From NCBI GenBank assembly GCA_001940825.1, contig MSGT01000064.1:1-64000 (forward strand): a DNA stretch of 64,000 nucleotides, written 5' to 3'. The DNA is from Sphaerochaeta sp. Phil3. GTDB lineage: Bacteria > Spirochaetota > Spirochaetia > Sphaerochaetales > Sphaerochaetaceae. A program made the position numbers and the translations under genes. Positions 1 through 64,000 of this stretch are shown here, piece by piece (position 1 is the first letter of the stretch; every line of letters starts with the position of its first letter). Under the pieces are notes generated by a model. The model was not told the DNA's origin. It made no database searches and worked only from the letters and a program-made list of their open reading frames with translations.

Positions 1-101
1 GACTTTTGTTACAGCCCCTTTTTCGTTTATAGAATTAATGGTTCAAGCACAAAATTGGTGGGGCAGGCAGTAGAGGGAAAGGGTTCTCAAAAAGGTGGAA
101 A

Positions 102-150
102 CCAGTGGGCGGACAGGACTCACTGGGCGCACTGGGCAGTCTGTGGCGCA
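102..150 (+). repeat. degenerate 9-nt GGG-unit array
   Basis: Three to four imperfect 9-nt units of the type NNNACTGGG are visible. The layout resembles the arrays bounding the two RAYT transposons further on, but it is shorter and more degenerate, and the conserved inner end motifs are absent. It could be a decayed solo copy. It lies between the window edge and a strong inverted repeat. Confidence 0.45.
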
Positions 151-163
151 CTGTTTCTTTTTG

Positions 164-226
164 GCTCTTGCACGAAAACGGTGGTTCTCGTCCCTTGATT
201 CCCCCCCCCCGTTTTCGTGCAAGAGC
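164..226. repeat. 18-bp perfect inverted repeat with C10 in the loop
   Basis: GCTCTTGCACGAAAACGG (164-181) is matched exactly by its reverse complement at 209-226, leaving a 27-nt loop that ends in a run of cytosines. There is no T-run, so a classical terminator is not supported. Its position 3' of the XRE gene (minus strand) would allow a transcript-end hairpin, or it may be a mobile-element end. The homopolymeric C run (about 10-12) is also a potential slippage site. Confidence 0.6.
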
Positions 227-245
227 TACATTTATCAAAGTGGAA

Positions 246-518
246 CTATAAGAGGTTTACAAGTTCAACGATACTCTTCTTAATTGCTTCTTTTTGCTCA
301 TCTTCGTCTGTGAATAAGACCGAAGGATTTATGTTCAGTGCATTGCATAGTTTCAAAAGCGTAGTAAGTGTTGGCGTTCTCTTTCCTGTCTCTATATAGG
401 CAATCATGTTCTGGGATATATCGGATTTATACGCTAGTTCAAGCTGTGAGAGTTTCTGTTTTTCCCTCTCCTGCTTTAGTCTGGTAATGACTGTCCTTTC
501 TTGCCATTTGTTATCCAT
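246..518 (-). CDS. XRE-family helix-turn-helix regulator
   Basis: A 90-residue DNA-binding protein that is essentially one HTH_3/XRE domain (about residues 10-70). The pattern LKQEREKQKLSQLELAYKSD, then QNMIAYIETGKRTP, then LLKLCNALNINP, is the canonical Cro/C1 five-helix signature with the recognition helix around SQNMIAYIE. The C-terminus is a short acidic helix with no effector domain. It diverges from the lipoprotein gene starting at 615, and a short inverted repeat in the intergenic region is a candidate operator. No good Shine-Dalgarno precedes the ATG. It could be a free-standing repressor or the antitoxin-like half of a lost pair; function beyond DNA binding is not determinable. Confidence 0.8.
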   Translation of the reverse strand: MDNKWQERTVITRLKQEREKQKLSQLELAYKSDISQNMIAYIETGKRTPTLTTLLKLCNALNINPSVLFTDEDEQKEAIKKSIVELVNLL

Positions 519-564
519 GTGATTATTTTCAAGAAATATCGTGATTGTCTCAAACTAATTTAGT

Positions 565-577
565 ATTGTAATACAAT
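565..577. promoter_or_regulatory. candidate operator, ATTGT-AAT-ACAAT
   Basis: A perfect 5-bp inverted repeat with a 3-bp spacer sits between the divergent XRE and lipoprotein genes. It is a plausible XRE-type operator because of location and symmetry, but there is no second copy in the window to support it. Confidence 0.3.
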
Positions 578-614
578 GGAATATAGTGTATAAAACTATT
601 ATCGGGGGGTAATC

Positions 615-1412
615 ATGAGAAAAAAAATGATTAGTTTATTGGTTGTTTTGTTTTTATTACTATTCGTATCTTGTGATGTTTTGAGGCAGTTTGAAATAAA
701 GACATATACAGTTACATTTGACTCTCAAGGCGGAAGTGAAGTTGTTGCGCTAAAAGTTAATGAGAACAATACTTTGGAAGAAATGATATCTAATCCCATA
801 AAGAGCAATGCATCTTTCAAATTCTGGTCAAAAGATGGAACAACTGCATTTGATTTAAAAACACCAATAACCGAAGATATGACTCTGAAGGCTGTTTGGG
901 AATTTCAGTTTAAATTGGGAGATATAGGGCCGGCTGGCGGTTATATTTTCTATGACTGTGATGCTGACAACAGTGAAGAAAATGATGGAGCTGGTCCAGA
1001 TGGGTTGTCATCAGAGAAGGATGGATGGAGATATCTTGAAGCAGCAAAGGAATACTTGAATGTTTATTATACCTATTCATGGGGTATGAATGGGGCATTT
1101 GGTACAGAAATTGGGATAGGGAAAGGGAAAAGTAATACTAGAATTCTTGCAGACAAAGGGAAAACCTGTGCAGCTGCCTATGCGGTCTGGAATCAAACAA
1201 TTAATGGGTTCTCAGATTGGTTTATACCAAGTAAAGACGAATTGAGTTTGATTCTAAACCTTGTTGGAGTTTGGGGAAACTGGTTTTATGCTTGTTGGAG
1301 TAGTTCTGAATGTAGCGATACTGGTGCATGGTGCAAGAATGCTTATGCTAGGTATCAGAGCGGATTCAGACGTGACATTGGTCAGTGCATACTTCCTGTT
1401 AGAGAATTCTGA
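615..1412 (+). CDS. lipoprotein with InlB-type repeat and DUF1566-like domain
   Basis: A 265-residue predicted lipoprotein. The N-terminus is a Lys-rich signal with a long Leu/Val core and a lipobox at LFVSC (Cys about residue 20). Residues about 30-95 (TYTVTFDSQGGSEV ... LKAVWE) match the Listeria/Bacteroides InlB B-repeat pattern. The C-terminal two thirds (GDIGPAGGYIFYD, GWRYLEAA, WFIPSKDELSLI, ACWSSSE, CILPVREF) has the aromatic-rich layout of DUF1566-like lectin-fold surface proteins common in spirochaetes. It is monocistronic, followed by a clear terminator. Likely cell-surface; ligand unknown. The ATG follows a G-rich stretch (604-609) acting as RBS. Confidence 0.75.
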   Translation: MRKKMISLLVVLFLLLFVSCDVLRQFEIKTYTVTFDSQGGSEVVALKVNENNTLEEMISNPIKSNASFKFWSKDGTTAFDLKTPITEDMTLKAVWEFQFKLGDIGPAGGYIFYDCDADNSEENDGAGPDGLSSEKDGWRYLEAAKEYLNVYYTYSWGMNGAFGTEIGIGKGKSNTRILADKGKTCAAAYAVWNQTINGFSDWFIPSKDELSLILNLVGVWGNWFYACWSSSECSDTGAWCKNAYARYQSGFRRDIGQCILPVREF

Positions 1413-1453
1413 TATCAGCAAGTAGAATTCTTTTAGTAGTTAAAGTTCTTTCG

Positions 1454-1492
1454 GCCGTTACAGATGCTTAGTCCGTAACGGCTGTTTTTTTT
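1454..1492 (+). terminator. rho-independent terminator after the lipoprotein
   Basis: An 8-bp perfect stem GCCGTTAC/GTAACGGC with a 13-nt loop is followed by TG and a run of nine T. It is correctly placed 40 nt downstream of the lipoprotein stop. Confidence 0.9.
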
Positions 1493-1499
1493 AGACCGT

Positions 1500-1531
1500 G
1501 CACCAATTGCAATTAGGATAGCAATTGGTGC
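1500..1531 (-). terminator. 11-bp inverted repeat at the 3' end of the DUF6922 operon
   Basis: GCACCAATTGC and its exact reverse complement are separated by 10 nt. It lies just past the stop of the minus-strand gene that ends at 1545. There is no T-run on the minus side, so it is either a weak terminator or a 3' stabilising hairpin. Confidence 0.5.
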
Positions 1532-1544
1532 ATCTAGTCATCAA

Positions 1545-1817
1545 CTACTTGTTTTTGTAGCACCTGAATTCTTCCTTGGGGACATTTCCCATGATTGCAA
1601 CGTATGAAAGAGCCTTTGGTTCAAGATAGCGCATCTGCATTGCTTCTTGGACTATTCCTTGTAGGGTGTACTTTTTGTTGATGAGTATCCAATCATTGTG
1701 AGTTCCTCTTTCAAGTACGCGTTGGATGATGAACCTCTTGTTTTTTTCATCGTCTATTTCACTGATATCGACATCCCAAAAGAGACTGCTGGATAACTGT
1801 TTGACAAAGTCACTCAT
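1545..1817 (-). CDS. DUF6922-type small protein, orphan antitoxin-like
   Basis: A 90-residue soluble protein. The block SSSLFWDVDISEID followed by KRFIIQRVLERGTHNDWILI and a C-terminal VPKEEFRCY is the pattern I recognise for the DUF6922 family. In other bacteria these often sit immediately before an AbiEii-type nucleotidyltransferase toxin. No such toxin gene is present here: the downstream gene is the lipoprotein on the other strand. It is last in a minus-strand cluster with the DUF2442 gene and a broken DUF4160 gene. Antitoxin function is inference from family context only. Confidence 0.6.
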   Translation of the reverse strand: MSDFVKQLSSSLFWDVDISEIDDEKNKRFIIQRVLERGTHNDWILINKKYTLQGIVQEAMQMRYLEPKALSYVAIMGNVPKEEFRCYKNK

Positions 1818-1877
1818 GCTTCGAGTATAACCAATGACCAGGAAAAAGTGAATCGACTATACTGCCTCATTTGAGGT

Positions 1878-2390
1878 TTAGCCTTTTCCATATATGGGAG
1901 TTTTTTCTGCTACTTCCAAAGATTCTTCATTTTCTTGGTTTTCTCGATAAAGCCTAGGTTCTCCGAATTCACGAATCATTGCCTGTTTTGTAACAACCCA
2001 TTGTTTTCCATAATTGCATACATCTAGGCCAACCTTTAGCTTTCCATAGGAAATAGCTTTTCTTAGAGTGCTTTCATTGAGGTCCCATAATTCGGTTGCA
2101 TCACTAAGGCCAAGAAAGTTATCAAATGGTGTGCTGATAGGCTTTCCGTTCTCCCATATTTCATTGCAGGATAGATCGAACTCATCATTCCATACGATTC
2201 CAAATCCTGAACCAGCTATATGGACTTTCTTCAACAATTCTGGACTATTCAGTAAAGATTGAAACGCTGGCACATTTTCTGCCAACTTCTTAAGGTCATA
2301 GATTTTGCAGATTCCATCCTCGAATTGTGCAACAAGGATGAACTTGTCTACGAATCCAACACTTTTGATTTTATGGAATATGTAACTCAT
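1878..2390 (-). CDS. DUF2442 protein with C-terminal helix-turn-helix-like region
   Basis: A 170-residue protein. Residues about 5-85 fit DUF2442: a beta-rich start, FEDGICKIYDLKKL, GIVWNDEFDLSCNEIW. Residues about 90-145 (ATELWDLNESTLRKAISYGKL ... WVVTKQAMIREFG) look like a helix-turn-helix of the type that follows DUF2442 in toxin-antitoxin-like loci. Its start codon lies 3 nt after the stop of the DUF4160 reading frame, so the two were co-translated. DUF4160-DUF2442 pairs are recurrent in bacteria and are suspected toxin-antitoxin modules; here the first partner is frameshifted, so DUF2442 stands alone. Confidence 0.7.
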   Translation of the reverse strand: MSYIFHKIKSVGFVDKFILVAQFEDGICKIYDLKKLAENVPAFQSLLNSPELLKKVHIAGSGFGIVWNDEFDLSCNEIWENGKPISTPFDNFLGLSDATELWDLNESTLRKAISYGKLKVGLDVCNYGKQWVVTKQAMIREFGEPRLYRENQENEESLEVAEKTPIYGKG

Positions 2391-2393
2391 TTT

Positions 2394-2650
2394 TCACTCC
2401 AGAGGTGGAAGCTGTCTAAACTGCTGAGTTTTCCACATGTTTTTCAATTCTTCAGAATGAAGTGAAAATCCATTTTTTACAAGTGCATCTGCTCTACTTG
2501 GAAGGCTTCCCCTTATTTGATTTCCTGTTTCTATATCAATTTCCGCATCAAACTCTCCATATATTGGGCGTGGAGATGTGGGGGATTATGTTCTTTCTGA
2601 ATAAAGAAGATACTGATTCTAATTCCGTAGAACTGCGAAATCATTGGCAT
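2394..2650 (-). pseudogene. DUF4160 gene broken by a frameshift
   Basis: Starting at the ATG at 2650, which has a good RBS (AAGGAG, 7 nt away), the protein begins MPMISQFYGIRISIFFIQKE then HNPPHLHAQY, the DUF4160 N-terminus with its PPHxHA signature. After Gln-Tyr the frame is lost in a TATAT stretch. In another frame the family continues as GEFDAEIDIETGNQIRGSLP and runs to a stop 3 nt before the DUF2442 start. The span is 257 bp, not a multiple of three, consistent with a +2 (or -1) AT-dinucleotide slip. It could be a true inactivating mutation or a sequencing error. Confidence 0.75.
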
Positions 2651-2761
2651 AGATTTTCTCCTTGATATTAATTGTATCACTCCAACGTGATATTTGCAAG
2701 GTGGGTTGAGAGTTGTTGACGTGTGGTTTTTGGAGCTGTAAATTGAAAAAGGAGGTTTTAT

Positions 2762-3010
2762 ATGATGTATCCATTCCTAACGCTTGATGATGGTACTGAG
2801 ATAGTTCATTCCCAAATTCTCGATGGTGGGAAGGTTCAGGTATACATTGAAAAGCCCGATTCCAAGGATTGTTTTCATTCTGCCTCATGCTTTATTCCTG
2901 GTTATGTATGGAAGGACGTAAAAGGTTTCTCTGGAGACGAAATTGCAAAATACCAAGAAATAATAGAATCTACTGCGCAATTTCATTGCAAACAACAGGT
3001 ATTCGGATAA
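2762..3010 (+). CDS. small conserved-looking protein of unknown function
   Basis: An 82-residue acidic soluble protein (MMYPFLTLDDGTEIVHSQ ..., ending near QQVFG). An AAAGGAGG box lies 6 nt before the first ATG and 9 nt before the second. It has no signal peptide or membrane segment. The DDGTEIVHSQ and KVQVYIEKPD stretches suggest a small beta-rich fold with a C-terminal helix. I do not recognise a named family. It diverges from the broken DUF4160 gene and may belong to that accessory cluster. Confidence 0.6.
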   Translation: MMYPFLTLDDGTEIVHSQILDGGKVQVYIEKPDSKDCFHSASCFIPGYVWKDVKGFSGDEIAKYQEIIESTAQFHCKQQVFG

Positions 3011-3042
3011 GTAGTGATGCAGGAAGATGACGAAGTTGGGGG

Positions 3043-3813
3043 CTACATCCCAATTTGTTTGGATATCTTTGCCACTGCATCCTTCAATAGGTTTGCATAG
3101 TAGTCGTATTTGTCTGATGTGATGTGGAAGACGGATCCTGATATGCTTATGGCAGCCAACGGATGGTTTTCCCTGTCAAGGATTGGAACGGCTACACAAC
3201 GGACGCCGACTTCGTTTTCCTCGTCATCGAGGGCCCATCCTCTTTCCTTTGTTCTCTTGAGCTCCGCCATCATTTCTTCAAAGTCCAAAATGGAGTTCTT
3301 CGCTCCACCTGTTGTTTTCGAAACGTTCCATAGATGCTTGATTTCATCGTGACCAAGGTGGCATAGAATTGCTTTGCCTACCCCCGTTACGAACATTGGA
3401 TTGCGCATTCCAACCCTTGATCCCATTTTGATTGACTGCAACGAGGATTCTTCCTTGTAGAGATAGACGACATCCGCACCTTCCTGGACTACAAAATGTA
3501 GAGTTTCTCCAGTCTTTTCCGACAACTCTTCAAGGTAAGGTCGTGCAATTGAAAGCAAACTGGTCTGGGACGACACCTTGCTTCCAAGTTCGAAGAGTCT
3601 AAGCGTCAGACGATAGTTGCCGGTGGATGGATCCTTTGTAATCCAACCATGGCTCATTATTGCACAGATCATCCTGTATGTCGTTGTTTTGTTCAATCCA
3701 ACCTTGTTCGATAGCTCTACAAGACCAAGTCCTTTTCTATACTCCGTCAAAGTTTCGATTATGGAGAGGGCTCTATCTACAGATCGAATAGGGGAGTTGC
3801 TGTTTTCATCCAT
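3043..3813 (-). CDS. IclR-family transcriptional regulator
   Basis: A 256-residue IclR regulator. The N-terminal winged helix (residues about 8-70: RSVDRALSIIETLTEY ... LSNKVGLNKTTTYRMICAI) is followed by the IclR effector domain (about 80-250) with TGETLHFVVQEG, MFVTGVGKAILCHLG and RCVAVPILDRENHPLAAISI. It is downstream of and co-oriented with the aldolase and kdgK, so by position it should sense a ketodeoxyuronate intermediate and control this locus, as KdgR does in pectin degraders. A 30-bp palindrome immediately upstream is a likely autoregulatory site. Specificity is inferred from neighbours. Confidence 0.9.
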   Translation of the reverse strand: MDENSNSPIRSVDRALSIIETLTEYRKGLGLVELSNKVGLNKTTTYRMICAIMSHGWITKDPSTGNYRLTLRLFELGSKVSSQTSLLSIARPYLEELSEKTGETLHFVVQEGADVVYLYKEESSLQSIKMGSRVGMRNPMFVTGVGKAILCHLGHDEIKHLWNVSKTTGGAKNSILDFEEMMAELKRTKERGWALDDEENEVGVRCVAVPILDRENHPLAAISISGSVFHITSDKYDYYANLLKDAVAKISKQIGM

Positions 3814-3841
3814 GGGCTTCTTTTATCATTATGAAGGCAAA

Positions 3842-3871
3842 GTTTCAACTGGCAGTTTTGCCAGTTGAAAC
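3842..3871. promoter_or_regulatory. 30-bp palindrome upstream of iclR
   Basis: GTTTCAACTGGCA and its exact reverse complement flank GTTT. It sits in the 67-bp gap between the aldolase stop and the iclR start. It could act as an IclR operator or as a terminator for the aldolase transcript; the poor T-run on the minus side favours the operator reading. Confidence 0.55.
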
Positions 3872-3880
3872 CAAAAACGA

Positions 3881-4843
3881 CTATGCCCTAACTAAATGGA
3901 TTGCAAATCCTTCTACTTCCTCGTTGAGGTAGACGACTTTTATCCTTCCTTTCTCATCAAGTTTGATTGTGTCCTTTGCCGGTGTGAACCCGTGCACGGA
4001 AAGGTATTCGAGGGACCTCTCAACATTGAAGCACTTGTATCCAATGTGTCCATGGACTCCTCTGAACTGCGAATGCATCAGTTCTATTGTTTTGTCCATG
4101 AATGTAGACGAGTTGCCAGTTTTGGACTCCATTCCAAAAGCCTCAAATCTTGACGCAGCGGTCTTTGCATCATCGATTGAGTTCGTATTGATTCCAAAAT
4201 GAATCAACTCGAATCCCTGTGCTCTCATGATAGCATCGCTGCAGAGTCTCGTGATTTCGTCCCAATTCTCAGCTTCGATAAGGTTGGATTTGACCATCCA
4301 GGAACCACCAGCCGCTAGGACATGTTCGCATGCTGCGTACTCGGCTAGATTCGAAGAAGAAATGCCTCCTGTCGTCATGAATTTGACCTGAGGGAACGGC
4401 CCGCAAAGGTTCTTGATCATGTTTACTCCTCCTGAAGCCTCTGCAGGGAAGAATTTCAAGGCTTTCAGCCCCATCTTGACTCCCTTTTGGACTTCGCTTG
4501 CAGTGCAGACTCCTGGAATCACAGGCACTTCGTTCTCCTTGCACCATTGGACGATGTCACTGTCAAGTCCTGGTGATACTATGAACTGGGCTCCTGCATC
4601 TACGGCTTTCTTTGCCTGATCAATCGTTATTACAGTACCTGCTCCAAGAATCATCTCTGGAATGGTCTGGTGAATCAGTTTCATCGACTCCTCAGCGGCA
4701 TCGGTCCTGAATGTCACCTCTATGGCGTTGATTCCACCTTTTAGAATGGCTTTTGCCAAAGGAACTGCCTTTGAAGCATCTTTGATTACAACGACTGGAA
4801 CGACACCAAGGTTTTCGATTCTACACATCAGTTCATCATACAT
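3881..4843 (-). CDS. KDPG/KHG aldolase fused to a VOC/glyoxalase-like domain
   Basis: The N-terminal 205 residues are a class I Eda-type aldolase that cleaves 2-keto-3-deoxy-6-phosphogluconate to pyruvate and glyceraldehyde 3-phosphate. Catalytic Glu is in GINAIEVTFRT, the Schiff-base Lys in LKALKFFPAEASGG, and phosphate-binding loops lie at TTGGIS and AAGGSW. The last about 110 residues (FELIHFGINTNS ... HIGYKCFNVERSLEYLSVHGF ... YLNEEVEGFAIHL) look like a vicinal-oxygen-chelate domain, not needed for the aldolase. I chose the ATG at 4843, which has GGAGGG upstream. It is 15 nt behind kdgK, so co-transcribed. The role of the fused domain is unknown. Confidence 0.85.
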   Translation of the reverse strand: MYDELMCRIENLGVVPVVVIKDASKAVPLAKAILKGGINAIEVTFRTDAAEESMKLIHQTIPEMILGAGTVITIDQAKKAVDAGAQFIVSPGLDSDIVQWCKENEVPVIPGVCTASEVQKGVKMGLKALKFFPAEASGGVNMIKNLCGPFPQVKFMTTGGISSSNLAEYAACEHVLAAGGSWMVKSNLIEAENWDEITRLCSDAIMRAQGFELIHFGINTNSIDDAKTAASRFEAFGMESKTGNSSTFMDKTIELMHSQFRGVHGHIGYKCFNVERSLEYLSVHGFTPAKDTIKLDEKGRIKVVYLNEEVEGFAIHLVRA

Positions 4844-4858
4844 AAAACCCTCCAATCA

Positions 4859-5878
4859 TTATCTCTGGACTCTTCCAGATGCATTTCCTGCGGCAAGCGT
4901 CTGGATTTCAGACACGCCAACAAGATTGAAATCGTGCTCTATGCTATGCTTCAAAGCAGAGGCCGCAACAGCGAAGTTTATGGCTTTCTGATCGTCGTAA
5001 CCGTTTGCAAGACTGTAGATGAGGCCAGCTCCAAAGGAGTCTCCTCCTCCAACCCTGTCCACTATTCTCAGATGGTACGTTGGTGCAAAACTCGCTTTGC
5101 CATTCGAATACAGCATTCCGGACCAATCGTTGTCGCTTGCGGAGATTGAAGTTCTGAGAGTTATTGCAACTTTCTTGCATCCAAAGCGTTCCGCAAGTTG
5201 CTTTGCAACTGAGATATACGCCTTCTCATCAAGTTTCCCGCTGTTCAGGTCCGTATTCTCCGCTTCGATTCCAAAGACATCCTTTGCATCTTCTTCGTTC
5301 GCTATGCAGACATCAACGTATGGAAGTAGTTCTCTCATTACCTCACCGGCTTTTTCGCTTGTCCATAGTTTTTTTCTGAAGTTCAGATCGCATGAGACTG
5401 TGAGCCCTCTTTCTTTTGCAGCCTTACATGCTTCCAGACAAATTTCTGGCAAAAAACCACCCAAAGCAGGGGTTATTCCTGTCCAATGGAACCAGTCGGC
5501 TCCATTGAATATCCTGTCCCAATCAAAGTCCTGTGGTTCTGCAAGGGCCATTGCAGAGTTGGCTCTGTCATAGATGACTTTGCTTGCCCTTTGGGATGCT
5601 CCTTTTTCCACGAAGTAGATGCCAAGTCTATCGCCACCTCTGACGACCAGTGATGTATCGACTCCAAACCTCCTGATTTCATTGACTGCACATTGTCCGA
5701 TTTCGTGGGCAGGTACTTTCGTGACATATGCGGCGTCAATTCCCAATTGAGCCAACCCTACTGCAACATTTGCTTCTCCGCCTGAGTAGGATGCCTCAAA
5801 TCCATCGGCCTGGACGAAACGTCTGTATCCTTCGGGATTGAGACGCATCATGATTTCACCAAATGTTATGACCCTCAT
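4859..5878 (-). CDS. kdgK: 2-keto-3-deoxygluconate kinase (PfkB family)
   Basis: A 339-residue ribokinase/PfkB sugar kinase. It starts MRVITFGEIMMRLNPEG, has the substrate-lid segment with YSGGEANVAVGLAQLG, and the C-terminal PfkB signature DRVGGGDSFGAGLIYSL with Asp as catalytic base. Phosphorylates 2-keto-3-deoxygluconate to KDPG, the substrate of the aldolase encoded 15 nt downstream. Transcribed from a promoter at 5961-5989 with a candidate operator just inside. KdgK rather than another PfkB kinase is supported by the aldolase, kduI and kduD neighbours. Confidence 0.88.
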   Translation of the reverse strand: MRVITFGEIMMRLNPEGYRRFVQADGFEASYSGGEANVAVGLAQLGIDAAYVTKVPAHEIGQCAVNEIRRFGVDTSLVVRGGDRLGIYFVEKGASQRASKVIYDRANSAMALAEPQDFDWDRIFNGADWFHWTGITPALGGFLPEICLEACKAAKERGLTVSCDLNFRKKLWTSEKAGEVMRELLPYVDVCIANEEDAKDVFGIEAENTDLNSGKLDEKAYISVAKQLAERFGCKKVAITLRTSISASDNDWSGMLYSNGKASFAPTYHLRIVDRVGGGDSFGAGLIYSLANGYDDQKAINFAVAASALKHSIEHDFNLVGVSEIQTLAAGNASGRVQR

Positions 5879-5920
5879 ATTCCCTCCATTGCCATTTGGG
5901 TTGATTTTCTGTGTTTTATT

Positions 5921-5941
5921 GTACGAAATTTAGTTTTGTAC
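5921..5941. promoter_or_regulatory. candidate IclR operator in the kdgK leader
   Basis: GTACGAAA-TTTAG-TTTTGTAC is an inverted repeat with one mismatch in 8 bp. It sits 13-40 nt downstream of the expected kdgK transcription start, a position suited to repression. A related GTAC core occurs in the kduD/kduI intergenic region. Confidence 0.45.
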
Positions 5942-5960
5942 CGTGAAACGCTATACATAT

Positions 5961-5989
5961 ACTCTAGCATTGCAATACGTTGCTGTCAA
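5961..5989 (-). promoter_or_regulatory. sigma-70 promoter for kdgK-aldolase-iclR
   Basis: On the minus strand a perfect TTGACA (5984-5989), a 17-bp spacer and TAGAGT (5961-5966) precede kdgK by about 80 bp. Confidence 0.7.
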
Positions 5990-6045
5990 CAAAAGATTCT
6001 GTGTGATTCTGTATGTTTTTCTACATTCAAGAACTTATGAGCTTG

Positions 6046-6972
6046 TCACATCCCAAAGCAGTCCTCAACGTACTGGATGCTCTTTGCAAGAGTCATAGGG
6101 TTGAAGTTTTCAAGTGTCATAGGCACTTTGTCTACACCATAGCGCCTGTAGATTCCAAACAGATCCTTCCATGGCATGAGACCCTCTCCAACTGGAACGT
6201 CCCCTTTCTTTACAGGGCCCTTTGCATAAGGGTATTTCTCGTTCTTTTCCGTCCATACGAAGTCCTTTATATGCATTGCGCATATATAGGGGGACAGCAT
6301 TGCCACAGCTTCATCGAAGTATGAGTGGAGCGAGGTGCTGGGGCCATGTATCGGGAGTATGTTCACGGCATCGAAGAGAACCCTTAGATGTGGGCTTTTG
6401 AAAGTCTCCATGACCATCAGCATCCTTTGCGGTGTGTCTATTGTGTTTTTGTCTGCAACGGCCTCGATTGCCATTGTGACGTTGTTTTCCTCTGCCTTCT
6501 TTAGCAAACGTTCCATCGTTTTCAAAAAGTCGCTAATGTTTGGTAGCTCCCAGTTCTTCTCTGTCCGTATGTTCCTTGGGTCAAGCGAACCCGTTTCCGT
6601 TGCTACGATTGGAAAAGGGCTGCCTTCATTTATGGAACATCCTTTGGAACATCCTGAGTTTGCCTTATGGTTTGCAAGGAAAGGAGCGATCTCCAGACAG
6701 TTTTCGAAGGACTGAAGGGCCTGTTCCTTTTTGCATGGGTCTGGATGTACGGGGTTTATGTAGCATCCAAGGATTGCAATGCGGGTGTCCTTGAGGCAGC
6801 TTGCTATGGCATCGGCCCATGAGGTGGAGAGCGGTCTTGGTGCGTCGTCCAATGCCTTGTATGGAGCGAAGTGAATGCATGCGTCCTTTCTGAATGCCGT
6901 CACTGTATCCACGAGTGCGCTCATGTATGGGAATCTTCCAAAGTCGTGGGCCCTGAATCCTAAATCAATCAT
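6046..6972 (-). CDS. sugar-phosphate isomerase/epimerase (TIM barrel, AP-endonuclease-2 fold)
   Basis: About 308 residues. A xylose-isomerase-like TIM barrel: IDLGFRAHDFG at the start, a metal-ligand Glu in TMAIEAV, Asp in VLFDAVN, His in AMHIKDF, and a late Glu in MTLENFN. These enzymes isomerise or epimerise sugars or keto-sugars; the exact substrate is not readable from sequence, but position between kduD and kdgK points to uronate-derived intermediates. The start is uncertain: the ATG at 6972 fits the family N-terminus but has no clear RBS, and an in-frame TTG at 7035 would add 21 residues. It follows the kduD-like gene by about 100 nt. Confidence 0.75.
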   Translation of the reverse strand: MIDLGFRAHDFGRFPYMSALVDTVTAFRKDACIHFAPYKALDDAPRPLSTSWADAIASCLKDTRIAILGCYINPVHPDPCKKEQALQSFENCLEIAPFLANHKANSGCSKGCSINEGSPFPIVATETGSLDPRNIRTEKNWELPNISDFLKTMERLLKKAEENNVTMAIEAVADKNTIDTPQRMLMVMETFKSPHLRVLFDAVNILPIHGPSTSLHSYFDEAVAMLSPYICAMHIKDFVWTEKNEKYPYAKGPVKKGDVPVGEGLMPWKDLFGIYRRYGVDKVPMTLENFNPMTLAKSIQYVEDCFGM

Positions 6973-7074
6973 GGGTAGATTATTGCATGAAAACGAAGAG
7001 GTTTGAAAGTAGGGTGCAACTGTTTTGGTTTTCAAGGCCCTTGGTTGCGTATTGGTCTGTCCTGTCAGCGGGCT

Positions 7075-7884
7075 TCAAGGCTGCTTGCCAATGTAGGCCA
7101 GGATTCCTCCATCCACATACAGTATGTGTCCATTGACGAAGTCCGATGCCTCAGAGGCCAAAAACAGTGCAGGTCCTTCAAGGTCCTTTGTCTCTCCCCA
7201 TCTTTCAGCAGGTGTCTTTGCGACTATGAAACTGTCGAACGGGTGTCTGCTGCCGTCCGGCTGTTTTTCCCTAAGAGGTGCCGTCTGAGGTGTTGCAATG
7301 TAGCCAGGACCAATGCCGTTGCACTGTATGTTGTATTTTCCATATTCCGAGCAAATGTTTCTTGTTAGCATCTTGAGTCCGCCTTTTGCTGCGGCATATG
7401 CACTTACTGTCTCCCTTCCAAGTTCGCTCATCATGGAGCAGATGTTTATGATCTTTCCACCGCCTTTCCTTATCATTGCAGGGATCACTGCTTTGGAGAC
7501 AATGAACGCGGCAACAAGGTCTATATCCACGACCTGTCTGAAGTCGTCTGCGGACATGTCTGTCATAGGGATTCTCTTTATTATCCCAGCGTTGTTCACC
7601 AGAATGTCCACGGTTTGGCCAAAGTCCTTTTCAATCATATCTCGTGTTGCAAGGACCTGGCTTTCATCGGTTACATCGCATACATATCCTCTGACGTTCT
7701 CAACCCCATCTTTTCTATATTCTTCAAGGGCCTTTTCGACACCGTCCCTATGTCTGCTGTTGAATGCTATCTTTGCACCCGCCTTGGCATAGCAAAGAGC
7801 TATTGCATAGCCAATTCCATAGGTTGCACCTGTAACCCAGGCAAGCTTCCCTTCCAGTGAGAACTTGTTTTCAAGGTATGTCAT
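7075..7884 (-). CDS. kduD: KduD/DhuD-like short-chain dehydrogenase
   Basis: A 269-residue classical SDR. Cofactor loop TGATYGIGYAIAL (about 17-29), NNAGI (about 93), catalytic Ser-Tyr-Lys in ICSMMSEL and AYAAAKGG, and a C-terminus LYVDGGILAYIGKQP typical of 2-dehydro-3-deoxy-D-gluconate 5-dehydrogenase and gluconate 5-dehydrogenase-like enzymes. It should reduce 3-deoxy-D-glycero-2,5-hexodiulosonate to KDG, feeding KdgK. It diverges from kduI, its pathway predecessor, with overlapping promoters between them. The gene could equally be named DhuD if the substrate comes from glycosaminoglycans. Confidence 0.85.
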   Translation of the reverse strand: MTYLENKFSLEGKLAWVTGATYGIGYAIALCYAKAGAKIAFNSRHRDGVEKALEEYRKDGVENVRGYVCDVTDESQVLATRDMIEKDFGQTVDILVNNAGIIKRIPMTDMSADDFRQVVDIDLVAAFIVSKAVIPAMIRKGGGKIINICSMMSELGRETVSAYAAAKGGLKMLTRNICSEYGKYNIQCNGIGPGYIATPQTAPLREKQPDGSRHPFDSFIVAKTPAERWGETKDLEGPALFLASEASDFVNGHILYVDGGILAYIGKQP

Positions 7885-7947
7885 GAGACCCTCCTATACT
7901 TCCATTTCATTGGTTCTGTAGAGACTTGCAGCATCTCCTTTCTTTTA

Positions 7948-7982
7948 TTGTACCTTATAGTCGCCATTTATGATACACTCAA
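7948..7982. promoter_or_regulatory. overlapping divergent promoters for kduI and kduD
   Basis: Plus strand: TTGTAC (7948-7953), 17 bp, TGATAC (7971-7976) towards kduI. Minus strand: TTGAGT (7977-7982), 17 bp, TATAAG (7954-7959) towards kduD. The two promoters share the same 35 bp, so one bound regulator would silence both. Nearby TTTCATTGG occurs three times (about 7904-8027). Confidence 0.6.
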
Positions 7983-8062
7983 TTGTACTCCGGTTTCATT
8001 GGAGCAATTTTCATTGGAACAGGCAAACATCATGAACGTTCAAAACGGGGAGGATCGTAGTT

Positions 8063-8905
8063 GTGGACATAAGGTATTCGACAGGCAAGGAGCCTTTCAA
8101 AAGAATGGACACTCAGGAGCTTAGGGACGAGTTCCTTATAACCGGTATATTCAAGCCAAATGATGTAAGTGCAGTCTATTCCCACGTGGACAGGATCGTG
8201 ACTATGGGTGTCATGCCGTTGGACGAGTGCGTTGGCATTGAGAAGAACATCGATCCTTGGAAGGACTTTGGCGTTTCGTACCTGCTTGAAAGGCGTGAAC
8301 TTGGAACGATAAACATAGGTGGTCCAGGACGGATTTATGCCGATGGCGTAGAGTACGGCATGTCCCATTTCGATGGACTCTATCTTCCAATGGGAACCAA
8401 AAAGGTTGAATTCAAGTCGGATTCTCCTGAGGATCCTGCCAAGTTCTATGTCATAACCACTCCGGCGCATACTCCAAAACCGGCAAAGCATATCCCGTAT
8501 GAGATGGCAATCCACAAGCACCTTGGGGCTCAGGCGACATCCAATGAAAGGACAATAAACCAGTACATCCATCCTGACATCCTTGATACATGTCAGCTTT
8601 CAATGGGTCTTACCCACCTTGAGGAAGGCTCCGTGTGGAACACCATGCCCGTTCATACACACGAAAGGAGAATGGAGGTCTATTTCTATTTCGATGTCCC
8701 AAAAGACAACGTTGTGTTCCATTTCATGGGTGAACCAAACCAGACGCGCCATATTGTCATGCACAACGAAGAGGCTGTCATCAACCCGGCCTGGTCCATC
8801 CATTCAGGCTGCGGGACTTCGAACTACACCTTCATATGGGCCATGTGCGGTGAAAACAGAGCCTATGACGATCAGGATTGGATCAAGACAGAGGACCTAA
8901 GATAA
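8063..8905 (+). CDS. kduI: 5-keto-4-deoxyuronate isomerase
   Basis: A 280-residue KduI cupin. Converts 5-keto-4-deoxyuronate (from unsaturated uronates released by pectin, alginate or glycosaminoglycan lyases) into 3-deoxy-hexodiulosonate, the KduD substrate. Seen: SYLLERRELGTINIGGPG in the first half and the zinc-binding block MPVHTHERRMEVYFYFDV with two His and Glu, then HFMGEP and WSIHSGCGTSNYTFIW. Length equals the family norm. GTG start at 8063 is set by GGGGAGGA 8 nt upstream. First gene of a plus-strand operon with an esterase 3 nt behind. Confidence 0.95.
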   Translation: MDIRYSTGKEPFKRMDTQELRDEFLITGIFKPNDVSAVYSHVDRIVTMGVMPLDECVGIEKNIDPWKDFGVSYLLERRELGTINIGGPGRIYADGVEYGMSHFDGLYLPMGTKKVEFKSDSPEDPAKFYVITTPAHTPKPAKHIPYEMAIHKHLGAQATSNERTINQYIHPDILDTCQLSMGLTHLEEGSVWNTMPVHTHERRMEVYFYFDVPKDNVVFHFMGEPNQTRHIVMHNEEAVINPAWSIHSGCGTSNYTFIWAMCGENRAYDDQDWIKTEDLR

Positions 8906-8908
8906 CAA

Positions 8909-9715
8909 ATGATATACGAAGAGATTCCAATAGGCGATGCGCTTCTGAGAACCTACGTCCTTTCCAACTACAACGAGATCGATGCAGAAAGAAGACGCGC
9001 CTTCATCTTGATTTGTCCCGGAGGAGCCTACAGGTTCTGCTCGAACAGGGAAGCGGAGGCGGTTGCAATACGCTTCAATTCCCTTGGCTACAACTGCGGT
9101 GTGCTTTTCTATTCCACAAACCATGATGAATACAATGCCGGCAATGTATACAGCACTCTCTTTCCAAAGCCACAGGATGAGCTTTCAGAGGCCGTGGCGT
9201 ATATAAGAGCAAATTCGAATGCTTTGAATACGAATCCCGATAAGATCGCCGTAATGGGTTTCTCTGCAGGCGGACATTTGGCTGCAAGCCTGGGGGTCAT
9301 GTGGCGGCACTACGGGGAGCGCTCCAAGCCAAACGCCCTTGTTCTATGCTATCCTGTGATAACAAGTGGACTACTTGCCCACGTGGAGTCGATCCGTCGT
9401 CTTGTTGGAACCAACGAAGCACTTTTGGAAAAGGTCTCCCTCGAAAAACAGGTTTCCAAGGACACCCCTCCAACTTTCATATGGACGACAAGGACCGATC
9501 AATCCGTTCCATACGAGAATTCCGTGATGTTCGTCCAGGCTCTTGAGCGCAACAATGTCCCAGTTCGTTTCAAACTATATGAAGAAGGCGGCCATGGCCT
9601 ATCTTTGGGCACTCAAGAGGTCTATGATGCATCACTGGCTTCCGTGAAGGCCGTCCAAGACTGGCCGGAACAAGCGGACTCATTCCTGACGATGGTTTTT
9701 GGCTCCAAGTATTAA
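8909..9715 (+). CDS. alpha/beta hydrolase, acetylesterase-like
   Basis: A 268-residue esterase/lipase-family hydrolase: oxyanion segment LICPGGAYRF, nucleophile elbow GFSAGGHLAAS, Asp in TRTDQSVPYE and His in EEGGHGLSLG complete the triad. No signal peptide, so cytoplasmic. The layout fits the Aes/BD-FAE-like carbohydrate acetylesterases. Directly coupled to kduI (3-nt gap), suggesting removal of acetyl groups from imported oligouronides; that substrate is inferred from position. Confidence 0.8.
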   Translation: MIYEEIPIGDALLRTYVLSNYNEIDAERRRAFILICPGGAYRFCSNREAEAVAIRFNSLGYNCGVLFYSTNHDEYNAGNVYSTLFPKPQDELSEAVAYIRANSNALNTNPDKIAVMGFSAGGHLAASLGVMWRHYGERSKPNALVLCYPVITSGLLAHVESIRRLVGTNEALLEKVSLEKQVSKDTPPTFIWTTRTDQSVPYENSVMFVQALERNNVPVRFKLYEEGGHGLSLGTQEVYDASLASVKAVQDWPEQADSFLTMVFGSKY

Positions 9716-9716
9716 C

Positions 9717-10478
9717 ATGCAAAAGCTCTACGACCGTGCAGACATCTACGACCTCATCGAAAGCGACCGACGAACCGAGATAATCAGAGAGGACTGGAAG
9801 GTCTTCCTTGGCGACAGGAAGATAGACACCCTCCTTGATGTGAGCATAGGTTCCGGTGGTATGACGCTGCCGTTGCATGAACTGGGCATTGAAATATGCG
9901 GCTCAGACCTAAGTGAAGCAATGCTGGGTCGGTGCCAAAGCAAAGCCGCAGCGAAGGGAAAACCCATAGAGCTCAAGCAGTGCGACTTCAGAGACTTATC
10001 AGCATGGGACGATAGGCTCTTCGACTGCGTTGCAAGTACTGGAAACTCCTTGGCCTATGTCAACAACGACGATGTTCTCAAAGCCCTTGGAGAGATGGAC
10101 TCTCACGTAAAGCCCGGCGGCTACATATGCTTCGATTCCCGCAATTGGGAGAAGATCCAACGAGAAAGGCAGCGGTTCTACTTCTACAACCCGTTCTTCC
10201 ACGGAGAAACACGGGTCAATCTGGTGCAGGTATGGGACCACAACGCAGACGGAAGCATAACCTTCAACCTGCTGTACTCGTTCGAACGTGACAACAAGGT
10301 CATCCAACGGGAGGTCTTCGAGGAGCACTACAACCCATTCCCCATTGGATTAGCTAGAGATAGGCTCATGTCCTTGGGCTATGCAAACTTCGATATCCGC
10401 CCGGTTCCAACCAACCATCCCAAGGCCGATGTCTCAGAGATGGAATGGTATAGAATAATAGCCCAAAAGAAGCATTGA
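9717..10478 (+). CDS. class I SAM-dependent methyltransferase
   Basis: About 253 residues. The Rossmann SAM site is clear: LLDVSIGSGGMTLPLHELG (motif I), CGSDLSEAML (motif II), QCDFRDLSAW, FDCVASTGNSLAY, and VKPGGYICFDSRNW. Substrate unknown. The ATG at 9717 overlaps nothing but follows the esterase stop by 1 nt and has no Shine-Dalgarno, so it is probably translationally coupled; an upstream TTG at 9699 is the alternative. A methyltransferase has no obvious step in uronate catabolism and may be a passenger in the operon. Confidence 0.8.
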   Translation: MQKLYDRADIYDLIESDRRTEIIREDWKVFLGDRKIDTLLDVSIGSGGMTLPLHELGIEICGSDLSEAMLGRCQSKAAAKGKPIELKQCDFRDLSAWDDRLFDCVASTGNSLAYVNNDDVLKALGEMDSHVKPGGYICFDSRNWEKIQRERQRFYFYNPFFHGETRVNLVQVWDHNADGSITFNLLYSFERDNKVIQREVFEEHYNPFPIGLARDRLMSLGYANFDIRPVPTNHPKADVSEMEWYRIIAQKKH

Positions 10479-10541
10479 CAATTGGATTTCTTGGGTTAGT
10501 TAGACTGTAGATGACGGCATCGTCATACAGGAGAATTGCAT

Positions 10542-10812
10542 ATGCCAAGCTTTGAGAACCTACGTGTGGTGGACAACTTCTATCAGACATCGCTCTTTTT
10601 TCCAATGCCAACCGTTGTGGTGAGTACTCTCTGCGAGGATGGCTCAACATCGCTTGGGCCGTATTCTCTGGTGGCTCCGTACTACATTGCCGGCAAGGAC
10701 TACTATGCAATGCTGCTTTGCATGGGCGAAGGAGAACAATGTGACGCTCGTGACGGCAGAGCACATGAAGATAATCAACGACAAGAGAAGCAAGGAAAAG
10801 AGCAAGAGATAG
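10542..10812 (+). pseudogene. flavin-reductase-like gene with internal deletion
   Basis: It starts well (AGGAG 8 nt before the ATG) with MPSFENLRVVDNFYQTSLFF, PMPTVVVSTL, GPYSLVAPYYIAGKDYYAML, which is the N-terminus of a flavin-reductase-like FMN-binding split-barrel family. After about 60 residues the recognisable sequence stops; a different frame then reads KENNVTLVTAEHMKIINDKR and ends at the TAG at 10810. An internal deletion that also shifted the frame explains both. An intact member would be roughly 200 residues or more. Confidence 0.65.
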
Positions 10813-10834
10813 TATGAGAGAAGGGGGGCTTGCT

Positions 10835-11309
10835 ATGTATGATTTTTCCATTCCAATGGCCATCATGGACTATATACCGGTGTTCTTCTTTGGCATTACG
10901 ATGCTTATCCTCCAGTGGTCGCTCTATGCATCCATGTACAAAGGAGCGTATGCCTTGCTTGCTGCTGGAACGATCAACATATTCTTTGCTGGTTTCCTAA
11001 AGGCCACTTGGAAGCTTTTCTATGCTGCAGGGCTGTGCGACTTCTACCTTTTGAACGACGTGTTCCTCCCTTTCCATCATCTCCGTTAGACTTGGAAAAC
11101 CTTGGCTCATCGTTTTCTTCGTCCTTGCCTTCCTTTTGTCGCTTACTATGGGGTACCTATCAAGTCATGACAGCCACAGCGCCGCGATAAACTGGATAGA
11201 GGAGAGCGTAAATACATGCTCTCAGCTTTCACTCATGCTTGGAACCATGATGCTTCACAAGAACGGCCTCAGAGGATTCGATTTCCATAAGATAAGAAAG
11301 GAAAGATAA
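10835..11309 (+). pseudogene. integral membrane protein gene, frameshifted
   Basis: The ATG has a GGGGGG-rich RBS. The first frame codes MYDFSIPMAIMDYIPVFFF and two to three hydrophobic segments up to LLNDVFLPF near 11077. A second frame resumes with SVRLGKPWLIVFFVLAFLL, another membrane span, and a charged C-terminus (FDFHKIRKER) ending with TAA at 11309. The combined span is 475 bp, one more than a multiple of three. Likely a small multispanning membrane protein broken by a frameshift, possibly with a deletion. It follows another broken gene and precedes a transposon. Confidence 0.65.
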
Positions 11310-11379
11310 GCTTTGCAGAATACCTGAAGGCTTTGTAATCGTTTTCGCTTCCTGCATAGGGACTATGTTGTCTCAACGT

Positions 11380-11480
11380 TCATGGGCGTATGGGCCTCAT
11401 GGGCTTTATGGGTTTTACGGGGCTTATGGGACTCATGGAACTCACGGGACTCATGGGGCGCACGGATTGCGCACGGATTC
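11380..11480. repeat. class 1 array, left copy
   Basis: About ten consecutive 9-nt units of the form NNNNAYGGG (such as CCTCATGGG, CTTTATGGG, GCTTATGGG, ACTCACGGG), closed on the gene side by two CGCACGGAT boxes 11 nt apart. The last 30 bp code for the C-terminus of transposase 1. Confidence 0.85.
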
Positions 11481-12173
11481 CGTTTCGTCTTGCCAGGGTT
11501 TTGAGAAATCGACTTTGAAGAAATGGTCGTTGTCAAGTTTGGTCCAGTCTTTGAATCTTTCTCTTGCCAGTTTCGCAACCATCTGGGAATCGTTTGATTC
11601 GTAGAAGTCGCAGAGCTCCTTTTCAGACATGCCGAACAGTGCAGTGTACAGTTCCTTGTCATAGGGTTTGACTATGATTCCCCTTTTCAAAGCCCAAAAA
11701 CAATCATAGGGAACGAACTCACCCCTTTCCAATACGTGCTTCACGTTGTCATAGTCATACTTTCCAACCGTAGTCAACGAAACAATGTCCTTGATTGCTC
11801 TAAGGTATGGACGTGATTCGAAAACCCGTTTTCCGTTCGTATACTTTCTTGGATTCTGCTCTCTGACCTTGTGGCTTACCGCTGAGTTCACAAGTCTGAG
11901 AACTTTGGATATCTCCTCTACGTTTTCAGCCATGAGGACATCATGGGTATGGTTGCTCATGACAACGGAAAAGATGATTTTGACATTGAATCTTGCACAG
12001 ATCCGACACAACAGGTTGTGTCTATACTTTCCAATCTCCTTGTCGAAGATGAATTCTTTCCCTGCCGCTCTTTGGGTTGCATGGTAGATACGTCCGTTCT
12101 TGTCCGTTCTCATCCGTTTGGGCTGAACGAATCCATTCGTTTCATGTCCCATCAGTTCGTTGAAATCCAGCAT
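11451..12173 (-). CDS. RAYT/IS200-like Y1 transposase 1
   Basis: 240 residues. A single-domain HUH-type nuclease of the REP-associated tyrosine transposase kind. Seen: GRIYHATQRAAGKEF, then a conserved Tyr/Arg helix, FNVKIIFSVVMSNHTHDVL with the HUH-type His pair at H75/H77, and a candidate catalytic Tyr at Y139 in TTVGKYDYDN. The same spacing (62 residues) occurs in the second copy in this window. The RBS AAGGAGG is 6 nt upstream. Its last residues (SVRNPCAP) are encoded by the flanking repeat array, so protein and array share DNA. Probably nicks or mobilises the arrays; that is inferred from the family. Confidence 0.75.
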   Translation of the reverse strand: MLDFNELMGHETNGFVQPKRMRTDKNGRIYHATQRAAGKEFIFDKEIGKYRHNLLCRICARFNVKIIFSVVMSNHTHDVLMAENVEEISKVLRLVNSAVSHKVREQNPRKYTNGKRVFESRPYLRAIKDIVSLTTVGKYDYDNVKHVLERGEFVPYDCFWALKRGIIVKPYDKELYTALFGMSEKELCDFYESNDSQMVAKLARERFKDWTKLDNDHFFKVDFSKPWQDETESVRNPCAP

Positions 12174-12251
12174 GTGCGCCTCCTTACTTTCTTCTACTTA
12201 CCTATATACGTGAAAGTTGCATTTTCCATTCACACTTCCGAGAACTTTTTA

Positions 12252-12352
12252 GATCCGTGCGTAATCCGTGCGTCCCATAAGCCCCATGCTCCCCATAAGT
12301 CCCGTGAGTCTCATAAGACGCGTAAGCCCCATAAAACCCATGCACCCCATGG
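12252..12352. repeat. class 1 array, right copy (inverted)
   Basis: The reverse complement of the left array type: two CGCACGGAT boxes nearest the gene (12252-12272), followed outward by about nine CCCRTNNNN units. It lies only 11 bp from the -35 box of the next gene. Confidence 0.85.
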
Positions 12353-12362
12353 AACACTCCAA

Positions 12363-12392
12363 TTGCACGTCTGCATTCCACTGTGTTAGAAT
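12363..12392 (+). promoter_or_regulatory. promoter of the DUF5058 operon
   Basis: TTGCAC (12363-12368), 18 bp, TAGAAT (12387-12392), then a 21-nt leader with GGGGG before the ATG. It starts immediately beyond the transposon array. Confidence 0.6.
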
Positions 12393-12413
12393 GAGCCGAA
12401 ACAGGGGGTTGAT

Positions 12414-13226
12414 ATGTCTTCGTTCTCCATTCTGCAAGCACTCAACAGTGCGCCTTTGTATTTGATATGCGGTGGCATAATCGCATTCGTTGCAGTGATA
12501 TGCGTCATTTTCCTTATAAGAGCCTATAGGGCTGGAATCGCTATGGGCATGGACAAAGGCAAGATGAAGACCGTTATAACTTCAAGCGCTACGTTCTCCA
12601 TCCTTCCAAGCGTTGGAATCCTGCTTGGAGTAATAGCCCTTTCTGGAAGCCTTGGCATACCATGGCCATGGCTTAGGTTGTCAGTCATTGGAGCCCTTCA
12701 CTATGAAACCCAGGTGGCTCAGGCCGCTGCAGAGCAGGTAGGGCTTTCAAGCCTCTCAGCTGCAGAAATGACACCCCAGGCGTTCACTACCATAGCTCTT
12801 TTGATGAGCATTTGCATAATGTGGGGCATGGTTCTCTCTGTATTCCTCAACAAGGGATACCTCAAGAAGATAAGCGGTTCCAAGAAGGGAGAGGCCAAAG
12901 AAACTGCAACGTTCAAACCAAACGATTTGGACAACAAGAAGGGTGGCTTTGCAGACAAAGCCATGACAGCAATGTTCATAGGTCTTGTTGGTGCATACGT
13001 TGCTTCCTACATTGGAGGGTTCGTTTCAGGTGGCGCCCAGAACGGAGGCGGAATCTTCAGGTTCCGCGGTGATTGGGTGCCGTTGGTGGTCGTAGCGGCA
13101 TCGGCCTTGTCCATGGCGTTTTTCATTTGGCTTTCTGAAAAGAAGAAGCTGGCGTGGGTGGATAATTTCTCCATTGCTGGAAGCATGATCGTTGGCATGG
13201 CGGCTGCAGTCGTCGTGAGTCTGTGA
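12414..13226 (+). CDS. DUF5058 family membrane protein
   Basis: A 270-residue polytopic membrane protein with about six hydrophobic segments: an N-terminal span (LYLICGGIIAFVAVICVIFL), a conserved soluble stretch MGMDKGKMKTVITSSATFSI, and later TTIALLMSICIMWGMVL, MFIGLVGAYVASYIGG and WVPLVVVAASAL. I recognise the DUF5058 pattern. It is coupled to a second membrane protein gene, suggesting a two-subunit transporter; substrate unknown. Similar genes elsewhere often lie near M20 peptidases, and one occurs 6 kb downstream. Confidence 0.75.
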   Translation: MSSFSILQALNSAPLYLICGGIIAFVAVICVIFLIRAYRAGIAMGMDKGKMKTVITSSATFSILPSVGILLGVIALSGSLGIPWPWLRLSVIGALHYETQVAQAAAEQVGLSSLSAAEMTPQAFTTIALLMSICIMWGMVLSVFLNKGYLKKISGSKKGEAKETATFKPNDLDNKKGGFADKAMTAMFIGLVGAYVASYIGGFVSGGAQNGGGIFRFRGDWVPLVVVAASALSMAFFIWLSEKKKLAWVDNFSIAGSMIVGMAAAVVVSL

Positions 13227-13237
13227 GGAGGCCTGTC

Positions 13238-13942
13238 ATGAAGAACGCAAACATGAACGATGCAAACATCAAGAATGAAAGCACCTACTTTGAAAGATAC
13301 AATGACATGACGCACGTCCTTGGAAGGATATTCACGACCATAGTGCTTGTCATGCTGGTTGGTGCGCCTTTTCTCATTGGAAAAATACTGGGCGCCATGC
13401 CTGACCTCAAGGCCACAGCTAAGGGATTCTTGTCCGTTGGAATAATATGGACGGTTAGCAGCATAGTGGAGTTTCTTGTCTATACTCCAATGCTTGGTGC
13501 TGGCGGCAGCTACCTTGCCTTCATAACGGGAAACCTCATAAACATGAAGATACCATGCGCCGTCAATGCAAGGGACACTGTTGGAGCAAAGAGCGGAACG
13601 CCTGAGAACGAGATAATCTCCACTCTCTCAATAGCTACGTCATCGCTTGTCACAGTGTTGGTTCTGGCTCTTGGAGTACTGCTGCTGCAACCGCTTCAGC
13701 CAGTTCTGCAGAGTCAGGTGCTCCAGCCTGCATTCGCAAATGTCGTGGCGGCTTTGTTTGGAGCCATGGCCTACAAGTACTTTAGGGGAAACATGGACAT
13801 TGCGGCCATTCCGCTTACGTTCCTGTGCCTGCTCTTCATTTTCGTGCCGTCTCTTACAAGTTCGACGAGCTTCATGATAATCCCTGGCGGCGGACTTGCA
13901 ATTCTCATCTCCTGGCTAAAGTTCAAGAAGCGCAATGCATAG
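13238..13942 (+). CDS. integral membrane protein, partner of the DUF5058 protein
   Basis: 234 residues, about seven hydrophobic segments (TIVLVMLVGAPFLIGKIL, FLSVGIIWTVSSIVEFLVY, LVTVLVLALGVLLLQP, AAIPLTFLCLLFIFVPSL). The conserved-looking loop MLGAGGSYLAFITGNLINMK and PCAVNARDTVGA followed by PENEIISTLSIATSS suggests a transport function. The ATG at 13238 is chosen because AGGAGG lies 6 nt before it. It starts 11 nt after the DUF5058 stop and overlaps the next gene by 8 nt, so the three are one operon. Confidence 0.7.
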   Translation: MKNANMNDANIKNESTYFERYNDMTHVLGRIFTTIVLVMLVGAPFLIGKILGAMPDLKATAKGFLSVGIIWTVSSIVEFLVYTPMLGAGGSYLAFITGNLINMKIPCAVNARDTVGAKSGTPENEIISTLSIATSSLVTVLVLALGVLLLQPLQPVLQSQVLQPAFANVVAALFGAMAYKYFRGNMDIAAIPLTFLCLLFIFVPSLTSSTSFMIIPGGGLAILISWLKFKKRNA

Positions 13943-15200
13943 CATATTCGACTATCTTTACTGGCGGGGTGACCTTGGGTTCGACGAAAGCCCGTTGAAC
14001 GAGGTCGATTCCCTTATCCTGGCACGGTTCTCATATATGCCAATGGAAATGATAGGGCTTCAGAACTTGTCAAAAGAGAAGGTCCTGCCTCTCAAAGAGG
14101 TAGCTTCACTAATTATTTCCAGAATGAAGGAGATTCCGGAAGAAAAGAGGGTGTTCCTCAACAAACAGGACATCCATTTGCTTGAAGCTCTTTCCAACAG
14201 CGAAAGGTTTTCAAGTCTTGGAGTCTTTGCATTCAGATACGAATTGGATGATGAAACCCAGACCCAGTTCTGTGCAGTCTCTCTGAAACTGGGTTCCAAA
14301 ACGGAACCTGATACCTTCATTGCGTTCAGAGGTACTGACAACACCCTCATAGGCTGGAAGGAGGACTGCAACATGGGGTTCATCTGCCCCGTGCCCGCCC
14401 AGGTCCTGGCTGCAGAATACCTGGACGAAATCGCTTCCTGTTCCACATCAACGGTGACGAGCGGCTGTGAGATGTCCTGTGCAACACCATGCATCAATAA
14501 GTCATTCATTAATAAGCCATGCATCAACAAGCCCGATATCATAGTCGCCGGCCATTCCAAAGGCGGAAACCTTGCCGTTTATGCCGCATCGTTCTGTTCA
14601 TCTGCAGCACAGAAGCGCATAGTTCACGTCTACAATTTCGATGGTCCCGGCTTCGATGCCAAAGTGCTTTCGCGGCCGGAGTACCAACGGATATGCGAAA
14701 GGACCACTACGTTCGTTCCTCAATCTTCAGTAGTTGGCATGCTTCTTGGACATGAAGAGCCCTATATCGTAATCCACAGCGAGCAGTCAGGCCTCATGCA
14801 GCATGACCTTTACTCTTGGTGCATAGAGAGGACGGGTTTCGAATGCCTTGAGAAAGTGACTGATGGCAGCCGCTTTGTGGATGCTACTCTAAAGAGTTGG
14901 ATAGCTGGTATGGACTACAGCCAAAGGGAAGGGCTTGTGGATGCCGCATACGAAGTGCTTTCCAAAACGAACGCAAGGACTCTTAGAGACCTTGGATCCA
15001 ACTGGCTTTCCAACTCCGTTGCAATAATGTCCTCGATTGGGGCTTTGGACGAATCTTCAAGGACAGTTGCTTTGCAGGCTTTGAAGGCCCTCGTGAAATG
15101 TGCGGGAGCCACGATGGCCTTGAAGACCCACCATGGCGATCCTCATGGCGAGACGCCTCATAGCGATTCATCATACAATGAAGCTGACTGCAATGCCTGA
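13935..15200 (+). CDS. Mbeg1/DUF2974-like alpha/beta hydrolase
   Basis: 421 residues. An N-terminal segment FDYLYWRGDLGFDESPLNEV is the family hallmark; the lipase-type nucleophile elbow is VAGHSKGGNLAVYAAS, with TFIAFRGTDNTLIGWKED upstream. A low-complexity stretch of Asn/Lys/Ile/Cys repeats (CINKSFINKPCINKP, about residue 180) interrupts the fold before the nucleophile. No signal peptide is seen. Substrate unknown. It overlaps the preceding membrane gene by 8 nt. Confidence 0.8.
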   Translation: MHSIFDYLYWRGDLGFDESPLNEVDSLILARFSYMPMEMIGLQNLSKEKVLPLKEVASLIISRMKEIPEEKRVFLNKQDIHLLEALSNSERFSSLGVFAFRYELDDETQTQFCAVSLKLGSKTEPDTFIAFRGTDNTLIGWKEDCNMGFICPVPAQVLAAEYLDEIASCSTSTVTSGCEMSCATPCINKSFINKPCINKPDIIVAGHSKGGNLAVYAASFCSSAAQKRIVHVYNFDGPGFDAKVLSRPEYQRICERTTTFVPQSSVVGMLLGHEEPYIVIHSEQSGLMQHDLYSWCIERTGFECLEKVTDGSRFVDATLKSWIAGMDYSQREGLVDAAYEVLSKTNARTLRDLGSNWLSNSVAIMSSIGALDESSRTVALQALKALVKCAGATMALKTHHGDPHGETPHSDSSYNEADCNA

Positions 15201-15214
15201 AAGGAAAAGCGTGA

Positions 15215-16495
15215 ATGAAGTTCATTGACCAATACAAAAACCTTGGAAGAGAGATATACATCCTCTTCTTTGGACGCATAGTCACAAGCATGGGAGCCCT
15301 CATTTGGCCTCTCATGACACTCATCCTCAAGAACAAAATGGGCTATGATGCAACATTCATAGCCATACTTACGATGGGTATGTCTATCCTGCAGTTTCCC
15401 ATGCTGCTTCTTGGCGGGAAGCTTGCTGATACGCGCAATCGCAAGAACGTGATAATCGTATGCGACCTTATAACCGAGGTGGCATACGTGATATGTGCAA
15501 TGATACCCCTGTCTGAGGTAAGCATTGCGCTTTTCTATATAGCAGGTCTGTTTGCGACCATCGAAGGGCCATCATACGATGCTCTTGTGGCTGACCTGAG
15601 TGATGGAGACACAAGGGAGAAGGCCTACAGTCTACAGTACTTTGGAATGAACCTTGGCCTAGTGCTTGCACCAACGCTTGGAGGCTTGCTTTTTGAGAAT
15701 CACCTTGGACTTGCGTTCCTAATTACGGCGCTTTCCACGTTCACATCAACCGTGCTCATATTCTTTTTCGTCAAGAGACTCAGCGTAGAGAAAAAGAGCA
15801 TAAGCAAGTACGAGGAGAAACGGGAAGGAGAGGGCATATTCAAAATCCTCAAAGAGCGTAAAGCCCTTCTTCTATACGCCCTGATATGCGGCGTTGGAGG
15901 ATTCGTCTACGGACAGTTCAACTATCTGCTTCCTCTGAACATGGAGGCCCTGTATGGCTCCAAAGGTGCGGAGATATTTGGTTTCATGACAAGTACGAAT
16001 GCACTTGTCGTCATCGTGGCGACCCCTATCATCACAACGTTCCTAGGAGGCCTACGGGATGTCCGCAAGCTCCTCATTGGCGAAATCCTTATAACCGCAG
16101 GACTGTACAGCTTCAGATACGCCCAAGGCATCATGCCGGTATACTTCGTACTCATGACGGTGTTCACGATAGGAGAGGTGTTCTCCACCCTTGGAAAGCA
16201 ACCGTATATGACAAGGCGCATTCCATCCTCACATTGGGGACGCGTCAACTCATTTGTGAACATAGTGTACGGAGCGTTCCCTGCAATTGGAAACGTCATA
16301 CTTGGCAAGGTGATAGACTCGCAGGGCTACAACGCCGCATGGCTATTGGTTGGAGCTGCAGGAGCCGTGACCATTGTCCTGTCATTGATACTTGCCCTTA
16401 CCGATAAAGGGAGCTTTCCCTTGCTTTACGAACCAAACGCAGCTACTTTGCAAAACTCTCAAGAAGCTTCTGGTTGTACGTTTGGGCCGCATTGA
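15215..16495 (+). CDS. MFS transporter
   Basis: 426 residues with about 12 hydrophobic segments. The loop 2-3 motif region reads GGKLADTRNRKNVI (variant of GxLaDrxGrk). The first half contains GPSYDALVADLSDGDTREKAYSLQY, a pattern of drug or sugar exporters of the major facilitator superfamily. Substrate unknown. It begins 14 nt after the hydrolase gene and its 3' end overlaps a convergent gene by 53 bp. Confidence 0.85.
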   Translation: MKFIDQYKNLGREIYILFFGRIVTSMGALIWPLMTLILKNKMGYDATFIAILTMGMSILQFPMLLLGGKLADTRNRKNVIIVCDLITEVAYVICAMIPLSEVSIALFYIAGLFATIEGPSYDALVADLSDGDTREKAYSLQYFGMNLGLVLAPTLGGLLFENHLGLAFLITALSTFTSTVLIFFFVKRLSVEKKSISKYEEKREGEGIFKILKERKALLLYALICGVGGFVYGQFNYLLPLNMEALYGSKGAEIFGFMTSTNALVVIVATPIITTFLGGLRDVRKLLIGEILITAGLYSFRYAQGIMPVYFVLMTVFTIGEVFSTLGKQPYMTRRIPSSHWGRVNSFVNIVYGAFPAIGNVILGKVIDSQGYNAAWLLVGAAGAVTIVLSLILALTDKGSFPLLYEPNAATLQNSQEASGCTFGPH

Positions 16496-17090
16496 CTGCA
16501 AACGACACGGAGAACTCCTTCTCCTCAACAAGTCCAAACTCCAGGACCGTGAACCCTACGCTTGAGACCGTGTACATTGCACCCGCAGAGATGAGAAAGT
16601 ATGTGGAAAGCGGGTCGTCCACACAAAGGCCTGCCACCAACAGCCCCGTGCCAACTACAAGACCTCCCCACGTAACGCCGCTCCAAGCCTTCCTCTCGTT
16701 CTGGAACTTGAGATAGCGTTCCGCCTCCTGCGGCAGACCGATGCTATTGTAGAAATCGTACTTGGAGATTCTTGTGAAACCTCTGAACGGCTCCCAGTTC
16801 GTCAAACGCTCGCTGTGCGAGTGGAATGCAAACGGTGAGAAGAAACTGTATGGCATGGTGAAGTAAAGCCAAGGATGGTCCTCCGCAAGGTCCCAGGTAA
16901 GCTCCCAGTAGAGGGGCGAACCCCAGACATCGGCATAGTATTTCATGCTTTCGCTAGTCTGGATGCTAAGGGCCTGACTGTCGAACTTGGCCCTGTCCTC
17001 TGATGACAGATCGCTTGGCGTTATTGCGAACGCAGCTACCATTCCAATCAAGGTCATGGCCAAAACAGCCGTAATGATCTTTCTTCTCAT
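16443..17090 (-). CDS. exported protein of unknown function with membrane segments
   Basis: 215 residues. It begins with a signal peptide or anchor (MRRKIITAVLAMTLIGMVAA, then FAITPSD). The central part is rich in aromatic residues (WGSPLYWELTWDLAEDHPWLYF) and two hydrophobic segments follow (TWGGLVVGTGLLVAGLCV; YFLISAGAMYTVSSVGF). The C-terminal NAAQTYNQKLLESFAK is a helix of the kind seen in several spirochaetal envelope proteins. I do not recognise a named family. It overlaps the MFS gene tail to tail. Confidence 0.6.
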   Translation of the reverse strand: MRRKIITAVLAMTLIGMVAAFAITPSDLSSEDRAKFDSQALSIQTSESMKYYADVWGSPLYWELTWDLAEDHPWLYFTMPYSFFSPFAFHSHSERLTNWEPFRGFTRISKYDFYNSIGLPQEAERYLKFQNERKAWSGVTWGGLVVGTGLLVAGLCVDDPLSTYFLISAGAMYTVSSVGFTVLEFGLVEEKEFSVSFAVNAAQTYNQKLLESFAK

Positions 17091-17092
17091 AA

Positions 17093-17950
17093 TCAGCCTC
17101 CAATGTAGATTCTACTGACCAGCCACACTATTGTACGCGAAGGCAAAATCTTTGCAAGCAGCGCCAATGCCTTGTAGTCCAGACCCACGGCGCATTTCAC
17201 AGGTGGGTTCTTTCTATACGCCATTTTAATGAATAAATCCGCAACGGATTTTGCAGGTTTTCCTTTTTGTTCGTCGCGTGCCATGTGTTCAACTGCACTG
17301 AGGCATCTCCCGTAGTAGGGTGAATCCTTGGGTTCATCGCTTGTCCTTGCCTTGGTGAAGCCCGTCTTCGTGTCTCCTGGCTCCACAAGGCAAACCTTCA
17401 CTCCAAATGGTGATGCCTCCATTCTAAGTGCTTGGGCATACGCTTCAAGGGCATACTTGGATGAGCTGTAGTGGCTTTGGTAGGGGATTGGTACGACTCC
17501 GGCTACGGAGCTTGTCACAAGCACAAGCGACCTTGGATTCTTCCTAAGCAACGGGAGAAAGACCCTGTTCACGTTGAGGACTCCAAAGTAGTTGGTCTCC
17601 ATCTGCGCCCTTGCCCTCTCCAAAGGAGTCTTCTCTGCAGAACCGCTTATGCCAAAGCCTGCACAATGAACTATGATTCCTAAATCGGTTATAAATTCAC
17701 TTGCTTTGTCAATGGAAGAAGGTTGCGTGACATCCATTTCAATTGGTATGACATTTTTGCGTGTAGTTCCATCCAATCCCAACGATGAGACATCAAGCGG
17801 GTGTCGTGATGCTGCGTAGACGACAAAGCCGTTCTGTGCAAAAAGCCTTGTCGTTTCAAGACCTATTCCGCTTGAAGCCCCTGTAACGAGGACCTTCTTC
17901 ATGTAAGGGCATCTCTTGTTGGTGTCTTTGGAGTTGCTTGAGTATGCCAT
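17093..17950 (-). CDS. short-chain dehydrogenase/reductase
   Basis: 285 residues. NAD(P) loop VLVTGASSGIGLETTRLF, then VHCAGFGISG, catalytic VTSSVAG and HYSSSKYALEAYAQALR. The late segment LVEPGDTKTGF and a C-terminal region (LLAKILPSRTIVWLVSRIY) resemble the DltE/17-beta-HSD-like classical SDRs. Substrate unknown. The ATG overlaps the stop of the HMA gene (TGATG), indicating translational coupling; an internal Met at 17902 fits the usual SDR start and is the alternative. Confidence 0.8.
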   Translation of the reverse strand: MAYSSNSKDTNKRCPYMKKVLVTGASSGIGLETTRLFAQNGFVVYAASRHPLDVSSLGLDGTTRKNVIPIEMDVTQPSSIDKASEFITDLGIIVHCAGFGISGSAEKTPLERARAQMETNYFGVLNVNRVFLPLLRKNPRSLVLVTSSVAGVVPIPYQSHYSSSKYALEAYAQALRMEASPFGVKVCLVEPGDTKTGFTKARTSDEPKDSPYYGRCLSAVEHMARDEQKGKPAKSVADLFIKMAYRKNPPVKCAVGLDYKALALLAKILPSRTIVWLVSRIYIGG

Positions 17951-18198
17951 CAGAATCCAAAGAGCCCTTTCTTTACATACGGTTCGCTTGAGACTTCAAG
18001 GACAGTGTAGCCGGTTGGCTCAAGGGCCTTCCTCACGGCTCCTTCGTCCAAAGCATCCTGAGTGACAATCTCCAAAAGGCCTGACTTGTGCGAAGCGCGC
18101 ACCTTCTTCACATCAAAGGCTGCTCTTATTGCATCGCACACATGGCTTTCGCACATTCCGCACATCATTCCGTCTATCTTTACAGTTGTCTTGGTCAT
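17950..18198 (-). CDS. heavy-metal-associated (HMA) domain protein
   Basis: 82 residues forming one ferredoxin-like HMA fold. The metal loop is GMMCGMCESHVCDAI, a CxxC motif with adjoining Met residues typical of Cu(I) chaperones. The ATG at 18198 is chosen for the GGAGG box 8 nt upstream. It is co-transcribed with an SDR rather than a copper ATPase, so whether it is a copper chaperone or a thiol protein is open. Confidence 0.85.
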   Translation of the reverse strand: MTKTTVKIDGMMCGMCESHVCDAIRAAFDVKKVRASHKSGLLEIVTQDALDEGAVRKALEPTGYTVLEVSSEPYVKKGLFGF

Positions 18199-18303
18199 TT
18201 CATACACCTCCGCAATCAATGCTTTGATACAGACTGCACATCGAATATACTACAATATACAACTTTTGGTTAGCTCGGTCTAACGGCAAGATTGCAAAAG
18301 CCC

Positions 18304-18331
18304 TTGATTTTGAAACTGATTTGGATATAAT
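18304..18331 (+). promoter_or_regulatory. promoter of tRNA-Gly
   Basis: TTGATT (18304-18309), 16 bp, TATAAT (18326-18331). The predicted start is about 6 nt before the mature tRNA. Confidence 0.65.
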
Positions 18332-18343
18332 GGCAATGTAATT

Positions 18344-18414
18344 GCGGCATTAGCACACCGGTAGTGCAGGAGCTTCCCAAGCTTCTGAAGCGGGTCCGAC
18401 TCCCGTATGCCGCT
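18344..18414 (+). tRNA. tRNA-Gly (CCC anticodon)
   Basis: A complete 71-nt cloverleaf: acceptor GCGGCAT pairs with ATGCCGC, the anticodon arm GGAGC-TTCCCAA-GCTTC gives anticodon CCC, and the T arm GCGGG-TCCGACT-CCCGT follows. CCA is not encoded. A run of seven T directly after the acceptor stem serves as terminator, with the M20 gene following. Confidence 0.95.
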
Positions 18415-18455
18415 TTTTTTGTACCCATTTGGATCCAAACACATTGGGAGGTTCT

Positions 18456-19784
18456 ATGACAGACAGGGAAAGGCTCTATGCCACCAAGCTTTCGAAGATG
18501 ATTCAGTGCGAGACCATAAGCGAACCGGGGGTGGAGAATGCAGAGAAGTTCAGTCGTTTCCACACCCTCCTCAAGGAGCTTTTCCCAAACGTCTTCTCCA
18601 AGTGCGAGGTCGTGTGCATTGGACAGTCCCTCCTAATAAAGCTCAAAGGAAAAGGGAGTCCAAAAGGCGAGCCAATCCTACTCATGTCGCATCAGGACGT
18701 AGTGCCTGCCGACGGCGACTGGAAGCATCCTCCTTTCAGTGGTCATATAGATGAGAACGGTGTCGTATGGGGCCGTGGAACTGTTGATACCAAAGCATCC
18801 CTCATGTGCATCTTCCAAAGCCTTGAGGAGACGATAGAAGAGGGCTTTGAGCCAAATGTGGATGTCTATATAGCTTCTTCATCCACGGAGGAGGTGTGTG
18901 GAGAGGGCGCTCCAAATACCGTGAAGTACCTTCAGGAGCATGGGGTGAGGCTACAGCTTCTCATGGACGAGGGTGGAATGATAGTGGATTCTCCAATGGC
19001 CGGCATAAACGGAAGCTTTGCCATGATAGGGGTGCTTGAGAAGGGCCATGGAAACATAAGGATAACGGCCCATTCCAACGGTGGCCATGCATCCACTCCT
19101 GTAAAGGGTTCCCCCATAGCCCGGCTTGCAGCATTCATTGACGAACTTGAAAGGCACGACCCAAACAAGGCCAAGATGAATCCAACAGTGGTCGAGATGT
19201 TCCACAGGCTTGGCCCGTATGCAAAGGGAGCCTTTGGATTCGTCCTGAGACATGCGGGGTTCTTCTCTCCTCTTCTTTCAAAGGTCCTTCCAAAGATAAG
19301 CCCTGCGGGGGCGGCGATGATAAAGACGACCATGGCCTTCACCATGTGCGAGGGATCTAAGGCTGAGAACGTGCTTCCAGAGACTGCATGGCTTAACATA
19401 AACACCCGCTTCATACAGCATCAGGGTATAGAGGAGACGAAAAGCATATTGGAACCTCTGTGCAGAAAGCACGGTCTTGAGATGGAGTTCAGCGACTGCA
19501 GGGCCCCTCAGAAACCTGTGGACTACAAAGGGGATGCTTTCAAGCTCGTGGAGCGGACCGTCCATGAAATCTATCCAAATACAGTTCCAACTCCATATGT
19601 CATGACTGGTGGAACGGATGCCTACCACTACTGGCCGGTTACGGACAATGCCATACGCTTTGCACCCCTTGCAATCAACTCCCAGCAGCTCAAGAGCATC
19701 CATGGTCTTGATGAGAACATAGACGCTTCAAGCCTGCCCGGTGGTGTGGACTTCTACAAAGCCATAATCAGGAAAGCGAACTAG
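18456..19784 (+). CDS. M20-family metallopeptidase
   Basis: 442 residues. Zinc-binding pattern: LLMSHQDVVPAD (His, Asp), then VVWGRGTVDTKASL (bridging Asp), then ASSSTEEVCGEG (catalytic Glu pair), and the distal His in GGTDAYHYWPV. A dimerisation insert lies in the middle (RITAHSNGGHAST ...). The overall length and motifs fit dipeptidases/carboxypeptidase-S-like M20 enzymes that cleave dipeptides or acylated amino acids in the cytoplasm. The start at 18456 is placed by GGGAGG; the gene begins 41 nt after the tRNA. Confidence 0.9.
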   Translation: MTDRERLYATKLSKMIQCETISEPGVENAEKFSRFHTLLKELFPNVFSKCEVVCIGQSLLIKLKGKGSPKGEPILLMSHQDVVPADGDWKHPPFSGHIDENGVVWGRGTVDTKASLMCIFQSLEETIEEGFEPNVDVYIASSSTEEVCGEGAPNTVKYLQEHGVRLQLLMDEGGMIVDSPMAGINGSFAMIGVLEKGHGNIRITAHSNGGHASTPVKGSPIARLAAFIDELERHDPNKAKMNPTVVEMFHRLGPYAKGAFGFVLRHAGFFSPLLSKVLPKISPAGAAMIKTTMAFTMCEGSKAENVLPETAWLNINTRFIQHQGIEETKSILEPLCRKHGLEMEFSDCRAPQKPVDYKGDAFKLVERTVHEIYPNTVPTPYVMTGGTDAYHYWPVTDNAIRFAPLAINSQQLKSIHGLDENIDASSLPGGVDFYKAIIRKAN

Positions 19785-19793
19785 AAAAGCGAA

Positions 19794-20918
19794 CTAGAAA
19801 AGCGAACTGACTGTATCCTTGAGTTCTCCAAACTTCTCAATGACCATTATTTTGTACTGTCCAAAGTTTGAGTACAGGAAGTAGAGTACCTGCTCCTGCA
19901 CATTCTGGGGCTTTGCGCTTGCAGACGAAACGGTAGCTCCGGAGAAGTCATATGAACCTGTCTCCAGGTCGTATCCGTACTTTTTGGCTATCTTTGACGC
20001 ATTGAAAGGAGAGAAGTCCCAAAGCGATACGTCGAACGACGACTCTAGTGCTTTTTCCTCTTCGTCTGGGAGTCGAGGGAAGAAATCAAGTCCTGTAAGC
20101 TCTTCAAGTTCGTCTATGGTGACTGCAAAAGACTCAAGGTCTTCCTTGGAGCCCTCGTTTGCAAGAAGGAATCCAATGGCCTTGTATTCAGGGGCGGTGT
20201 AGTCCAGGATGGCCTTGAAGTAGTAGTTTGGAACAGACACCTCGTTGTCTCCAATCTTCTTGTACGGGCCGTCTGTAAGCACAGGGCCTGTGACTACGCA
20301 AATGGCTTGGTTCTGTGCCGCAAATGTCCTTACGACGGATTCCAGATCAGCCCATACGCCACGGTTGAGAGCTCCTGCCTGGGGGCTCATGTTCGACATG
20401 AAGAACGAATCGTCCATGGCTTGTTCAGACCACTTGAGGTCTGCAGCCGGAACCATGTGTCCGCGGTCATAGCCGCTTCCCTTGTAGTCTGCAAGAGTTG
20501 CACTGCCGGTTGGGATTGACGGGTCTTCGTGGAAGTTGTCCGCCCTCTGTGCATTGTCTGCAAAGACTTCATCCGCTGTAAGCACATAGGCCACCCAGTA
20601 GGGTTGCTCGTCCTCTTCGCTATAGCAAAGGGTGTATCCAGTGTGCTGCACAACGACATCGGTCTTGGAATAGGCGGGGAGGGCCAGTTCTTCGTCTATT
20701 TCGCCGCCTTCCTGGAACTGGATCGTTGAGGAGAGAGGGTTCTGCGTTGGGGTGAGGATGAAGATCGCCGCGACGAGTGCGACGATTACGAGCGCCCATA
20801 TCCAAGGGTGTTTCTTCATGGATCGTTTTGCCTTGCGTTTGACCGTGGACTTTGCCTTCTTGACTGCGTCCTTTGTGCTTTTTTCTATGCTTGTCTTTGT
20901 TTTTTCGTCTTTAGCCAT
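19794..20918 (-). CDS. membrane-anchored DNA/RNA non-specific endonuclease (NUC1)
   Basis: 374 residues. A Lys-rich cytoplasmic N-terminus precedes one membrane span (HPWIWALVIVALVAAIFILT, about 35-55), then an external NUC1 domain with the active-site motif YDRGHMVPAADL (catalytic His) and the metal-binding Asn in GALNRGVWADLE. Such nucleases degrade extracellular or periplasmic nucleic acid for nutrition. The ATG at 20918 has no RBS and lies 6 nt downstream of a TATAAT box, so the mRNA would be leaderless. Confidence 0.85.
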   Translation of the reverse strand: MAKDEKTKTSIEKSTKDAVKKAKSTVKRKAKRSMKKHPWIWALVIVALVAAIFILTPTQNPLSSTIQFQEGGEIDEELALPAYSKTDVVVQHTGYTLCYSEEDEQPYWVAYVLTADEVFADNAQRADNFHEDPSIPTGSATLADYKGSGYDRGHMVPAADLKWSEQAMDDSFFMSNMSPQAGALNRGVWADLESVVRTFAAQNQAICVVTGPVLTDGPYKKIGDNEVSVPNYYFKAILDYTAPEYKAIGFLLANEGSKEDLESFAVTIDELEELTGLDFFPRLPDEEEKALESSFDVSLWDFSPFNASKIAKKYGYDLETGSYDFSGATVSSASAKPQNVQEQVLYFLYSNFGQYKIMVIEKFGELKDTVSSLF

Positions 20919-20924
20919 GACCCG

Positions 20925-20998
20925 ATTATACAGGGATGCGATATTTTGCAAAAGCCTAATCGAAAGCTGTTTCTATCAAGGCTCATTCCCCTTATAAT
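20925..20998. promoter_or_regulatory. divergent -10 boxes giving leaderless transcripts
   Basis: TATAAT on the minus strand (20925-20930) ends 6 nt before the nuclease ATG. TATAAT on the plus strand (20993-20998) ends 6 nt before the addB-like ATG. Both would place the transcription start at or next to the A of the start codon. -35 boxes are weak on both sides. Confidence 0.6.
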
Positions 20999-21004
20999 GA
21001 AGAT

Positions 21005-23839
21005 ATGGATTACGTTGGAAGGATTGCTAAGCTGCTTCTGAGAGCGCATGAAGACGGCACAAGATATGTATTCTCATCCCAAGTAGTGGCTCGCAGCTAC
21101 CTTGAGGCCTGCGTCCGCATTCATCCAGGCACGGCGGTGTTCAGCGACAGCGTTGTTTCATGGGACCGGTTCAAGGCGAACTTCACGCATTTCCCCCAAG
21201 GCAGAACCAAGGCGGTGTTCACGGATAGGCTTCTTTTCGTCAACCGGCTCTTTCGTAAGGAGAGGGCAATGACTAGGCTTCGTTTCTACTGTGATAGTTC
21301 ATATCCTTGCAGCGAAAAGGCTTACATGAAAAGCATAGCCACTGGCCTTCCTGATATGTGCAGGGCGTTCGACTTGAAAGCAAGTTTGAAAGTGGACGTA
21401 AAATCTAATCCTGAAACGGCACCCATGCAGCTAAGGCCATCAGTACTTGAAAACGCCCCAGCGGACATGATCCACGACCTGGGCGTAATCGTCCCAGCAT
21501 ACAAGGCCTTCATGGAATCGAGTGGTCTCTACGACCCCTGCCTCTATGAGCCCGATTTCTCTGTGCTTGGCAATGATGGAACATGTGCCAATGACTACGT
21601 GCTTGTATTCCCTGGTTCTTTCTCTGACCCATGCGTGGGCGATGCCCTAAAAGCGTGCAGGATTCTGGACTTGGATTCTGCAGGCGGGGTGCATGGCAAT
21701 TCTGCAAAGCTCAAGCTGTTTAGAAACTCCACTGCAGAGACGATGGCCTGTATGCGTAGGATATACTCGCTTCTTTCAAGAGGAGTCCTTCCAAACGACA
21801 TTGCAGTATCGTGTCCAAATGTGGATGCCTATAGGCCTTATCTTGAGCAGGAAGCCTCGAAAAGGGACGTGAAGCTTAGTTTCGCAGGTGCAAAGCCACT
21901 GACCCAATACATTCCCGGCCGTTTCTTCAAGGCCCTTCTGAGGGTGAGGGACGAGAACTACAGCATGGACAGCATGAAGGCCCTCCTGCTGGATCCCTGC
22001 TTTCCGTATAAAGACAGGGAATCAATCGTTGGCATAATTGAAAAGTCCATAGAGTGCAAGGTTCAGGACGGCCCCCTTTCCAAATGGATTGGAAAGCTCA
22101 AAGCCATGGGGGAGGATGCCCTTGCCCAGCGCTTGTCTGCAATTGGCGAAGGCATATCCGCCGTCGTGGACTGTAAGGATGCATCCATGCTGCATGAAAA
22201 CGTAATGGTCTTGGTCAAGGATCTTTTCGGTGAAGATGCATGGACTAGGGAGTATTCCAACGACGATGGTCTGGAATATGAGAATGCACGTGTTTTTGGT
22301 TCATGTGTAGCGGAATTGGGAACTCTTTCCATACATGCAGGACTTCTTGATACAGGGAGGACCCCTGACCTGTTCTCCCTTTTCGTGGACATCCTCAATG
22401 ACAGGAAATATGCACCTAATACAGGCAAGGACAACGTTAGGGTGTACAGTTACCCCTTGGATGCAGGGCTTGCGGTGAAGCACCATTTCGCAATAGGACT
22501 TGCTGATTCCAACACAAGGGTCCTTCGCAATCCGTATCCGTTTCTGCCTTATGAGAAGACGAAGACGATGGAAGATGTCCTTCAGCTTGGCGATGGCGTA
22601 CTTGGCCTTTACAGCCATGTTTTCTGGAAAGTGGACGATGTTTCCGGAGACGCTTTCACAGACTATTCCAAAGATGCTTCCTCCGATGCTCTCAACGAGA
22701 TATGGCTGTCGTCGAGCGAGGAGGGTTTCTCTGGGGCCGATGTCGTTCCAACCGTTTTTTTGGGCGAAGGGCTCAGCGAACGGATTTCAACGAAGGAACC
22801 CGATTCCTTTGATGATGAAATGGATGTCTGGGAGGGGCGCAGCGGCAGTCTTAGACATGCGACAGCCAAGCAAAGAACCTGTTTCAAGAATGCTGACGAA
22901 GCTCCATTGGACTATTGTTCTGACATGTCCTTTGAACCTCCAAAACTTCCTTTCGCAATGGGTGTATCCAGGATAAAGGCCTTTGAAGAATGCCCCTACA
23001 AAGGCTTTGCATACAGCGTTCTCAAGCTGCGGGACGTTGATTTCGAGCCTCGTATGAACGATGCTGCTCAAATTGGCGACATCCTCCACAGAACCATCCA
23101 ACATGCATTGGAAGAGTCTGGAACCATAGGCGGCATGAACGAGCCAAGGCTCAAATCCATATTCAGAGAGGAGCTTGAGAAGTATTCCAAGCGTCCTGAC
23201 TCTACGGATCGTTCACATATTTCCTTCATAGCCAGGAAGTACGAAGACCTCCTGCCTTTGTTCTATGAGAGCGAATCGGCGCAGCTTCTGAAGGATATGA
23301 AGTTCAAGGCCATGGAGGATGCAACCGCCTTCTCCCTTTCTAACGGGGTGGTCTCCCTTAGAGGAATGGCGGACTGCGTGCTTGAAGACGAGGATGGCAA
23401 CTACGCCGTAGTCGATTTCAAGAAGAGCGCCGCTTCGTACTACAAGGCAAAGGACCTTGGCAAGACAAGCCTGCAGCTTGCAGTGTATGCAAGGATGCTT
23501 GAAGAGAACCCCCGCTTTGGAGGTCGTCCACATGGTGCAAAGGTTGTGTATGGAGCCTACTATTCAATTGAAGATGGAGCGTTCAAGTATGTATGGCCGC
23601 CTGTGTCGTTTGGAAGGACGAAGCAAGGTTTTGAGTATAGCTCCTCAATGGAGGAATCTTCAGAGGCTTCAGACCAAGTGGACAGATCCCAAGAGTTCGT
23701 ACAGGACAACTATGAAATGCGTATAGGGAATCTAAGCCGCACCATAAAGGAAGCTGGCTTTGCGCCCACCCCATCGGACGAGGGCTGCAGATACTGCCCG
23801 TTCTACAACCTGTGCAGAGGAGGCTTTGAGACCGTATGA
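21005..23839 (+). CDS. addB: AddB-like nuclease subunit, PD-(D/E)XK family
   Basis: 944 residues. It lacks a recognisable Walker A near the N-terminus. The C-terminal third is a RecB-type nuclease: ADCVLEDEDGNYAVVDFKKS carries the D...D-x-K active site. A Cys in KAFEECPYKGFAY and three in GCRYCPFYNLCRGG form the 4Fe-4S staple seen in AddB/RexB. It overlaps the helicase gene by 4 nt (ATGA). Together they should process double-strand ends for RecA. The sequence is divergent, so AddB is a functional assignment by architecture and operon partner. Confidence 0.75.
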   Translation: MDYVGRIAKLLLRAHEDGTRYVFSSQVVARSYLEACVRIHPGTAVFSDSVVSWDRFKANFTHFPQGRTKAVFTDRLLFVNRLFRKERAMTRLRFYCDSSYPCSEKAYMKSIATGLPDMCRAFDLKASLKVDVKSNPETAPMQLRPSVLENAPADMIHDLGVIVPAYKAFMESSGLYDPCLYEPDFSVLGNDGTCANDYVLVFPGSFSDPCVGDALKACRILDLDSAGGVHGNSAKLKLFRNSTAETMACMRRIYSLLSRGVLPNDIAVSCPNVDAYRPYLEQEASKRDVKLSFAGAKPLTQYIPGRFFKALLRVRDENYSMDSMKALLLDPCFPYKDRESIVGIIEKSIECKVQDGPLSKWIGKLKAMGEDALAQRLSAIGEGISAVVDCKDASMLHENVMVLVKDLFGEDAWTREYSNDDGLEYENARVFGSCVAELGTLSIHAGLLDTGRTPDLFSLFVDILNDRKYAPNTGKDNVRVYSYPLDAGLAVKHHFAIGLADSNTRVLRNPYPFLPYEKTKTMEDVLQLGDGVLGLYSHVFWKVDDVSGDAFTDYSKDASSDALNEIWLSSSEEGFSGADVVPTVFLGEGLSERISTKEPDSFDDEMDVWEGRSGSLRHATAKQRTCFKNADEAPLDYCSDMSFEPPKLPFAMGVSRIKAFEECPYKGFAYSVLKLRDVDFEPRMNDAAQIGDILHRTIQHALEESGTIGGMNEPRLKSIFREELEKYSKRPDSTDRSHISFIARKYEDLLPLFYESESAQLLKDMKFKAMEDATAFSLSNGVVSLRGMADCVLEDEDGNYAVVDFKKSAASYYKAKDLGKTSLQLAVYARMLEENPRFGGRPHGAKVVYGAYYSIEDGAFKYVWPPVSFGRTKQGFEYSSSMEESSEASDQVDRSQEFVQDNYEMRIGNLSRTIKEAGFAPTPSDEGCRYCPFYNLCRGGFETV

Positions 23840-26800
23840 CGACAGCAACGAACACCTTTGCAAATTTCGACTTTCAAAGGTTCAGTGCCTTTTGCAGCAG
23901 AAACGGAATGAACCTTTTGGATCCAAAAGGAGATCTCACAGTCCAAGGCCAAGCTGTAATGGAGACCTCCAATTGCGTGGTCGCAGCCGGAGCTGGAAGC
24001 GGAAAGACAACGGTCCTCTCGTTCAGATTCCTACGAATGGTGGCCCAAGGGATATCTCCTGAGCGTATTTTGACTATAACCTTCACCAAAAAGGCCACCG
24101 CCGAGATGAAAAGCCGCATCTACGAGCTACTTCAAAAAGGCCATGAGGAGGGCCTTGTAAGCGACTCTTCCATGTCCAAATTCGCAGAGGTCTCGATCTC
24201 CACAGTGGACAGCTTCTGCTCAGAGGTCGTGAGGGCTTCAGCCGTGCACCAAGGGGTTCCTTCGAGTTTTAGGATAATGGATGACGACGACCTTGAAAGG
24301 ATGTCAGACTCAATCGTCCGTATGCTTCTCAACCGTCACTACAACGAACCTGTAGTTCAAAGGCTGTATTCGAACTTCAGCGTCGAGAACCTCAATGCAG
24401 TGTTCCTTGACCTTGCACGCAACCACCTGAACATAACAAAGCCAATCGACGTCCCACGCAGTATGGATACGCTAAAGGCATTGGTGACGGATAAGATCGC
24501 CCAGCTTGAGGATGAAAGACTCAATGCAAAGAGGGTCCGCAAGCAGCCTACCAAGGAAGAGCTTTTCTACATGAATGCATTGCATGATGCACCATTCATG
24601 GAAGCCTACTATGGCCTTGTGTGCGAGTACGAAGAGGAGCTCTTTTCAAGAAAGCGCACAGCAGGGGCTTTGTCCTTCAACGATGTAATGCAGCTTGCCA
24701 TTCGCATACTCAAGGACGAGGTCCACATCAGAGACCGTTTCAAGTCAAGGTTCGACAGCGTGATGGTGGACGAGTTCCAGGACAACAACGACGATTATAG
24801 AAAACTCATATATCTTTTGTGTGAAAGACAATATATTGAAGGGGCGGTTCGGACCTACGACAGCGAAGGCATCCCTGACCTACAAGCCCTTTCAAAAAAC
24901 AAGATATTCCTCGTAGGTGATGAAAAGCAGAGCATCTACCGCTTCAGGGGCGCCGATGTAAGCGTGTTCAAACGCCTGAGCTCCGAGATATGTACATCTC
25001 CAATAGAACTTAGGAAGAACTGGAGAAGCGAACCGGCGATAATCCATTTCTGCAACCATGCATTTCCCACCGTCATGGAGAACTTTGGAGAAGAGGACTA
25101 CGAAGCATCCTACATCCCTCTCGAGCCGCGCGATGCCATCATCCCCAGAAGCCGCATCGCACTCCTGCACCCAGACCTTTCCAACGAGGACACCACCGCA
25201 GGCCGTTCCAACATCGAATGCGAAGCCAATGTGGTGGCCCAACTCATAGCCGATATATGCTCAGGCAAGGCACCTTTCCTTGTGCCCGATGATTCTGATA
25301 AGACCCTTCTAAGACCTCCTCGACCAAACGAAATAGGTCTGCTTCTAAAGGTTGGTTCACACCAGGCGGTATTCGAGAAAGCCCTTACAGCAAAGGAAAT
25401 ACCATATACTGTGTCAGAGGCCCGCTCCCTTGTGAGCGACAGCGTAGCCAATGACTTCTACAGTGCGCTTCAGGCCTGCACCTACACATACGACCGCATA
25501 AGCTACGCTGCATACCTGAAATCGCCGTTCTGCTCGTTGAGCGACAGCGAGCTTCAGGTCGTGCTTGACGAGAAGAGAAGTTCTGAAGACCTACCTCAAA
25601 CGCTTTCGAGTCGTATTAAAAGGGCCAACGACAACCTTGCATCGCTGTTCAGGATTGCATCCGCAGGTTCTATATGCAGGACGTTGGACTATATGTGGTA
25701 CGACATGGGGTATAGAGGCTATATGCTTTCAAGGACCCTCAACAGGCCGTATGCCGATCATTTCGACTACCTGTACGCCCTTGCCGTTGACTACGATGCA
25801 AAAGGCCAGACGCTTGTAGACTTCCTTGACTACCTAAGACCTCTGCTTGGACGTGGAAGCATGAAGACAAAGGAAGTGACCGTTTTCAAGGAGGATGTCT
25901 CCGGCGTCCAGATAATGACAGTCCACAAGTCCAAGGGATTGGCCTTCAAAGTCGTCATAGTGGCTGACATGCACTCGGGAGCCAAAGGACCAAGTGGGTT
26001 CCAACCAAACAACTATAAGGTTGGCGATGATGTGTTCCTTTCCTATGAGCAAGGTACAGACTCCGTTGGGGCTATGCACAACCCTGTGAAGGACATCCTT
26101 TCTCCAAGGGAGAAGGGGATGGACAATGCAGAGACCAAACGCATCCTCTATGTAGCGGCCACAAGGGCGAGATACCACCTTGTATTCAGCGGCTGCATCG
26201 ACGAGAAGACTCCTCTCCATCCTGACCCTGAGAAGAAGAATGTCATGCTTACATATCTTCTACATTCCATTGGCTATGACCCTGCAACCTGGACAGGAAA
26301 CCTCAAAGGGGATGGCTTTGAGCTTGAAGAGCTATGCATGGAGCCTCGCTTCGTAGAACCTGCTGTCCATGACAAGGACAAAACGTTCTATAGAAGCGTG
26401 TTCGAGTCGGCAAATGTTCCAATTCTTCCAAACGGCATCGTCTCCAGGGCCGTGACTCAGCTTGGATCCGTTGAACCTGTACCAGAAGAGTCTCACGAAG
26501 CCTCAAGAAGGAGGCTTCCTTCCATTGCAAGCGACCCTGTGATAGCAAAGTATTCGTTCAACACCGGTTTTGGAACCCTTGTACACAAGTTGATAGAGGA
26601 TAGGATAAAAGGGCTGATCGAAGATGAGTCCCAACTACTTGGAATGCTTCCTGAAAAGGCTTGCGAAGAGGAGAAAAGCCTGCTTTTCAAGGATGCAAGG
26701 TCCATGGCCGATTCGTTCATGACAGGAAGGCTGTACGACAGCATACGTGGAAAAGAGCTTCTTTCAGAGAAGCGTTTCATAATGTTCGATGGCACATCCT

Positions 26801-27048
26801 TCATAGAGGGTGCCATTGACCTTTTGGCTGTAGGTGGGGACGGCATTGATGTAATAGACTTCAAGACGGACTCCTCTTGTTCCTATGAAGACCATAAGGT
26901 ACAGCTTGGACAGTATGTAAAGGCAGTATCCAGCATGTACAACCAAAGCCATGAGACACAAAGGAAGGTCAGAGCGTTCGTGTGCTATCTAAGAGATGTG
27001 GATTCCTATCTGGAGCTTTCCTTGGACAGAGGCATCGGTCTATGGTAG
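23836..27048 (+). CDS. addA: AddA-like UvrD-family helicase/nuclease
   Basis: 1070 residues. Superfamily 1A helicase: Walker A AAGAGSGKTTVLSF (motif I), TFTKKATAEMKSRI (Ia), VMVDEFQDNN (II), LVGDEKQSIYRFRGAD (III), MTVHKSKGLAFKVV (V) and YVAATRARYHLVFSG (VI). The C-terminus holds a second RecB-type nuclease, EGAIDLLAVGGDGIDVIDFKTD then QLGQYVKAV. Length and order match AddA. The motor and one nuclease of the end-resection complex with the gene upstream. Its last 43 bp overlap a convergent gene. Confidence 0.88.
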   Translation: MTTATNTFANFDFQRFSAFCSRNGMNLLDPKGDLTVQGQAVMETSNCVVAAGAGSGKTTVLSFRFLRMVAQGISPERILTITFTKKATAEMKSRIYELLQKGHEEGLVSDSSMSKFAEVSISTVDSFCSEVVRASAVHQGVPSSFRIMDDDDLERMSDSIVRMLLNRHYNEPVVQRLYSNFSVENLNAVFLDLARNHLNITKPIDVPRSMDTLKALVTDKIAQLEDERLNAKRVRKQPTKEELFYMNALHDAPFMEAYYGLVCEYEEELFSRKRTAGALSFNDVMQLAIRILKDEVHIRDRFKSRFDSVMVDEFQDNNDDYRKLIYLLCERQYIEGAVRTYDSEGIPDLQALSKNKIFLVGDEKQSIYRFRGADVSVFKRLSSEICTSPIELRKNWRSEPAIIHFCNHAFPTVMENFGEEDYEASYIPLEPRDAIIPRSRIALLHPDLSNEDTTAGRSNIECEANVVAQLIADICSGKAPFLVPDDSDKTLLRPPRPNEIGLLLKVGSHQAVFEKALTAKEIPYTVSEARSLVSDSVANDFYSALQACTYTYDRISYAAYLKSPFCSLSDSELQVVLDEKRSSEDLPQTLSSRIKRANDNLASLFRIASAGSICRTLDYMWYDMGYRGYMLSRTLNRPYADHFDYLYALAVDYDAKGQTLVDFLDYLRPLLGRGSMKTKEVTVFKEDVSGVQIMTVHKSKGLAFKVVIVADMHSGAKGPSGFQPNNYKVGDDVFLSYEQGTDSVGAMHNPVKDILSPREKGMDNAETKRILYVAATRARYHLVFSGCIDEKTPLHPDPEKKNVMLTYLLHSIGYDPATWTGNLKGDGFELEELCMEPRFVEPAVHDKDKTFYRSVFESANVPILPNGIVSRAVTQLGSVEPVPEESHEASRRRLPSIASDPVIAKYSFNTGFGTLVHKLIEDRIKGLIEDESQLLGMLPEKACEEEKSLLFKDARSMADSFMTGRLYDSIRGKELLSEKRFIMFDGTSFIEGAIDLLAVGGDGIDVIDFKTDSSCSYEDHKVQLGQYVKAVSSMYNQSHETQRKVRAFVCYLRDVDSYLELSLDRGIGLW

Positions 27049-27869
27049 AGAACGGCAAGCGTGCATACGGCAAGGCTTACTGCGGCCTGGACAAGTAGCA
27101 TTGGGCCTTCGTTGTTGGCCTGCGTGTAGAGTGCGTTCGTCTTGACTGCGGCGTTGTCGTATGTGAAGAACCATGCGTTGACAAGGTTGTTGGCTATATG
27201 GATTCCAAGTGCCGCACCTATGCTGCGGGTTCTAAGCGTCACAAGCATAAGTACAAATCCCATCATGAAATAGAATGCCATGGCATAGAACGCACCTGAT
27301 CCTGCGACCTCTGGATTGGAAAAATGCGCTATTGCAAAAAGAAGTGCACTTGCAAGGCAGTAGTACAGCATGTTGAGCGGGCGTGTCTCCATGTCGTCGT
27401 TTACGAAGTGGGCTATGTACGCCCTTGTGAGCAGCTCTTCAAGGAACGCCGCAGCAACAACAAGTACAAGGGCTAGCGTCCAGTCCAGGATCCACCCTTG
27501 TGCATCAAGGGTATACTTGAAATCCTGAGGATTCACTGCCATTGCAATGAAGTTCATTGAAAGCTGCACCCCCAGCATGACGGCAAATCCAATGGCAAAG
27601 CCTCTCCAATCGAGCTTTCCGTCTTCGCCAAGCATCCTCTTTGCTGGAAAGTTGAGAAAACGTTGTACCACAAGGAGCGCAAGGACTATGAAAAGCGCAT
27701 AGCTTATGATGTTCAGCAGAATCTCCATGCGTGGGCTTTCTGCATAGCTTGGCATGGCTACGGAAAAGAACCTCCACAGCGTATAGATGAGAGGAATTCC
27801 AAAGAACCATTTTGCGAGCCTGCTCATCTTTTCCTTCGGATACATTGGTTTGCGTGGTTTGTCGTTCAT
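27006..27869 (-). CDS. CPBP-family intramembrane protease
   Basis: 287 residues, about seven to eight hydrophobic segments. The three diagnostic motifs are present: AFLEELLTRAYI (EExxxR), AIAHFS (His), and LGIHIANNLVNAW (HxxxN). These Rce1/Abi-like glutamic proteases act in the membrane on unknown substrates, sometimes for bacteriocin immunity. Stand-alone; converges with addA with a 43-bp overlap. Confidence 0.85.
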   Translation of the reverse strand: MNDKPRKPMYPKEKMSRLAKWFFGIPLIYTLWRFFSVAMPSYAESPRMEILLNIISYALFIVLALLVVQRFLNFPAKRMLGEDGKLDWRGFAIGFAVMLGVQLSMNFIAMAVNPQDFKYTLDAQGWILDWTLALVLVVAAAFLEELLTRAYIAHFVNDDMETRPLNMLYYCLASALLFAIAHFSNPEVAGSGAFYAMAFYFMMGFVLMLVTLRTRSIGAALGIHIANNLVNAWFFTYDNAAVKTNALYTQANNEGPMLLVQAAVSLAVCTLAVLYHRPMPLSKESSR

Positions 27870-27902
27870 GCTGTGCTTCCTTTATGCTACTTTATGCTAC
27901 CT

Positions 27903-28373
27903 TTATGCTTCCTTGAAACGCTTTTTGTTCGCTTTCATGTACAGCCCAATGAACGGACTGCCGTCTGCAAGTCTTATGGATTCCTTCGAAACGTCCCTGC
28001 AGATTTCTTCAAGCGTTTTGTCATCTGAGGAAACGGCTTTGCTGTAGCTTGGAAGGCATCCTATCTGCGAACACAATCTATTGACCACCTTGAGCGCATA
28101 CTGAGGCTTTGCAGACCCTTCGCACACGCATATGGAGAAAAGGTACTCCAGCCCCTTGAGCTCTATCGAACCCAACCCTTCCCTGATGAAACGTACCATT
28201 CTGTCGCTTATATCCTTGCCACACTTGAAATAGACAAGACCTATCGAATCAACTTCTTCAAGCACCACCGGGGCTTCCATGGCGTTCTCAAGCTTCACGG
28301 TATCGCCGTCTGAAGCTTGTGCAATCCTCTTTGCAATGGCCTCTAGACCTTCTTCATATACGATTCTTACCAT
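27903..28373 (-). CDS. unknown soluble protein, flavodoxin-like segment
   Basis: 156 residues, starting at the ATG 6 nt after AAAGGAGG. The first part (MVRIVYEEGLEAIAKRIAQ ... VYFKCGKDIS) and the later FSICVCEGSAKPQYALKVVN are reminiscent of a flavodoxin-like fold, but there is no FMN-binding loop I can point to. It follows aroA by 27 nt in the same operon. No function assigned. Confidence 0.55.
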   Translation of the reverse strand: MVRIVYEEGLEAIAKRIAQASDGDTVKLENAMEAPVVLEEVDSIGLVYFKCGKDISDRMVRFIREGLGSIELKGLEYLFSICVCEGSAKPQYALKVVNRLCSQIGCLPSYSKAVSSDDKTLEEICRDVSKESIRLADGSPFIGLYMKANKKRFKEA

Positions 28374-28400
28374 GAAATCCTCCTTTTGGGCCATCATTTC

Positions 28401-29726
28401 TTAGACCGATGTCTTTGAGTTGAGGCTTGTCTTTGGATCCTCTTCATTTGAGACCGATACCTTTGCCAACAGCTCGAAGAACGTTGGGAATGTAACCGCA
28501 GCGGCCTGTGCACCCCTTATTGTAAGGCTTCCTGCGCTTCTTAGGGAAGCCAACGCCATGGACATTGCTATCCTGTGGTCATTGCAGCCGTCTATCTCCT
28601 TTGCGGTGAAACCTTCTACGGGGTGTATCTCAAGCCCATCATCCAGTTCGACTGCACTGCCACCAAGTTCGTTTATGCAATGAGCCATCGTTGCAATGCG
28701 GTCCGTTTCCTTGAGCCTTGCCTGCTTTACGTTGTATAGCTTGGTTTCCCCATCCGCAAAGCATGATGCAACGGCAAGGGCAGGAAGCGCATCAGGTATG
28801 TCGTTGATGTCGAACTCTCCGGCTTTGAGCCTTTGCGGCCCGTTTAGCGTGACGCCGCTTCCGCTCCATTCTACAGTGCAGCCCATTTGCTCAAGTACGC
28901 TCAGCACCGCTTTGTCTCCCTGCGGGTCGCTCCTGTCAAGGCCGTTGACCGTTATGGTTCCTCCTGTCATGGCTGCGGCGCAGAAGAAGAACGTTGCAGA
29001 TGAATAGTCTCCTCCAATGCATTCTGTGAATGGTTTGTAATGCTGGTTCCCCTTGATATGGAACAACGATAGCTCATCGTTGTATGAATAGTCCATTTTC
29101 TGCTTTCCAAGCCAGTATTGGGTCATCCTTACATAGGGTTTCTCGTTCAGAAGCGGCACTTCTATGGTGGAGTCGCTCTGCGCCATGGGACAAGCCAGAA
29201 GAAGCGCCGACAGGTATTGGCTGGTCCTGCATTCAATTGATGTTCTGCCTCCGTCGAGCGGTCCATGTATTGTAAACGGGATTGTTGTGGAATCTTTTGG
29301 TTCTATGGTTGCACCTAGGTCTCTGAGGCTTTCCAGAAGCGGCTCTATTGGTCTTTTCAATAGCTGTTCGTCTCCTGAGAACCTTATGCTTTTTGAAGTG
29401 CAACCTGCTGCGCACATTGCACTTGCAAGGTATAAGGTGGTGCCGCTGTTGGCGCAGTCGATTGTGATTTCCTCTTTTTCGCTTGCAATGGCGGTTGAGT
29501 CTATGACAAGCGTGGGCACAGGGATATCGGTCTTGAATGTTATGCGTGCGCCAAGGCGTCTACAAAGCTCTATGCAGGCCTGCGTGTCCTGTGAGTCCAA
29601 TGCGTTGTGAAGCGTGCTGATCCCGTTCGCGAATAGTGCTATGAGCAGGGCGCGTATGGTGTGGCTTTTCGAGCCAGGTATGTCTATCGTGCCGCAGATG
29701 CGTGCCGGTCTTAGCGTTATGTCCAT
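28401..29726 (-). CDS. aroA: 3-phosphoshikimate 1-carboxyvinyltransferase (EPSP synthase)
   Basis: 441 residues. Joins shikimate 3-phosphate and PEP in the chorismate pathway. Seen: IDIPGSKSHTIRALLIALFA (S3P site), DCANSGTTLYLASAM (PEP-site loop), RTSQYLSALLLACPMA, YSSATFFFCAAAM, the catalytic Asp in NDIPDALPALAVAS, and ARLKETDRIATMA. The variant NSGTTLYLAS in place of NAGTAMRPL is a class-II-like loop and may lower glyphosate sensitivity. A promoter at 29760-29788 abuts the left end of transposon 2. Confidence 0.93.
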   Translation of the reverse strand: MDITLRPARICGTIDIPGSKSHTIRALLIALFANGISTLHNALDSQDTQACIELCRRLGARITFKTDIPVPTLVIDSTAIASEKEEITIDCANSGTTLYLASAMCAAGCTSKSIRFSGDEQLLKRPIEPLLESLRDLGATIEPKDSTTIPFTIHGPLDGGRTSIECRTSQYLSALLLACPMAQSDSTIEVPLLNEKPYVRMTQYWLGKQKMDYSYNDELSLFHIKGNQHYKPFTECIGGDYSSATFFFCAAAMTGGTITVNGLDRSDPQGDKAVLSVLEQMGCTVEWSGSGVTLNGPQRLKAGEFDINDIPDALPALAVASCFADGETKLYNVKQARLKETDRIATMAHCINELGGSAVELDDGLEIHPVEGFTAKEIDGCNDHRIAMSMALASLRSAGSLTIRGAQAAAVTFPTFFELLAKVSVSNEEDPKTSLNSKTSV

Positions 29727-29759
29727 GTCGTTCCTTCTTTGTGGATTCTGCCTTCGCTG

Positions 29760-29788
29760 ATTCTACTGTGAAATGCATCGAAGCTCAA
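29760..29788 (-). promoter_or_regulatory. aroA promoter next to transposon end
   Basis: Minus strand TTGAGC (29783-29788), 17 bp, TAGAAT (29760-29765), 34 bp upstream of the aroA ATG. The transposon array begins 2 bp beyond the -35 box. Confidence 0.65.
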
Positions 29789-29789
29789 A

Positions 29790-29857
29790 CGGGCTTGCTG
29801 GGCTGTTGGGGCTTACTGGGCGCTTAGGGCCTATTGGGCTGTTGAAGACTGTTGAAT
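29790..29857. repeat. class 2 array, left copy
   Basis: Six 9-nt units (GGGCTTGCT, GGGCTGTTG, GGGCTTACT, GGGCGCTTA, GGGCCTATT, GGGCTGTTG) followed by the inner end motif AAGACTGTTGAAT. Confidence 0.85.
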
Positions 29858-29926
29858 TTATGTGAGTGTGAATGGAAACGACAGGTTTCTTGTATATGGA
29901 TATGTAGTAGAAGAAAGGAGGTTCCT

Positions 29927-30652
29927 ATGGGACGACGAATTGATTTAAACAACTACTTGCAGGATGGAAAGACCCGTACGAATGCGGGGAATTCGAAACA
30001 CGGAAAGATCGACAAGACAGGCAGGTGCTATCATGCAACACAGCAGACATGGTGCAAGGAACCTGTATTCAACAGGGACATAGCGGTGTACAGGCATACG
30101 ATGCTGTGTCAGTTGTGCATAGAGTTCAACGTTGTGATTCTTTTCTCCGTTACGATGCCAAACCATACGCATGACGTTTTGTTTTCAGATAATTGGGAGA
30201 ACATCGCCACTGTATTGAAAGTCCTTAATTCCGCTGTGACCAGATATGTCTACAGAAAAGACCCTAAAAGGAAGGAAAAGGGAAAACCTGTTTTCAATTC
30301 AAGGCCTACATACAGCATAGTCACTACAATCGACTATCTGTTTTTTCTTGGCAGATACCTTTTGTGGAATGTTGAACAGTTGGAAAATGAAGGCAGGTTC
30401 GTCCCATACTCATGCTTTTGGATGTTTGAGAAGGATCATTTCTCCGAGCCTTACAAAAGGAATATCTACAATGATTTGTTTGGATTCGAACCAAAGGAGC
30501 TCTTTGAATTCTATAGAACCCATAGCAAGGGGGAAGTGTATGATATTTCCAAAAAGCTTTTCTGCGATTGGACACAGGAGATGAACGAAGAGGTGTTCCG
30601 TGCGCAAACGGTACGGATTCAACAGTCTTCAACAGCCCCAACAGCCCAGTGA
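29927..30652 (+). CDS. RAYT/IS200-like Y1 transposase 2
   Basis: 241 residues, clearly homologous to transposase 1: TGRCYHATQQTWCKEPVF, FNVVILFSVTMPNHTHDVL with HUH-type His at H80/H82, and candidate catalytic Tyr Y144 in FFLGRYLLWN, again 62 residues after the second His. RBS AAAGGAGG 5 nt before the ATG. The C-terminal residues RIQQSSTAPTAQ are encoded by the right array, just as in copy 1. Mobilisation of the arrays is inferred from the RAYT family. Confidence 0.75.
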   Translation: MGRRIDLNNYLQDGKTRTNAGNSKHGKIDKTGRCYHATQQTWCKEPVFNRDIAVYRHTMLCQLCIEFNVVILFSVTMPNHTHDVLFSDNWENIATVLKVLNSAVTRYVYRKDPKRKEKGKPVFNSRPTYSIVTTIDYLFFLGRYLLWNVEQLENEGRFVPYSCFWMFEKDHFSEPYKRNIYNDLFGFEPKELFEFYRTHSKGEVYDISKKLFCDWTQEMNEEVFRAQTVRIQQSSTAPTAQ

Positions 30653-30706
30653 GCCCGAAAAGCCCAATAGGCCCTAAGCGCCCAGTAAGCCCCAATAGCC
30701 CTATTG
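30617..30706. repeat. class 2 array, right copy (inverted)
   Basis: It begins with the inverted inner motif ATTCAACAGTCTTCAAC and continues outward as about eight CCC-containing 9-nt units; weak similarity extends to about 30731. The first 36 bp also code for the transposase C-terminus. Confidence 0.85.
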
Positions 30707-30779
30707 GTCTCAACCGCCACAAGCGCCCGTTTTGCAAGTTCCTCTTGACCATTGCATGAAGAAAGGACAGACTCAAGGC

Positions 30780-32222
30780 ATGTCTAAAACGAACCCCAAA
30801 GAAAAGAACCCTAACAACAATGCAGAAGTGAAACGCCTTTATATAGAGAATTTGGGATGCGCCAAGAACCAGGTGGATGCAGAGGTCATGGCCCACAACC
30901 TCAAAGCAAGTGGTTGGCAGCTCGTGGATGATGCAGCGCAGGCGGACCTCATTATAGTCAATACATGCGGCTTCATAGAGAGTGCAAGGGAGCAGTCCAT
31001 AGACAGCTTCTTCTCGCTAAGGGAATTGAATCCAAAGGCAAAGATGATAGTATCGGGATGCCTTGCCCAAAGGTATGCAAACGAACTTGCGGATCAGCTT
31101 CCCGAGGCGGACGGAATATTTGGCAATAGGGACCTTTCTGAGATAAACGGGTTTGTGGATGGGCTTGAGGAATGCAAAGAGGGATCCCAAAATGGAACAC
31201 CAAAGCCAAAGACTTCGAAAGGGCCAAAGACCCAGCAGCCAAAGGCAAAGGTCCTTGTTCCGGAGTATCCAGACCCTGATGCTGAAAGCGACGAAAGGGA
31301 TAGACTCTTCAACTTTCCTGGAAGCGCGTATCTTAAGATATCGGAAGGATGCAACCATAGATGCGGCTACTGCGCCATCCCCCTTATAAGAGGTTCTCTT
31401 AGGTCAAGGCCAAAGGATGCTGTGCTCAAAGAAGCCAAAAGACTCATATCAACAGGCATAAAGGAGATAAACCTCATAGCGCAGGACCTTGCGGCATATG
31501 GAACCGATTGGGACGGCAAGAGCCACTTCTGCGATCTGTTGGCTAGTATAACTGCCATAGAAGGGGACTTCAGAGTCAGGATGCTGTACATACACCCTGA
31601 TGCATTCCCCATGGAACTTCTAGACATTGTGAAGAGCAACCCAAAAGTGATTCCATACTTCGACATACCATTCCAGCATGCAAGCCCAAACATACTAAGG
31701 CCAATGAAACGAACAGGAAGCAGGGAAGTATACTCCAATCTCATAGACACCATACGCAGGGAGATCCCGCAGTGCGTCATAAGGACCACCATAATGCTGG
31801 GCTTCCCAGGAGAGACTCAGGAGGACTTCGACGAGGTCTACAAGTTCGTGGAGCACTGCAGGTTCAACTGGATGGGTTCGTTCCTCTATTCAAGGGAGGA
31901 GGGTACATATGCCTGGGACCTTACCAACGAAGAGGAGCACAAGGCTCTCATAAAGAAAGCTAAGGTCTGGCAGAGAAAGCTTCAGAGACTTCAGGAGAAG
32001 ATATCGAGCGAAAAGCTCAAGGAGTTCGTTGGAAACGAGTACGATGTACTTATAGAGGAACTCATAGAGGGCGAGGACCTTGCCATTGGAAGAATCTGGG
32101 CCCAGGCTCCGGAGGTGGATGGGCTCACCGTTGTGATGGGACGCGACATGATACCCGGCAACGTCTACAGATGTGGAATCACCAAAGTCAACGGCGTCGA
32201 CCTTGAGGCCGTCAAGATATGA
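30780..32222 (+). CDS. rimO: ribosomal protein S12 methylthiotransferase
   Basis: About 480 residues. A radical SAM enzyme that methylthiolates an Asp of ribosomal protein S12. Domains: UPF0004 (YIENLGCAKNQVDAEVM ... VNTCGFIESA ... VSGCLAQRY with three cluster Cys), radical SAM (KISEGCNHRCGYCAIPLIRG, CxxxCxxC), and a C-terminal TRAM domain. A linker of about 45 residues rich in Pro/Lys/Gln (KPKTSKGPKTQQPKAK) separates the first two domains and is longer than usual. The start at 30780 is chosen from family alignment; earlier in-frame starts exist within the repeat-derived leader. Confidence 0.9.
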   Translation: MSKTNPKEKNPNNNAEVKRLYIENLGCAKNQVDAEVMAHNLKASGWQLVDDAAQADLIIVNTCGFIESAREQSIDSFFSLRELNPKAKMIVSGCLAQRYANELADQLPEADGIFGNRDLSEINGFVDGLEECKEGSQNGTPKPKTSKGPKTQQPKAKVLVPEYPDPDAESDERDRLFNFPGSAYLKISEGCNHRCGYCAIPLIRGSLRSRPKDAVLKEAKRLISTGIKEINLIAQDLAAYGTDWDGKSHFCDLLASITAIEGDFRVRMLYIHPDAFPMELLDIVKSNPKVIPYFDIPFQHASPNILRPMKRTGSREVYSNLIDTIRREIPQCVIRTTIMLGFPGETQEDFDEVYKFVEHCRFNWMGSFLYSREEGTYAWDLTNEEEHKALIKKAKVWQRKLQRLQEKISSEKLKEFVGNEYDVLIEELIEGEDLAIGRIWAQAPEVDGLTVVMGRDMIPGNVYRCGITKVNGVDLEAVKI

Positions 32223-32250
32223 GCCGGAATGCAAGCCAAGAGAGCTAAAC

Positions 32251-34764
32251 ATGAATCAAGACATGAACCAAGATATGAACACAACACAAACCATAGATGA
32301 TCTTCTATCCCAGCTCAACGATGAGCAGCGGCAGGCCGTGGAGATAAACGACGGTGCGCTGCTCGTATTCGCAGGTGCCGGCAGCGGAAAGACACGTGTC
32401 ATTACGACCAAGATAGCCTATGCCATAGAACGGCTGGGCGTCGAGCCTTGGCGCATACTTGCAGTTACATTCACCAACAAAGCATGCAAGGAAATGAAGG
32501 ATAGGGTTGGATCGTTCGTAGGTGATGAGAAGGCTTCACAGGTCATGATAAAGACCTTCCACTCGTTTGGCGTGTGGCTGCTTAGAAAATACGGCACAAG
32601 GGTTGGACTTGATCCAAACTTCAAGATCTACGATGACGATGACAGCGTGACGCTGCTGTCGCAGTATTACCCTGATGCGAACAAGAAGGACATAAGCGAA
32701 GCGGTCAAGAAAATATCGGTCTTGAAGGACAGGATGCAAAAGCCAAATCCGTTGGACAGGCGTATGATGGATTATTACTTCAAGTACGAGGAGGCTCTGT
32801 CCCAGACGGGCAACGTGGATTTTGCGGACATGATAATCAAGTCCATAAAGCTCCTGAACGAGAATCCAGATGTCAAGGAATACGTCCACAATCGCTTTAG
32901 GATGATCCTTGTGGATGAGTATCAGGATTCCAATACGGCGCAGTTCCTCCTTCTCAAGCAAATCGTTGGACCCAATACGTTCATATGCGCCGTGGGAGAC
33001 GATGACCAGAGCATCTACCGCTTCAGGGGTGCGGAGGTCAAGAACATCCTGGATTTTCCAAACGCCTTCCCAAATACCAGAAAGGTGTTCCTTGGAAAGA
33101 ACTACAGGTGCACGCAAAGCATCCTCGCTGCGGCAAACGATGTCATAACGAAAAACGAGACCAGAGCCAAAAAAGACCTCGTTGCCGCCAAGAAAGGCGG
33201 TCAGAAACCGCAGCTGTACTATGTCAACGGCGGCTACGACGAGGCGGCAAAGGTAATAGAGATACTGAAGAAGGCAGCCGTCAACGATCCAAAAGCCTAC
33301 GAGAAGAGCGCAGTCCTCTACAGAACGAACTCGCAGTCAAAGGATTTCGAAGACCGCTTCATGATGAACTCCATTCCATACCACATAGTGGGTTCCCTCA
33401 GGTTCTACGACAGGGAGGAGGTCCGCGACTGCATTGCCCTCATCTCTCTCATCTCTAATCCAAGGGACAGCGTGGCGTTTCAAAGAATGGTCAACAAACC
33501 AGCTAGAAAGGTAGGCGACGCCAGCATAGAGAAGATCCTTGCATACGCGCAGAGCAACCCAATGATGGGTGGCGACATAATGTACGCCGCACGCAATGCA
33601 ACGGGCGATGGAATAGTCAAGGGCGTGGCGGCGACAGGGCTCTCTCAGTTCCTGACGGCATACGATACGAGCAAGGCGCAGTTTGGGACGCTTTCCAATG
33701 GAGACCTCCTACAGAACATGCTGGTTGGCTTTGGGCTTTTGGAATACTACACCAAGCGCGACGTTGACGAGCACAACGACGTGAACAAGAGGACCGACAA
33801 CCTCGCCCAGCTTGTGAACATGCTCTCCTTGCCGGAGTTCTGCGACGGGCAGGATGGCATAAACGCCTTCCTGGAGTTCGCATCCCTTGATTCGTCATCG
33901 CTTGGCTCCCAGACTGAGGGCAGGTCCAACGAGGGTGTGACTCTCATAACCATGCACAACACGAAGGGCTTGGAATACGACAGGGTCTTCATGGTTGGCA
34001 TGGAAGACGAAATCTTCCCCGGCCACAGAGAGGACCGCACCAACGAAGACATTGAGGAAGAGCGCCGTATATGCTACGTGGCCATGACCCGCGCACGCAA
34101 GGAACTGTACCTTTCATGTGCATCCATGCGCCTGAAATGGGGCAACATGCAATACGAAACCCCAAGCATGTTCCTCTCGGAGATAGACCCTTCGCACGTT
34201 GACGTATTCGACCTGCGCACGTCCCGCTCCAAACCCGCATCCTACGGCGGCACGGGCTTTGGCGACTGGATGGGCCGTTCCTCCAAGACCGATTATTCCG
34301 ATTATGCCCATTCCGACGACTATTCCAGTTTCGACGACTACAGCCAGCGCAGTGCCCGCAGCGGCTATGGCGGCAGCGGCTACGGCACAGGTTCTGGCTA
34401 TGGCGGAGGTCCCCGCCGGTATGGGCATGGTGGCTACGGCAACTACGGCAGCTGGAAGAAGAAGGACCAGGCTGAAAAGCCAAGCGGACCAAAGCCGTCT
34501 GAAGCCGGCAAATACAACATAAGGAACAAGAACGGAGCGCTTGCCAAAAGCGGGGTGGTCCTGGTGAAGAAGGCCTCAAAGACATCGGTCTTGCCAGGGA
34601 GTGTGAAGTTCGAGGTAGGCGACAGGATCCGCAGCCAGTTCTACGGGGAGGGAACCATAACGGGCAAGCGGCAGTTCGGGGGACGCGAGGTCCTTGACGT
34701 GAAGTTCGACACCGGCCGCACCGGCACGTTCGCCACCGCAACCGCCGCATTCGAAAAGATTTGA
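32251..34764 (+). CDS. PcrA/UvrD-type DNA helicase with Gly/Tyr-rich tail insert
   Basis: 837 residues. SF1A helicase: QLNDEQRQAVEINDG (Q motif), FAGAGSGKTRVITTKI, AVTFTNKACKEMKDRV, ILVDEYQDSN, VGDDDQSIYRFRGAE, TMHNTKGLEYDRVFM, YVAMTRARKELYLS. The C-terminal Tudor-like segment (VGDRIRSQFYGEGTITG) is typical of PcrA. Between the motor and that segment lies a low-complexity stretch of about 70 residues rich in Ser, Tyr, Asp and then Gly/Tyr (positions 34270-34460). The start at 32251 follows rimO by 28 nt; MNQDMNQDMN is a short duplicated N-terminus. Confidence 0.88.
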   Translation: MNQDMNQDMNTTQTIDDLLSQLNDEQRQAVEINDGALLVFAGAGSGKTRVITTKIAYAIERLGVEPWRILAVTFTNKACKEMKDRVGSFVGDEKASQVMIKTFHSFGVWLLRKYGTRVGLDPNFKIYDDDDSVTLLSQYYPDANKKDISEAVKKISVLKDRMQKPNPLDRRMMDYYFKYEEALSQTGNVDFADMIIKSIKLLNENPDVKEYVHNRFRMILVDEYQDSNTAQFLLLKQIVGPNTFICAVGDDDQSIYRFRGAEVKNILDFPNAFPNTRKVFLGKNYRCTQSILAAANDVITKNETRAKKDLVAAKKGGQKPQLYYVNGGYDEAAKVIEILKKAAVNDPKAYEKSAVLYRTNSQSKDFEDRFMMNSIPYHIVGSLRFYDREEVRDCIALISLISNPRDSVAFQRMVNKPARKVGDASIEKILAYAQSNPMMGGDIMYAARNATGDGIVKGVAATGLSQFLTAYDTSKAQFGTLSNGDLLQNMLVGFGLLEYYTKRDVDEHNDVNKRTDNLAQLVNMLSLPEFCDGQDGINAFLEFASLDSSSLGSQTEGRSNEGVTLITMHNTKGLEYDRVFMVGMEDEIFPGHREDRTNEDIEEERRICYVAMTRARKELYLSCASMRLKWGNMQYETPSMFLSEIDPSHVDVFDLRTSRSKPASYGGTGFGDWMGRSSKTDYSDYAHSDDYSSFDDYSQRSARSGYGGSGYGTGSGYGGGPRRYGHGGYGNYGSWKKKDQAEKPSGPKPSEAGKYNIRNKNGALAKSGVVLVKKASKTSVLPGSVKFEVGDRIRSQFYGEGTITGKRQFGGREVLDVKFDTGRTGTFATATAAFEKI

Positions 34765-34783
34765 AAGTTCAGCGCGCAACCAC

Positions 34784-34812
34784 TAGACAAAGTGTGCCGT
34801 TGAAATATATTA
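34784..34812 (+). promoter_or_regulatory. candidate promoter of rplM-rpsI
   Basis: TAGACA (34784-34789), 17 bp, ATATTA (34807-34812). It gives a leader of about 160 nt before rplM that includes an AACCCC/GGGGTT hairpin near 34857-34875, a place where ribosomal protein autoregulation is common; no known leader motif was recognised. Confidence 0.4.
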
Positions 34813-34980
34813 TCGACTTTGTGCGCCGTCTTTGAAGCATGCACCAAGGGACTCAAACCCCTTTCCCACGGGGTTCTGCGGTGTGAAGGCCAAAATGGAC
34901 GGGTCGCTTGCCAAAGGACTGCTCATCCAATGGTTTTGGGACGGCACGGAACATTACTACTTATTGTACAGGTGTTTACT

Positions 34981-35409
34981 ATGAAGACAATTTTTGTAAA
35001 GCCGCAGACAATGGAGAAGAAGTGGTACCTGATCGACGCTGAGGGCAAGGAGCTCGGACGTGTCGCAGTCATGGCAGCAAACATTCTCCGTGGCAAGAAC
35101 AAGCCGGAATATGTCCCAAACCAGGACATGGGTGATTACGTCATTATCATAAATGCAGAGAAGGCAGCTCTCACAGGAAACAAGGCACAGGACAAGATGT
35201 ACCGTCGCGTTTCCATGTATCCAGGTGGAATGAAGGAAGAAACCTACGCACAGATGGTCGTCCGCAAGCCAACCTATCCAATGGAGCACGCCGTTAAGGG
35301 AATGCTTCCAAAGGGACCACTCGGACGCAAGCTCTTCACCAACATGAAGGTCTACGCTGGTGACAAGCATCCACATGCAGCCCAGCAGCCAATTAAGGTT
35401 GAATTCTAA
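34981..35409 (+). CDS. rplM: 50S ribosomal protein L13
   Basis: 142 residues, full length. Family blocks: [69 protein letters not shown], and [18 protein letters not shown]. The ATG at 34981 starts at the expected residue. It precedes rpsI by 11 nt, the conserved L13-S9 operon. Confidence 0.97.
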
Positions 35410-35420
35410 GAGGTAAGGAT

Positions 35421-35831
35421 ATGGCAAAGACAGAAGAAAAGAACATTAACCTTGGTCAGGGAACTGGTCGCAGAAAGACTGCTGTTGCTCGTGTCTACCT
35501 CAGAGAAGGCAACGGTAAGATCACAATCAACGGAAGAGAGCTTGAAGACTACTTCAAGGATCCTCTTTGCATCTATCAGGTCAAGCAGCCTTTGGATGTC
35601 ACCGATACTCTCACGAAGTTCGACATCGTCATTACAGTGAGCGGTGGCGGTCCTTCTGGTCAGGCAGGTGCATGCCGCCATGGCATCGCCCGTGCCCTCG
35701 TTGCAGAGAACGAGGCCAACAAGCCTGTCCTCCACGAGAACGGCTTCCTTACAAGAGACCCAAGAATGGTCGAAAGAAAGAAGTACGGTCAGAGAGGTGC
35801 AAGACGCCGCTTCCAGTTCTCAAAGAGATAA
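35421..35831 (+). CDS. rpsI: 30S ribosomal protein S9
   Basis: 136 residues. [20 protein letters not shown] at the N-terminus and [20 protein letters not shown] in the core, with the basic C-terminal tail [10 protein letters not shown] that reaches the P-site tRNA. RBS AGAGG before the ATG. A weak hairpin with T5 starts at the stop codon and a stronger terminator follows at 35873. Confidence 0.97.
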
Positions 35832-35852
35832 CCTCAACAGGTTCCTTTTTGT

Positions 35853-36368
35853 ATGGAAGAGAACACAAGGAAAGAGCCAGTTCCCACAGGAGCCGGCTCT
35901 CCTTTTTTTATGTGCAGGCAGCAGGCTCTGCGTTATCTAGGCCTGCGGGAACACAACAGATGCGAGCTTAAGACCAAGCTCTTGGGCAAAGGCTACGATG
36001 TTGGACTTGTCGATTCCGTTTTGGACATTCTCGTTGATGATGGCTCGTTGAACGAGCACCGCTATGTTGAGTTGTTCGCCCGTTCCTCCAACCGCCGCCA
36101 TCCTGAAGGGAAGTCCCTTGTCATGGCTCGCCTTGCTGCAAAAGGTGCTGACCGTCTTGTATGTTCCGAGGTCTTGGACGAGATGTATGGCGACTATGAC
36201 TATGTGTCTTCGCTGGTGCGACAGGCGTATTCGCGAATCGTTTCCAAGGCGGCATCAAAAGGTAAGAGCCTTTCCTCTTATGAGTTGCGCCAGGCTCTTG
36301 CAAAACTAGGATTTTCGTCAGTGCAAGTACGGGAGTGTTTGGAACACGAGGATTCTTTTGAGGCTTGA
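35853..36368 (+). CDS. recX: RecX family regulator of RecA
   Basis: Up to 171 residues. Helical repeats typical of RecX: ALRYLGLREHNRCELKTKLL, VDSVLDILVDDGSLNEHRYVEL and a final ALAKLGFSSVQVRECLE. Modulates RecA filaments. The start is uncertain: the ATG at 35853 would put the rpsI terminator inside codons 7-19; the ATG at 35910 lies right after the T-run and gives MCRQQALRYLG, 152 residues, but lacks an RBS. Confidence 0.8.
   Translation: MEENTRKEPVPTGAGSPFFMCRQQALRYLGLREHNRCELKTKLLGKGYDVGLVDSVLDILVDDGSLNEHRYVELFARSSNRRHPEGKSLVMARLAAKGADRLVCSEVLDEMYGDYDYVSSLVRQAYSRIVSKAASKGKSLSSYELRQALAKLGFSSVQVRECLEHEDSFEA
35873..35909 (+). terminator. terminator of the rplM-rpsI operon, within the recX 5' region
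   Basis: AGAGCC (35873-35878) pairs with GGCTCT (35895-35900), with further inner pairing, followed by CC and seven T. Strong intrinsic terminator 42 nt after rpsI. Confidence 0.75.
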
Positions 36369-36370
36369 TT

Positions 36371-36443
36371 CGATTGCGTTTTGATGCGTTCTAGTGCGCC
36401 CTGATGCGCCTTGGTGTGCCTTGATGCGCCATGAAAGCAATCG
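36371..36443. repeat. 10-nt TTGATGCGCC repeats inside a 7-bp inverted repeat
   Basis: Four to five imperfect TTGATGCGCC-like units are bounded by CGATTGC (36371-36377) and GCAATCG (36437-36443). It lies between recX and the solo class 1 array and has no coding potential. Confidence 0.5.
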
Positions 36444-36445
36444 TT

Positions 36446-36541
36446 GTGCCTATGGGGCTTATGGGGCGCACGGACCGCATGGGCTTTATGGGGCCTACGG
36501 GTCTCATGGGACTCACGGGGCGCACGGATAACGCACGGATT
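36446..36541. repeat. solo class 1 array without transposase
   Basis: About nine 9-nt NNNNAYGGG units followed by the class 1 inner motif CGCACGGAT-AA-CGCACGGAT, the same as the ends of transposon 1. There is no transposase next to it. Its last base is the last base of the stop codon of the minus-strand ATPase gene. Confidence 0.85.
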
Positions 36542-37911
36542 TACTGTTGAGGTGCAACTAGGCTTCCAGTTTTCAGTTCGTTTGCAAGAAAAGGTACAAA
36601 ATAGAACGGAATCGTCATTACCTTTTGTTCTGAAGAGTATCCGTAGTTGTTCTTCGAAACCTTTATTGCGAATTCGAACTTGTTGTGCGCTGCGAACTTT
36701 TCAAGTGAGTTGAGAACACCTCTTCCTTTCTTTACATCCAATGGAAAAAGCCTGTTGTTGGATTCTATAATGAATTCTAGCTCAGATGATGCCTTTCCTT
36801 TCCAATAGAAAAGCTTGAGATCCTTTGCAACGAGTTCGTTTGCCACAAAGTTCTCGAAGAAGATTCCAGATAGGGTGTTCTCCCTTTGGCTTGATACGAA
36901 TGAGGCTGCATTGATTCCGCTCTGATAAGAGAACATTCCAATGTCACCAAGGTAAAGTCTAAAGTTGGAATCATCATCTCCTATCAGAGGCATTGTGACA
37001 TGTTCCTTGAGCTGGAATGATTGGTGCACTATCTGAGCCATAGTCAGCCACTGGATTGGTGAGTTGAAATCCCTTGTCTTGGAACCTTTCTCAATCAATC
37101 CGGGTGAGAAATTCTTCGATTCTCTATTCAGTTCTCCATAAATATTTGAAAACAATGCCCTTGAGCGGCGCGCCGATTCCTGACTTGTCTGATACAGTTC
37201 CATGTCCGACAGATAGTTGTCGTACAAATCCTTCAGAATCGACAGCGTTTCCAAAAGGTCTCCGCTTTCCAGAAACGAATCGACTGCCTCCGGCATTCCT
37301 CCAACAAGAAGATATCGGTATACTTCATCCAAAACCAGTTCATGCACATTGGCATCCAGCGGCTCTTTCCTTTCATACGCTTCCAAGACTTTGGAATACA
37401 GCATTCCATTTGAGTTCATGAGAAATTCATCAAAAGTCATTGGATATACGGTCAGTTGGTTTATCTTCCCAACAGGGAATAGGAATTCTTCAACCTTCGA
37501 GTTTCCCCGTTTGTGAAGAATCCTTTGGATTTTTATTCCCACCATTGAGCCCGTTGCAATTACCGGGATATCTGGAAAATCCTGTTGAAAGTACTTGAGA
37601 GCGGAAATGATATTGGGGCATTCCTGTATTTCATCGAAGACCAGAAGGGTTTCCTTGGAAATCCGTTTTCCATTGAGAAGACTTATCTGCTCGATTATCT
37701 TCGAAGCGTTTGCAGTCTGGGAACAGAAATCCCTCAATGAATCCTCTATCTTGAAATCTATATATATGTAGTTGCTGGGGTAGTATGTCTTCGCGAATAT
37801 GTCACGAACCAAATAGGTCTTTCCCACCTGTCTTGCACCCCAAACTATGAGAGGTTTCCTTCGTTTGCTTGCGTTCCATTCTACTAGTTTTTCAGTGGCA
37901 TTGCGTTTCAT
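36541..37911 (-). CDS. AAA_14/DUF4143 ATPase 1
   Basis: 456 residues. N-terminal AAA_14 domain: MKRNATEKLVEWNASKRRKP, Walker A IVWGARQVGKTYLVRD, Walker B LLVFDEIQECPNII, sensor VIATGSMVG. A C-terminal DUF4143 domain with a restriction-enzyme-like ending (GKASSELEFIIESNNRLFPL DVK pattern) follows. Cellular role of the family is unknown. Three 33-bp-spaced direct repeats lie directly upstream and a solo transposon array touches its stop codon. A homologue is encoded at 40797. Confidence 0.85.
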   Translation of the reverse strand: MKRNATEKLVEWNASKRRKPLIVWGARQVGKTYLVRDIFAKTYYPSNYIYIDFKIEDSLRDFCSQTANASKIIEQISLLNGKRISKETLLVFDEIQECPNIISALKYFQQDFPDIPVIATGSMVGIKIQRILHKRGNSKVEEFLFPVGKINQLTVYPMTFDEFLMNSNGMLYSKVLEAYERKEPLDANVHELVLDEVYRYLLVGGMPEAVDSFLESGDLLETLSILKDLYDNYLSDMELYQTSQESARRSRALFSNIYGELNRESKNFSPGLIEKGSKTRDFNSPIQWLTMAQIVHQSFQLKEHVTMPLIGDDDSNFRLYLGDIGMFSYQSGINAASFVSSQRENTLSGIFFENFVANELVAKDLKLFYWKGKASSELEFIIESNNRLFPLDVKKGRGVLNSLEKFAAHNKFEFAIKVSKNNYGYSSEQKVMTIPFYFVPFLANELKTGSLVAPQQ

Positions 37912-37947
37912 AAGCTATAATTCCTTGTGTATAAGTTCATTATAACA

Positions 37948-38030
37948 TTAATTGCACCTTTTGGCATGTTTTTTTTGAGTTTAATTGCACCTTTTGGGGT
38001 GTTTTTAAGAGCATTAATTGCACTTTTTGG
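37948..38030. repeat. three direct repeats at exact 33-bp spacing upstream of ATPase 1
   Basis: TTAATTGCACCTTTTGG occurs at 37948 and 37981, and with one change (C to T) at 38014. The period is exactly 33 bp, about three helical turns, starting 36 bp from the ATPase start codon. A TATAAT-like box (minus strand) lies between the repeats and the gene. Likely operator sites. Confidence 0.85.
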
Positions 38031-38084
38031 CACTTTCTGCGGTTTTTCCTATGTGCTAGACTAAGAAAAAGAGGGTTCAAGGAA

Positions 38085-38996
38085 ATGAAACAAAGAATCA
38101 AACTGCCTGTACTGTCAGAGGAGACGCTGTCTGAGATCGCCTACGGAATGGAGAATCAGGAGTTCGAAAGCGTGTTCTGTCTTGATGATGGAAACGTCTA
38201 TCCCCAGGAGATGCTTGAAGAGAGCTTCGATGATGTGGATTCCCACAACTTCGTGAGCCTTCCGGACTGGACCAGTGCAGACGGCTACAGGCTTATGTGT
38301 TCGTTCGTGCAGGTCTGTGACGACGAAAAGCTGCGAAACGAGCTCTCCCACGCCCTCAATTCAGGAGCGCGAGGGGTTTTCCGCAGGTTCAGGGCCGTCC
38401 TTGAATCCCATGAAGGGGCGCTTTCAAAGTGGTACGACTTCAAGGATCGCAAGATGTGTGCATATATCGTTTCGTGGTACCGCAGGCTGTTCAACAACAA
38501 GGATATCGGTATTGAGAAGGATGCGGATAGCTTGCCAGCATTCGAAATCATGGCCAATTACGACATCGTTCACCAAGAATCCATTGAGGCCGATGTCTCT
38601 GAGACCATCAAGCGTGAAGTAAGCGACCCAGTTGTGATGAAGGTTCTGGAGGCGTTCTCGACCAAAGAGGCGTTTTGTGCCTACAAGGATGGTTCTTTGT
38701 GCGGGACGTTGGCTTTTGAAGTGGTGGGCGATGCCGCGTGCGTGCTCTTCTATTATATAGAGAAGGGAAGTAGAGGTGCCGGATTGTTCGAACTGCTCTT
38801 CGATTTCATGAACCGCGAGCTTGAAAGAAGGGGAGTTGAGCGCGTGGCCTTTCCAATTCCGTCTACTATTTTGGGGCTTGGATCAATGCTTGACGGCAGG
38901 GAAGTTGGGTCTAAAGTTCAAGCTCAGATTCGTGAATATAGAGTGGCGGACTGGAACGAAGCGGTGGAATCGGCCGAGATTGCATACATTGTTTAG
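38085..38996 (+). CDS. UPF0158-like domain fused to a GNAT-like domain
   Basis: 303 residues. Residues about 5-150 follow the UPF0158 layout: FCLDDGNVYPQEM, FVSLPDWTSADGYRLM, ALNSGARGVFRRFRAVLESH and LSKWYDFKDRKMCAYIVSWY. Residues about 195-285 (FCAYKDGSLCGTLAFEV, LFYYIEKGSRGAGLFELLFD, ELERRGVERVAFPIP) look like a degenerate GNAT acetyltransferase, with RGAG in the acetyl-CoA loop position. Function unknown. An extended -10 (TGC-TAGACT at 38057-38062) may drive it. Confidence 0.65.
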   Translation: MKQRIKLPVLSEETLSEIAYGMENQEFESVFCLDDGNVYPQEMLEESFDDVDSHNFVSLPDWTSADGYRLMCSFVQVCDDEKLRNELSHALNSGARGVFRRFRAVLESHEGALSKWYDFKDRKMCAYIVSWYRRLFNNKDIGIEKDADSLPAFEIMANYDIVHQESIEADVSETIKREVSDPVVMKVLEAFSTKEAFCAYKDGSLCGTLAFEVVGDAACVLFYYIEKGSRGAGLFELLFDFMNRELERRGVERVAFPIPSTILGLGSMLDGREVGSKVQAQIREYRVADWNEAVESAEIAYIV

Positions 38997-39080
38997 TTTC
39001 CTATTTTGGAGAAAACTGCATAAAAATTGCAAAAAACTCCTCAAAGAGGCTGTAACCTGTTGCGTTTTGTTTTGTTTTTC

Positions 39081-39109
39081 TTGACAGTTATGAAGGTCAT
39101 TGTTAGAAT
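39081..39109 (+). promoter_or_regulatory. strong promoter of outer-membrane protein gene 1
   Basis: Consensus TTGACA (39081-39086), 17 bp, TAGAAT (39104-39109). The leader contains a hairpin (GCTGGTC-TTT-GGCCAGC, 39141-39157) before the RBS. Confidence 0.85.
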
Positions 39110-39178
39110 GACGCTTGTATAACGAGAAAAAAGGGAAAAAGCTGGTCTTTGGCCAGCCCCGAAATTATTGGAGGAAGT

Positions 39179-40681
39179 ATGAAAAAAGGTATTATCGTAC
39201 TTTTGATTACGGTGCTGGCTGCTGGTTTTGTCTTTGCTGCAGAGCCAACGCTTTCAGGAAGTGTTTCCACAGAGTTCAGCTATGATTTTGATGGAAACCA
39301 TGAATTTGGTTTCAATAAAGAGGGTGCCAGAGGAAGTTTGAAGTCGGAATTCACATTCCGTTTCGATACCATTTCGGTTACAAAGGGTTCGAAGGGTGAG
39401 AATCTCCCCTATGCTGAAGTCGAAGCCAAGGTTTCTTTGGAGTTCAATGAATATAAGTTCTCCATTGATAAAAAAGGATCCGATAAGGCGGCTGAGACAA
39501 ATTCAACTCCATTGACGCTTACATACACGGCTCAGATTACAAAGGCCAACATCGTTGGCGAAGGTTGGACGATTGACCTCCTCAAGGCTGTTGCAGGTTC
39601 CGACTATGCACAGGCTGCAATCGACCTCAGGAAACATACGGATAAGAAGTACTATGCACTTGACTTCGTCTACGGCTATGAAAAGGCTGATGGAATCACC
39701 GTAAACGTAGACAAGTACGGCAAGGTTGCTGTTGGTCTCACTGGCGACAAGGACAAGGTTAATGCTTCGATCTTCGCAGAGACCGCCGCAGACCTTCTCA
39801 AGTTCGATGACTTCGCTCTGCAGTTCGCTGCTACGTTCACAACGAAGAACAAGAACCAGATGTTCGGTGCTTCTGCCAAGGCCGCATACGAAGCGGACAT
39901 GCTCTCAGCAGGTATCGCCACCGACCTTGGATATGCTTCAGAGAAGTTCGATGCAGATGTCGCTGCAAAAGTGAAGTACGAACAGGAGGAGTTCGGAGCT
40001 TCGTTTGATGCCTATTATGCCACAAAGGCTGAGGCAAAGAAGAAGGACGAACTTGTTGCAGCAGAAACCAACTACCTCGGTGCACAGGCTGTTGCAGATG
40101 CAAAGGTCGTCAAGACCGATGTCACCGTTCAGGCCTTCGACCTCCTCGACGATCCTGATGGCGGTGCAAAGGGAAAGAAGACCCTCAACGTCATTGCCCA
40201 CAACAACTACGTCGATGGTGTCGATGTCAAGGTTTCAGGACTTGACCTCATCAACGATGCAAGGGACGTGAGCGCAGAGGCTACGATAACCCTCATCGAG
40301 GATCTCTCGATTGGTGTGTACGGCAAGGAACTCATCAACAAGCAGGATCTTGGCGTTGACGTAGAGTACACAGGCATTGAGAACATCGGCATCGCCGGCG
40401 GTGCAGAGTATGTCATCAAGGCCAAGGCACTTTCCTTCTACGGACAGGTTGACTATACAGCAGACCTCTTCACAGCTTATGCAAGAGCTGAATTCGCAAA
40501 GGTGATCGATGTCGATGGCGCGAACCTTGGTCTTTCAGCTGGTATCGAGTCGACGAAGCTTGTTGATAACGCAACACTTTCCCTCACATGGGCTCCTCTC
40601 AACACGGATGGAGAGACGACCAACGACGTGCTCAACAACAGCTATGGCAAAGTCATTGCTGCTTGCAAGATCAAATTCTAA
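39179..40681 (+). CDS. outer-membrane beta-barrel protein 1
   Basis: 500 residues. Signal peptide MKKGIIVLLITVLAAGFVFA with AxA-type cleavage, then alternating strands typical of a beta-barrel and a C-terminal Phe (ACKIKF), the BAM recognition residue. A mid-region Lys/Ala/Glu-rich insert (YYATKAEAKKKDELVAAETN) may be an exposed helical loop. Six paralogues in the window share the leader DNA. Probably an abundant surface porin or adhesin; it has the best promoter of the six. Function inferred from topology. Confidence 0.8.
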   Translation: MKKGIIVLLITVLAAGFVFAAEPTLSGSVSTEFSYDFDGNHEFGFNKEGARGSLKSEFTFRFDTISVTKGSKGENLPYAEVEAKVSLEFNEYKFSIDKKGSDKAAETNSTPLTLTYTAQITKANIVGEGWTIDLLKAVAGSDYAQAAIDLRKHTDKKYYALDFVYGYEKADGITVNVDKYGKVAVGLTGDKDKVNASIFAETAADLLKFDDFALQFAATFTTKNKNQMFGASAKAAYEADMLSAGIATDLGYASEKFDADVAAKVKYEQEEFGASFDAYYATKAEAKKKDELVAAETNYLGAQAVADAKVVKTDVTVQAFDLLDDPDGGAKGKKTLNVIAHNNYVDGVDVKVSGLDLINDARDVSAEATITLIEDLSIGVYGKELINKQDLGVDVEYTGIENIGIAGGAEYVIKAKALSFYGQVDYTADLFTAYARAEFAKVIDVDGANLGLSAGIESTKLVDNATLSLTWAPLNTDGETTNDVLNNSYGKVIAACKIKF

Positions 40682-40708
40682 TTACAAAGCACATCATATC
40701 AAATAACG

Positions 40709-40739
40709 ACAGGTCGCTTCGAAAGAGGCGACCTGTTTT
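40709..40739 (+). terminator. terminator, CAGGTCGC type
   Basis: ACAGGTCGC pairs with GCGACCTGT (9 bp), followed by TTTTATT. The same stem sequence is reused at 48384 and 57714. Confidence 0.9.
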
Positions 40740-40796
40740 ATTATCTAGACGCATGTACATTGCAGCAGTGAAACGACACATGCGTCTAGTGTTTTG

Positions 40797-42089
40797 TCAG
40801 ATAAGTTCTTTGGTTTTTCCCGCAAGGTAGAGAGGGATATTCGTAAAGGCTCCATCTTTGCGGTAGCCACGCTTGGAAAAACGCAGTGCATTCCTTGGAT
40901 GATTGGATGCAACGTATCGCTTGAACGAGGGGGCGGATTTGTCCTCTCCGCCTTTTGCTTCAATGGGAATAATCTCAGTTCCAACCTGAAGAATGAAGTC
41001 AAGCTCACTGTTTTTGTCAGAGTAGTACCTAGGATCGACTTCGAACTGTCCACGAAGCTGTTGCAAGACGTAATTCTCTGTCAGCTGTCCTTTGAATTGG
41101 TAGTCGGTTTTCAATAGGATTGCACTGTTATCGATACCAGCCATATGCTTAAGAAGACCTGTATCAAATACAAAGAGCTTGAATTGATCCAGTTTGTCAA
41201 AAGCAGATAACGGATGTTCTATTTTTGAAACATTGTAGACCCTGTTAATCATTCCAGCAGATACGAGCCACTCGATTGCTTCTTCGAAATCTCGAGCTCT
41301 GCCACCCTCTCGTACAGCACCGTACATGAATTTTTCGTTTGTTTTTGCAAGCTGAGAAACGATGCTACGGAACACCATGAGTATACGTCCGCTATTAACT
41401 TTGCCATTGTGTTTGGAAAAGTCGTTTTCATATATTTCGATGAGCTCTCTTTGAATCCGTGAAACTCTCTCAGGGTCTTTATGATTAATCCAAGACTTCA
41501 CGCATTCAGGCATACCTCCTATTATGAGGTAGTTGTCATAGACCTCAAGTAGTCTTCTGTGGAAGATTTCCTCGATTTGCTGCTCTTTTTGAATGTTGTC
41601 GTAATAGCTGTGGAGTGAAGGATTGGTCGCCTCAAGAAATTCTCCAAAGTTCAACGGAAAGAGGTCTAACAGATTGACCATACCAACTGGATAGGATTTC
41701 GGCTCCGCTAAAAGAGTCCCTAGCAGACTTCCAGCTGCTATGACATGATATTCATTTGCCTTTTCCTTAAAGTATTTGAGAGAATTCAACGCCTCTGGAC
41801 TTTCCTGAATCTCATCAAAGATAACCAAAGTCTCTCTTGGCAGAATCTTCTCTCCTCTAATCAAAGATAGCAACTCAATGATACGTTGAGGATTTTTGTT
41901 GGCTTCAAAGATGGATTTAAGTTCATCTTCTTCGTCAAAATTGAAATAGACGAAGTTTTTATAGCATTGCCGCCCAAATTCCTTCATCAACCATGTCTTT
42001 CCAACCTGTCTTGCTCCTTTTAGAACAAGAGGCTTCCGTTCTTCATCGTTTTTCCAATTCAACAAATCCTGAATAGCATTGCGTTTCAC
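40797..42089 (-). CDS. AAA_14/DUF4143 ATPase 2
   Basis: About 430 residues, homologous to ATPase 1: VKRNAIQDLLNWKNDEERKP, Walker A LKGARQVGKTWLMKEF, Walker B LVIFDEIQESPEAL, sensor VIAAGSLLG, then a DUF4143 domain with KNSELDFILQVGTEIIPIEAK resembling a PD-(D/E)XK core. I chose the GTG at 42089 (AAGGA upstream, matches the MKRNA start of the paralogue); an earlier in-frame GTG at 42128 falls inside a repeat. Lies between two outer-membrane protein genes. Function unknown. Confidence 0.85.
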   Translation of the reverse strand: MKRNAIQDLLNWKNDEERKPLVLKGARQVGKTWLMKEFGRQCYKNFVYFNFDEEDELKSIFEANKNPQRIIELLSLIRGEKILPRETLVIFDEIQESPEALNSLKYFKEKANEYHVIAAGSLLGTLLAEPKSYPVGMVNLLDLFPLNFGEFLEATNPSLHSYYDNIQKEQQIEEIFHRRLLEVYDNYLIIGGMPECVKSWINHKDPERVSRIQRELIEIYENDFSKHNGKVNSGRILMVFRSIVSQLAKTNEKFMYGAVREGGRARDFEEAIEWLVSAGMINRVYNVSKIEHPLSAFDKLDQFKLFVFDTGLLKHMAGIDNSAILLKTDYQFKGQLTENYVLQQLRGQFEVDPRYYSDKNSELDFILQVGTEIIPIEAKGGEDKSAPSFKRYVASNHPRNALRFSKRGYRKDGAFTNIPLYLAGKTKELI

Positions 42090-42125
42090 GACAGCATCAT
42101 CCTTTTTAGGTTCATAGTATTGTTG

Positions 42126-42201
42126 CACGTTTTTCTGGGGTTTTCAACTTTATTCAGCACATTTTTCTTGATTTTACCAGTGCAATATATCACATTTTTC
42201 T
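42126..42201. repeat. three direct repeats at 32-33 bp spacing upstream of ATPase 2
   Basis: CACGTTTTTCT (42126-42136), CACATTTTTCT (42158-42168) and CACATTTTTCT (42191-42201). Two are preceded by GC or AGC. The spacing and the GCAC-N-TTTT core parallel the repeats upstream of ATPase 1 although the sequence differs. Confidence 0.75.
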
Positions 42202-42512
42202 AAAACATGGGTATCAATCTGTGCAAAAAGGATTTAATGTTAATATGTCAATAGCGTTGATTTGTCATAGTTTTTCCCTTTTCTGTTTCCTACATCTATA
42301 GTAAACTTGACCTTAAAGCGTTGTCTGGTTTTGAAAGTATCGAACAGAAGATATGGGTATTGTGGCAAACTGCTACAATGAGGGTAGCGTTTGAACCACG
42401 TTATTCTAATGCTTTGTAAAGATAAAGATATACACACAGACCACATTGCAAGGTGGCAGTGAAGACCCTACTTTGTTGCAGTGTGTTGTTGTGCTGACAA
42501 AGGAGATGCCAA
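42202..42512. other. intergenic region, AT-rich, no gene seen
   Basis: About 310 bp between the ATPase 2 repeats and the next gene. No coding frame is convincing. A TACAAT box at 42374-42379 could be a -10 for the downstream gene, without a good -35. Confidence 0.5.
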
Positions 42513-42938
42513 ATGGATATCGATGGAAAGATTTCAATCATGGATGCCTTTAGAAAAGGAGAATCTGTACAGTACAGACGTTGCGGCGAAGTGCAATGGC
42601 ATGACTGCAACGGTGGCGAATGTTTTGATTTCGCCGACTACGAGTACAGGATGAAACCAAGCGGCGATGACAATAATCTTATGACCAACCGTCAGCTTTC
42701 AGAACTTTTGGCCAAGGGCTACGGTCAGGTTTGCTATAAGCCCTTTGAATCTGCAAGTATCGACCATGCTGTCCCCCTAAGTGAAGAAAACGAAGAGGTT
42801 TCCGAAACGGTGTCCGTTCGTCCGTGGAGTTCAGACCAATGGTTGAAACCTACTGTAGATATCTATGAAGAGTACATGGACAAATGGAACTCTTTGTGGA
42901 GCCCTGTCAAAACATCCTGGGAAAATCTACACATCTAG
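42513..42938 (+). CDS. small acidic protein of unknown function
   Basis: 141 residues with AAAGGAG 7 nt before the ATG. The start (MDIDGKISIMDAFRKGESVQ ... CFDFADYEYRMKP) resembles short phage or plasmid proteins in which a W/Y-rich motif ends in YRxKP, but I cannot name a family. The C-terminal half is rich in Glu, Ser and Trp with no membrane segment. Lies between ATPase 2 and a transposase remnant. Confidence 0.6.
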   Translation: MDIDGKISIMDAFRKGESVQYRRCGEVQWHDCNGGECFDFADYEYRMKPSGDDNNLMTNRQLSELLAKGYGQVCYKPFESASIDHAVPLSEENEEVSETVSVRPWSSDQWLKPTVDIYEEYMDKWNSLWSPVKTSWENLHI

Positions 42939-43111
42939 GAGTGTAAAAAGGTTTCCAACTTCACAAACCCTCGTATATAAAAGTGTTTTTTGCAGGCAGT
43001 AAGAACGCACGGTCTCTTTTGCCAAGTTTTGGAGTTTGCCAAAAGGAAAGGCTCGTGTGTACCCAAACACTCTCGTGTGACAGCCCGATGGCCCACGCCA
43101 CCTTCAGAGCA

Positions 43112-43264
43112 TCCTCTGGCAAAGTGGAAGGGATGAACAATAAGATCAAGACCATCAGAAGTCAGGGATATGGGTATCCTGATGATTACTTCTTCTTGAA
43201 GATCTTCGATGCTAGTAGAGAGACTTATTTCAGGAAGCCTAAATCCTACAAAATTCAGGACTGA
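43112..43264 (+). pseudogene. C-terminal remnant of an ISL3-like transposase
   Basis: The frame SSGKVEGMNNKIKTIRSQGY followed by GYPDDYFFLKIFDASRE is the end of a DDE transposase of the ISL3 kind, where the last catalytic Glu lies in VEGxNNKIK. Nothing upstream in this frame (42983-43111) looks like the rest of the enzyme. A dead insertion-sequence fragment. Confidence 0.7.
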
Positions 43265-43372
43265 GCCACTATTTCAAGTGAAAAGGACATTGTATCTGGA
43301 AACAACATCATTCATGTCATTCCCTGATGAAAATACCTACTGAAATAGCTCTTTCCCAAACTGGAAGATTTA

Positions 43373-43405
43373 ACTGAATCTAAAGTCTAATAATCGTAAT
43401 CCAGT
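43373..43405. promoter_or_regulatory. 33-bp element, copy A (inverted repeat around a -10-like core)
   Basis: It matches the element at 51369-51401 in 30 of 33 positions: ACTGAATC, AAAGT, TAATAATCGTAAT, CAGT. The arms ACTGAAT and ATCCAGT form an imperfect inverted repeat. Here it lies 78 bp upstream of outer-membrane protein gene 2. Confidence 0.55.
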
Positions 43406-43482
43406 AGTTTTCGAAAACTGTTGAATGATTCCACAAACGTTCAGACTATTTTCTCTTTCCATTCGAGACTAATAGAGGAAGT

Positions 43483-45156
43483 ATGAAAAAAGGTATTATC
43501 GTACTTTTGATTACGGTGCTGGCTGCTGGAATGGCTTTTGCTGGCTTGACAGGTTCAGCAGACGTCAAGGCAAACCTTGACTTCAACGCCATCAAGGCTA
43601 AGGAGTCAGCCCTTGCATTGGCAAACGGTTCAGAGATAAAGGCAGAGTTCGGCCTGCTTGATGAAGCAATCGCTCCTGCAGCTCTCGAAGAGGGTGCAGA
43701 GGCTCCAGCCATTTCAGTCGACTTCGCTGCAACATTCACGTTCAAGGTCAAGAACGATGCTGCTCTTGAGGCAAAGGCTGAGATCACAAAGGCCGCAATC
43801 AAGGGTGTTGACTGGTCTGTCAGTATTCTTGGTTCTTCCGATGCATCCGATTACGCAACAATGAGCGGATACGATGCAAAGAGCAACTATGCAAAGAACG
43901 ATGGCGTCACAGTATCATACAAGGGCTTCACCCTTGGTGTTGGTTATGCTTCCAAGGGAACATGGAATGTCGCTCTCGAAAGCGCAGCCTATTCTCCAAT
44001 CGAAGGCCTTTCCATCCAGGGTGGCGTAAGCTACTATGCAAAGGCTGCAGGTGCAACGAAGTATGGTTATTCCATGAACAAGGCAGGAAAAGATGGTCTC
44101 AAGAAAGACCTTGTCAAGAATGCTGATGGTTCATACAACATTTCCGCTGAATCGACGACTGTTGCTGATGTAAAGATAGCTGAACAGGCTTTGAGGGATG
44201 CAAAGGAAACCCTTGCTGCTGCTCAGAAAGCTTTTGCCGCTGATCCAGTTGCAGCAAAATATGATGCAGTTGAAGCTGCAAAGAATGTTGTTGAGGAAAA
44301 ACAGGCAAAACTTGATGAAGCAGTGCATACGGCAAGAGGTGTGTATTATGATTACATCACTATCGAGTATGTTGACGAAAATGGTTTCGTAAAGAAGGAA
44401 GAGGTTGCCGTCCTTAAAGATGCATATAAGGAATACAAGTCTACTCCAGTTGCAGCAGAAGCAGAACTTGGTCTTTCCGCAAAGGTCAACTACGAAGGAC
44501 AGGTCATGAACGGTGATGTCAAGGCTACTGTTGCTGCTGACATGATCATCGACACTCTCGCAAAGAAGGACAATGTCGTATTCGATGTCAAGGGAAGCGC
44601 AAGCTATATCGGTGCAGGACTTGATGTCTACTACGCAAACGTTGCAGTGAAGAAGATTGATGACAATGATGTTGCCTTCCAGAAGGTTCTCAACGCAGCT
44701 GTCAACTTCGACCTCAACAAGTTCGTCGAGCTTCCTTTCACACTCAGTGGAAAGGTCGGCATGGATGACATTCTTGCAAAGAAGGCTGGTTATAGTAGAA
44801 AGCTCACTGCTTCCATCAGCGCTGGCTACGATGCAATCTCCGCAACAGCTTCGTTCGAGTATGGTCTCGTAGACAAGAAGATCGATGTCTCCGGTGAAGT
44901 CGGATATACCCACGACTATGCAACAGTCAAGGTCGGTGGATCCCTCAAGACAATCGAGTTCGTCGCTGGCAAATACGAGAAATCCGTCAAGACAACAGCC
45001 AACAAGCTTGGAATGTATGTCTCTGTTGAGAACACAACCCTCATTCCAGGTGCAACGCTTGGTCTTTCTTGGAATGCAACAGACCTTAAAAAGGTCGATG
45101 CAACTGACACCAACAAGATTGGTATCGTCACAGCATCCTGCGGCATCGCATTCTAA
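43483..45156 (+). CDS. outer-membrane beta-barrel protein 2, coiled-coil insert
   Basis: 557 residues. The shared signal peptide (MKKGIIVLLITVLAAGMAFA), a strand-rich barrel, C-terminal ASCGIAF. At residues about 225-285 an Ala/Glu/Lys-rich helical hairpin (AEQALRDAKETLAAAQKAFA; AAKNVVEEKQAKLDEAVHTA) is inserted, likely an exposed coiled-coil loop. The end NTTLIPGATLGLSWNATDL is shared with paralogues. Followed by an intrinsic terminator. Surface role inferred. Confidence 0.8.
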   Translation: MKKGIIVLLITVLAAGMAFAGLTGSADVKANLDFNAIKAKESALALANGSEIKAEFGLLDEAIAPAALEEGAEAPAISVDFAATFTFKVKNDAALEAKAEITKAAIKGVDWSVSILGSSDASDYATMSGYDAKSNYAKNDGVTVSYKGFTLGVGYASKGTWNVALESAAYSPIEGLSIQGGVSYYAKAAGATKYGYSMNKAGKDGLKKDLVKNADGSYNISAESTTVADVKIAEQALRDAKETLAAAQKAFAADPVAAKYDAVEAAKNVVEEKQAKLDEAVHTARGVYYDYITIEYVDENGFVKKEEVAVLKDAYKEYKSTPVAAEAELGLSAKVNYEGQVMNGDVKATVAADMIIDTLAKKDNVVFDVKGSASYIGAGLDVYYANVAVKKIDDNDVAFQKVLNAAVNFDLNKFVELPFTLSGKVGMDDILAKKAGYSRKLTASISAGYDAISATASFEYGLVDKKIDVSGEVGYTHDYATVKVGGSLKTIEFVAGKYEKSVKTTANKLGMYVSVENTTLIPGATLGLSWNATDLKKVDATDTNKIGIVTASCGIAF

Positions 45157-45183
45157 GTTGAAAAGCTAATCGCAATTCAAACC

Positions 45184-45217
45184 ACAGGCCATCTCCAAGT
45201 CGAGGTGGCCTGTTTTG
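45184..45217 (+). terminator. terminator after outer-membrane protein gene 2
   Basis: ACAGGCCA and TGGCCTGT (8 bp) flank a 14-nt loop, followed by TTTTGT. The stem resembles that at 55984. Confidence 0.85.
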
Positions 45218-45235
45218 TATTCTTTCATGTACATG

Positions 45236-45269
45236 AAAACAGGCTGCCTTGACGGACAAGACAGCCTGT
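45236..45269 (-). terminator. terminator after outer-membrane protein gene 3
   Basis: On the minus strand ACAGGCTG-type arms (45239-45246 with 45262-45269) are followed by TTTTCATG. It lies 20 bp from the convergent terminator of gene 2. Confidence 0.8.
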
Positions 45270-45296
45270 ATCGTTTCAATTCAATGGATCAAGCAA

Positions 45297-46823
45297 TTAG
45301 AAGCTGATCTTTGCAGCTGCGTTGATCGAACCCTTTGAAGCTGTTGCGATGTTTGTTGCATCCTCAGCGACGAAGTTTGCACCGGACCAGCCGAGGCTGA
45401 GTGTGCACTTCTCGATGATTGCGGAAGTCTCGATGGATGCGCTTGGCTTCACACCGTAGTATGCAAGAGCGTCAGCCTTCTTCTCGAAACCAACGGAGAT
45501 TCCAGCCTTTGCCTTGAAGACTTCTGCTGCGTACTCGATGTTAGCACCAACAAGGAGTCCATCAACTGAGGCCTTTGTCGTGTTGTTCTTGTCAACAACC
45601 TTTGCACCAAAAGCCATGTTGGCCTTTGCTGTGAGCTTGTCGACTGTCGTTCCGACGGATGCCTTGTATGCAGCCTTCTTGAATGCTTCGGCCTTCTCTT
45701 TGAGGTTGATGTCATCAACTTCGCCTGTAACCTTGATTACAACGTTCTCAGCGACTGGGATGTCTGCACCAACCTTGGCTTCGATGATGTAGTTTGCGAC
45801 ATCCTTGCCAAGCTTGTCAGAACCGAAGTAGACAGCACCGTTCACGATGTCGTACTTTGCATCAGCCTTTGCATCGACGGAGGCAATCTTCGTGTTTGCG
45901 TCGAACTGGAAATCTGCTGCGAAATTGACGGAGAGCTTGTCTGCTGCGTATGCATACTTTGCTGCAGCACCCATGACAGGCTTGGAATCCTTTCCAACAA
46001 GAATCATGTTTGCAGCGGCCTGGACTGTCATGCCCTCAGCAAGCTCGAAAGCCTTTGTCTCTGCGCTTGCGAAGACTGTGAGCTTCTCGGAAGCTGGAGT
46101 ATCTTCAACAACGGCAACTCTATCTGCATAGTAAGCACCTTTTACTACACCTTCGTCTTCGACTTTCACAACTTCAACATACTTCTTCTCAAAGGCTTCT
46201 TTTTCTTTTTCCTTTCCTGGCTCATTTAGACTATCAACATAAGCTTGTGAGAAATAAACCAACGATCCATAACCAGCAGCAGAACCCTTCTTCTCAGCAG
46301 TATAGGCGTTGTTCATAGCAAATGAGAATGTGTATCCCTGATATGAAACATTGAAGCCGCCTGCACTGTGCTTGAAATCGCCATTTGCGTTGTTTGCATA
46401 GTTGTGGTTTGGTGAGTGGTATACTGTGTCTCTGTCATTCGTCCAAGAGGAAGCATAGTCGTATGCAGCCTTCGGTCCAAGGATTCCAATCGTGAAATCA
46501 TAGACGTGGATGTTGGCGACTGTGATGTCCATATCCATGTCGAAATATGGAGCTGCGTCGTTCTTCTCCTTGAGGACGGAAACATAAGCCTCGGCCTCCA
46601 ACTCTGCCCAGATATCTGTCTGATGCTCTGCACCAACGGAAGCGCTCTGTGTATCAACGGCGAATTCGAATGAATACTCGTCAAATGCCTTCTTGTTCGT
46701 GAAGCCCCAGCCCTTTTCGTCAAGGCTGACGCCAAAGTTGATGGATGCAGAACCTGTGAATGTAGCAAAAGCCATTCCAGCAGCCAGCACCGTAATCAAA
46801 AGTACGATAATACCTTTTTTCAT
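45297..46823 (-). CDS. outer-membrane beta-barrel protein 3
   Basis: 508 residues. Shared leader peptide, then FTGSASINFGVSLDEKGWGF and an alternating amphipathic strand pattern to the C-terminal AAKISF. A charged central insert (EPGKEKEKEAFEKKYVEVVK) probably is an exposed loop. The last strands (IEKCTLSLGWSGANF) parallel the paralogues. Convergent with gene 2. An imperfect palindrome (AGTTCA ... TGAACT, 46880-46901) lies upstream. Confidence 0.8.
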   Translation of the reverse strand: MKKGIIVLLITVLAAGMAFATFTGSASINFGVSLDEKGWGFTNKKAFDEYSFEFAVDTQSASVGAEHQTDIWAELEAEAYVSVLKEKNDAAPYFDMDMDITVANIHVYDFTIGILGPKAAYDYASSWTNDRDTVYHSPNHNYANNANGDFKHSAGGFNVSYQGYTFSFAMNNAYTAEKKGSAAGYGSLVYFSQAYVDSLNEPGKEKEKEAFEKKYVEVVKVEDEGVVKGAYYADRVAVVEDTPASEKLTVFASAETKAFELAEGMTVQAAANMILVGKDSKPVMGAAAKYAYAADKLSVNFAADFQFDANTKIASVDAKADAKYDIVNGAVYFGSDKLGKDVANYIIEAKVGADIPVAENVVIKVTGEVDDINLKEKAEAFKKAAYKASVGTTVDKLTAKANMAFGAKVVDKNNTTKASVDGLLVGANIEYAAEVFKAKAGISVGFEKKADALAYYGVKPSASIETSAIIEKCTLSLGWSGANFVAEDATNIATASKGSINAAAKISF

Positions 46824-46971
46824 ACTTCCTCTATTAGGTCATATAATTGATGACGGGAAGAGGGTGTTCTTTAGATAAGTTCATCACTGTTGGTGAACTG
46901 TTTACTATCCGACTGGCTTTACATGCAGCGTATCGGGGTCATTAACTTAGACAAAAGCAGGTTGTTGTGTT

Positions 46972-48084
46972 TCACGTCTCAAGAATGGCATCATTCAGAT
47001 AGTACCAAGAGGATCGTCCTCCTTCATTTGATTTCCTGAGCAGTCCTTTCTCAACTAGATGTGACAAGTCTCTTGTGGCGGTAGCCGATTGACATTTTGT
47101 AAGCTTGCACCATTTCTCAGAAGTGAGTTTTCCATAGAAACTTCCGGATGCCAATTTGTAGAGCATTGAGATTTCTCTTGAATTGTACTCGGACGAATCC
47201 AATGAGGCCATGAACTGGGAAAGGAAAATCTTTTTCTTGCAAATCTCCTCGGCATCAAACAGAGAGTCAGATACAAGATTGATATACCATGAGACGAATG
47301 CGGATATATCCATCGAAGATGAGTGCTGAACTTCATAGAGCTGCCTGTAGTATTCCTTCTTGTTCTTAAGTATCGCAGATGAGACACTGCAATACCTAAG
47401 ACTTGAAGCATTCTGAGCCATTATCGCATCGGCCAAAAGTCTTGAGATTCGACCATTGCCATCTTCGAATGGGTGAATTGAAACGAACCATACTGATGCA
47501 ACCGCACTTCTCACAACAACAGGAAGACCATCCTGGGAATCGCTTATCCATTTCATGAGAGCAGCCATGTTTTCTTGGATTCTGTCTGCGGGTACACCTT
47601 CATAGAGTACATCCTGTTTCATCGATCCTGATACGTTCATTATGTAAACAGGGCCGTTTCTATACTCTCCTATTTCATGGGGCCGATATGCAGGGGAAAC
47701 TCCCTCAAAAAGGAGTTTGTGCCAATTCAGAATGGTTTTTTCCGCAATGACCTCTTTGTTTTCCTGTACCGATAGAGACAATTCTGCCAGCATTTGCGCG
47801 TATCTGTCCTGCTTGGAAGTAGTGGCATTTTCTATAGCTAAGGCCTTTGCCACTGACGAATACACGGAATCGTATGAAACGGACACTCCTTCTATCTCAT
47901 TTGATGATACAACGTCATTTGTGAGTGTTTGGGCATAGATGACCTTGCGTAGGTCTGTAGAAATCAAACTGAATGCTTGGTCTGTCAGGCCTTTCTGATA
48001 GAGATATCTCTCATAATCTTTTTGCAGAGTGTTCATTTCAATCTTAAAGTCAGGCCAATTTGGGTTCTTCCATATGTAGGGCAT
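46972..48084 (-). CDS. class II Fic-family AMPylase
   Basis: 370 residues. Contains an N-terminal Fic_N domain, the inhibitory helix SNEIEG (matches S/TxxxE-G/N) and the Fic active site SIHPFEDGNGRISRLLADAI, followed by a C-terminal winged-helix region (LTKCQSATATRDLSHLVEKG). Transfers AMP to target hydroxyls; target unknown. The own inhibitory motif precedes the core, so no separate antitoxin is needed. The start ATG at 48084 has AAGGGAG upstream. Three direct repeats just upstream suggest autoregulation through the winged helix. Confidence 0.9.
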   Translation of the reverse strand: MPYIWKNPNWPDFKIEMNTLQKDYERYLYQKGLTDQAFSLISTDLRKVIYAQTLTNDVVSSNEIEGVSVSYDSVYSSVAKALAIENATTSKQDRYAQMLAELSLSVQENKEVIAEKTILNWHKLLFEGVSPAYRPHEIGEYRNGPVYIMNVSGSMKQDVLYEGVPADRIQENMAALMKWISDSQDGLPVVVRSAVASVWFVSIHPFEDGNGRISRLLADAIMAQNASSLRYCSVSSAILKNKKEYYRQLYEVQHSSSMDISAFVSWYINLVSDSLFDAEEICKKKIFLSQFMASLDSSEYNSREISMLYKLASGSFYGKLTSEKWCKLTKCQSATATRDLSHLVEKGLLRKSNEGGRSSWYYLNDAILET

Positions 48085-48098
48085 AATCACTCCCTTTT

Positions 48099-48194
48099 CC
48101 AATCGTTTTTGATTGGAATGTGTAAATCAAAACCATTCAAATCATTTTTGATTGGAATATATTGTTTTGTCAATATTCAAATCATTTTTGATTG
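48099..48194. repeat. three direct repeats at 39-40 bp spacing upstream of fic
   Basis: CCAATCGTTTTTGATTGG (48099-48116), CAAATCATTTTTGATTGG (48138-48155) and CAAATCATTTTTGATTG (48178-48194). Each unit is itself an imperfect palindrome (AATC-N6-GATT). Likely three binding sites for the winged-helix domain of Fic or another regulator. Confidence 0.8.
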
Positions 48195-48377
48195 CTGCAT
48201 CCACCATATTGATTAAAGATTCTCCAATAATGATTTTTACTAAAGTTTAGCAAATTCAACATAGACAACATGGCTGAGAACATGTGCTTGTGTTGGTTTT
48301 TGAATCTCTAAGCCTTAAAATGATTGATTTGCAAGGGGGCGCTCCTTGTAATGGAGTTTATAATTCTACATCCATAC

Positions 48378-48411
48378 AAAGAAACAGGTCGCCTCTTTCG
48401 AAACGACCTGT
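48378..48411 (-). terminator. terminator after outer-membrane protein gene 4
   Basis: ACAGGTCG/CGACCTGT stem with loop, followed on the minus strand by TTTCTTTG. Same stem as at 40709 and 57714. Confidence 0.8.
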
Positions 48412-48444
48412 CGTCAATAATTATTTGATATGACGTTCTATTGA

Positions 48445-49785
48445 TTAGAACTTGATTGTTGCAGAAGCTGTGATTGCACCCTTCTTGTCTACACCCTTTG
48501 CGAAGTCTGCACCCTTCCACGTGAGGGCAAGTGTTGCATTCTCGACAATCTTGTCAGTTGAAACGCTGAGTTCCGGCTTGAGGCTTGTGAGAGCTGGATC
48601 AGCACCGATTGCCAAAGCAGCCTTGAGCTGTGCATATGCTGTGAAGACTTCGTGGTTGTATGTGACCTTTCCCTCAAGTGCGAGCTTCTTGCCATAGATG
48701 CCATAGGAAGCCTTTCCGAATACTGAGACTGGAGAGACCGTTGCACTTGCATCTGCACCGATTGTGATCTCTCTTACGTCCTTGATGACGTCAACTGCAT
48801 CGACATAGCCATTGACAGAGACTTCAACGTCTTCGCCGAACGTATAGCCGGCACCGAGCTTTGCATCAAGACGGGCCTTTTTGTCTGCATCGCGGTCTGC
48901 TGCGAGCGTGTAGAAGTAGAGGTTTGCATAGACGAAATCATATGATGCATTGGCTGCCGCTTCGACATCGAACTTGGAATCGTTGATTTTGATTTCACCT
49001 GCTGCTCCTGCTGAAAGCTTGTCAGCCTTGTAAGCCGTCTTTGCTGCGAAGTAGAACTGCTTTGCATCGTTTGCTACATAGGCGTGTGCCGCAGCCTGAG
49101 CCGTTAGACCTTCAACGAACTCGAAGGGTTTTGTCTGGACATGTGCGAGAACCTTGTATGTCTCCTCATCGGATTTGCCAGAGAATCCAAAACCTGCGCC
49201 ATATCCATCGTAGGAGACCGTGAAGCCAGGAACTTCCAGAACTGTTGCAGCCTTTGTTTCAACCTTGTTTGTCAATGGTTCACCATCGTCATACAAGTGG
49301 TAGTCAGCTGCATAGTTGTATGCGCCACCAGCATTGAGGATTCCGAACGTGAAGTCGTTGACGTGGATGTTTGCCTTCTTGATTGCAATCTTGACAGTTC
49401 CGAACTTTGAAGAACCATTGACAAGAACAACATCGATAATCGCGTTTGTGGCTGGATCTCTCACAACATTGATTGTGCTTCCATCTTCAAGGGAAACCAA
49501 TTCACCTTTGTATCCGTTTGCAGAGTCTTTCTTGCTGTAGTTGATATAAGCGGATGCCTCTGCTGCAATCTCTGCCCAAACGTTCGTCTGGTGGTCTGCA
49601 ACCTCTGCGGATGCCGTGTCGAACTCGAATGTGAACTTATAGGTTGCCTTTGCATCGTTTGCAAAACCATAGTCCTTGGTGTCCAGATCGTAACCAAGGT
49701 TGATAGCTGCTGAACCTGTCAAGCCAGCAAAAGCCATTCCTGCAGCCAGCACCGTAATCAAAAGTACGATAATACCTTTTTTCAT
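48445..49785 (-). CDS. outer-membrane beta-barrel protein 4
   Basis: 446 residues. Shared leader, then GLTGSAAINLGYDLDTKDYG and barrel-type strands up to the C-terminal ATIKF. No long helical insert; a loop EDGSTINVVRDPATN is exposed-looking. The final strand (VENATLALTWKGADF) matches the paralogues. An upstream in-frame ATG (49803) gives an extra MPNRGS but overlaps the RBS GAGGAAG. Confidence 0.8.
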   Translation of the reverse strand: MKKGIIVLLITVLAAGMAFAGLTGSAAINLGYDLDTKDYGFANDAKATYKFTFEFDTASAEVADHQTNVWAEIAAEASAYINYSKKDSANGYKGELVSLEDGSTINVVRDPATNAIIDVVLVNGSSKFGTVKIAIKKANIHVNDFTFGILNAGGAYNYAADYHLYDDGEPLTNKVETKAATVLEVPGFTVSYDGYGAGFGFSGKSDEETYKVLAHVQTKPFEFVEGLTAQAAAHAYVANDAKQFYFAAKTAYKADKLSAGAAGEIKINDSKFDVEAAANASYDFVYANLYFYTLAADRDADKKARLDAKLGAGYTFGEDVEVSVNGYVDAVDVIKDVREITIGADASATVSPVSVFGKASYGIYGKKLALEGKVTYNHEVFTAYAQLKAALAIGADPALTSLKPELSVSTDKIVENATLALTWKGADFAKGVDKKGAITASATIKF

Positions 49786-50121
49786 ACTTCCTCTATTAGG
49801 CATGATGTCATTCGCGATTTGAATAGTTTGAACAACTAAAGAAATCAGAGGTTCTACTGTTTGAGAGCTATAGACAAAGAATTGAAATCACATTGCAAAC
49901 ACCCACCAATAATGGCTGACTTTATCAAAGTATGAGTAGATATGAAATCTACAGACTCTAAATCTTGACTGTCTTTAATGTTGATGTGTAATGTGGTTAT
50001 AGGTTATTTGATTTCAAGTTTTAGTATCGAAAAACGAAACATTTAAGAACGGAAAGAGAAAAACAGCTTAGGAAGCTGTGGCTTTTCTTTGTTTTATACC
50101 GTCATTCAAAGGAGGTTCACC
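49786..50121. other. divergent intergenic region with a hairpin
   Basis: About 335 bp between outer-membrane protein gene 4 and the gene at 50122. ACAGCTT-AGG-AAGCTGT (50063-50079) is a perfect 7-bp hairpin followed on the minus strand by TTTTTCTC, so it may terminate leftward transcription; on the plus strand it lies in the leader of the next gene. No gene seen. Confidence 0.5.
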
Positions 50122-50574
50122 GTGTCAACAAGTTACCATGTCGAATTCAAAAAGACAGATTCAGAAGGCAAAACTCACAGCTTGGCAGTTTGGATGCCAT
50201 CTTCATTCGGCGATGTCTTGGATGAAATAGACTCAATTCGTCGTAGAACGGAAGATCGGGAAGACTATTCAGCTGTCATTGAAACCTACAGGTTTGACGA
50301 TATGGACAAGGTTCTTTCCAAACTCAAAGCGAAGTGTGCTGAAACAAACAAAGACATTGAGGAAAAGAAGAAGTCCCGTCCTCTTGCAAACTCAGCGGAG
50401 GTCTATGAGCTCATAGGTTCCGATATTCTTGAAGACGAAAGTATGCTTGAATACCTTTCAGAAAGAGTCTCGTTTCTGGATTTGATTATTCAGGGTGTGA
50501 AGTTCCATTTCCTCTATGTGGAGGATTTGTGGGATGCAAACGATATATTTCTTGATGTTCAGTTGTGTTGTTGA
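50122..50574 (+). CDS. small soluble protein of unknown function
   Basis: 150 residues from a GTG start, fixed by AAAGGAGG 6 nt upstream. The sequence is strongly charged (SYHVEFKKTDSEGKTHSLAV ... KLKAKCAETNKDIEEKKKS) with a predicted helical middle; it ends with ...DVQLCC. I do not recognise a family. It is followed 67 nt later by a phosphoesterase gene, probably co-transcribed. Confidence 0.55.
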   Translation: MSTSYHVEFKKTDSEGKTHSLAVWMPSSFGDVLDEIDSIRRRTEDREDYSAVIETYRFDDMDKVLSKLKAKCAETNKDIEEKKKSRPLANSAEVYELIGSDILEDESMLEYLSERVSFLDLIIQGVKFHFLYVEDLWDANDIFLDVQLCC

Positions 50575-50641
50575 ACCCTCCAATTCTCTACAACCAAAGT
50601 TCCGACCCAGACAATATGATTTCCATGTGGTACAATAGGGC

Positions 50642-51373
50642 ATGACATACATCACAGGAGACACACACGGAAAGTTCGAAGATCTCAAAGAAAGGCTCAA
50701 AGGGTTGGAACTCAAAGAAGACGATATCCTCATCATATGCGGAGACTTCGGCTTCGACTGGAATGAAGACCTCATCGAAAAATGGAAAGCCTTCGAACAT
50801 CCATATACGGTTCTCTTCTGTGACGGTAATCATGAGAACTTCGACATACTCAATGAACTGCCCTCGACGGAGATGTTTGGCAGTAAAGTTGGAATCTTTG
50901 CAGAAAAAACATATAGGCTTCTTACTGGCTGTATGTATGACATTCAAGGAACCAGAACATTCGTGTTCGGCGGAGCTTCTTCGATAGACAAGGACTGGAG
51001 AGTGGATCCATGGTATGTATCAATGTACGGAAAACTTTGGTGGGAGGAAGAAATCCCTTCTCCCGAGTCTTTCTCCTTAGCTCAGAGAACACTGGAGAAG
51101 CACCGCTGGACTTTTGATCTCTTCCTATCCCATACCTGCAGGCCAGAACTCAAGAGACATGTATTGGAAACCTATAAGGCCGATTTCTTTGACCCGACTG
51201 AAGCCATGATAGCGGATCTTGAAGATTTGATAAAAGAAAACGGAGGCTGTTGGAAGGTGTCTTGCTTTGGACATTTCCACACCGATGTCGATTATGGAAA
51301 ACACCATTGTCTATATGAGAGAGTTGTGGAACTGGACAACCTCATACAAATCCAAAACATTGACATTTACTGA
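50642..51373 (+). CDS. calcineurin-like metallophosphoesterase
   Basis: 243 residues. All five metallophosphoesterase motifs are present in order: ITGDTHGKF, ICGDFGFDW, CDGNHENFD, FLSHTCRP and FGHFHTDVDYG. This core fits YfcE/PP-type enzymes acting on phospho-diesters or phospho-monoesters. Substrate unknown. The gene is probably read with the small unknown upstream. Confidence 0.85.
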   Translation: MTYITGDTHGKFEDLKERLKGLELKEDDILIICGDFGFDWNEDLIEKWKAFEHPYTVLFCDGNHENFDILNELPSTEMFGSKVGIFAEKTYRLLTGCMYDIQGTRTFVFGGASSIDKDWRVDPWYVSMYGKLWWEEEIPSPESFSLAQRTLEKHRWTFDLFLSHTCRPELKRHVLETYKADFFDPTEAMIADLEDLIKENGGCWKVSCFGHFHTDVDYGKHHCLYERVVELDNLIQIQNIDIY

Positions 51374-51401
51374 ATCCAAAGTATAATAATCGTAATTCAG
51401 T
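51369..51401 (+). promoter_or_regulatory. 33-bp element, copy B, upstream of ATPase 3
   Basis: ACTGAAT and ATTCAGT form a perfect 7-bp inverted repeat around TATAAT (51382-51387). A repressor binding here would cover the -10. Copy A at 43373 shares 30 of 33 bases. Confidence 0.65.
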
Positions 51402-51430
51402 AACTTTGAAAAAACAATAAGAGGTTGCCC

Positions 51431-52834
51431 ATGTTCATTGGAAGAGAAGAAGAAATGGAACTGTTACAAGACCTGTATGCATCCAACAAATTCGAATTCC
51501 TAGTGCTATACGGAAGAAGAAGAGTGGGAAAGACATCTCTTCTTAGGGAATTCACAAAAGACAAGAAAGCAATCTATTTTTCCTGCCAAGAGAAGAATGA
51601 CAGTTTGAACCTTTCAGATTTCTCTTCAATCGTTCAATCCCACTTCGAAGGATCCTCTTATGGAGATTTTTCAAACTGGCAGTCTGCATTTGCCTATATA
51701 AGCGACAAATCAGCCCAAGAAAGAACTTTTCTTGTAATAGACGAGTTTCCTTATGTCGCGTTGGAAAACCCCTCGATAAAGAGCATTTTACAGCATACAA
51801 TCGATCTTTCATGGAAAGGGAGAAACATTTTCCTTGTTCTGTGTGGCTCAAGTGTAAGCTTTATGGAAAGCGAAGTTCTTGGTTCCAAGAGTCCTTTGTA
51901 TGGAAGGGCGACAGCCAGACTTGAACTAAAAGGCTTTGACTACTATCTTAGTTCGAAATTCTTTCCAGACTATTCGAACGAAGAAAAACTTCTTGCTTAT
52001 GGAATACTTGGAGGAATACCAAGCTATCTGGAACAATTCGATGATTCCAAGCCAATAGTCTCAAATATAGCATCCTGCATACTCAGAACAGGCTCGTTTC
52101 TAAAAGACGAGCCACAGACACTGCTAAAAATGGAAGTTAGAGATCCGGGAGTATACAACAGCATCCTAGAAACCATTGCAGAAGGCTCGAATAGAATTAG
52201 CGTCATTGCAGATAAAATCCATGAAGAAACCCAGAAATGCTCCAAGTACCTATCTACATTGCAGACCATAAAGATCGTAGAGAAGATTGTCCCTGTAGGG
52301 GAAACGGAAAAGGCCAAGAAATCCCTATATCGAATTTGCGACAACTTCTTTCAATTCTGGTACAGATTCCCATTCAGAAACAAAAGCCATTATGAAATCA
52401 TAGGAGCAAAAGCCGCTGCGGATGAAATACTGGATGCAGATACCATTTCGACATATATGGGTTCAATCTTTGAACGCATATGTTACGAATACATGCTAAG
52501 GATGGCCAAGACCTCGCAGTTGCCGATAGCTCCGTATCATATAGGCAGATGGTGGGGTGCAAATCCAACCACAAGAAAACAGGACGATGTTGATATTCTT
52601 GTTCTTGGAAAGAATAGGGATGAGGCTATATTCTGCGAATGCAAGTATAGGAATGTCTTGTTCGACAAGTCCGAATTCGATGATTTGGTCACAGCCTCGA
52701 AAGCCTTCTCTGAAGCCAAGACGAAGTTCTACTATCTCTTTTCAAAGAGTGGGTTTTCCCAATGGGTACATGAAGAAGCAGAAAAACGAGAAGATGTAAA
52801 ACTCGTAGGCCTGGACGATCTGTTTGCTTTTTGA
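51431..52834 (+). CDS. ATPase_2/DUF234 AAA ATPase 3
   Basis: About 467 residues. Archaeal-ATPase type AAA: MFIGREEEMELLQDLY, Walker A LYGRRRVGKTSLLREF, Walker B LVIDEFPYVA, sensor VLCGSSVSFME and GILGGIPSYLEQF. A wHTH region follows, and a DUF234 domain with DDVDILVLGKNRDEAIFCECK, a PD-(D/E)XK-like core. The ATG at 51431 is set by GAGG 6 nt before. Third AAA ATPase in this island but from a different family to the other two. Role unknown. Confidence 0.85.
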   Translation: MFIGREEEMELLQDLYASNKFEFLVLYGRRRVGKTSLLREFTKDKKAIYFSCQEKNDSLNLSDFSSIVQSHFEGSSYGDFSNWQSAFAYISDKSAQERTFLVIDEFPYVALENPSIKSILQHTIDLSWKGRNIFLVLCGSSVSFMESEVLGSKSPLYGRATARLELKGFDYYLSSKFFPDYSNEEKLLAYGILGGIPSYLEQFDDSKPIVSNIASCILRTGSFLKDEPQTLLKMEVRDPGVYNSILETIAEGSNRISVIADKIHEETQKCSKYLSTLQTIKIVEKIVPVGETEKAKKSLYRICDNFFQFWYRFPFRNKSHYEIIGAKAAADEILDADTISTYMGSIFERICYEYMLRMAKTSQLPIAPYHIGRWWGANPTTRKQDDVDILVLGKNRDEAIFCECKYRNVLFDKSEFDDLVTASKAFSEAKTKFYYLFSKSGFSQWVHEEAEKREDVKLVGLDDLFAF

Positions 52835-52864
52835 GACAAAGCATTCCTTGTTGAAATCGGAACT

Positions 52865-53389
52865 TTAAAGCGTTTCTTCAATCCACTCGTCTATGTTTCG
52901 TTTTTCAGTACTGAAGTTTATTCCCAGAAGATGAATTCTCTTTTGCGGCATCTCATTCTTCCAAGCTCTGTATTGATCTTGGTATTCCTTTTCCTTGATT
53001 TGGGCCAAGGCAATCTGGGAAGATTTGTCCTTCTTGAATTCAATCACATAGATATGGTTGGGAGTCTTCAATACAGCATCGATACGACCCTTGTTTGTTG
53101 CAACTTCAGAATTCAAATCAGCACCAATGGCCTTCATCATGCAATGAAACATTGCATGGTAGTCTGCTTTTGATCTTGTTGCTTTAAGATTGTACGGAAC
53201 AGATGCGAATATTGATTTGATGACTGTAATGGCTTTTTCTGTATTTCCATTCGCAAAAGCTAACAAAATACGTTCTGGTGAATATGAAACGTCTGAATCC
53301 ACTCATGTATATATGTTCATCAATCTTGACGCAAAACTAGAGCGAACTTCAGCATTAGGGTACTCTCTCATTTTGACCCCTATGACGCT
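52865..53389 (-). pseudogene. remnant of a AAA-ATPase/PD-(D/E)XK nuclease gene
   Basis: The frame at 52865-53302 codes the nuclease tail: ADYHAMFHCMMKAIG, NKGRIDAVLKTPNHIYVIEF, ALAQIKEKEYQDQYR and INFSTEKRNIDEW, the PDDEXK_9 end of proteins normally over 500 residues. Immediately upstream a TGA at 53303 interrupts the frame, which continues with GVKMREYPNAEVRSSFASRL before another TGA at 53390. The N-terminal AAA part is absent. A decaying gene. Confidence 0.75.
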
Positions 53390-53521
53390 TCAAAGTAGGA
53401 TGTCATCTTGCTGTGAACAGGTGGAACGTTTGAAAACAAGGCAGGTCTTTCAGTGTTTGGGAGGCCCTCTCTTCCTTTTACCAAAGGAGATAGATGTTCA
53501 TTGAATTGTCATCGGTGGAAA

Positions 53522-53797
53522 CTAGAACAAATCCGAATGAGTTCCAGTGTACAAAAGTTCAAGGATCAGCTCTTCATCGATGATTCTATAGACAAGAAGC
53601 CAGTCTGGTTCTACATGGCATTCTCTGCAACCTTTGTATTGTTTTCCTTTGAGAGAATGGTCTCTGTAAGCTACAGGCAAAGATTGTTGAGCCTTCAACA
53701 AGTCAACAACCGTTACGAATTTATCCAAGGAACAGCCTCGTTTCATCATCAACTTGAAGTCCTTTTTAAAGGATTTCGTGTATTTGACTTCAAGCAT
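53522..53797 (-). CDS. YafQ/RelE-type mRNA interferase toxin
   Basis: 91 residues. MLEVKYTKSFKKDFKLMMKR, HSLKGKQYKGCRECHVEPDW, LLVYRIIDEELILELLYTGT and HSDLF follow the YafQ toxin pattern, with His and Asp of the ribosome-dependent RNase. The start overlaps the antitoxin gene by 8 bp, typical of type II modules. Confidence 0.9.
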   Translation of the reverse strand: MLEVKYTKSFKKDFKLMMKRGCSLDKFVTVVDLLKAQQSLPVAYRDHSLKGKQYKGCRECHVEPDWLLVYRIIDEELILELLYTGTHSDLF

Positions 53798-54050
53798 TCA
53801 AAGCCTCTATCAAATCTTTCGTGGTCTTGTATGCTGGACTCAAGTTGGTTGGATCCTCTGCCTCTTTCAACCTTTCAAGAATCTTCTCATTATACGAAGG
53901 CAACTTCAACTCAAATGGGATGCCACCATTCAGGATGCAAGCTTTGAGATAGATGTTCAAAGCTCCTGAAAAACTCAATCCCAGCTGTTCGAACAGTTTC
54001 TGCGATTCCTCTTTTACGTTTTCGTCAACTTTGAATGAAACAGTACACAT
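53790..54050 (-). CDS. RelB/DinJ-type antitoxin
   Basis: 86 residues. Ribbon-helix-helix start MCTVSFKVDENVKEESQKLF followed by LGLSFSGALNIYLKACI, and a C-terminal toxin-binding tail. GAGGAG 9 nt before the ATG at 54050. Precedes and overlaps the YafQ-like toxin. Together a complete type II toxin-antitoxin pair. Confidence 0.9.
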   Translation of the reverse strand: MCTVSFKVDENVKEESQKLFEQLGLSFSGALNIYLKACILNGGIPFELKLPSYNEKILERLKEAEDPTNLSPAYKTTKDLIEALNA

Positions 54051-54191
54051 AAAATAACTCCTCGAAAATAAGGTAATACAAAGAATATCAAAAGACAATA
54101 CTTTTACCTAAAAGTGCAGATTAAAGTTTCTGCTGAGAAAAAACATGAGCACTTAATTCACAAGGAGTTTTGAATGCCTAATAGAGGAAGT

Positions 54192-55955
54192 ATGAAAAAA
54201 GGTATTATCGTACTTTTGATTACGGTGCTGGCTGCAGGAATGGCTTTTGCTGGCATTACAGGTTCAGCTAGCCTCTCCGCAGGGTATGACCTTGATGAGA
54301 AGCAGTTCACCATTGATAACAGCAAAACGGGAAAGGGAACTTTCACCTTTGATTTCTCAGCTGAGAGCAACGAGACTGCAGCAGTTGAGAGTGGAATCTA
54401 CGCAAAGTTTGCTGGTTCCTATTCCGCGAACATGACTGAAGATGGACTCAAGGGCGAGCTCAAGCTTGACGATGCAACAATCCAGGCTGTCGATGGTCTT
54501 TGGTCTGTTAATCTCACAAAGGTTGTAAATGGTGTTGAGCTTACATATGACGGCAATGCTATTGATGTCTACTACAAGAATGGTCTCAACTGGGGTGTAA
54601 GCGCTACATCCAAGGCTTTCGCAATCGTTGATGGACTTACAGTCAAGGCAAACGCTGGCTATGCAGTTGCAAAGAACGACCTTGCAGATCCTGCAAACTA
54701 CACGTATGGCTTCGATGCAGAGACAGCTCAGGCTATCGCTGATGCAAAGGATACAAAGGAATACTTCAAGAAGCATGCTGATGGTACATACATGAATGCA
54801 ACGCTCGCTGCAGCACAGGCAGCAATCGAAACTGCAAAGGAAGCTGTTGAAGAGGCAAAAGCTGCATTCGCAAAGAATCCAACACCTGAAAACAAAGAAG
54901 CAATTGATGATGCAGTGAACGCTGTTGCAGATGCAGAAGATGACCTCAAGACTGCAGAAGCAAATGTGCTCAAAGCATTCCAGCAGAAAGCAATTGAAGA
55001 GGGAAAAGGCTGGTACGTTGCAAAGACAACTTATAAACCTTCCGACTCTTGGAAAGTCATAAAGAATTCAGACACTGCAAAGATTCCAACCACGTATATT
55101 AGTGTAGTCGATCTTCCAGTAACAGAAGAGAAGACATCATATTACATTCTTTCTGATTTCTCTGTCGTTCCAGTCGCTGAGTACAAAGAAATGGATAAAA
55201 CCATTTTGGCTACAGTTTCAAACAACAAAACAGATGTCTCGAGGGCATATCGTATTGTATCCAGTGTAGCGACCACTGTTTATGAAGACAACGAAGCTAA
55301 GTATGAGTTCGCAAGTGTTCCAGGCACAGCAACAGTCAATGGCGGTGCAGAGATTGCCTATGCAGTTGACAAAATCAGCGCAAGCGTTGCAGCAAACGTT
55401 GCGTACGAGACTATCGCTAAGGAAACCAGCTATGACTTCACAGTCAAGGGTGGCTACGATTTCGTGAACGCAACAGTCAAGTACAACAGCGACAAGGTTC
55501 TTGATGCAGAAGCTTCCGTGAAGTTGGATACATTCGTTGGAATGCCTCTCTCTGCAAAGATTGGTGTTGCAGACATCCTCGCAGCTGACGAAGGTCGTGT
55601 ATATTCCGGTGAAGTTGCAGCAGCAGTTGCAGACGCTTCACTCAAGGGTTCTGTTGAAGTCAAGTCTGTTGCAGATCCTGGCCGCAGCAAGTGGGCATTT
55701 GGACTTGAAGCTGGCTATGCAATCGAAGTTGCAACATTCAAGTTCTCTGCAAATGTATGGCAGGAAAGCGGTTTTGGTGCTGACCACGAATACGCAGCTG
55801 CAAAGCTCGCTGTTGCACCAACATTCGAAGTTACCAACACAACACTCATCAACAATGCTTCCCTCTCCCTCAAGTGGGCAGGTGCTCAGTTTGGCGGAGC
55901 AGAGGCAAACGCTGCAAACGGTGCTGTCACTGCAACTATTGGAATCAAGTTCTAA
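54192..55955 (+). CDS. outer-membrane beta-barrel protein 5, coiled-coil insert
   Basis: 587 residues, the largest of the six. Shared leader, ITGSASLSAGYDLDEKQFTI, then barrel strands and a C-terminal TIGIKF. Residues about 205-275 form an Ala/Glu-rich coiled-coil hairpin (LAAAQAAIETAKEAVEEAKA; AIDDAVNAVADAEDDLKTAE) comparable to that of protein 2. The final strands NTTLINNASLSLKWAGAQF match the family. Possibly a phase-variable or adhesive surface protein. Confidence 0.8.
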   Translation: MKKGIIVLLITVLAAGMAFAGITGSASLSAGYDLDEKQFTIDNSKTGKGTFTFDFSAESNETAAVESGIYAKFAGSYSANMTEDGLKGELKLDDATIQAVDGLWSVNLTKVVNGVELTYDGNAIDVYYKNGLNWGVSATSKAFAIVDGLTVKANAGYAVAKNDLADPANYTYGFDAETAQAIADAKDTKEYFKKHADGTYMNATLAAAQAAIETAKEAVEEAKAAFAKNPTPENKEAIDDAVNAVADAEDDLKTAEANVLKAFQQKAIEEGKGWYVAKTTYKPSDSWKVIKNSDTAKIPTTYISVVDLPVTEEKTSYYILSDFSVVPVAEYKEMDKTILATVSNNKTDVSRAYRIVSSVATTVYEDNEAKYEFASVPGTATVNGGAEIAYAVDKISASVAANVAYETIAKETSYDFTVKGGYDFVNATVKYNSDKVLDAEASVKLDTFVGMPLSAKIGVADILAADEGRVYSGEVAAAVADASLKGSVEVKSVADPGRSKWAFGLEAGYAIEVATFKFSANVWQESGFGADHEYAAAKLAVAPTFEVTNTTLINNASLSLKWAGAQFGGAEANAANGAVTATIGIKF

Positions 55956-55983
55956 TCCAAGAACCATCACGATTCAAACCACG

Positions 55984-56014
55984 GGCCACTTCAGGATTGA
56001 GGTGGCCTATTTTG
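55984..56014 (+). terminator. terminator after outer-membrane protein gene 5
   Basis: GGCCAC/GTGGCC 6-bp stem plus a 12-nt loop, followed by TATTTTGTC. Related in stem and flanks to the terminator after gene 2. Confidence 0.75.
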
Positions 56015-56121
56015 TCATATTGAAGTTTATACAGTATTCAAATAAACTTGCTTTTTCTCTCCGCTCTCATTATAATGTATATTAATTTAAAATAATTAAT
56101 CTAATATTCAGGGGTTTGTAG

Positions 56122-57201
56122 ATGGTAATAATGAAAGTAAAGCTTGATAATTTATTATGTTTCAACAACTTCTCTATCAATTTCAGCTATCCAAAGAAAA
56201 TTGTCAATTCTCCTCTTGATTGCGAAAACCTAACTGGATACCCAAATTTCCGCTACAAACGTATAAACATTCTCATGGGATCAAATGCAACAGGCAAGAC
56301 GGCTTTTGGAAAGGTTCTGGAATCTATATTCCGCTTTGTTGGGTCATATCCAGCCTATGCACTTGAAGATTTGATTTCCGATGCATCGGCACAAGCTTCC
56401 TTCGAATTGGATTGTGCTGTCAACGGTTCTCTGATACGTCTAAAAGGAACTTCAAATGGCTTCAGAACCTGTAATTTGGCCACAAAAATCGTTCCGATTG
56501 GTAAGCGGGATTCCTATGAGTCTTGTATCGAAAAGCTCAACCAAAAGCAATTCTCGAACGTTACAGATGAAATCTCAAAACTCTTTGACTCTTGTGGTAT
56601 GTTGTTCACCTCAGTTTTGACTCCTGACGTGACTATTTCATCATTTGATTCCGAACAAAGGAATCTGTTGCTAAAAGTTCTAAGAAACGTGGTACGCACG
56701 ATGGATCCTTCCATTGAAGATATCGTTGAGTCCAAGGATCTTGCTGATTCATACATAATCAAACGAGGAAGAGATGAAATCATAATTCAAAATGGAAAAC
56801 TTTTGGCTAGGGATAAGCTTTCTACCGGTACAGCTGACGGAGTATCAATTGCATTGGCCCTTGCAATGCTTATGCTTCATAAATACGGCTTGTACTACGT
56901 AGATGAAAAATTCTCATTCGTCCAATCTGACATAGAAAAACGGATATTATCCCTCATGATTTACAATCTCCAGAAAGATAGCCAATTGTTTTTCACCACT
57001 CATAACACAGACATTCTTGAAATGTCCCTTCCACGCCATTCCTACACGTTTTTGAGGAGGAGCAAGGATGAAAAACACGCAATAGACTCAATTTCAGCCT
57101 CTGAAATAATTAAGAACAATAGACTTAGTCTTAGATCTGCGGTTGAAAACGATGTCTTTGAATCTCTTCCTGATGATACACTGCTTGATGATTTGGGGTG
57201 A
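56122..57201 (+). CDS. OLD/RecF-like AAA ATPase of a two-gene module
   Basis: 359 residues. ABC-type ATPase domain split by an inserted middle: Walker A NILMGSNATGKTAFGKVLES (about 50-69), signature DKLSTGTADGVSIALALA, Walker B GLYYVDEKFSFV and a switch His in FFTTHNTDILEM. This is the AAA_15/21 pattern of OLD, AbiL, RloA and AriA-type proteins. It is 3-nt coupled to a TOPRIM-like gene. The local sequence is more AT-rich than the neighbours, suggesting acquisition. Likely defence; unproven. Confidence 0.8.
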   Translation: MVIMKVKLDNLLCFNNFSINFSYPKKIVNSPLDCENLTGYPNFRYKRINILMGSNATGKTAFGKVLESIFRFVGSYPAYALEDLISDASAQASFELDCAVNGSLIRLKGTSNGFRTCNLATKIVPIGKRDSYESCIEKLNQKQFSNVTDEISKLFDSCGMLFTSVLTPDVTISSFDSEQRNLLLKVLRNVVRTMDPSIEDIVESKDLADSYIIKRGRDEIIIQNGKLLARDKLSTGTADGVSIALALAMLMLHKYGLYYVDEKFSFVQSDIEKRILSLMIYNLQKDSQLFFTTHNTDILEMSLPRHSYTFLRRSKDEKHAIDSISASEIIKNNRLSLRSAVENDVFESLPDDTLLDDLG

Positions 57202-57203
57202 TT

Positions 57204-57707
57204 ATGGATGTTAGATACTTTGTAGAAGGTCAATGCGAAGAAAAGCTGTTCAACGAACTTAAACGACATGGACTTATACTTCCAGGGAAAGTAACGGTTT
57301 TCAATGCACTCCAAAGTAGGATTGCTTCAAGAGTTACGACCTTCAAATCTGGGAGTATTATTGTATTCGCCTTTGATACAGACAAAGGGTTCTCCGATGT
57401 TCTCATGAATAACATAAAGACAGTTCTGACACACGTAAGCTCATCGAAGGTTATATGTTTTCCCCAAGTTGAAAACCTTGAAGATGAACTTACCAAAGCT
57501 TGTTCAAAAATAACTGGTGTAAGAGAGATAACAAGGAGCAAATCCATAAAAGATTTCAAATCTGATTTTATTTCCTGCAACAATTTGTATGAAAGGTTAT
57601 TGGATTGCAGATTCGATTTGAGCCGAATGTGGATATCCGAACTACCGAGTGCCTTCAAAGCAATAAAACAGTTTGTACTACCCAAAAGCATAAAGACTTT
57701 ACGATAA
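57204..57707 (+). CDS. TOPRIM-like partner of the ATPase
   Basis: 167 residues. MDVRYFVEGQCEEKLFNELK supplies the TOPRIM-type Glu, and SIIVFAFDTDKGFSDVL the DxD motif about 40 residues later, followed by VICFPQVENLEDEL. The C-terminus is Arg/Lys-rich. The ATG at 57204 has GGGGTG upstream; an alternative GTG at 57198 overlaps the ATPase stop. Together with the ATPase it resembles PARIS (AriA-AriB), RloAB or split OLD nucleases. Nuclease activity is inferred from motifs. Confidence 0.65.
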   Translation: MDVRYFVEGQCEEKLFNELKRHGLILPGKVTVFNALQSRIASRVTTFKSGSIIVFAFDTDKGFSDVLMNNIKTVLTHVSSSKVICFPQVENLEDELTKACSKITGVREITRSKSIKDFKSDFISCNNLYERLLDCRFDLSRMWISELPSAFKAIKQFVLPKSIKTLR

Positions 57708-57711
57708 TAAA

Positions 57712-57741
57712 AACAGGTCGCTTCTTTCGAAGCGACCTGAA
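57712..57741 (-). terminator. terminator, CAGGTCGC type, after outer-membrane protein gene 6
   Basis: CAGGTCGCTT pairs with AAGCGACCTG (10 bp, 6-nt loop), followed on the minus strand by TTTTTATTATC. It separates gene 6 from the convergent ATPase-TOPRIM operon. Confidence 0.9.
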
Positions 57742-57768
57742 TTCCATTTGATATGATGTGCCCTTCAA

Positions 57769-59079
57769 TTAGAAAGCAATCTCACAAGCAGCGTAGACCT
57801 GACCGTACTCCTTGTCGAGAAGATTCATTGTTTTCTTTTTTGTTGCATTATCAGAAACGTCAGCCCAGTAGAGACCAATTGTTGCACCAGGGATAATGCT
57901 TTCTGATTCGATGGATGCGTTTGCTGTAACCTTTGTTACTTCTGTAACACCGCTGAGAGCTGCACCAGCCTTAGCTGTGAATTGCTCACAAGCATACTTC
58001 ATGTCGATTCCTGCAGACCAGGTCTTGGAATCAACATAGGAACCTGCATCAAGTTTCTTGAATGCATAACCACCGTTTACAGAAACCGTGATTGGTTCTG
58101 CAACTGCAACTTCTGCCTTTGCAGAAAGGTTCTGAGCATTTATGACATCCTTACCTGTGATTGTAAGTTTGACAGGAACATTGAATGAAGCAAGATCGAT
58201 AACAGCCTTTGCAGAAAGGAGGTTTTCGCCAGCATAACCTGTGGTAGCTGTATTTCTAAAGTACACATCCAATGCAACAGGAGAAAGGGAAGCCTTTGCT
58301 GCAACATCAAAATTGAACTTCTCTGCTACAAGATCATAGCCCATATCCGATGCAACTGAAGCCTTGAGTGAATCAGCTGCGTATGCAGCATTAATGGAAC
58401 CTCCAATTGTAGAAGCATCACCCTGTTTGTAACCAGCAAATCCCGCATTGACCTTCAAGCCTTCTGCAACTTCGTATGCTGGTGTGTAGAAGTATCCAAG
58501 TACGTTCGGCTTAGATCCTTCAGTTGCATAGGAACCATTGATTCCGAAACCTACTGTGTAGTCTTTGTAGGAAACTTCGACACCTGGAATTGGATTTACG
58601 TATGCGTTATATCCAAATGAATAGGAATAGGCTGAGTAGCCGCCACCATTCGGATAACCCCAATCATTAGTTCTGTAAGAGACATACTTTGACTCGATTG
58701 CGGACTTAGCGAAATCCTTAGGTGCACCAGCACCAAGGATGCTTACGGACCAATCTGCTCCAGCAATCTTTGCACTGTCGATTGAAGCGTAAACGTAGAC
58801 AGGTTTTGCAGAAACATCCACATCACCGTATGCACCGGTATCAAACTGGAATGAAACACTTCCATTGATTGAAGCAACGATATCCCCTTCCCCTTGTGCA
58901 CTTCCAATTGCCTGTTCGAGGGCAAGACTCACAGAAACATTTGTTGACTGGTCGATGAAACCATATTCTTTGTGGTGTAAGTCTACACCAAAGCCAATGG
59001 ATGCACTGCCGTTGAAGCCAGCAAAAGCCATTCCTGCAGCCAGCACCGTAATCAAAAGTACGATAATACCTTTTTTCAT
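57769..59079 (-). CDS. outer-membrane beta-barrel protein 6
   Basis: 436 residues, smallest of the six. Shared leader, FNGSASIGFGVDLHHKEYGF, barrel strands and a C-terminal AACEIAF. A Gly/Tyr-rich loop (YPNGGGYSAYSYSFGYNAYV, about residue 150) is a possible exposed segment. Final strands (ESIIPGATIGLYWADVSD) match protein 2. No helical insert. Confidence 0.8.
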   Translation of the reverse strand: MKKGIIVLLITVLAAGMAFAGFNGSASIGFGVDLHHKEYGFIDQSTNVSVSLALEQAIGSAQGEGDIVASINGSVSFQFDTGAYGDVDVSAKPVYVYASIDSAKIAGADWSVSILGAGAPKDFAKSAIESKYVSYRTNDWGYPNGGGYSAYSYSFGYNAYVNPIPGVEVSYKDYTVGFGINGSYATEGSKPNVLGYFYTPAYEVAEGLKVNAGFAGYKQGDASTIGGSINAAYAADSLKASVASDMGYDLVAEKFNFDVAAKASLSPVALDVYFRNTATTGYAGENLLSAKAVIDLASFNVPVKLTITGKDVINAQNLSAKAEVAVAEPITVSVNGGYAFKKLDAGSYVDSKTWSAGIDMKYACEQFTAKAGAALSGVTEVTKVTANASIESESIIPGATIGLYWADVSDNATKKKTMNLLDKEYGQVYAACEIAF

Positions 59080-60956
<1,877 letters not shown>

Positions 60957-61003
60957 TGCCACCCCTCTCAACCCTTCATCCAGAACCTTTGCATCGTCAT
61001 TTC

Positions 61004-62476
61004 TCAGCGTTTCCAGAATGCCCTTGAAAACAGGACATACACGGTGAAAAGCTCCAGCCTACCTGCCAGCATAAGGAAACTGAACACAAATTTCGCCCAT
61101 TCGGGGAAAAAGGCGAAGTTGCCCGTAGGACCTGTCTTTCCAAATCCTATTCCAATGTTTCCAAGGGTAAGCAGCGTCGATGACAGGCAGGTTTCTATGT
61201 CAGTACCTGTAAGGGCTATTATGACCGATCCAAGTATCCAGGTTATTATGTATACAGCACAGAAGGATACTATGGAAGTGAGGGTTTCACTGTGCATTAT
61301 TTCGTTGCCATTCTTGATTTTATAGACGGCGTTTGGATGTATGCGATGTCTTATAAGAGTGGTTCCCATCTTGCAGACCGTGGAAACTCTAATGACCTTT
61401 ATGCCGCCGCCAGTGGATCCTGCACAGCCTCCAACGAACATAGTCAATACTATCAGCATGACTGAAAACGTGGGCCATAAAAGGTAGTCCGTTGTGGAGA
61501 ATCCAGTCGTCGTGAGTATTGACGCTACATTGAAGGCCGTGTATCTGAACGATTTCAATAGGGTGGGGTAGACGTGCTTTGCCGTAAGCTGAACAGCTCC
61601 AAGGGCGGCGCAGGAGAACCAGATTGCAAGGTACCAGCGGAGCTCTCCGTCTTTGAAGACCTGTCGTATCTTACCAGTGAAGGCCTTGTAGTACAGCGAG
61701 AAGTTTATACCTCCTGCAAGCATGAAAGCGGTCACGACAGCGTCAACGTATGCACTGTCATATGCGCCTATGGAGGCGTTCTTTACGCTGAATCCGGCAG
61801 CCGATATCGTTGAGAACGTTATAGTGACGGCATCGTAGAGTCCAAGTCCGCCAGCGAGCAGAAGCATTGTCTGCATTGCCGATATCCCTACGTATATCAA
61901 CCATAAAACTCCAGCGGTGCTTCTAGTCTTGGGTGTTAGCTTGCCCTTTACAGGTCCTACTGATTCTGCTCCAAGAAGAAGGAAGCTGCCGGCTCCTATT
62001 TGCGTTCCAGAACCTATTGCAGGGAGCAACGCCACGAATAGGACTACGATTCCCATACCGCCCAACCAGTTCGTCATGCTCCTCCAAAAGAGGATGCCTT
62101 TGTTGCAGGCCTCTATATTCGTAAGGGATGTAGCACCCGTTGTGGTGAAGCCGCTCATTATTTCAAAGTATGCGCTGCTATATGATGTGAAATCCCCTGA
62201 AAGCACAAGTGGTATTGCACCAAATGCGGTAGCAATTATCCAGGTCAGAGTGACGAAGAGGTATCCGTCCCTTGGCATAAGCCCTCGCATGTTCTCTTTG
62301 CGGGTGATGGCAAGTGTGGATCCTGAGATCACCGTTATCAAGGCTATGGTTGTTAGGAAGGCTTTTATTGCCTGGCTTTCATCGAAATGTACGCTTACTC
62401 CCAACGGAATGAGCATGAGCATTCCAACGAAAAGCATTATGAGAGCCAAGAGCTTAGCGTCTTTTCCAAAGTGCAT
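61004..62476 (-). CDS. trkH: TrkH potassium uptake channel subunit
   Basis: 490 residues, about ten membrane segments in four MPM-like repeats. Selectivity-filter segments are visible: FTTTGATSLTN, TISAAGFSVKN, LTTTGFSTTDY and TLGNIGIGFGK. Takes up K+ with TrkA as the gating regulator. The ATG lies 2 nt after the trkA stop, same operon. The C-terminus ends 48 bp from the IS110 start. Confidence 0.93.
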   Translation of the reverse strand: MHFGKDAKLLALIMLFVGMLMLIPLGVSVHFDESQAIKAFLTTIALITVISGSTLAITRKENMRGLMPRDGYLFVTLTWIIATAFGAIPLVLSGDFTSYSSAYFEIMSGFTTTGATSLTNIEACNKGILFWRSMTNWLGGMGIVVLFVALLPAIGSGTQIGAGSFLLLGAESVGPVKGKLTPKTRSTAGVLWLIYVGISAMQTMLLLAGGLGLYDAVTITFSTISAAGFSVKNASIGAYDSAYVDAVVTAFMLAGGINFSLYYKAFTGKIRQVFKDGELRWYLAIWFSCAALGAVQLTAKHVYPTLLKSFRYTAFNVASILTTTGFSTTDYLLWPTFSVMLIVLTMFVGGCAGSTGGGIKVIRVSTVCKMGTTLIRHRIHPNAVYKIKNGNEIMHSETLTSIVSFCAVYIITWILGSVIIALTGTDIETCLSSTLLTLGNIGIGFGKTGPTGNFAFFPEWAKFVFSFLMLAGRLELFTVYVLFSRAFWKR

Positions 62477-62478
62477 AC

Positions 62479-63891
62479 TCAGTTGACTTCCTTTGAGTTG
62501 GTGGTTTTGTCGTCAGACATATTGCCCGACTTGTCGTCAGACATATCCAAGAGTTCCTGTATCGTCTGAGCATACCTGCGTTCAATAACGAGGACAAGTT
62601 TGTCTCCCGTTTGCACGACATAGAGACCACCTGGAATCGTCGTCGTCCCGTTTTGCTTCGTAACGCCTGCGATGATGCCCTTGCCCCTCATGTTTATATC
62701 CTTAAGGGCCTTTCCTACAATGCGTCCTGTTTTGGGAACTTCGTATTCGAATGCCTCTATTTGGCCGTCGAACAGCGAGTGCATACTTGCTATGTTGCGT
62801 CCGTGCAGGAATTTCTTTAGCGAGTCAACCGTAACGTCCTGTGTGGATATCACGCTATCTATATCCATGTGGCTCGCCATTCTAATATAGTTTGGATTCC
62901 TTGTGACAAGCGCCATGCTGTTCTTTATCCCAAAGTGCTTGGCATAGCTTGCCGTTATGATGTTAAGCTCGTCGCTGTCTGTAAGACACAGTATGAGGTC
63001 TCTGCTTGAAAGGTTCTCCTCTTCCACTATGCCTTCACTTGTTACATCTGCATTCAGGACGAGGACACTGGGATATTTGGTCGCCATTGCCTCACAAGTG
63101 TCCTTGTTCTTTTCAATAAGAATGAGATTTCGTTGTTGTGCAGGTGTAAATTTCCTAATTAGGAAGTCTGTTACCTCTCCAGCACCGACTATGGCAATCT
63201 TTCTTGGCTTTTGCCTTCTTCTTCCCACTGTTTGGAGAATGGTCTCTACACTGTCGTCCTTGGCCACAAGGCTAAGCGTATCGCCAGGCATGACAAGGGT
63301 GTCTCCGCTAGGAACCATTGCCTCCCCGTTGCGGTTGAGCGCAGCTATGATGAAGTTTGCCTTTATCTCCTGTCGTATCTTCCTTACAGAGCGGTTTGCA
63401 TACTGCGAGTCTTTCTCTACATATACATTATAGAGGACAAGCGATGTGGTATCGAACGAGATTATATCGCTGTAGATTCCTCTTTCAATGTCCTGATATA
63501 TGTGGGAAGCCGCCTCTTCGCTTGGGTTTACAATATAGGTTATGCCCATGAGCGAGTGGGTGACACCATTGGAGCCTCCGTATGAAAGGTTCCTGATGGA
63601 TGCGATCGTAAGGGGAACCTTGAATTCCGATGCCGCTATCCCGCACGACACGAGGTTCGTCTCATCCGATCCTGTGAGGGCTATGAAGGCATCGGCATCC
63701 GCAAGGCCTGCCTCCCTCATATCGTCAAGGTTGGTTCCGCTTCCTGTGACTGCAAGACAATCGACACGTGACATTGCATTGTTGACATCGTCCACATCTT
63801 CATCGATTATGATGACATCCTTGTTCTCTTCGACCAAATGCCTTGCAAGCCTTATGCCTCTACGTCCCGCCCCCAAAATAACGACTTTCAT
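62479..63891 (-). CDS. trkA: TrkA, NAD-binding regulator of TrkH
   Basis: 470 residues, two RCK_N/RCK_C pairs. First nucleotide-binding loop MKVVILGAGRRGIRLARHL, acid tip VIIIDEDVDD; second IAIVGAGEVTDFLIRKF with LILIEKNKDT. Gates TrkH with NAD/ATP. Start at ATG 63891 is supported by the overlap ATGA with the upstream gene and by GGAGGG. Confidence 0.93.
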   Translation of the reverse strand: MKVVILGAGRRGIRLARHLVEENKDVIIIDEDVDDVNNAMSRVDCLAVTGSGTNLDDMREAGLADADAFIALTGSDETNLVSCGIAASEFKVPLTIASIRNLSYGGSNGVTHSLMGITYIVNPSEEAASHIYQDIERGIYSDIISFDTTSLVLYNVYVEKDSQYANRSVRKIRQEIKANFIIAALNRNGEAMVPSGDTLVMPGDTLSLVAKDDSVETILQTVGRRRQKPRKIAIVGAGEVTDFLIRKFTPAQQRNLILIEKNKDTCEAMATKYPSVLVLNADVTSEGIVEEENLSSRDLILCLTDSDELNIITASYAKHFGIKNSMALVTRNPNYIRMASHMDIDSVISTQDVTVDSLKKFLHGRNIASMHSLFDGQIEAFEYEVPKTGRIVGKALKDINMRGKGIIAGVTKQNGTTTIPGGLYVVQTGDKLVLVIERRYAQTIQELLDMSDDKSGNMSDDKTTNSKEVN

Positions 63892-64000
63892 CTTTTGGCT
63901 ATCCCTCCCCATAAAGACCGATATCCCTGTGCCCAGCCTTCATGGTTTGCCTCGATTCTATCCCAAACGACATTTGCAATCAACTTGAGAGCCAATTTGG
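63888..64000 (-). CDS. C-terminus of an unidentified gene coupled to trkA
   Basis: The last 36 codons are in the window: ALKLIANVVWDRIEANHEGW, then QGYRSLWGGIAKR and a TGA sharing bases with the trkA ATG. Too short to identify. The overlap implies an operon of at least three genes (unknown, trkA, trkH). Confidence 0.6.
   Translation of the reverse strand, partial: KLALKLIANVVWDRIEANHEGWAQGYRSLWGGIAKR

Follow-up and report, generated by a model that had tools for sequence, protein, structure and literature searches.

The window analysed here, a 64-kb stretch of DNA, corresponds to contig C64 of a source genome of 2.36 Mb in 72 contigs. It holds a gene for a RAYT-like Y1 transposase that lies between two inverted arrays of a 9-nt unit, which we call F1:

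11380–11479, minus strand: left (3′) F1 array, 11 units with the box; units as they run away from the gene on the minus strand include AATCCGTGCGC AATCCGTGC GCCCCATGA
11459–11478, plus strand: left inner box, CGCACGGAT-TG-CGCACGGAT, a terminal doublet with 11-nt spacing, kept in 15 F1 arrays
11451–12173, minus strand: RAYT-like Y1 transposase gene, 240 aa
12253–12272, plus strand: right inner box, ATCCGTGCG-TA-ATCCGTGCG, the inverse of the left box
12252–12352, plus strand: right (5′) F1 array, 11 units with the box

A sequence-only reading of this locus had described a Y1 transposase gene flanked by two inverted arrays of about ten 9-nt units each, with a common motif at their inner ends and the stop codon inside an array. 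All three features are borne out, with 11 units on each side when the box is counted, the common motif being the two boxes above, and the stop codon falling within the left array. The two arrays, aligned in inverted orientation, are complementary at 74% over 95 nt and at 81% over 68 nt, and both keep a 9-nt spacing throughout except for a single spacing of 11 at the inner end. All six RAYT genes of the source genome (L002–L007) have a leader of the form GAATGGAAA-N6-GKTTTCTTGTAT that separates the box from the start codon. Elsewhere (L029, G000:C20, about 1571–1630), a solo F1 array is followed by this leader and then by a different gene, as though that gene had captured the transposase promoter.

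The first RAYT protein matches Pfam Y1_Tnp (PF01797, E = 1.8e-9), and the best NCBIfam family for the RAYT proteins is REP_Tyr_transpos (NF047646), at 15–36 bits and thus below its cut-off of 80. The catalytic HxH and Tyr that characterize RAYTs and HUH enzymes are present, as H75, H77 and Y139 are invariant among 12 RAYT sequences; the HUH motif of the first RAYT reads HTHD, with threonine where a hydrophobic residue is usual. An AlphaFold model built from 12 sequences (pLDDT 85) matches TnpA of ISDra2 and IS608 in Foldseek, with a weaker match to the E. coli TnpA-REP/REP complex (4er8). The model predicts a helical C-terminal part (residues 158–219), within which a Pfam search returned no HTH-family match. 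IS200/IS605 elements such as ISDra2 and IS608 have ends unlike each other, subterminal hairpins and a multi-copy mobile gene; the present system shares with them the HUH-Y1 fold, as judged by Foldseek, and the catalytic residues, and differs in its symmetric inverted-array ends and in a gene that exists as single divergent copies. Six RAYT-like genes are present in the source genome, each a single divergent copy with arrays of its own, at 37–63% identity to the first RAYT protein, and none of the genomes searched holds two or more close copies of one RAYT.

One of the six also lies in the window, together with further arrays:

107–152, minus strand: short solo array of the F5 family, whose RAYT lies on contig C26
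29791–29854, minus strand: F4 array on the 5′ side of the second RAYT
29930–30652, plus strand: second RAYT-like gene, 39–40% identical to the first RAYT, with the private unit NNNNNGCCC
30620–30728, plus strand: F4 array on the 3′ side of the second RAYT
36359–36443: array of 10-nt units, adjoining the outer end of the next feature
36450–36541, minus strand: solo F1 array with the F1 box and no transposase
59678–59876, plus strand: solo F4 array of 22 units (CAACGGCCC/CGTAAGCCC), with its box side at 59678

At two RAYTs the 5′ and 3′ arrays have a common unit order, over 44 nt at 95% for the second RAYT of the window and over 64 nt at 94% for the RAYT on C26, which points to occasional homogenisation of the two ends or to their copying from a single template.

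These arrays are not a chance product, either as F1 arrays or as period-9 arrays in general. The pattern AYGGGN4AYGGGN4AYGGG has 65 matches in 18 places of the whole source genome, and the reversed-pattern control has none. A 464-kb sample of the source genome, used for the period scan and for the copy numbers of families beyond F1, contains 20 arrays of period 9 and 10 of period 10; lag 15 gives 4 arrays and the remaining lags 0–2, lags 18 and 20 scoring as multiples, and composition-preserving shuffles within blocks of the same sample yield no arrays at lags 8–10.

Arrays without a transposase are common. The F1 unit occurs at no fewer than 16 further loci of the source genome that lack a transposase, and the 464-kb sample holds 20 solo arrays against 12 that flank a RAYT, with solo copies for all six families. 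Sixteen of the 20 lie outside open reading frames, which cover 87% of the sample. Each solo array carries one box and runs in a single orientation relative to it. When 15 F1 arrays (13 of them solo) are aligned on the box, the flank contributes about 0 bits until the base before AATCCGTGCG, from which point the alignment holds 1.5–1.9 bits; the inner box letters are partly selected because the arrays were recruited by a box-like pattern, and the two A's preceding that pattern and the units beyond the box lie outside it. All solo F1 arrays that were retrieved through the box have this end sharp to one base, next to unrelated flanks. The outer end of the F1 arrays has no motif and is ragged, at 7–20 units, and units are heterogeneous within single arrays. 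Two observations named beforehand as speaking against mobility based on the arrays fared differently: arrays do occur at many gene-free loci (at least 16 for F1, and 20 solo arrays in 464 kb), and boundaries that differ from copy to copy were not seen among the box-recovered solo F1 arrays.

A small stem is possible at the doublet of the F1 box, and folding found no hairpin common to all families at the box; a conserved hairpin was accordingly discarded as a general signal. A G-quadruplex was discarded as well, since it would suit only the G-rich families, and TTTGCAAGA and TGATAAAGC do not qualify. Nor do the arrays read as collagen-like coding repeats, for which 9 nt would be three codons, given in-unit stops, a mostly extragenic position of the solo arrays and no long conserved open reading frame. 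One 3′ array (L072, G000:C61) contains two reverse-complement units that form a 13-bp hairpin. Some solo arrays form head-to-head pairs with one from a different family, as at 36359–36541 of the window and at L167 (G009:C39), where two inverted copies of one compound element (4356–4612 and 8299–8498) each comprise a TGATAAAGC array, a conserved spacer GGCAAGGATAATACCAATTGTTTTGATTCC and a TTTGCAAG array; the boxes at the two outer ends resemble each other. Such heterotypic pairs resemble BIMEs.

In named collections, the relatives of the source genome are MAGs of Sphaerochaetaceae/Spirochaetales that come mostly from rumen and faeces, and they contribute about 20 RAYT-array genes beyond the six of the source genome. 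Further genes of this kind occur in 8 of the 10 same-genus genomes searched and in genus g8, and 297 genomes drawn evenly across the class yielded, for the RAYT, only the source genome and one weak match. Arrays flank the gene on both sides at 21 RAYT loci in genera g1 and g8; at a few loci just one flank carries an array, in some cases at a contig end. The unit period is mostly 9, and 10 in one RAYT of the source genome and some of g8. At most g1 loci the inner spacing is 10 or 11 and the remaining spacings 9 on both sides, a shift found at about 10 loci by automatic parse and at L052, L066 and L072 by eye in the same output; it is not clear in the 10-nt families. That a RAYT may be bounded by arrays of its own instead of REP palindromes, as the sequence-only reading had held, is upheld as a recurrent arrangement, while palindromes do appear in more distant relatives: in a sister genus, two RAYT-like genes are flanked by ordinary GGTACCTGG-type palindromes (L182, 1018–1073; L188, 1933–1988). 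The array-bounded RAYT is, as far as these genomes indicate, a lineage-wide design that recurs in part of the Sphaerochaetaceae. No such arrays accompany the Y1 transposases at twelve more remote loci within the family or class (L059–L064, L071, L182, L187–L190). Two distant Y1 transposases of the genus (L058, G006:C50; L077, G008:C17) are accompanied by 8-nt units in head-to-head palindromic pairs on the 5′ side, which are possibly an intermediate between arrays and REP hairpins.

Each gene is matched to its own unit. A position weight matrix built from the 3′ array ranks the 5′ flank of the same gene first for 18 of 18 RAYTs, usually by a wide margin. Between transposases that are 62% and 53% identical, unit similarity is only 0.23 and 0.27, and no correlation of unit similarity with transposase similarity was detected (Mantel r = 0.11, p = 0.17), so that co-divergence of unit and transposase was rejected. 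Judged from these comparisons, the unit sequence is private to each gene and the geometry of box and spacing is conserved.

Two sister species, G009 and G010, about 94% identical over shared contigs, bear on movement. Their RAYTs and solo arrays are positionally conserved. At four loci, orthologous arrays differ by 18, 27, 27 and 45 nt, that is, by whole 9-nt units, and the end box is kept at three of the four, the G009 box being altered at locus 1; replication slippage without an enzyme could produce such length changes. A 0.6-kb array-bounded segment of G009:C68 is absent in G010:C306, with two units and a 5-nt TGTGC microhomology at the junction. This segment (L168, 5148–5791) has inverted TTTGCAAG arrays whose boxes face a small HTH (XRE-like) gene, with no RAYT there. 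Microhomology deletion and enzyme-driven excision are indistinguishable here, and a plain deletion could account for the difference. In the source and related genomes, copies of the array abound, and no clean empty site was found. The segment above is the sole, ambiguous candidate between G009 and G010; in G005, neither array nor RAYT precedes the gene orthologous to that at 12414, and the neighbouring gene differs, so that this is no clean empty site, and the xpt neighbourhood is not syntenic and gave none either. No viral carriers were found in IMG/VR. In one intergenic region, different RAYTs with different units are found in opposite orientation in G007 and G009 (L137, G007:C2; L099, G009:C29), which suggests an insertion hotspot.

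REP-RAYT systems are understood through hairpin recognition. REPs are palindromes of 20–40 nt with a GTAG-type head (PMC2817692, PMC3116915). As in REP-RAYT systems, or REPtrons (PMC2817692, PMC3116915), a single-copy Y1 gene is flanked here by two inverted repeats that belong to an extragenically dispersed family, the repeats have a defined end and can form BIME-like head-to-head pairs (L167), and the gene is stably inherited. The flanking repeat is dispersed in the genome, as expected of a RAYT; in place of the two inverted palindromic REPs expected around the gene there are inverted arrays, and the ends consist, unlike REPs, of 7–20 tandem 9-nt units plus a two-unit box with no cross-family hairpin. 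A second comparison is with TIRtrons, whose RAYT-like Y1 transposase (TIRYT) is associated, in the open-access text of the published accounts, with long terminal inverted repeats unlike REPs and with some dispersed families (PMC3733652, PMC6006769). Long non-REP terminal inverted repeats, dispersal of some families and an extra C-terminal part are shared, and the broad definition given in those texts covers the present loci. TIRYT subclass 2.1 is there assigned a C-terminal helix-turn-helix (Bac_DnaA_C, HTH_23 or HTH_28; PMC6006769). The same texts give a GGGGWSAS motif in the terminal inverted repeats of many, though not all, described TIRtrons (PMC3733652, PMC6006769); it is not common to the arrays here, whose units differ completely between genes. 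Unlike TIRtrons as those texts describe them, the present ends are tandem short-unit repeats with a fixed period and private units, a spacing-shifted terminal unit and whole-unit polymorphism. The BrickBuilt MITE of Porphyromonas gingivalis, with a 23-nt unit and a leader and tail with small inverted repeats (PMC4596501), is likewise a dispersed intergenic tandem minisatellite with a fixed leader; its abstract mentions neither a cognate Y1 transposase nor gene-private units (PMC4596501). Our searches of open-access main texts turned up no description of RAYT ends that consist of short-unit tandem arrays. On present sequences, the system appears to work like a REPtron and formally fits the broad TIRtron definition, with array ends that the accessible text describes for neither.

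We consider it probable that this is a REP-RAYT-like system where tandem arrays without a hairpin have taken the place of hairpin REPs and a cognate Y1 transposase acts on these arrays. This reading must be weighed against the view that the arrays are ordinary minisatellites grown by replication slippage, with transposases that have no functional connection to them. Whole-unit length changes, heterogeneous units within arrays and the fact that no transposition event was caught would all suit slippage; it leaves unexplained why 21 RAYT loci have inverted arrays to either side and why the two sides carry the same private unit in 18 of 18 cases, and it runs against a box end that 13 unlinked solo copies keep to the exact base. 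The private match and this box end largely refute it, and we regard it as improbable. The box end in unrelated flanks, which indicates past dispersal, also weighs against arrays that serve as host sites (protein-binding, nucleoid or termination) and are bound, not moved, by domesticated regulators, as do the tracking of every family with its own transposase and the invariant catalytic HxH and Tyr. That the arrays are mostly extragenic and positionally stable between G009 and G010, and that the transposases are single-copy and vertically inherited, is what such a host role would predict; it nonetheless seems very improbable.

A conventional array-ended insertion sequence that moves whole, with solo arrays as deleted or decayed remains, would explain the common unit order of left and right arrays at C26 and the second RAYT, as after recent common copying, the L029 array that retains a transposase leader with the gene gone, and the G007 and G009 RAYTs that lie opposite ways round in one intergenic region. 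Against it, no genome searched contains close RAYT copies, solo arrays outnumber genes, most solo arrays have one box and no gene traces, and RAYT loci common to G009 and G010 keep their position; we hold it to be unlikely. What remains of the earlier designation as a transposon is the array-bounded RAYT; an active unit of gene plus arrays is not supported, given six single divergent copies and arrays dispersed alone. An array equivalent to a REP and a gene equivalent to a RAYT/TIRYT seem, from the sequences, a better reading than a whole-unit transposon.

In the REP-RAYT-like reading, the element consists of a fixed end (the box, whose two units are 10–11 nt apart where the others keep 9) and a run of 9-nt units that varies in number; a Y1 transposase, divergent and single-copy, sits between two such elements with the boxes toward the gene, and the unit family is dispersed as solo arrays. 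The cognate transposase probably recognizes box and units in single-stranded DNA, nicks at the box, and copies, joins or moves arrays elsewhere in trans. The repeated units may serve as equivalent second sites, or slip in replication, either of which would yield the ragged outer end and the 9-nt length steps. The sequences show the architecture, the private unit, the sharp box and ragged outer end, the dispersal, the whole-unit steps and the restriction to part of one family. The uncorrelated similarities of unit and transposase fit poorly with a fixed reader that co-evolves slowly with its site, and such fast unit turnover makes it worth considering that the transposase reads the 9-nt repetition itself, instead of a conserved sequence or hairpin, perhaps through slipped-strand loops or through pairing of the box with its own units as guide. 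This extension is speculative and, in our estimate, has only a small chance of being right; if true, units could change in sequence without constraint provided that the period and the displaced terminal unit are kept, and the HUH enzyme would recognize its ends in a self-guided, programmable-like manner.

The arrays raise the question of how an HUH transposase with hairpin-less arrays finds its ends and changes its specificity. The sister genera with ordinary palindromes may represent a transition within the family, and RAYT-linked arrays may be a source for dispersed bacterial minisatellites.
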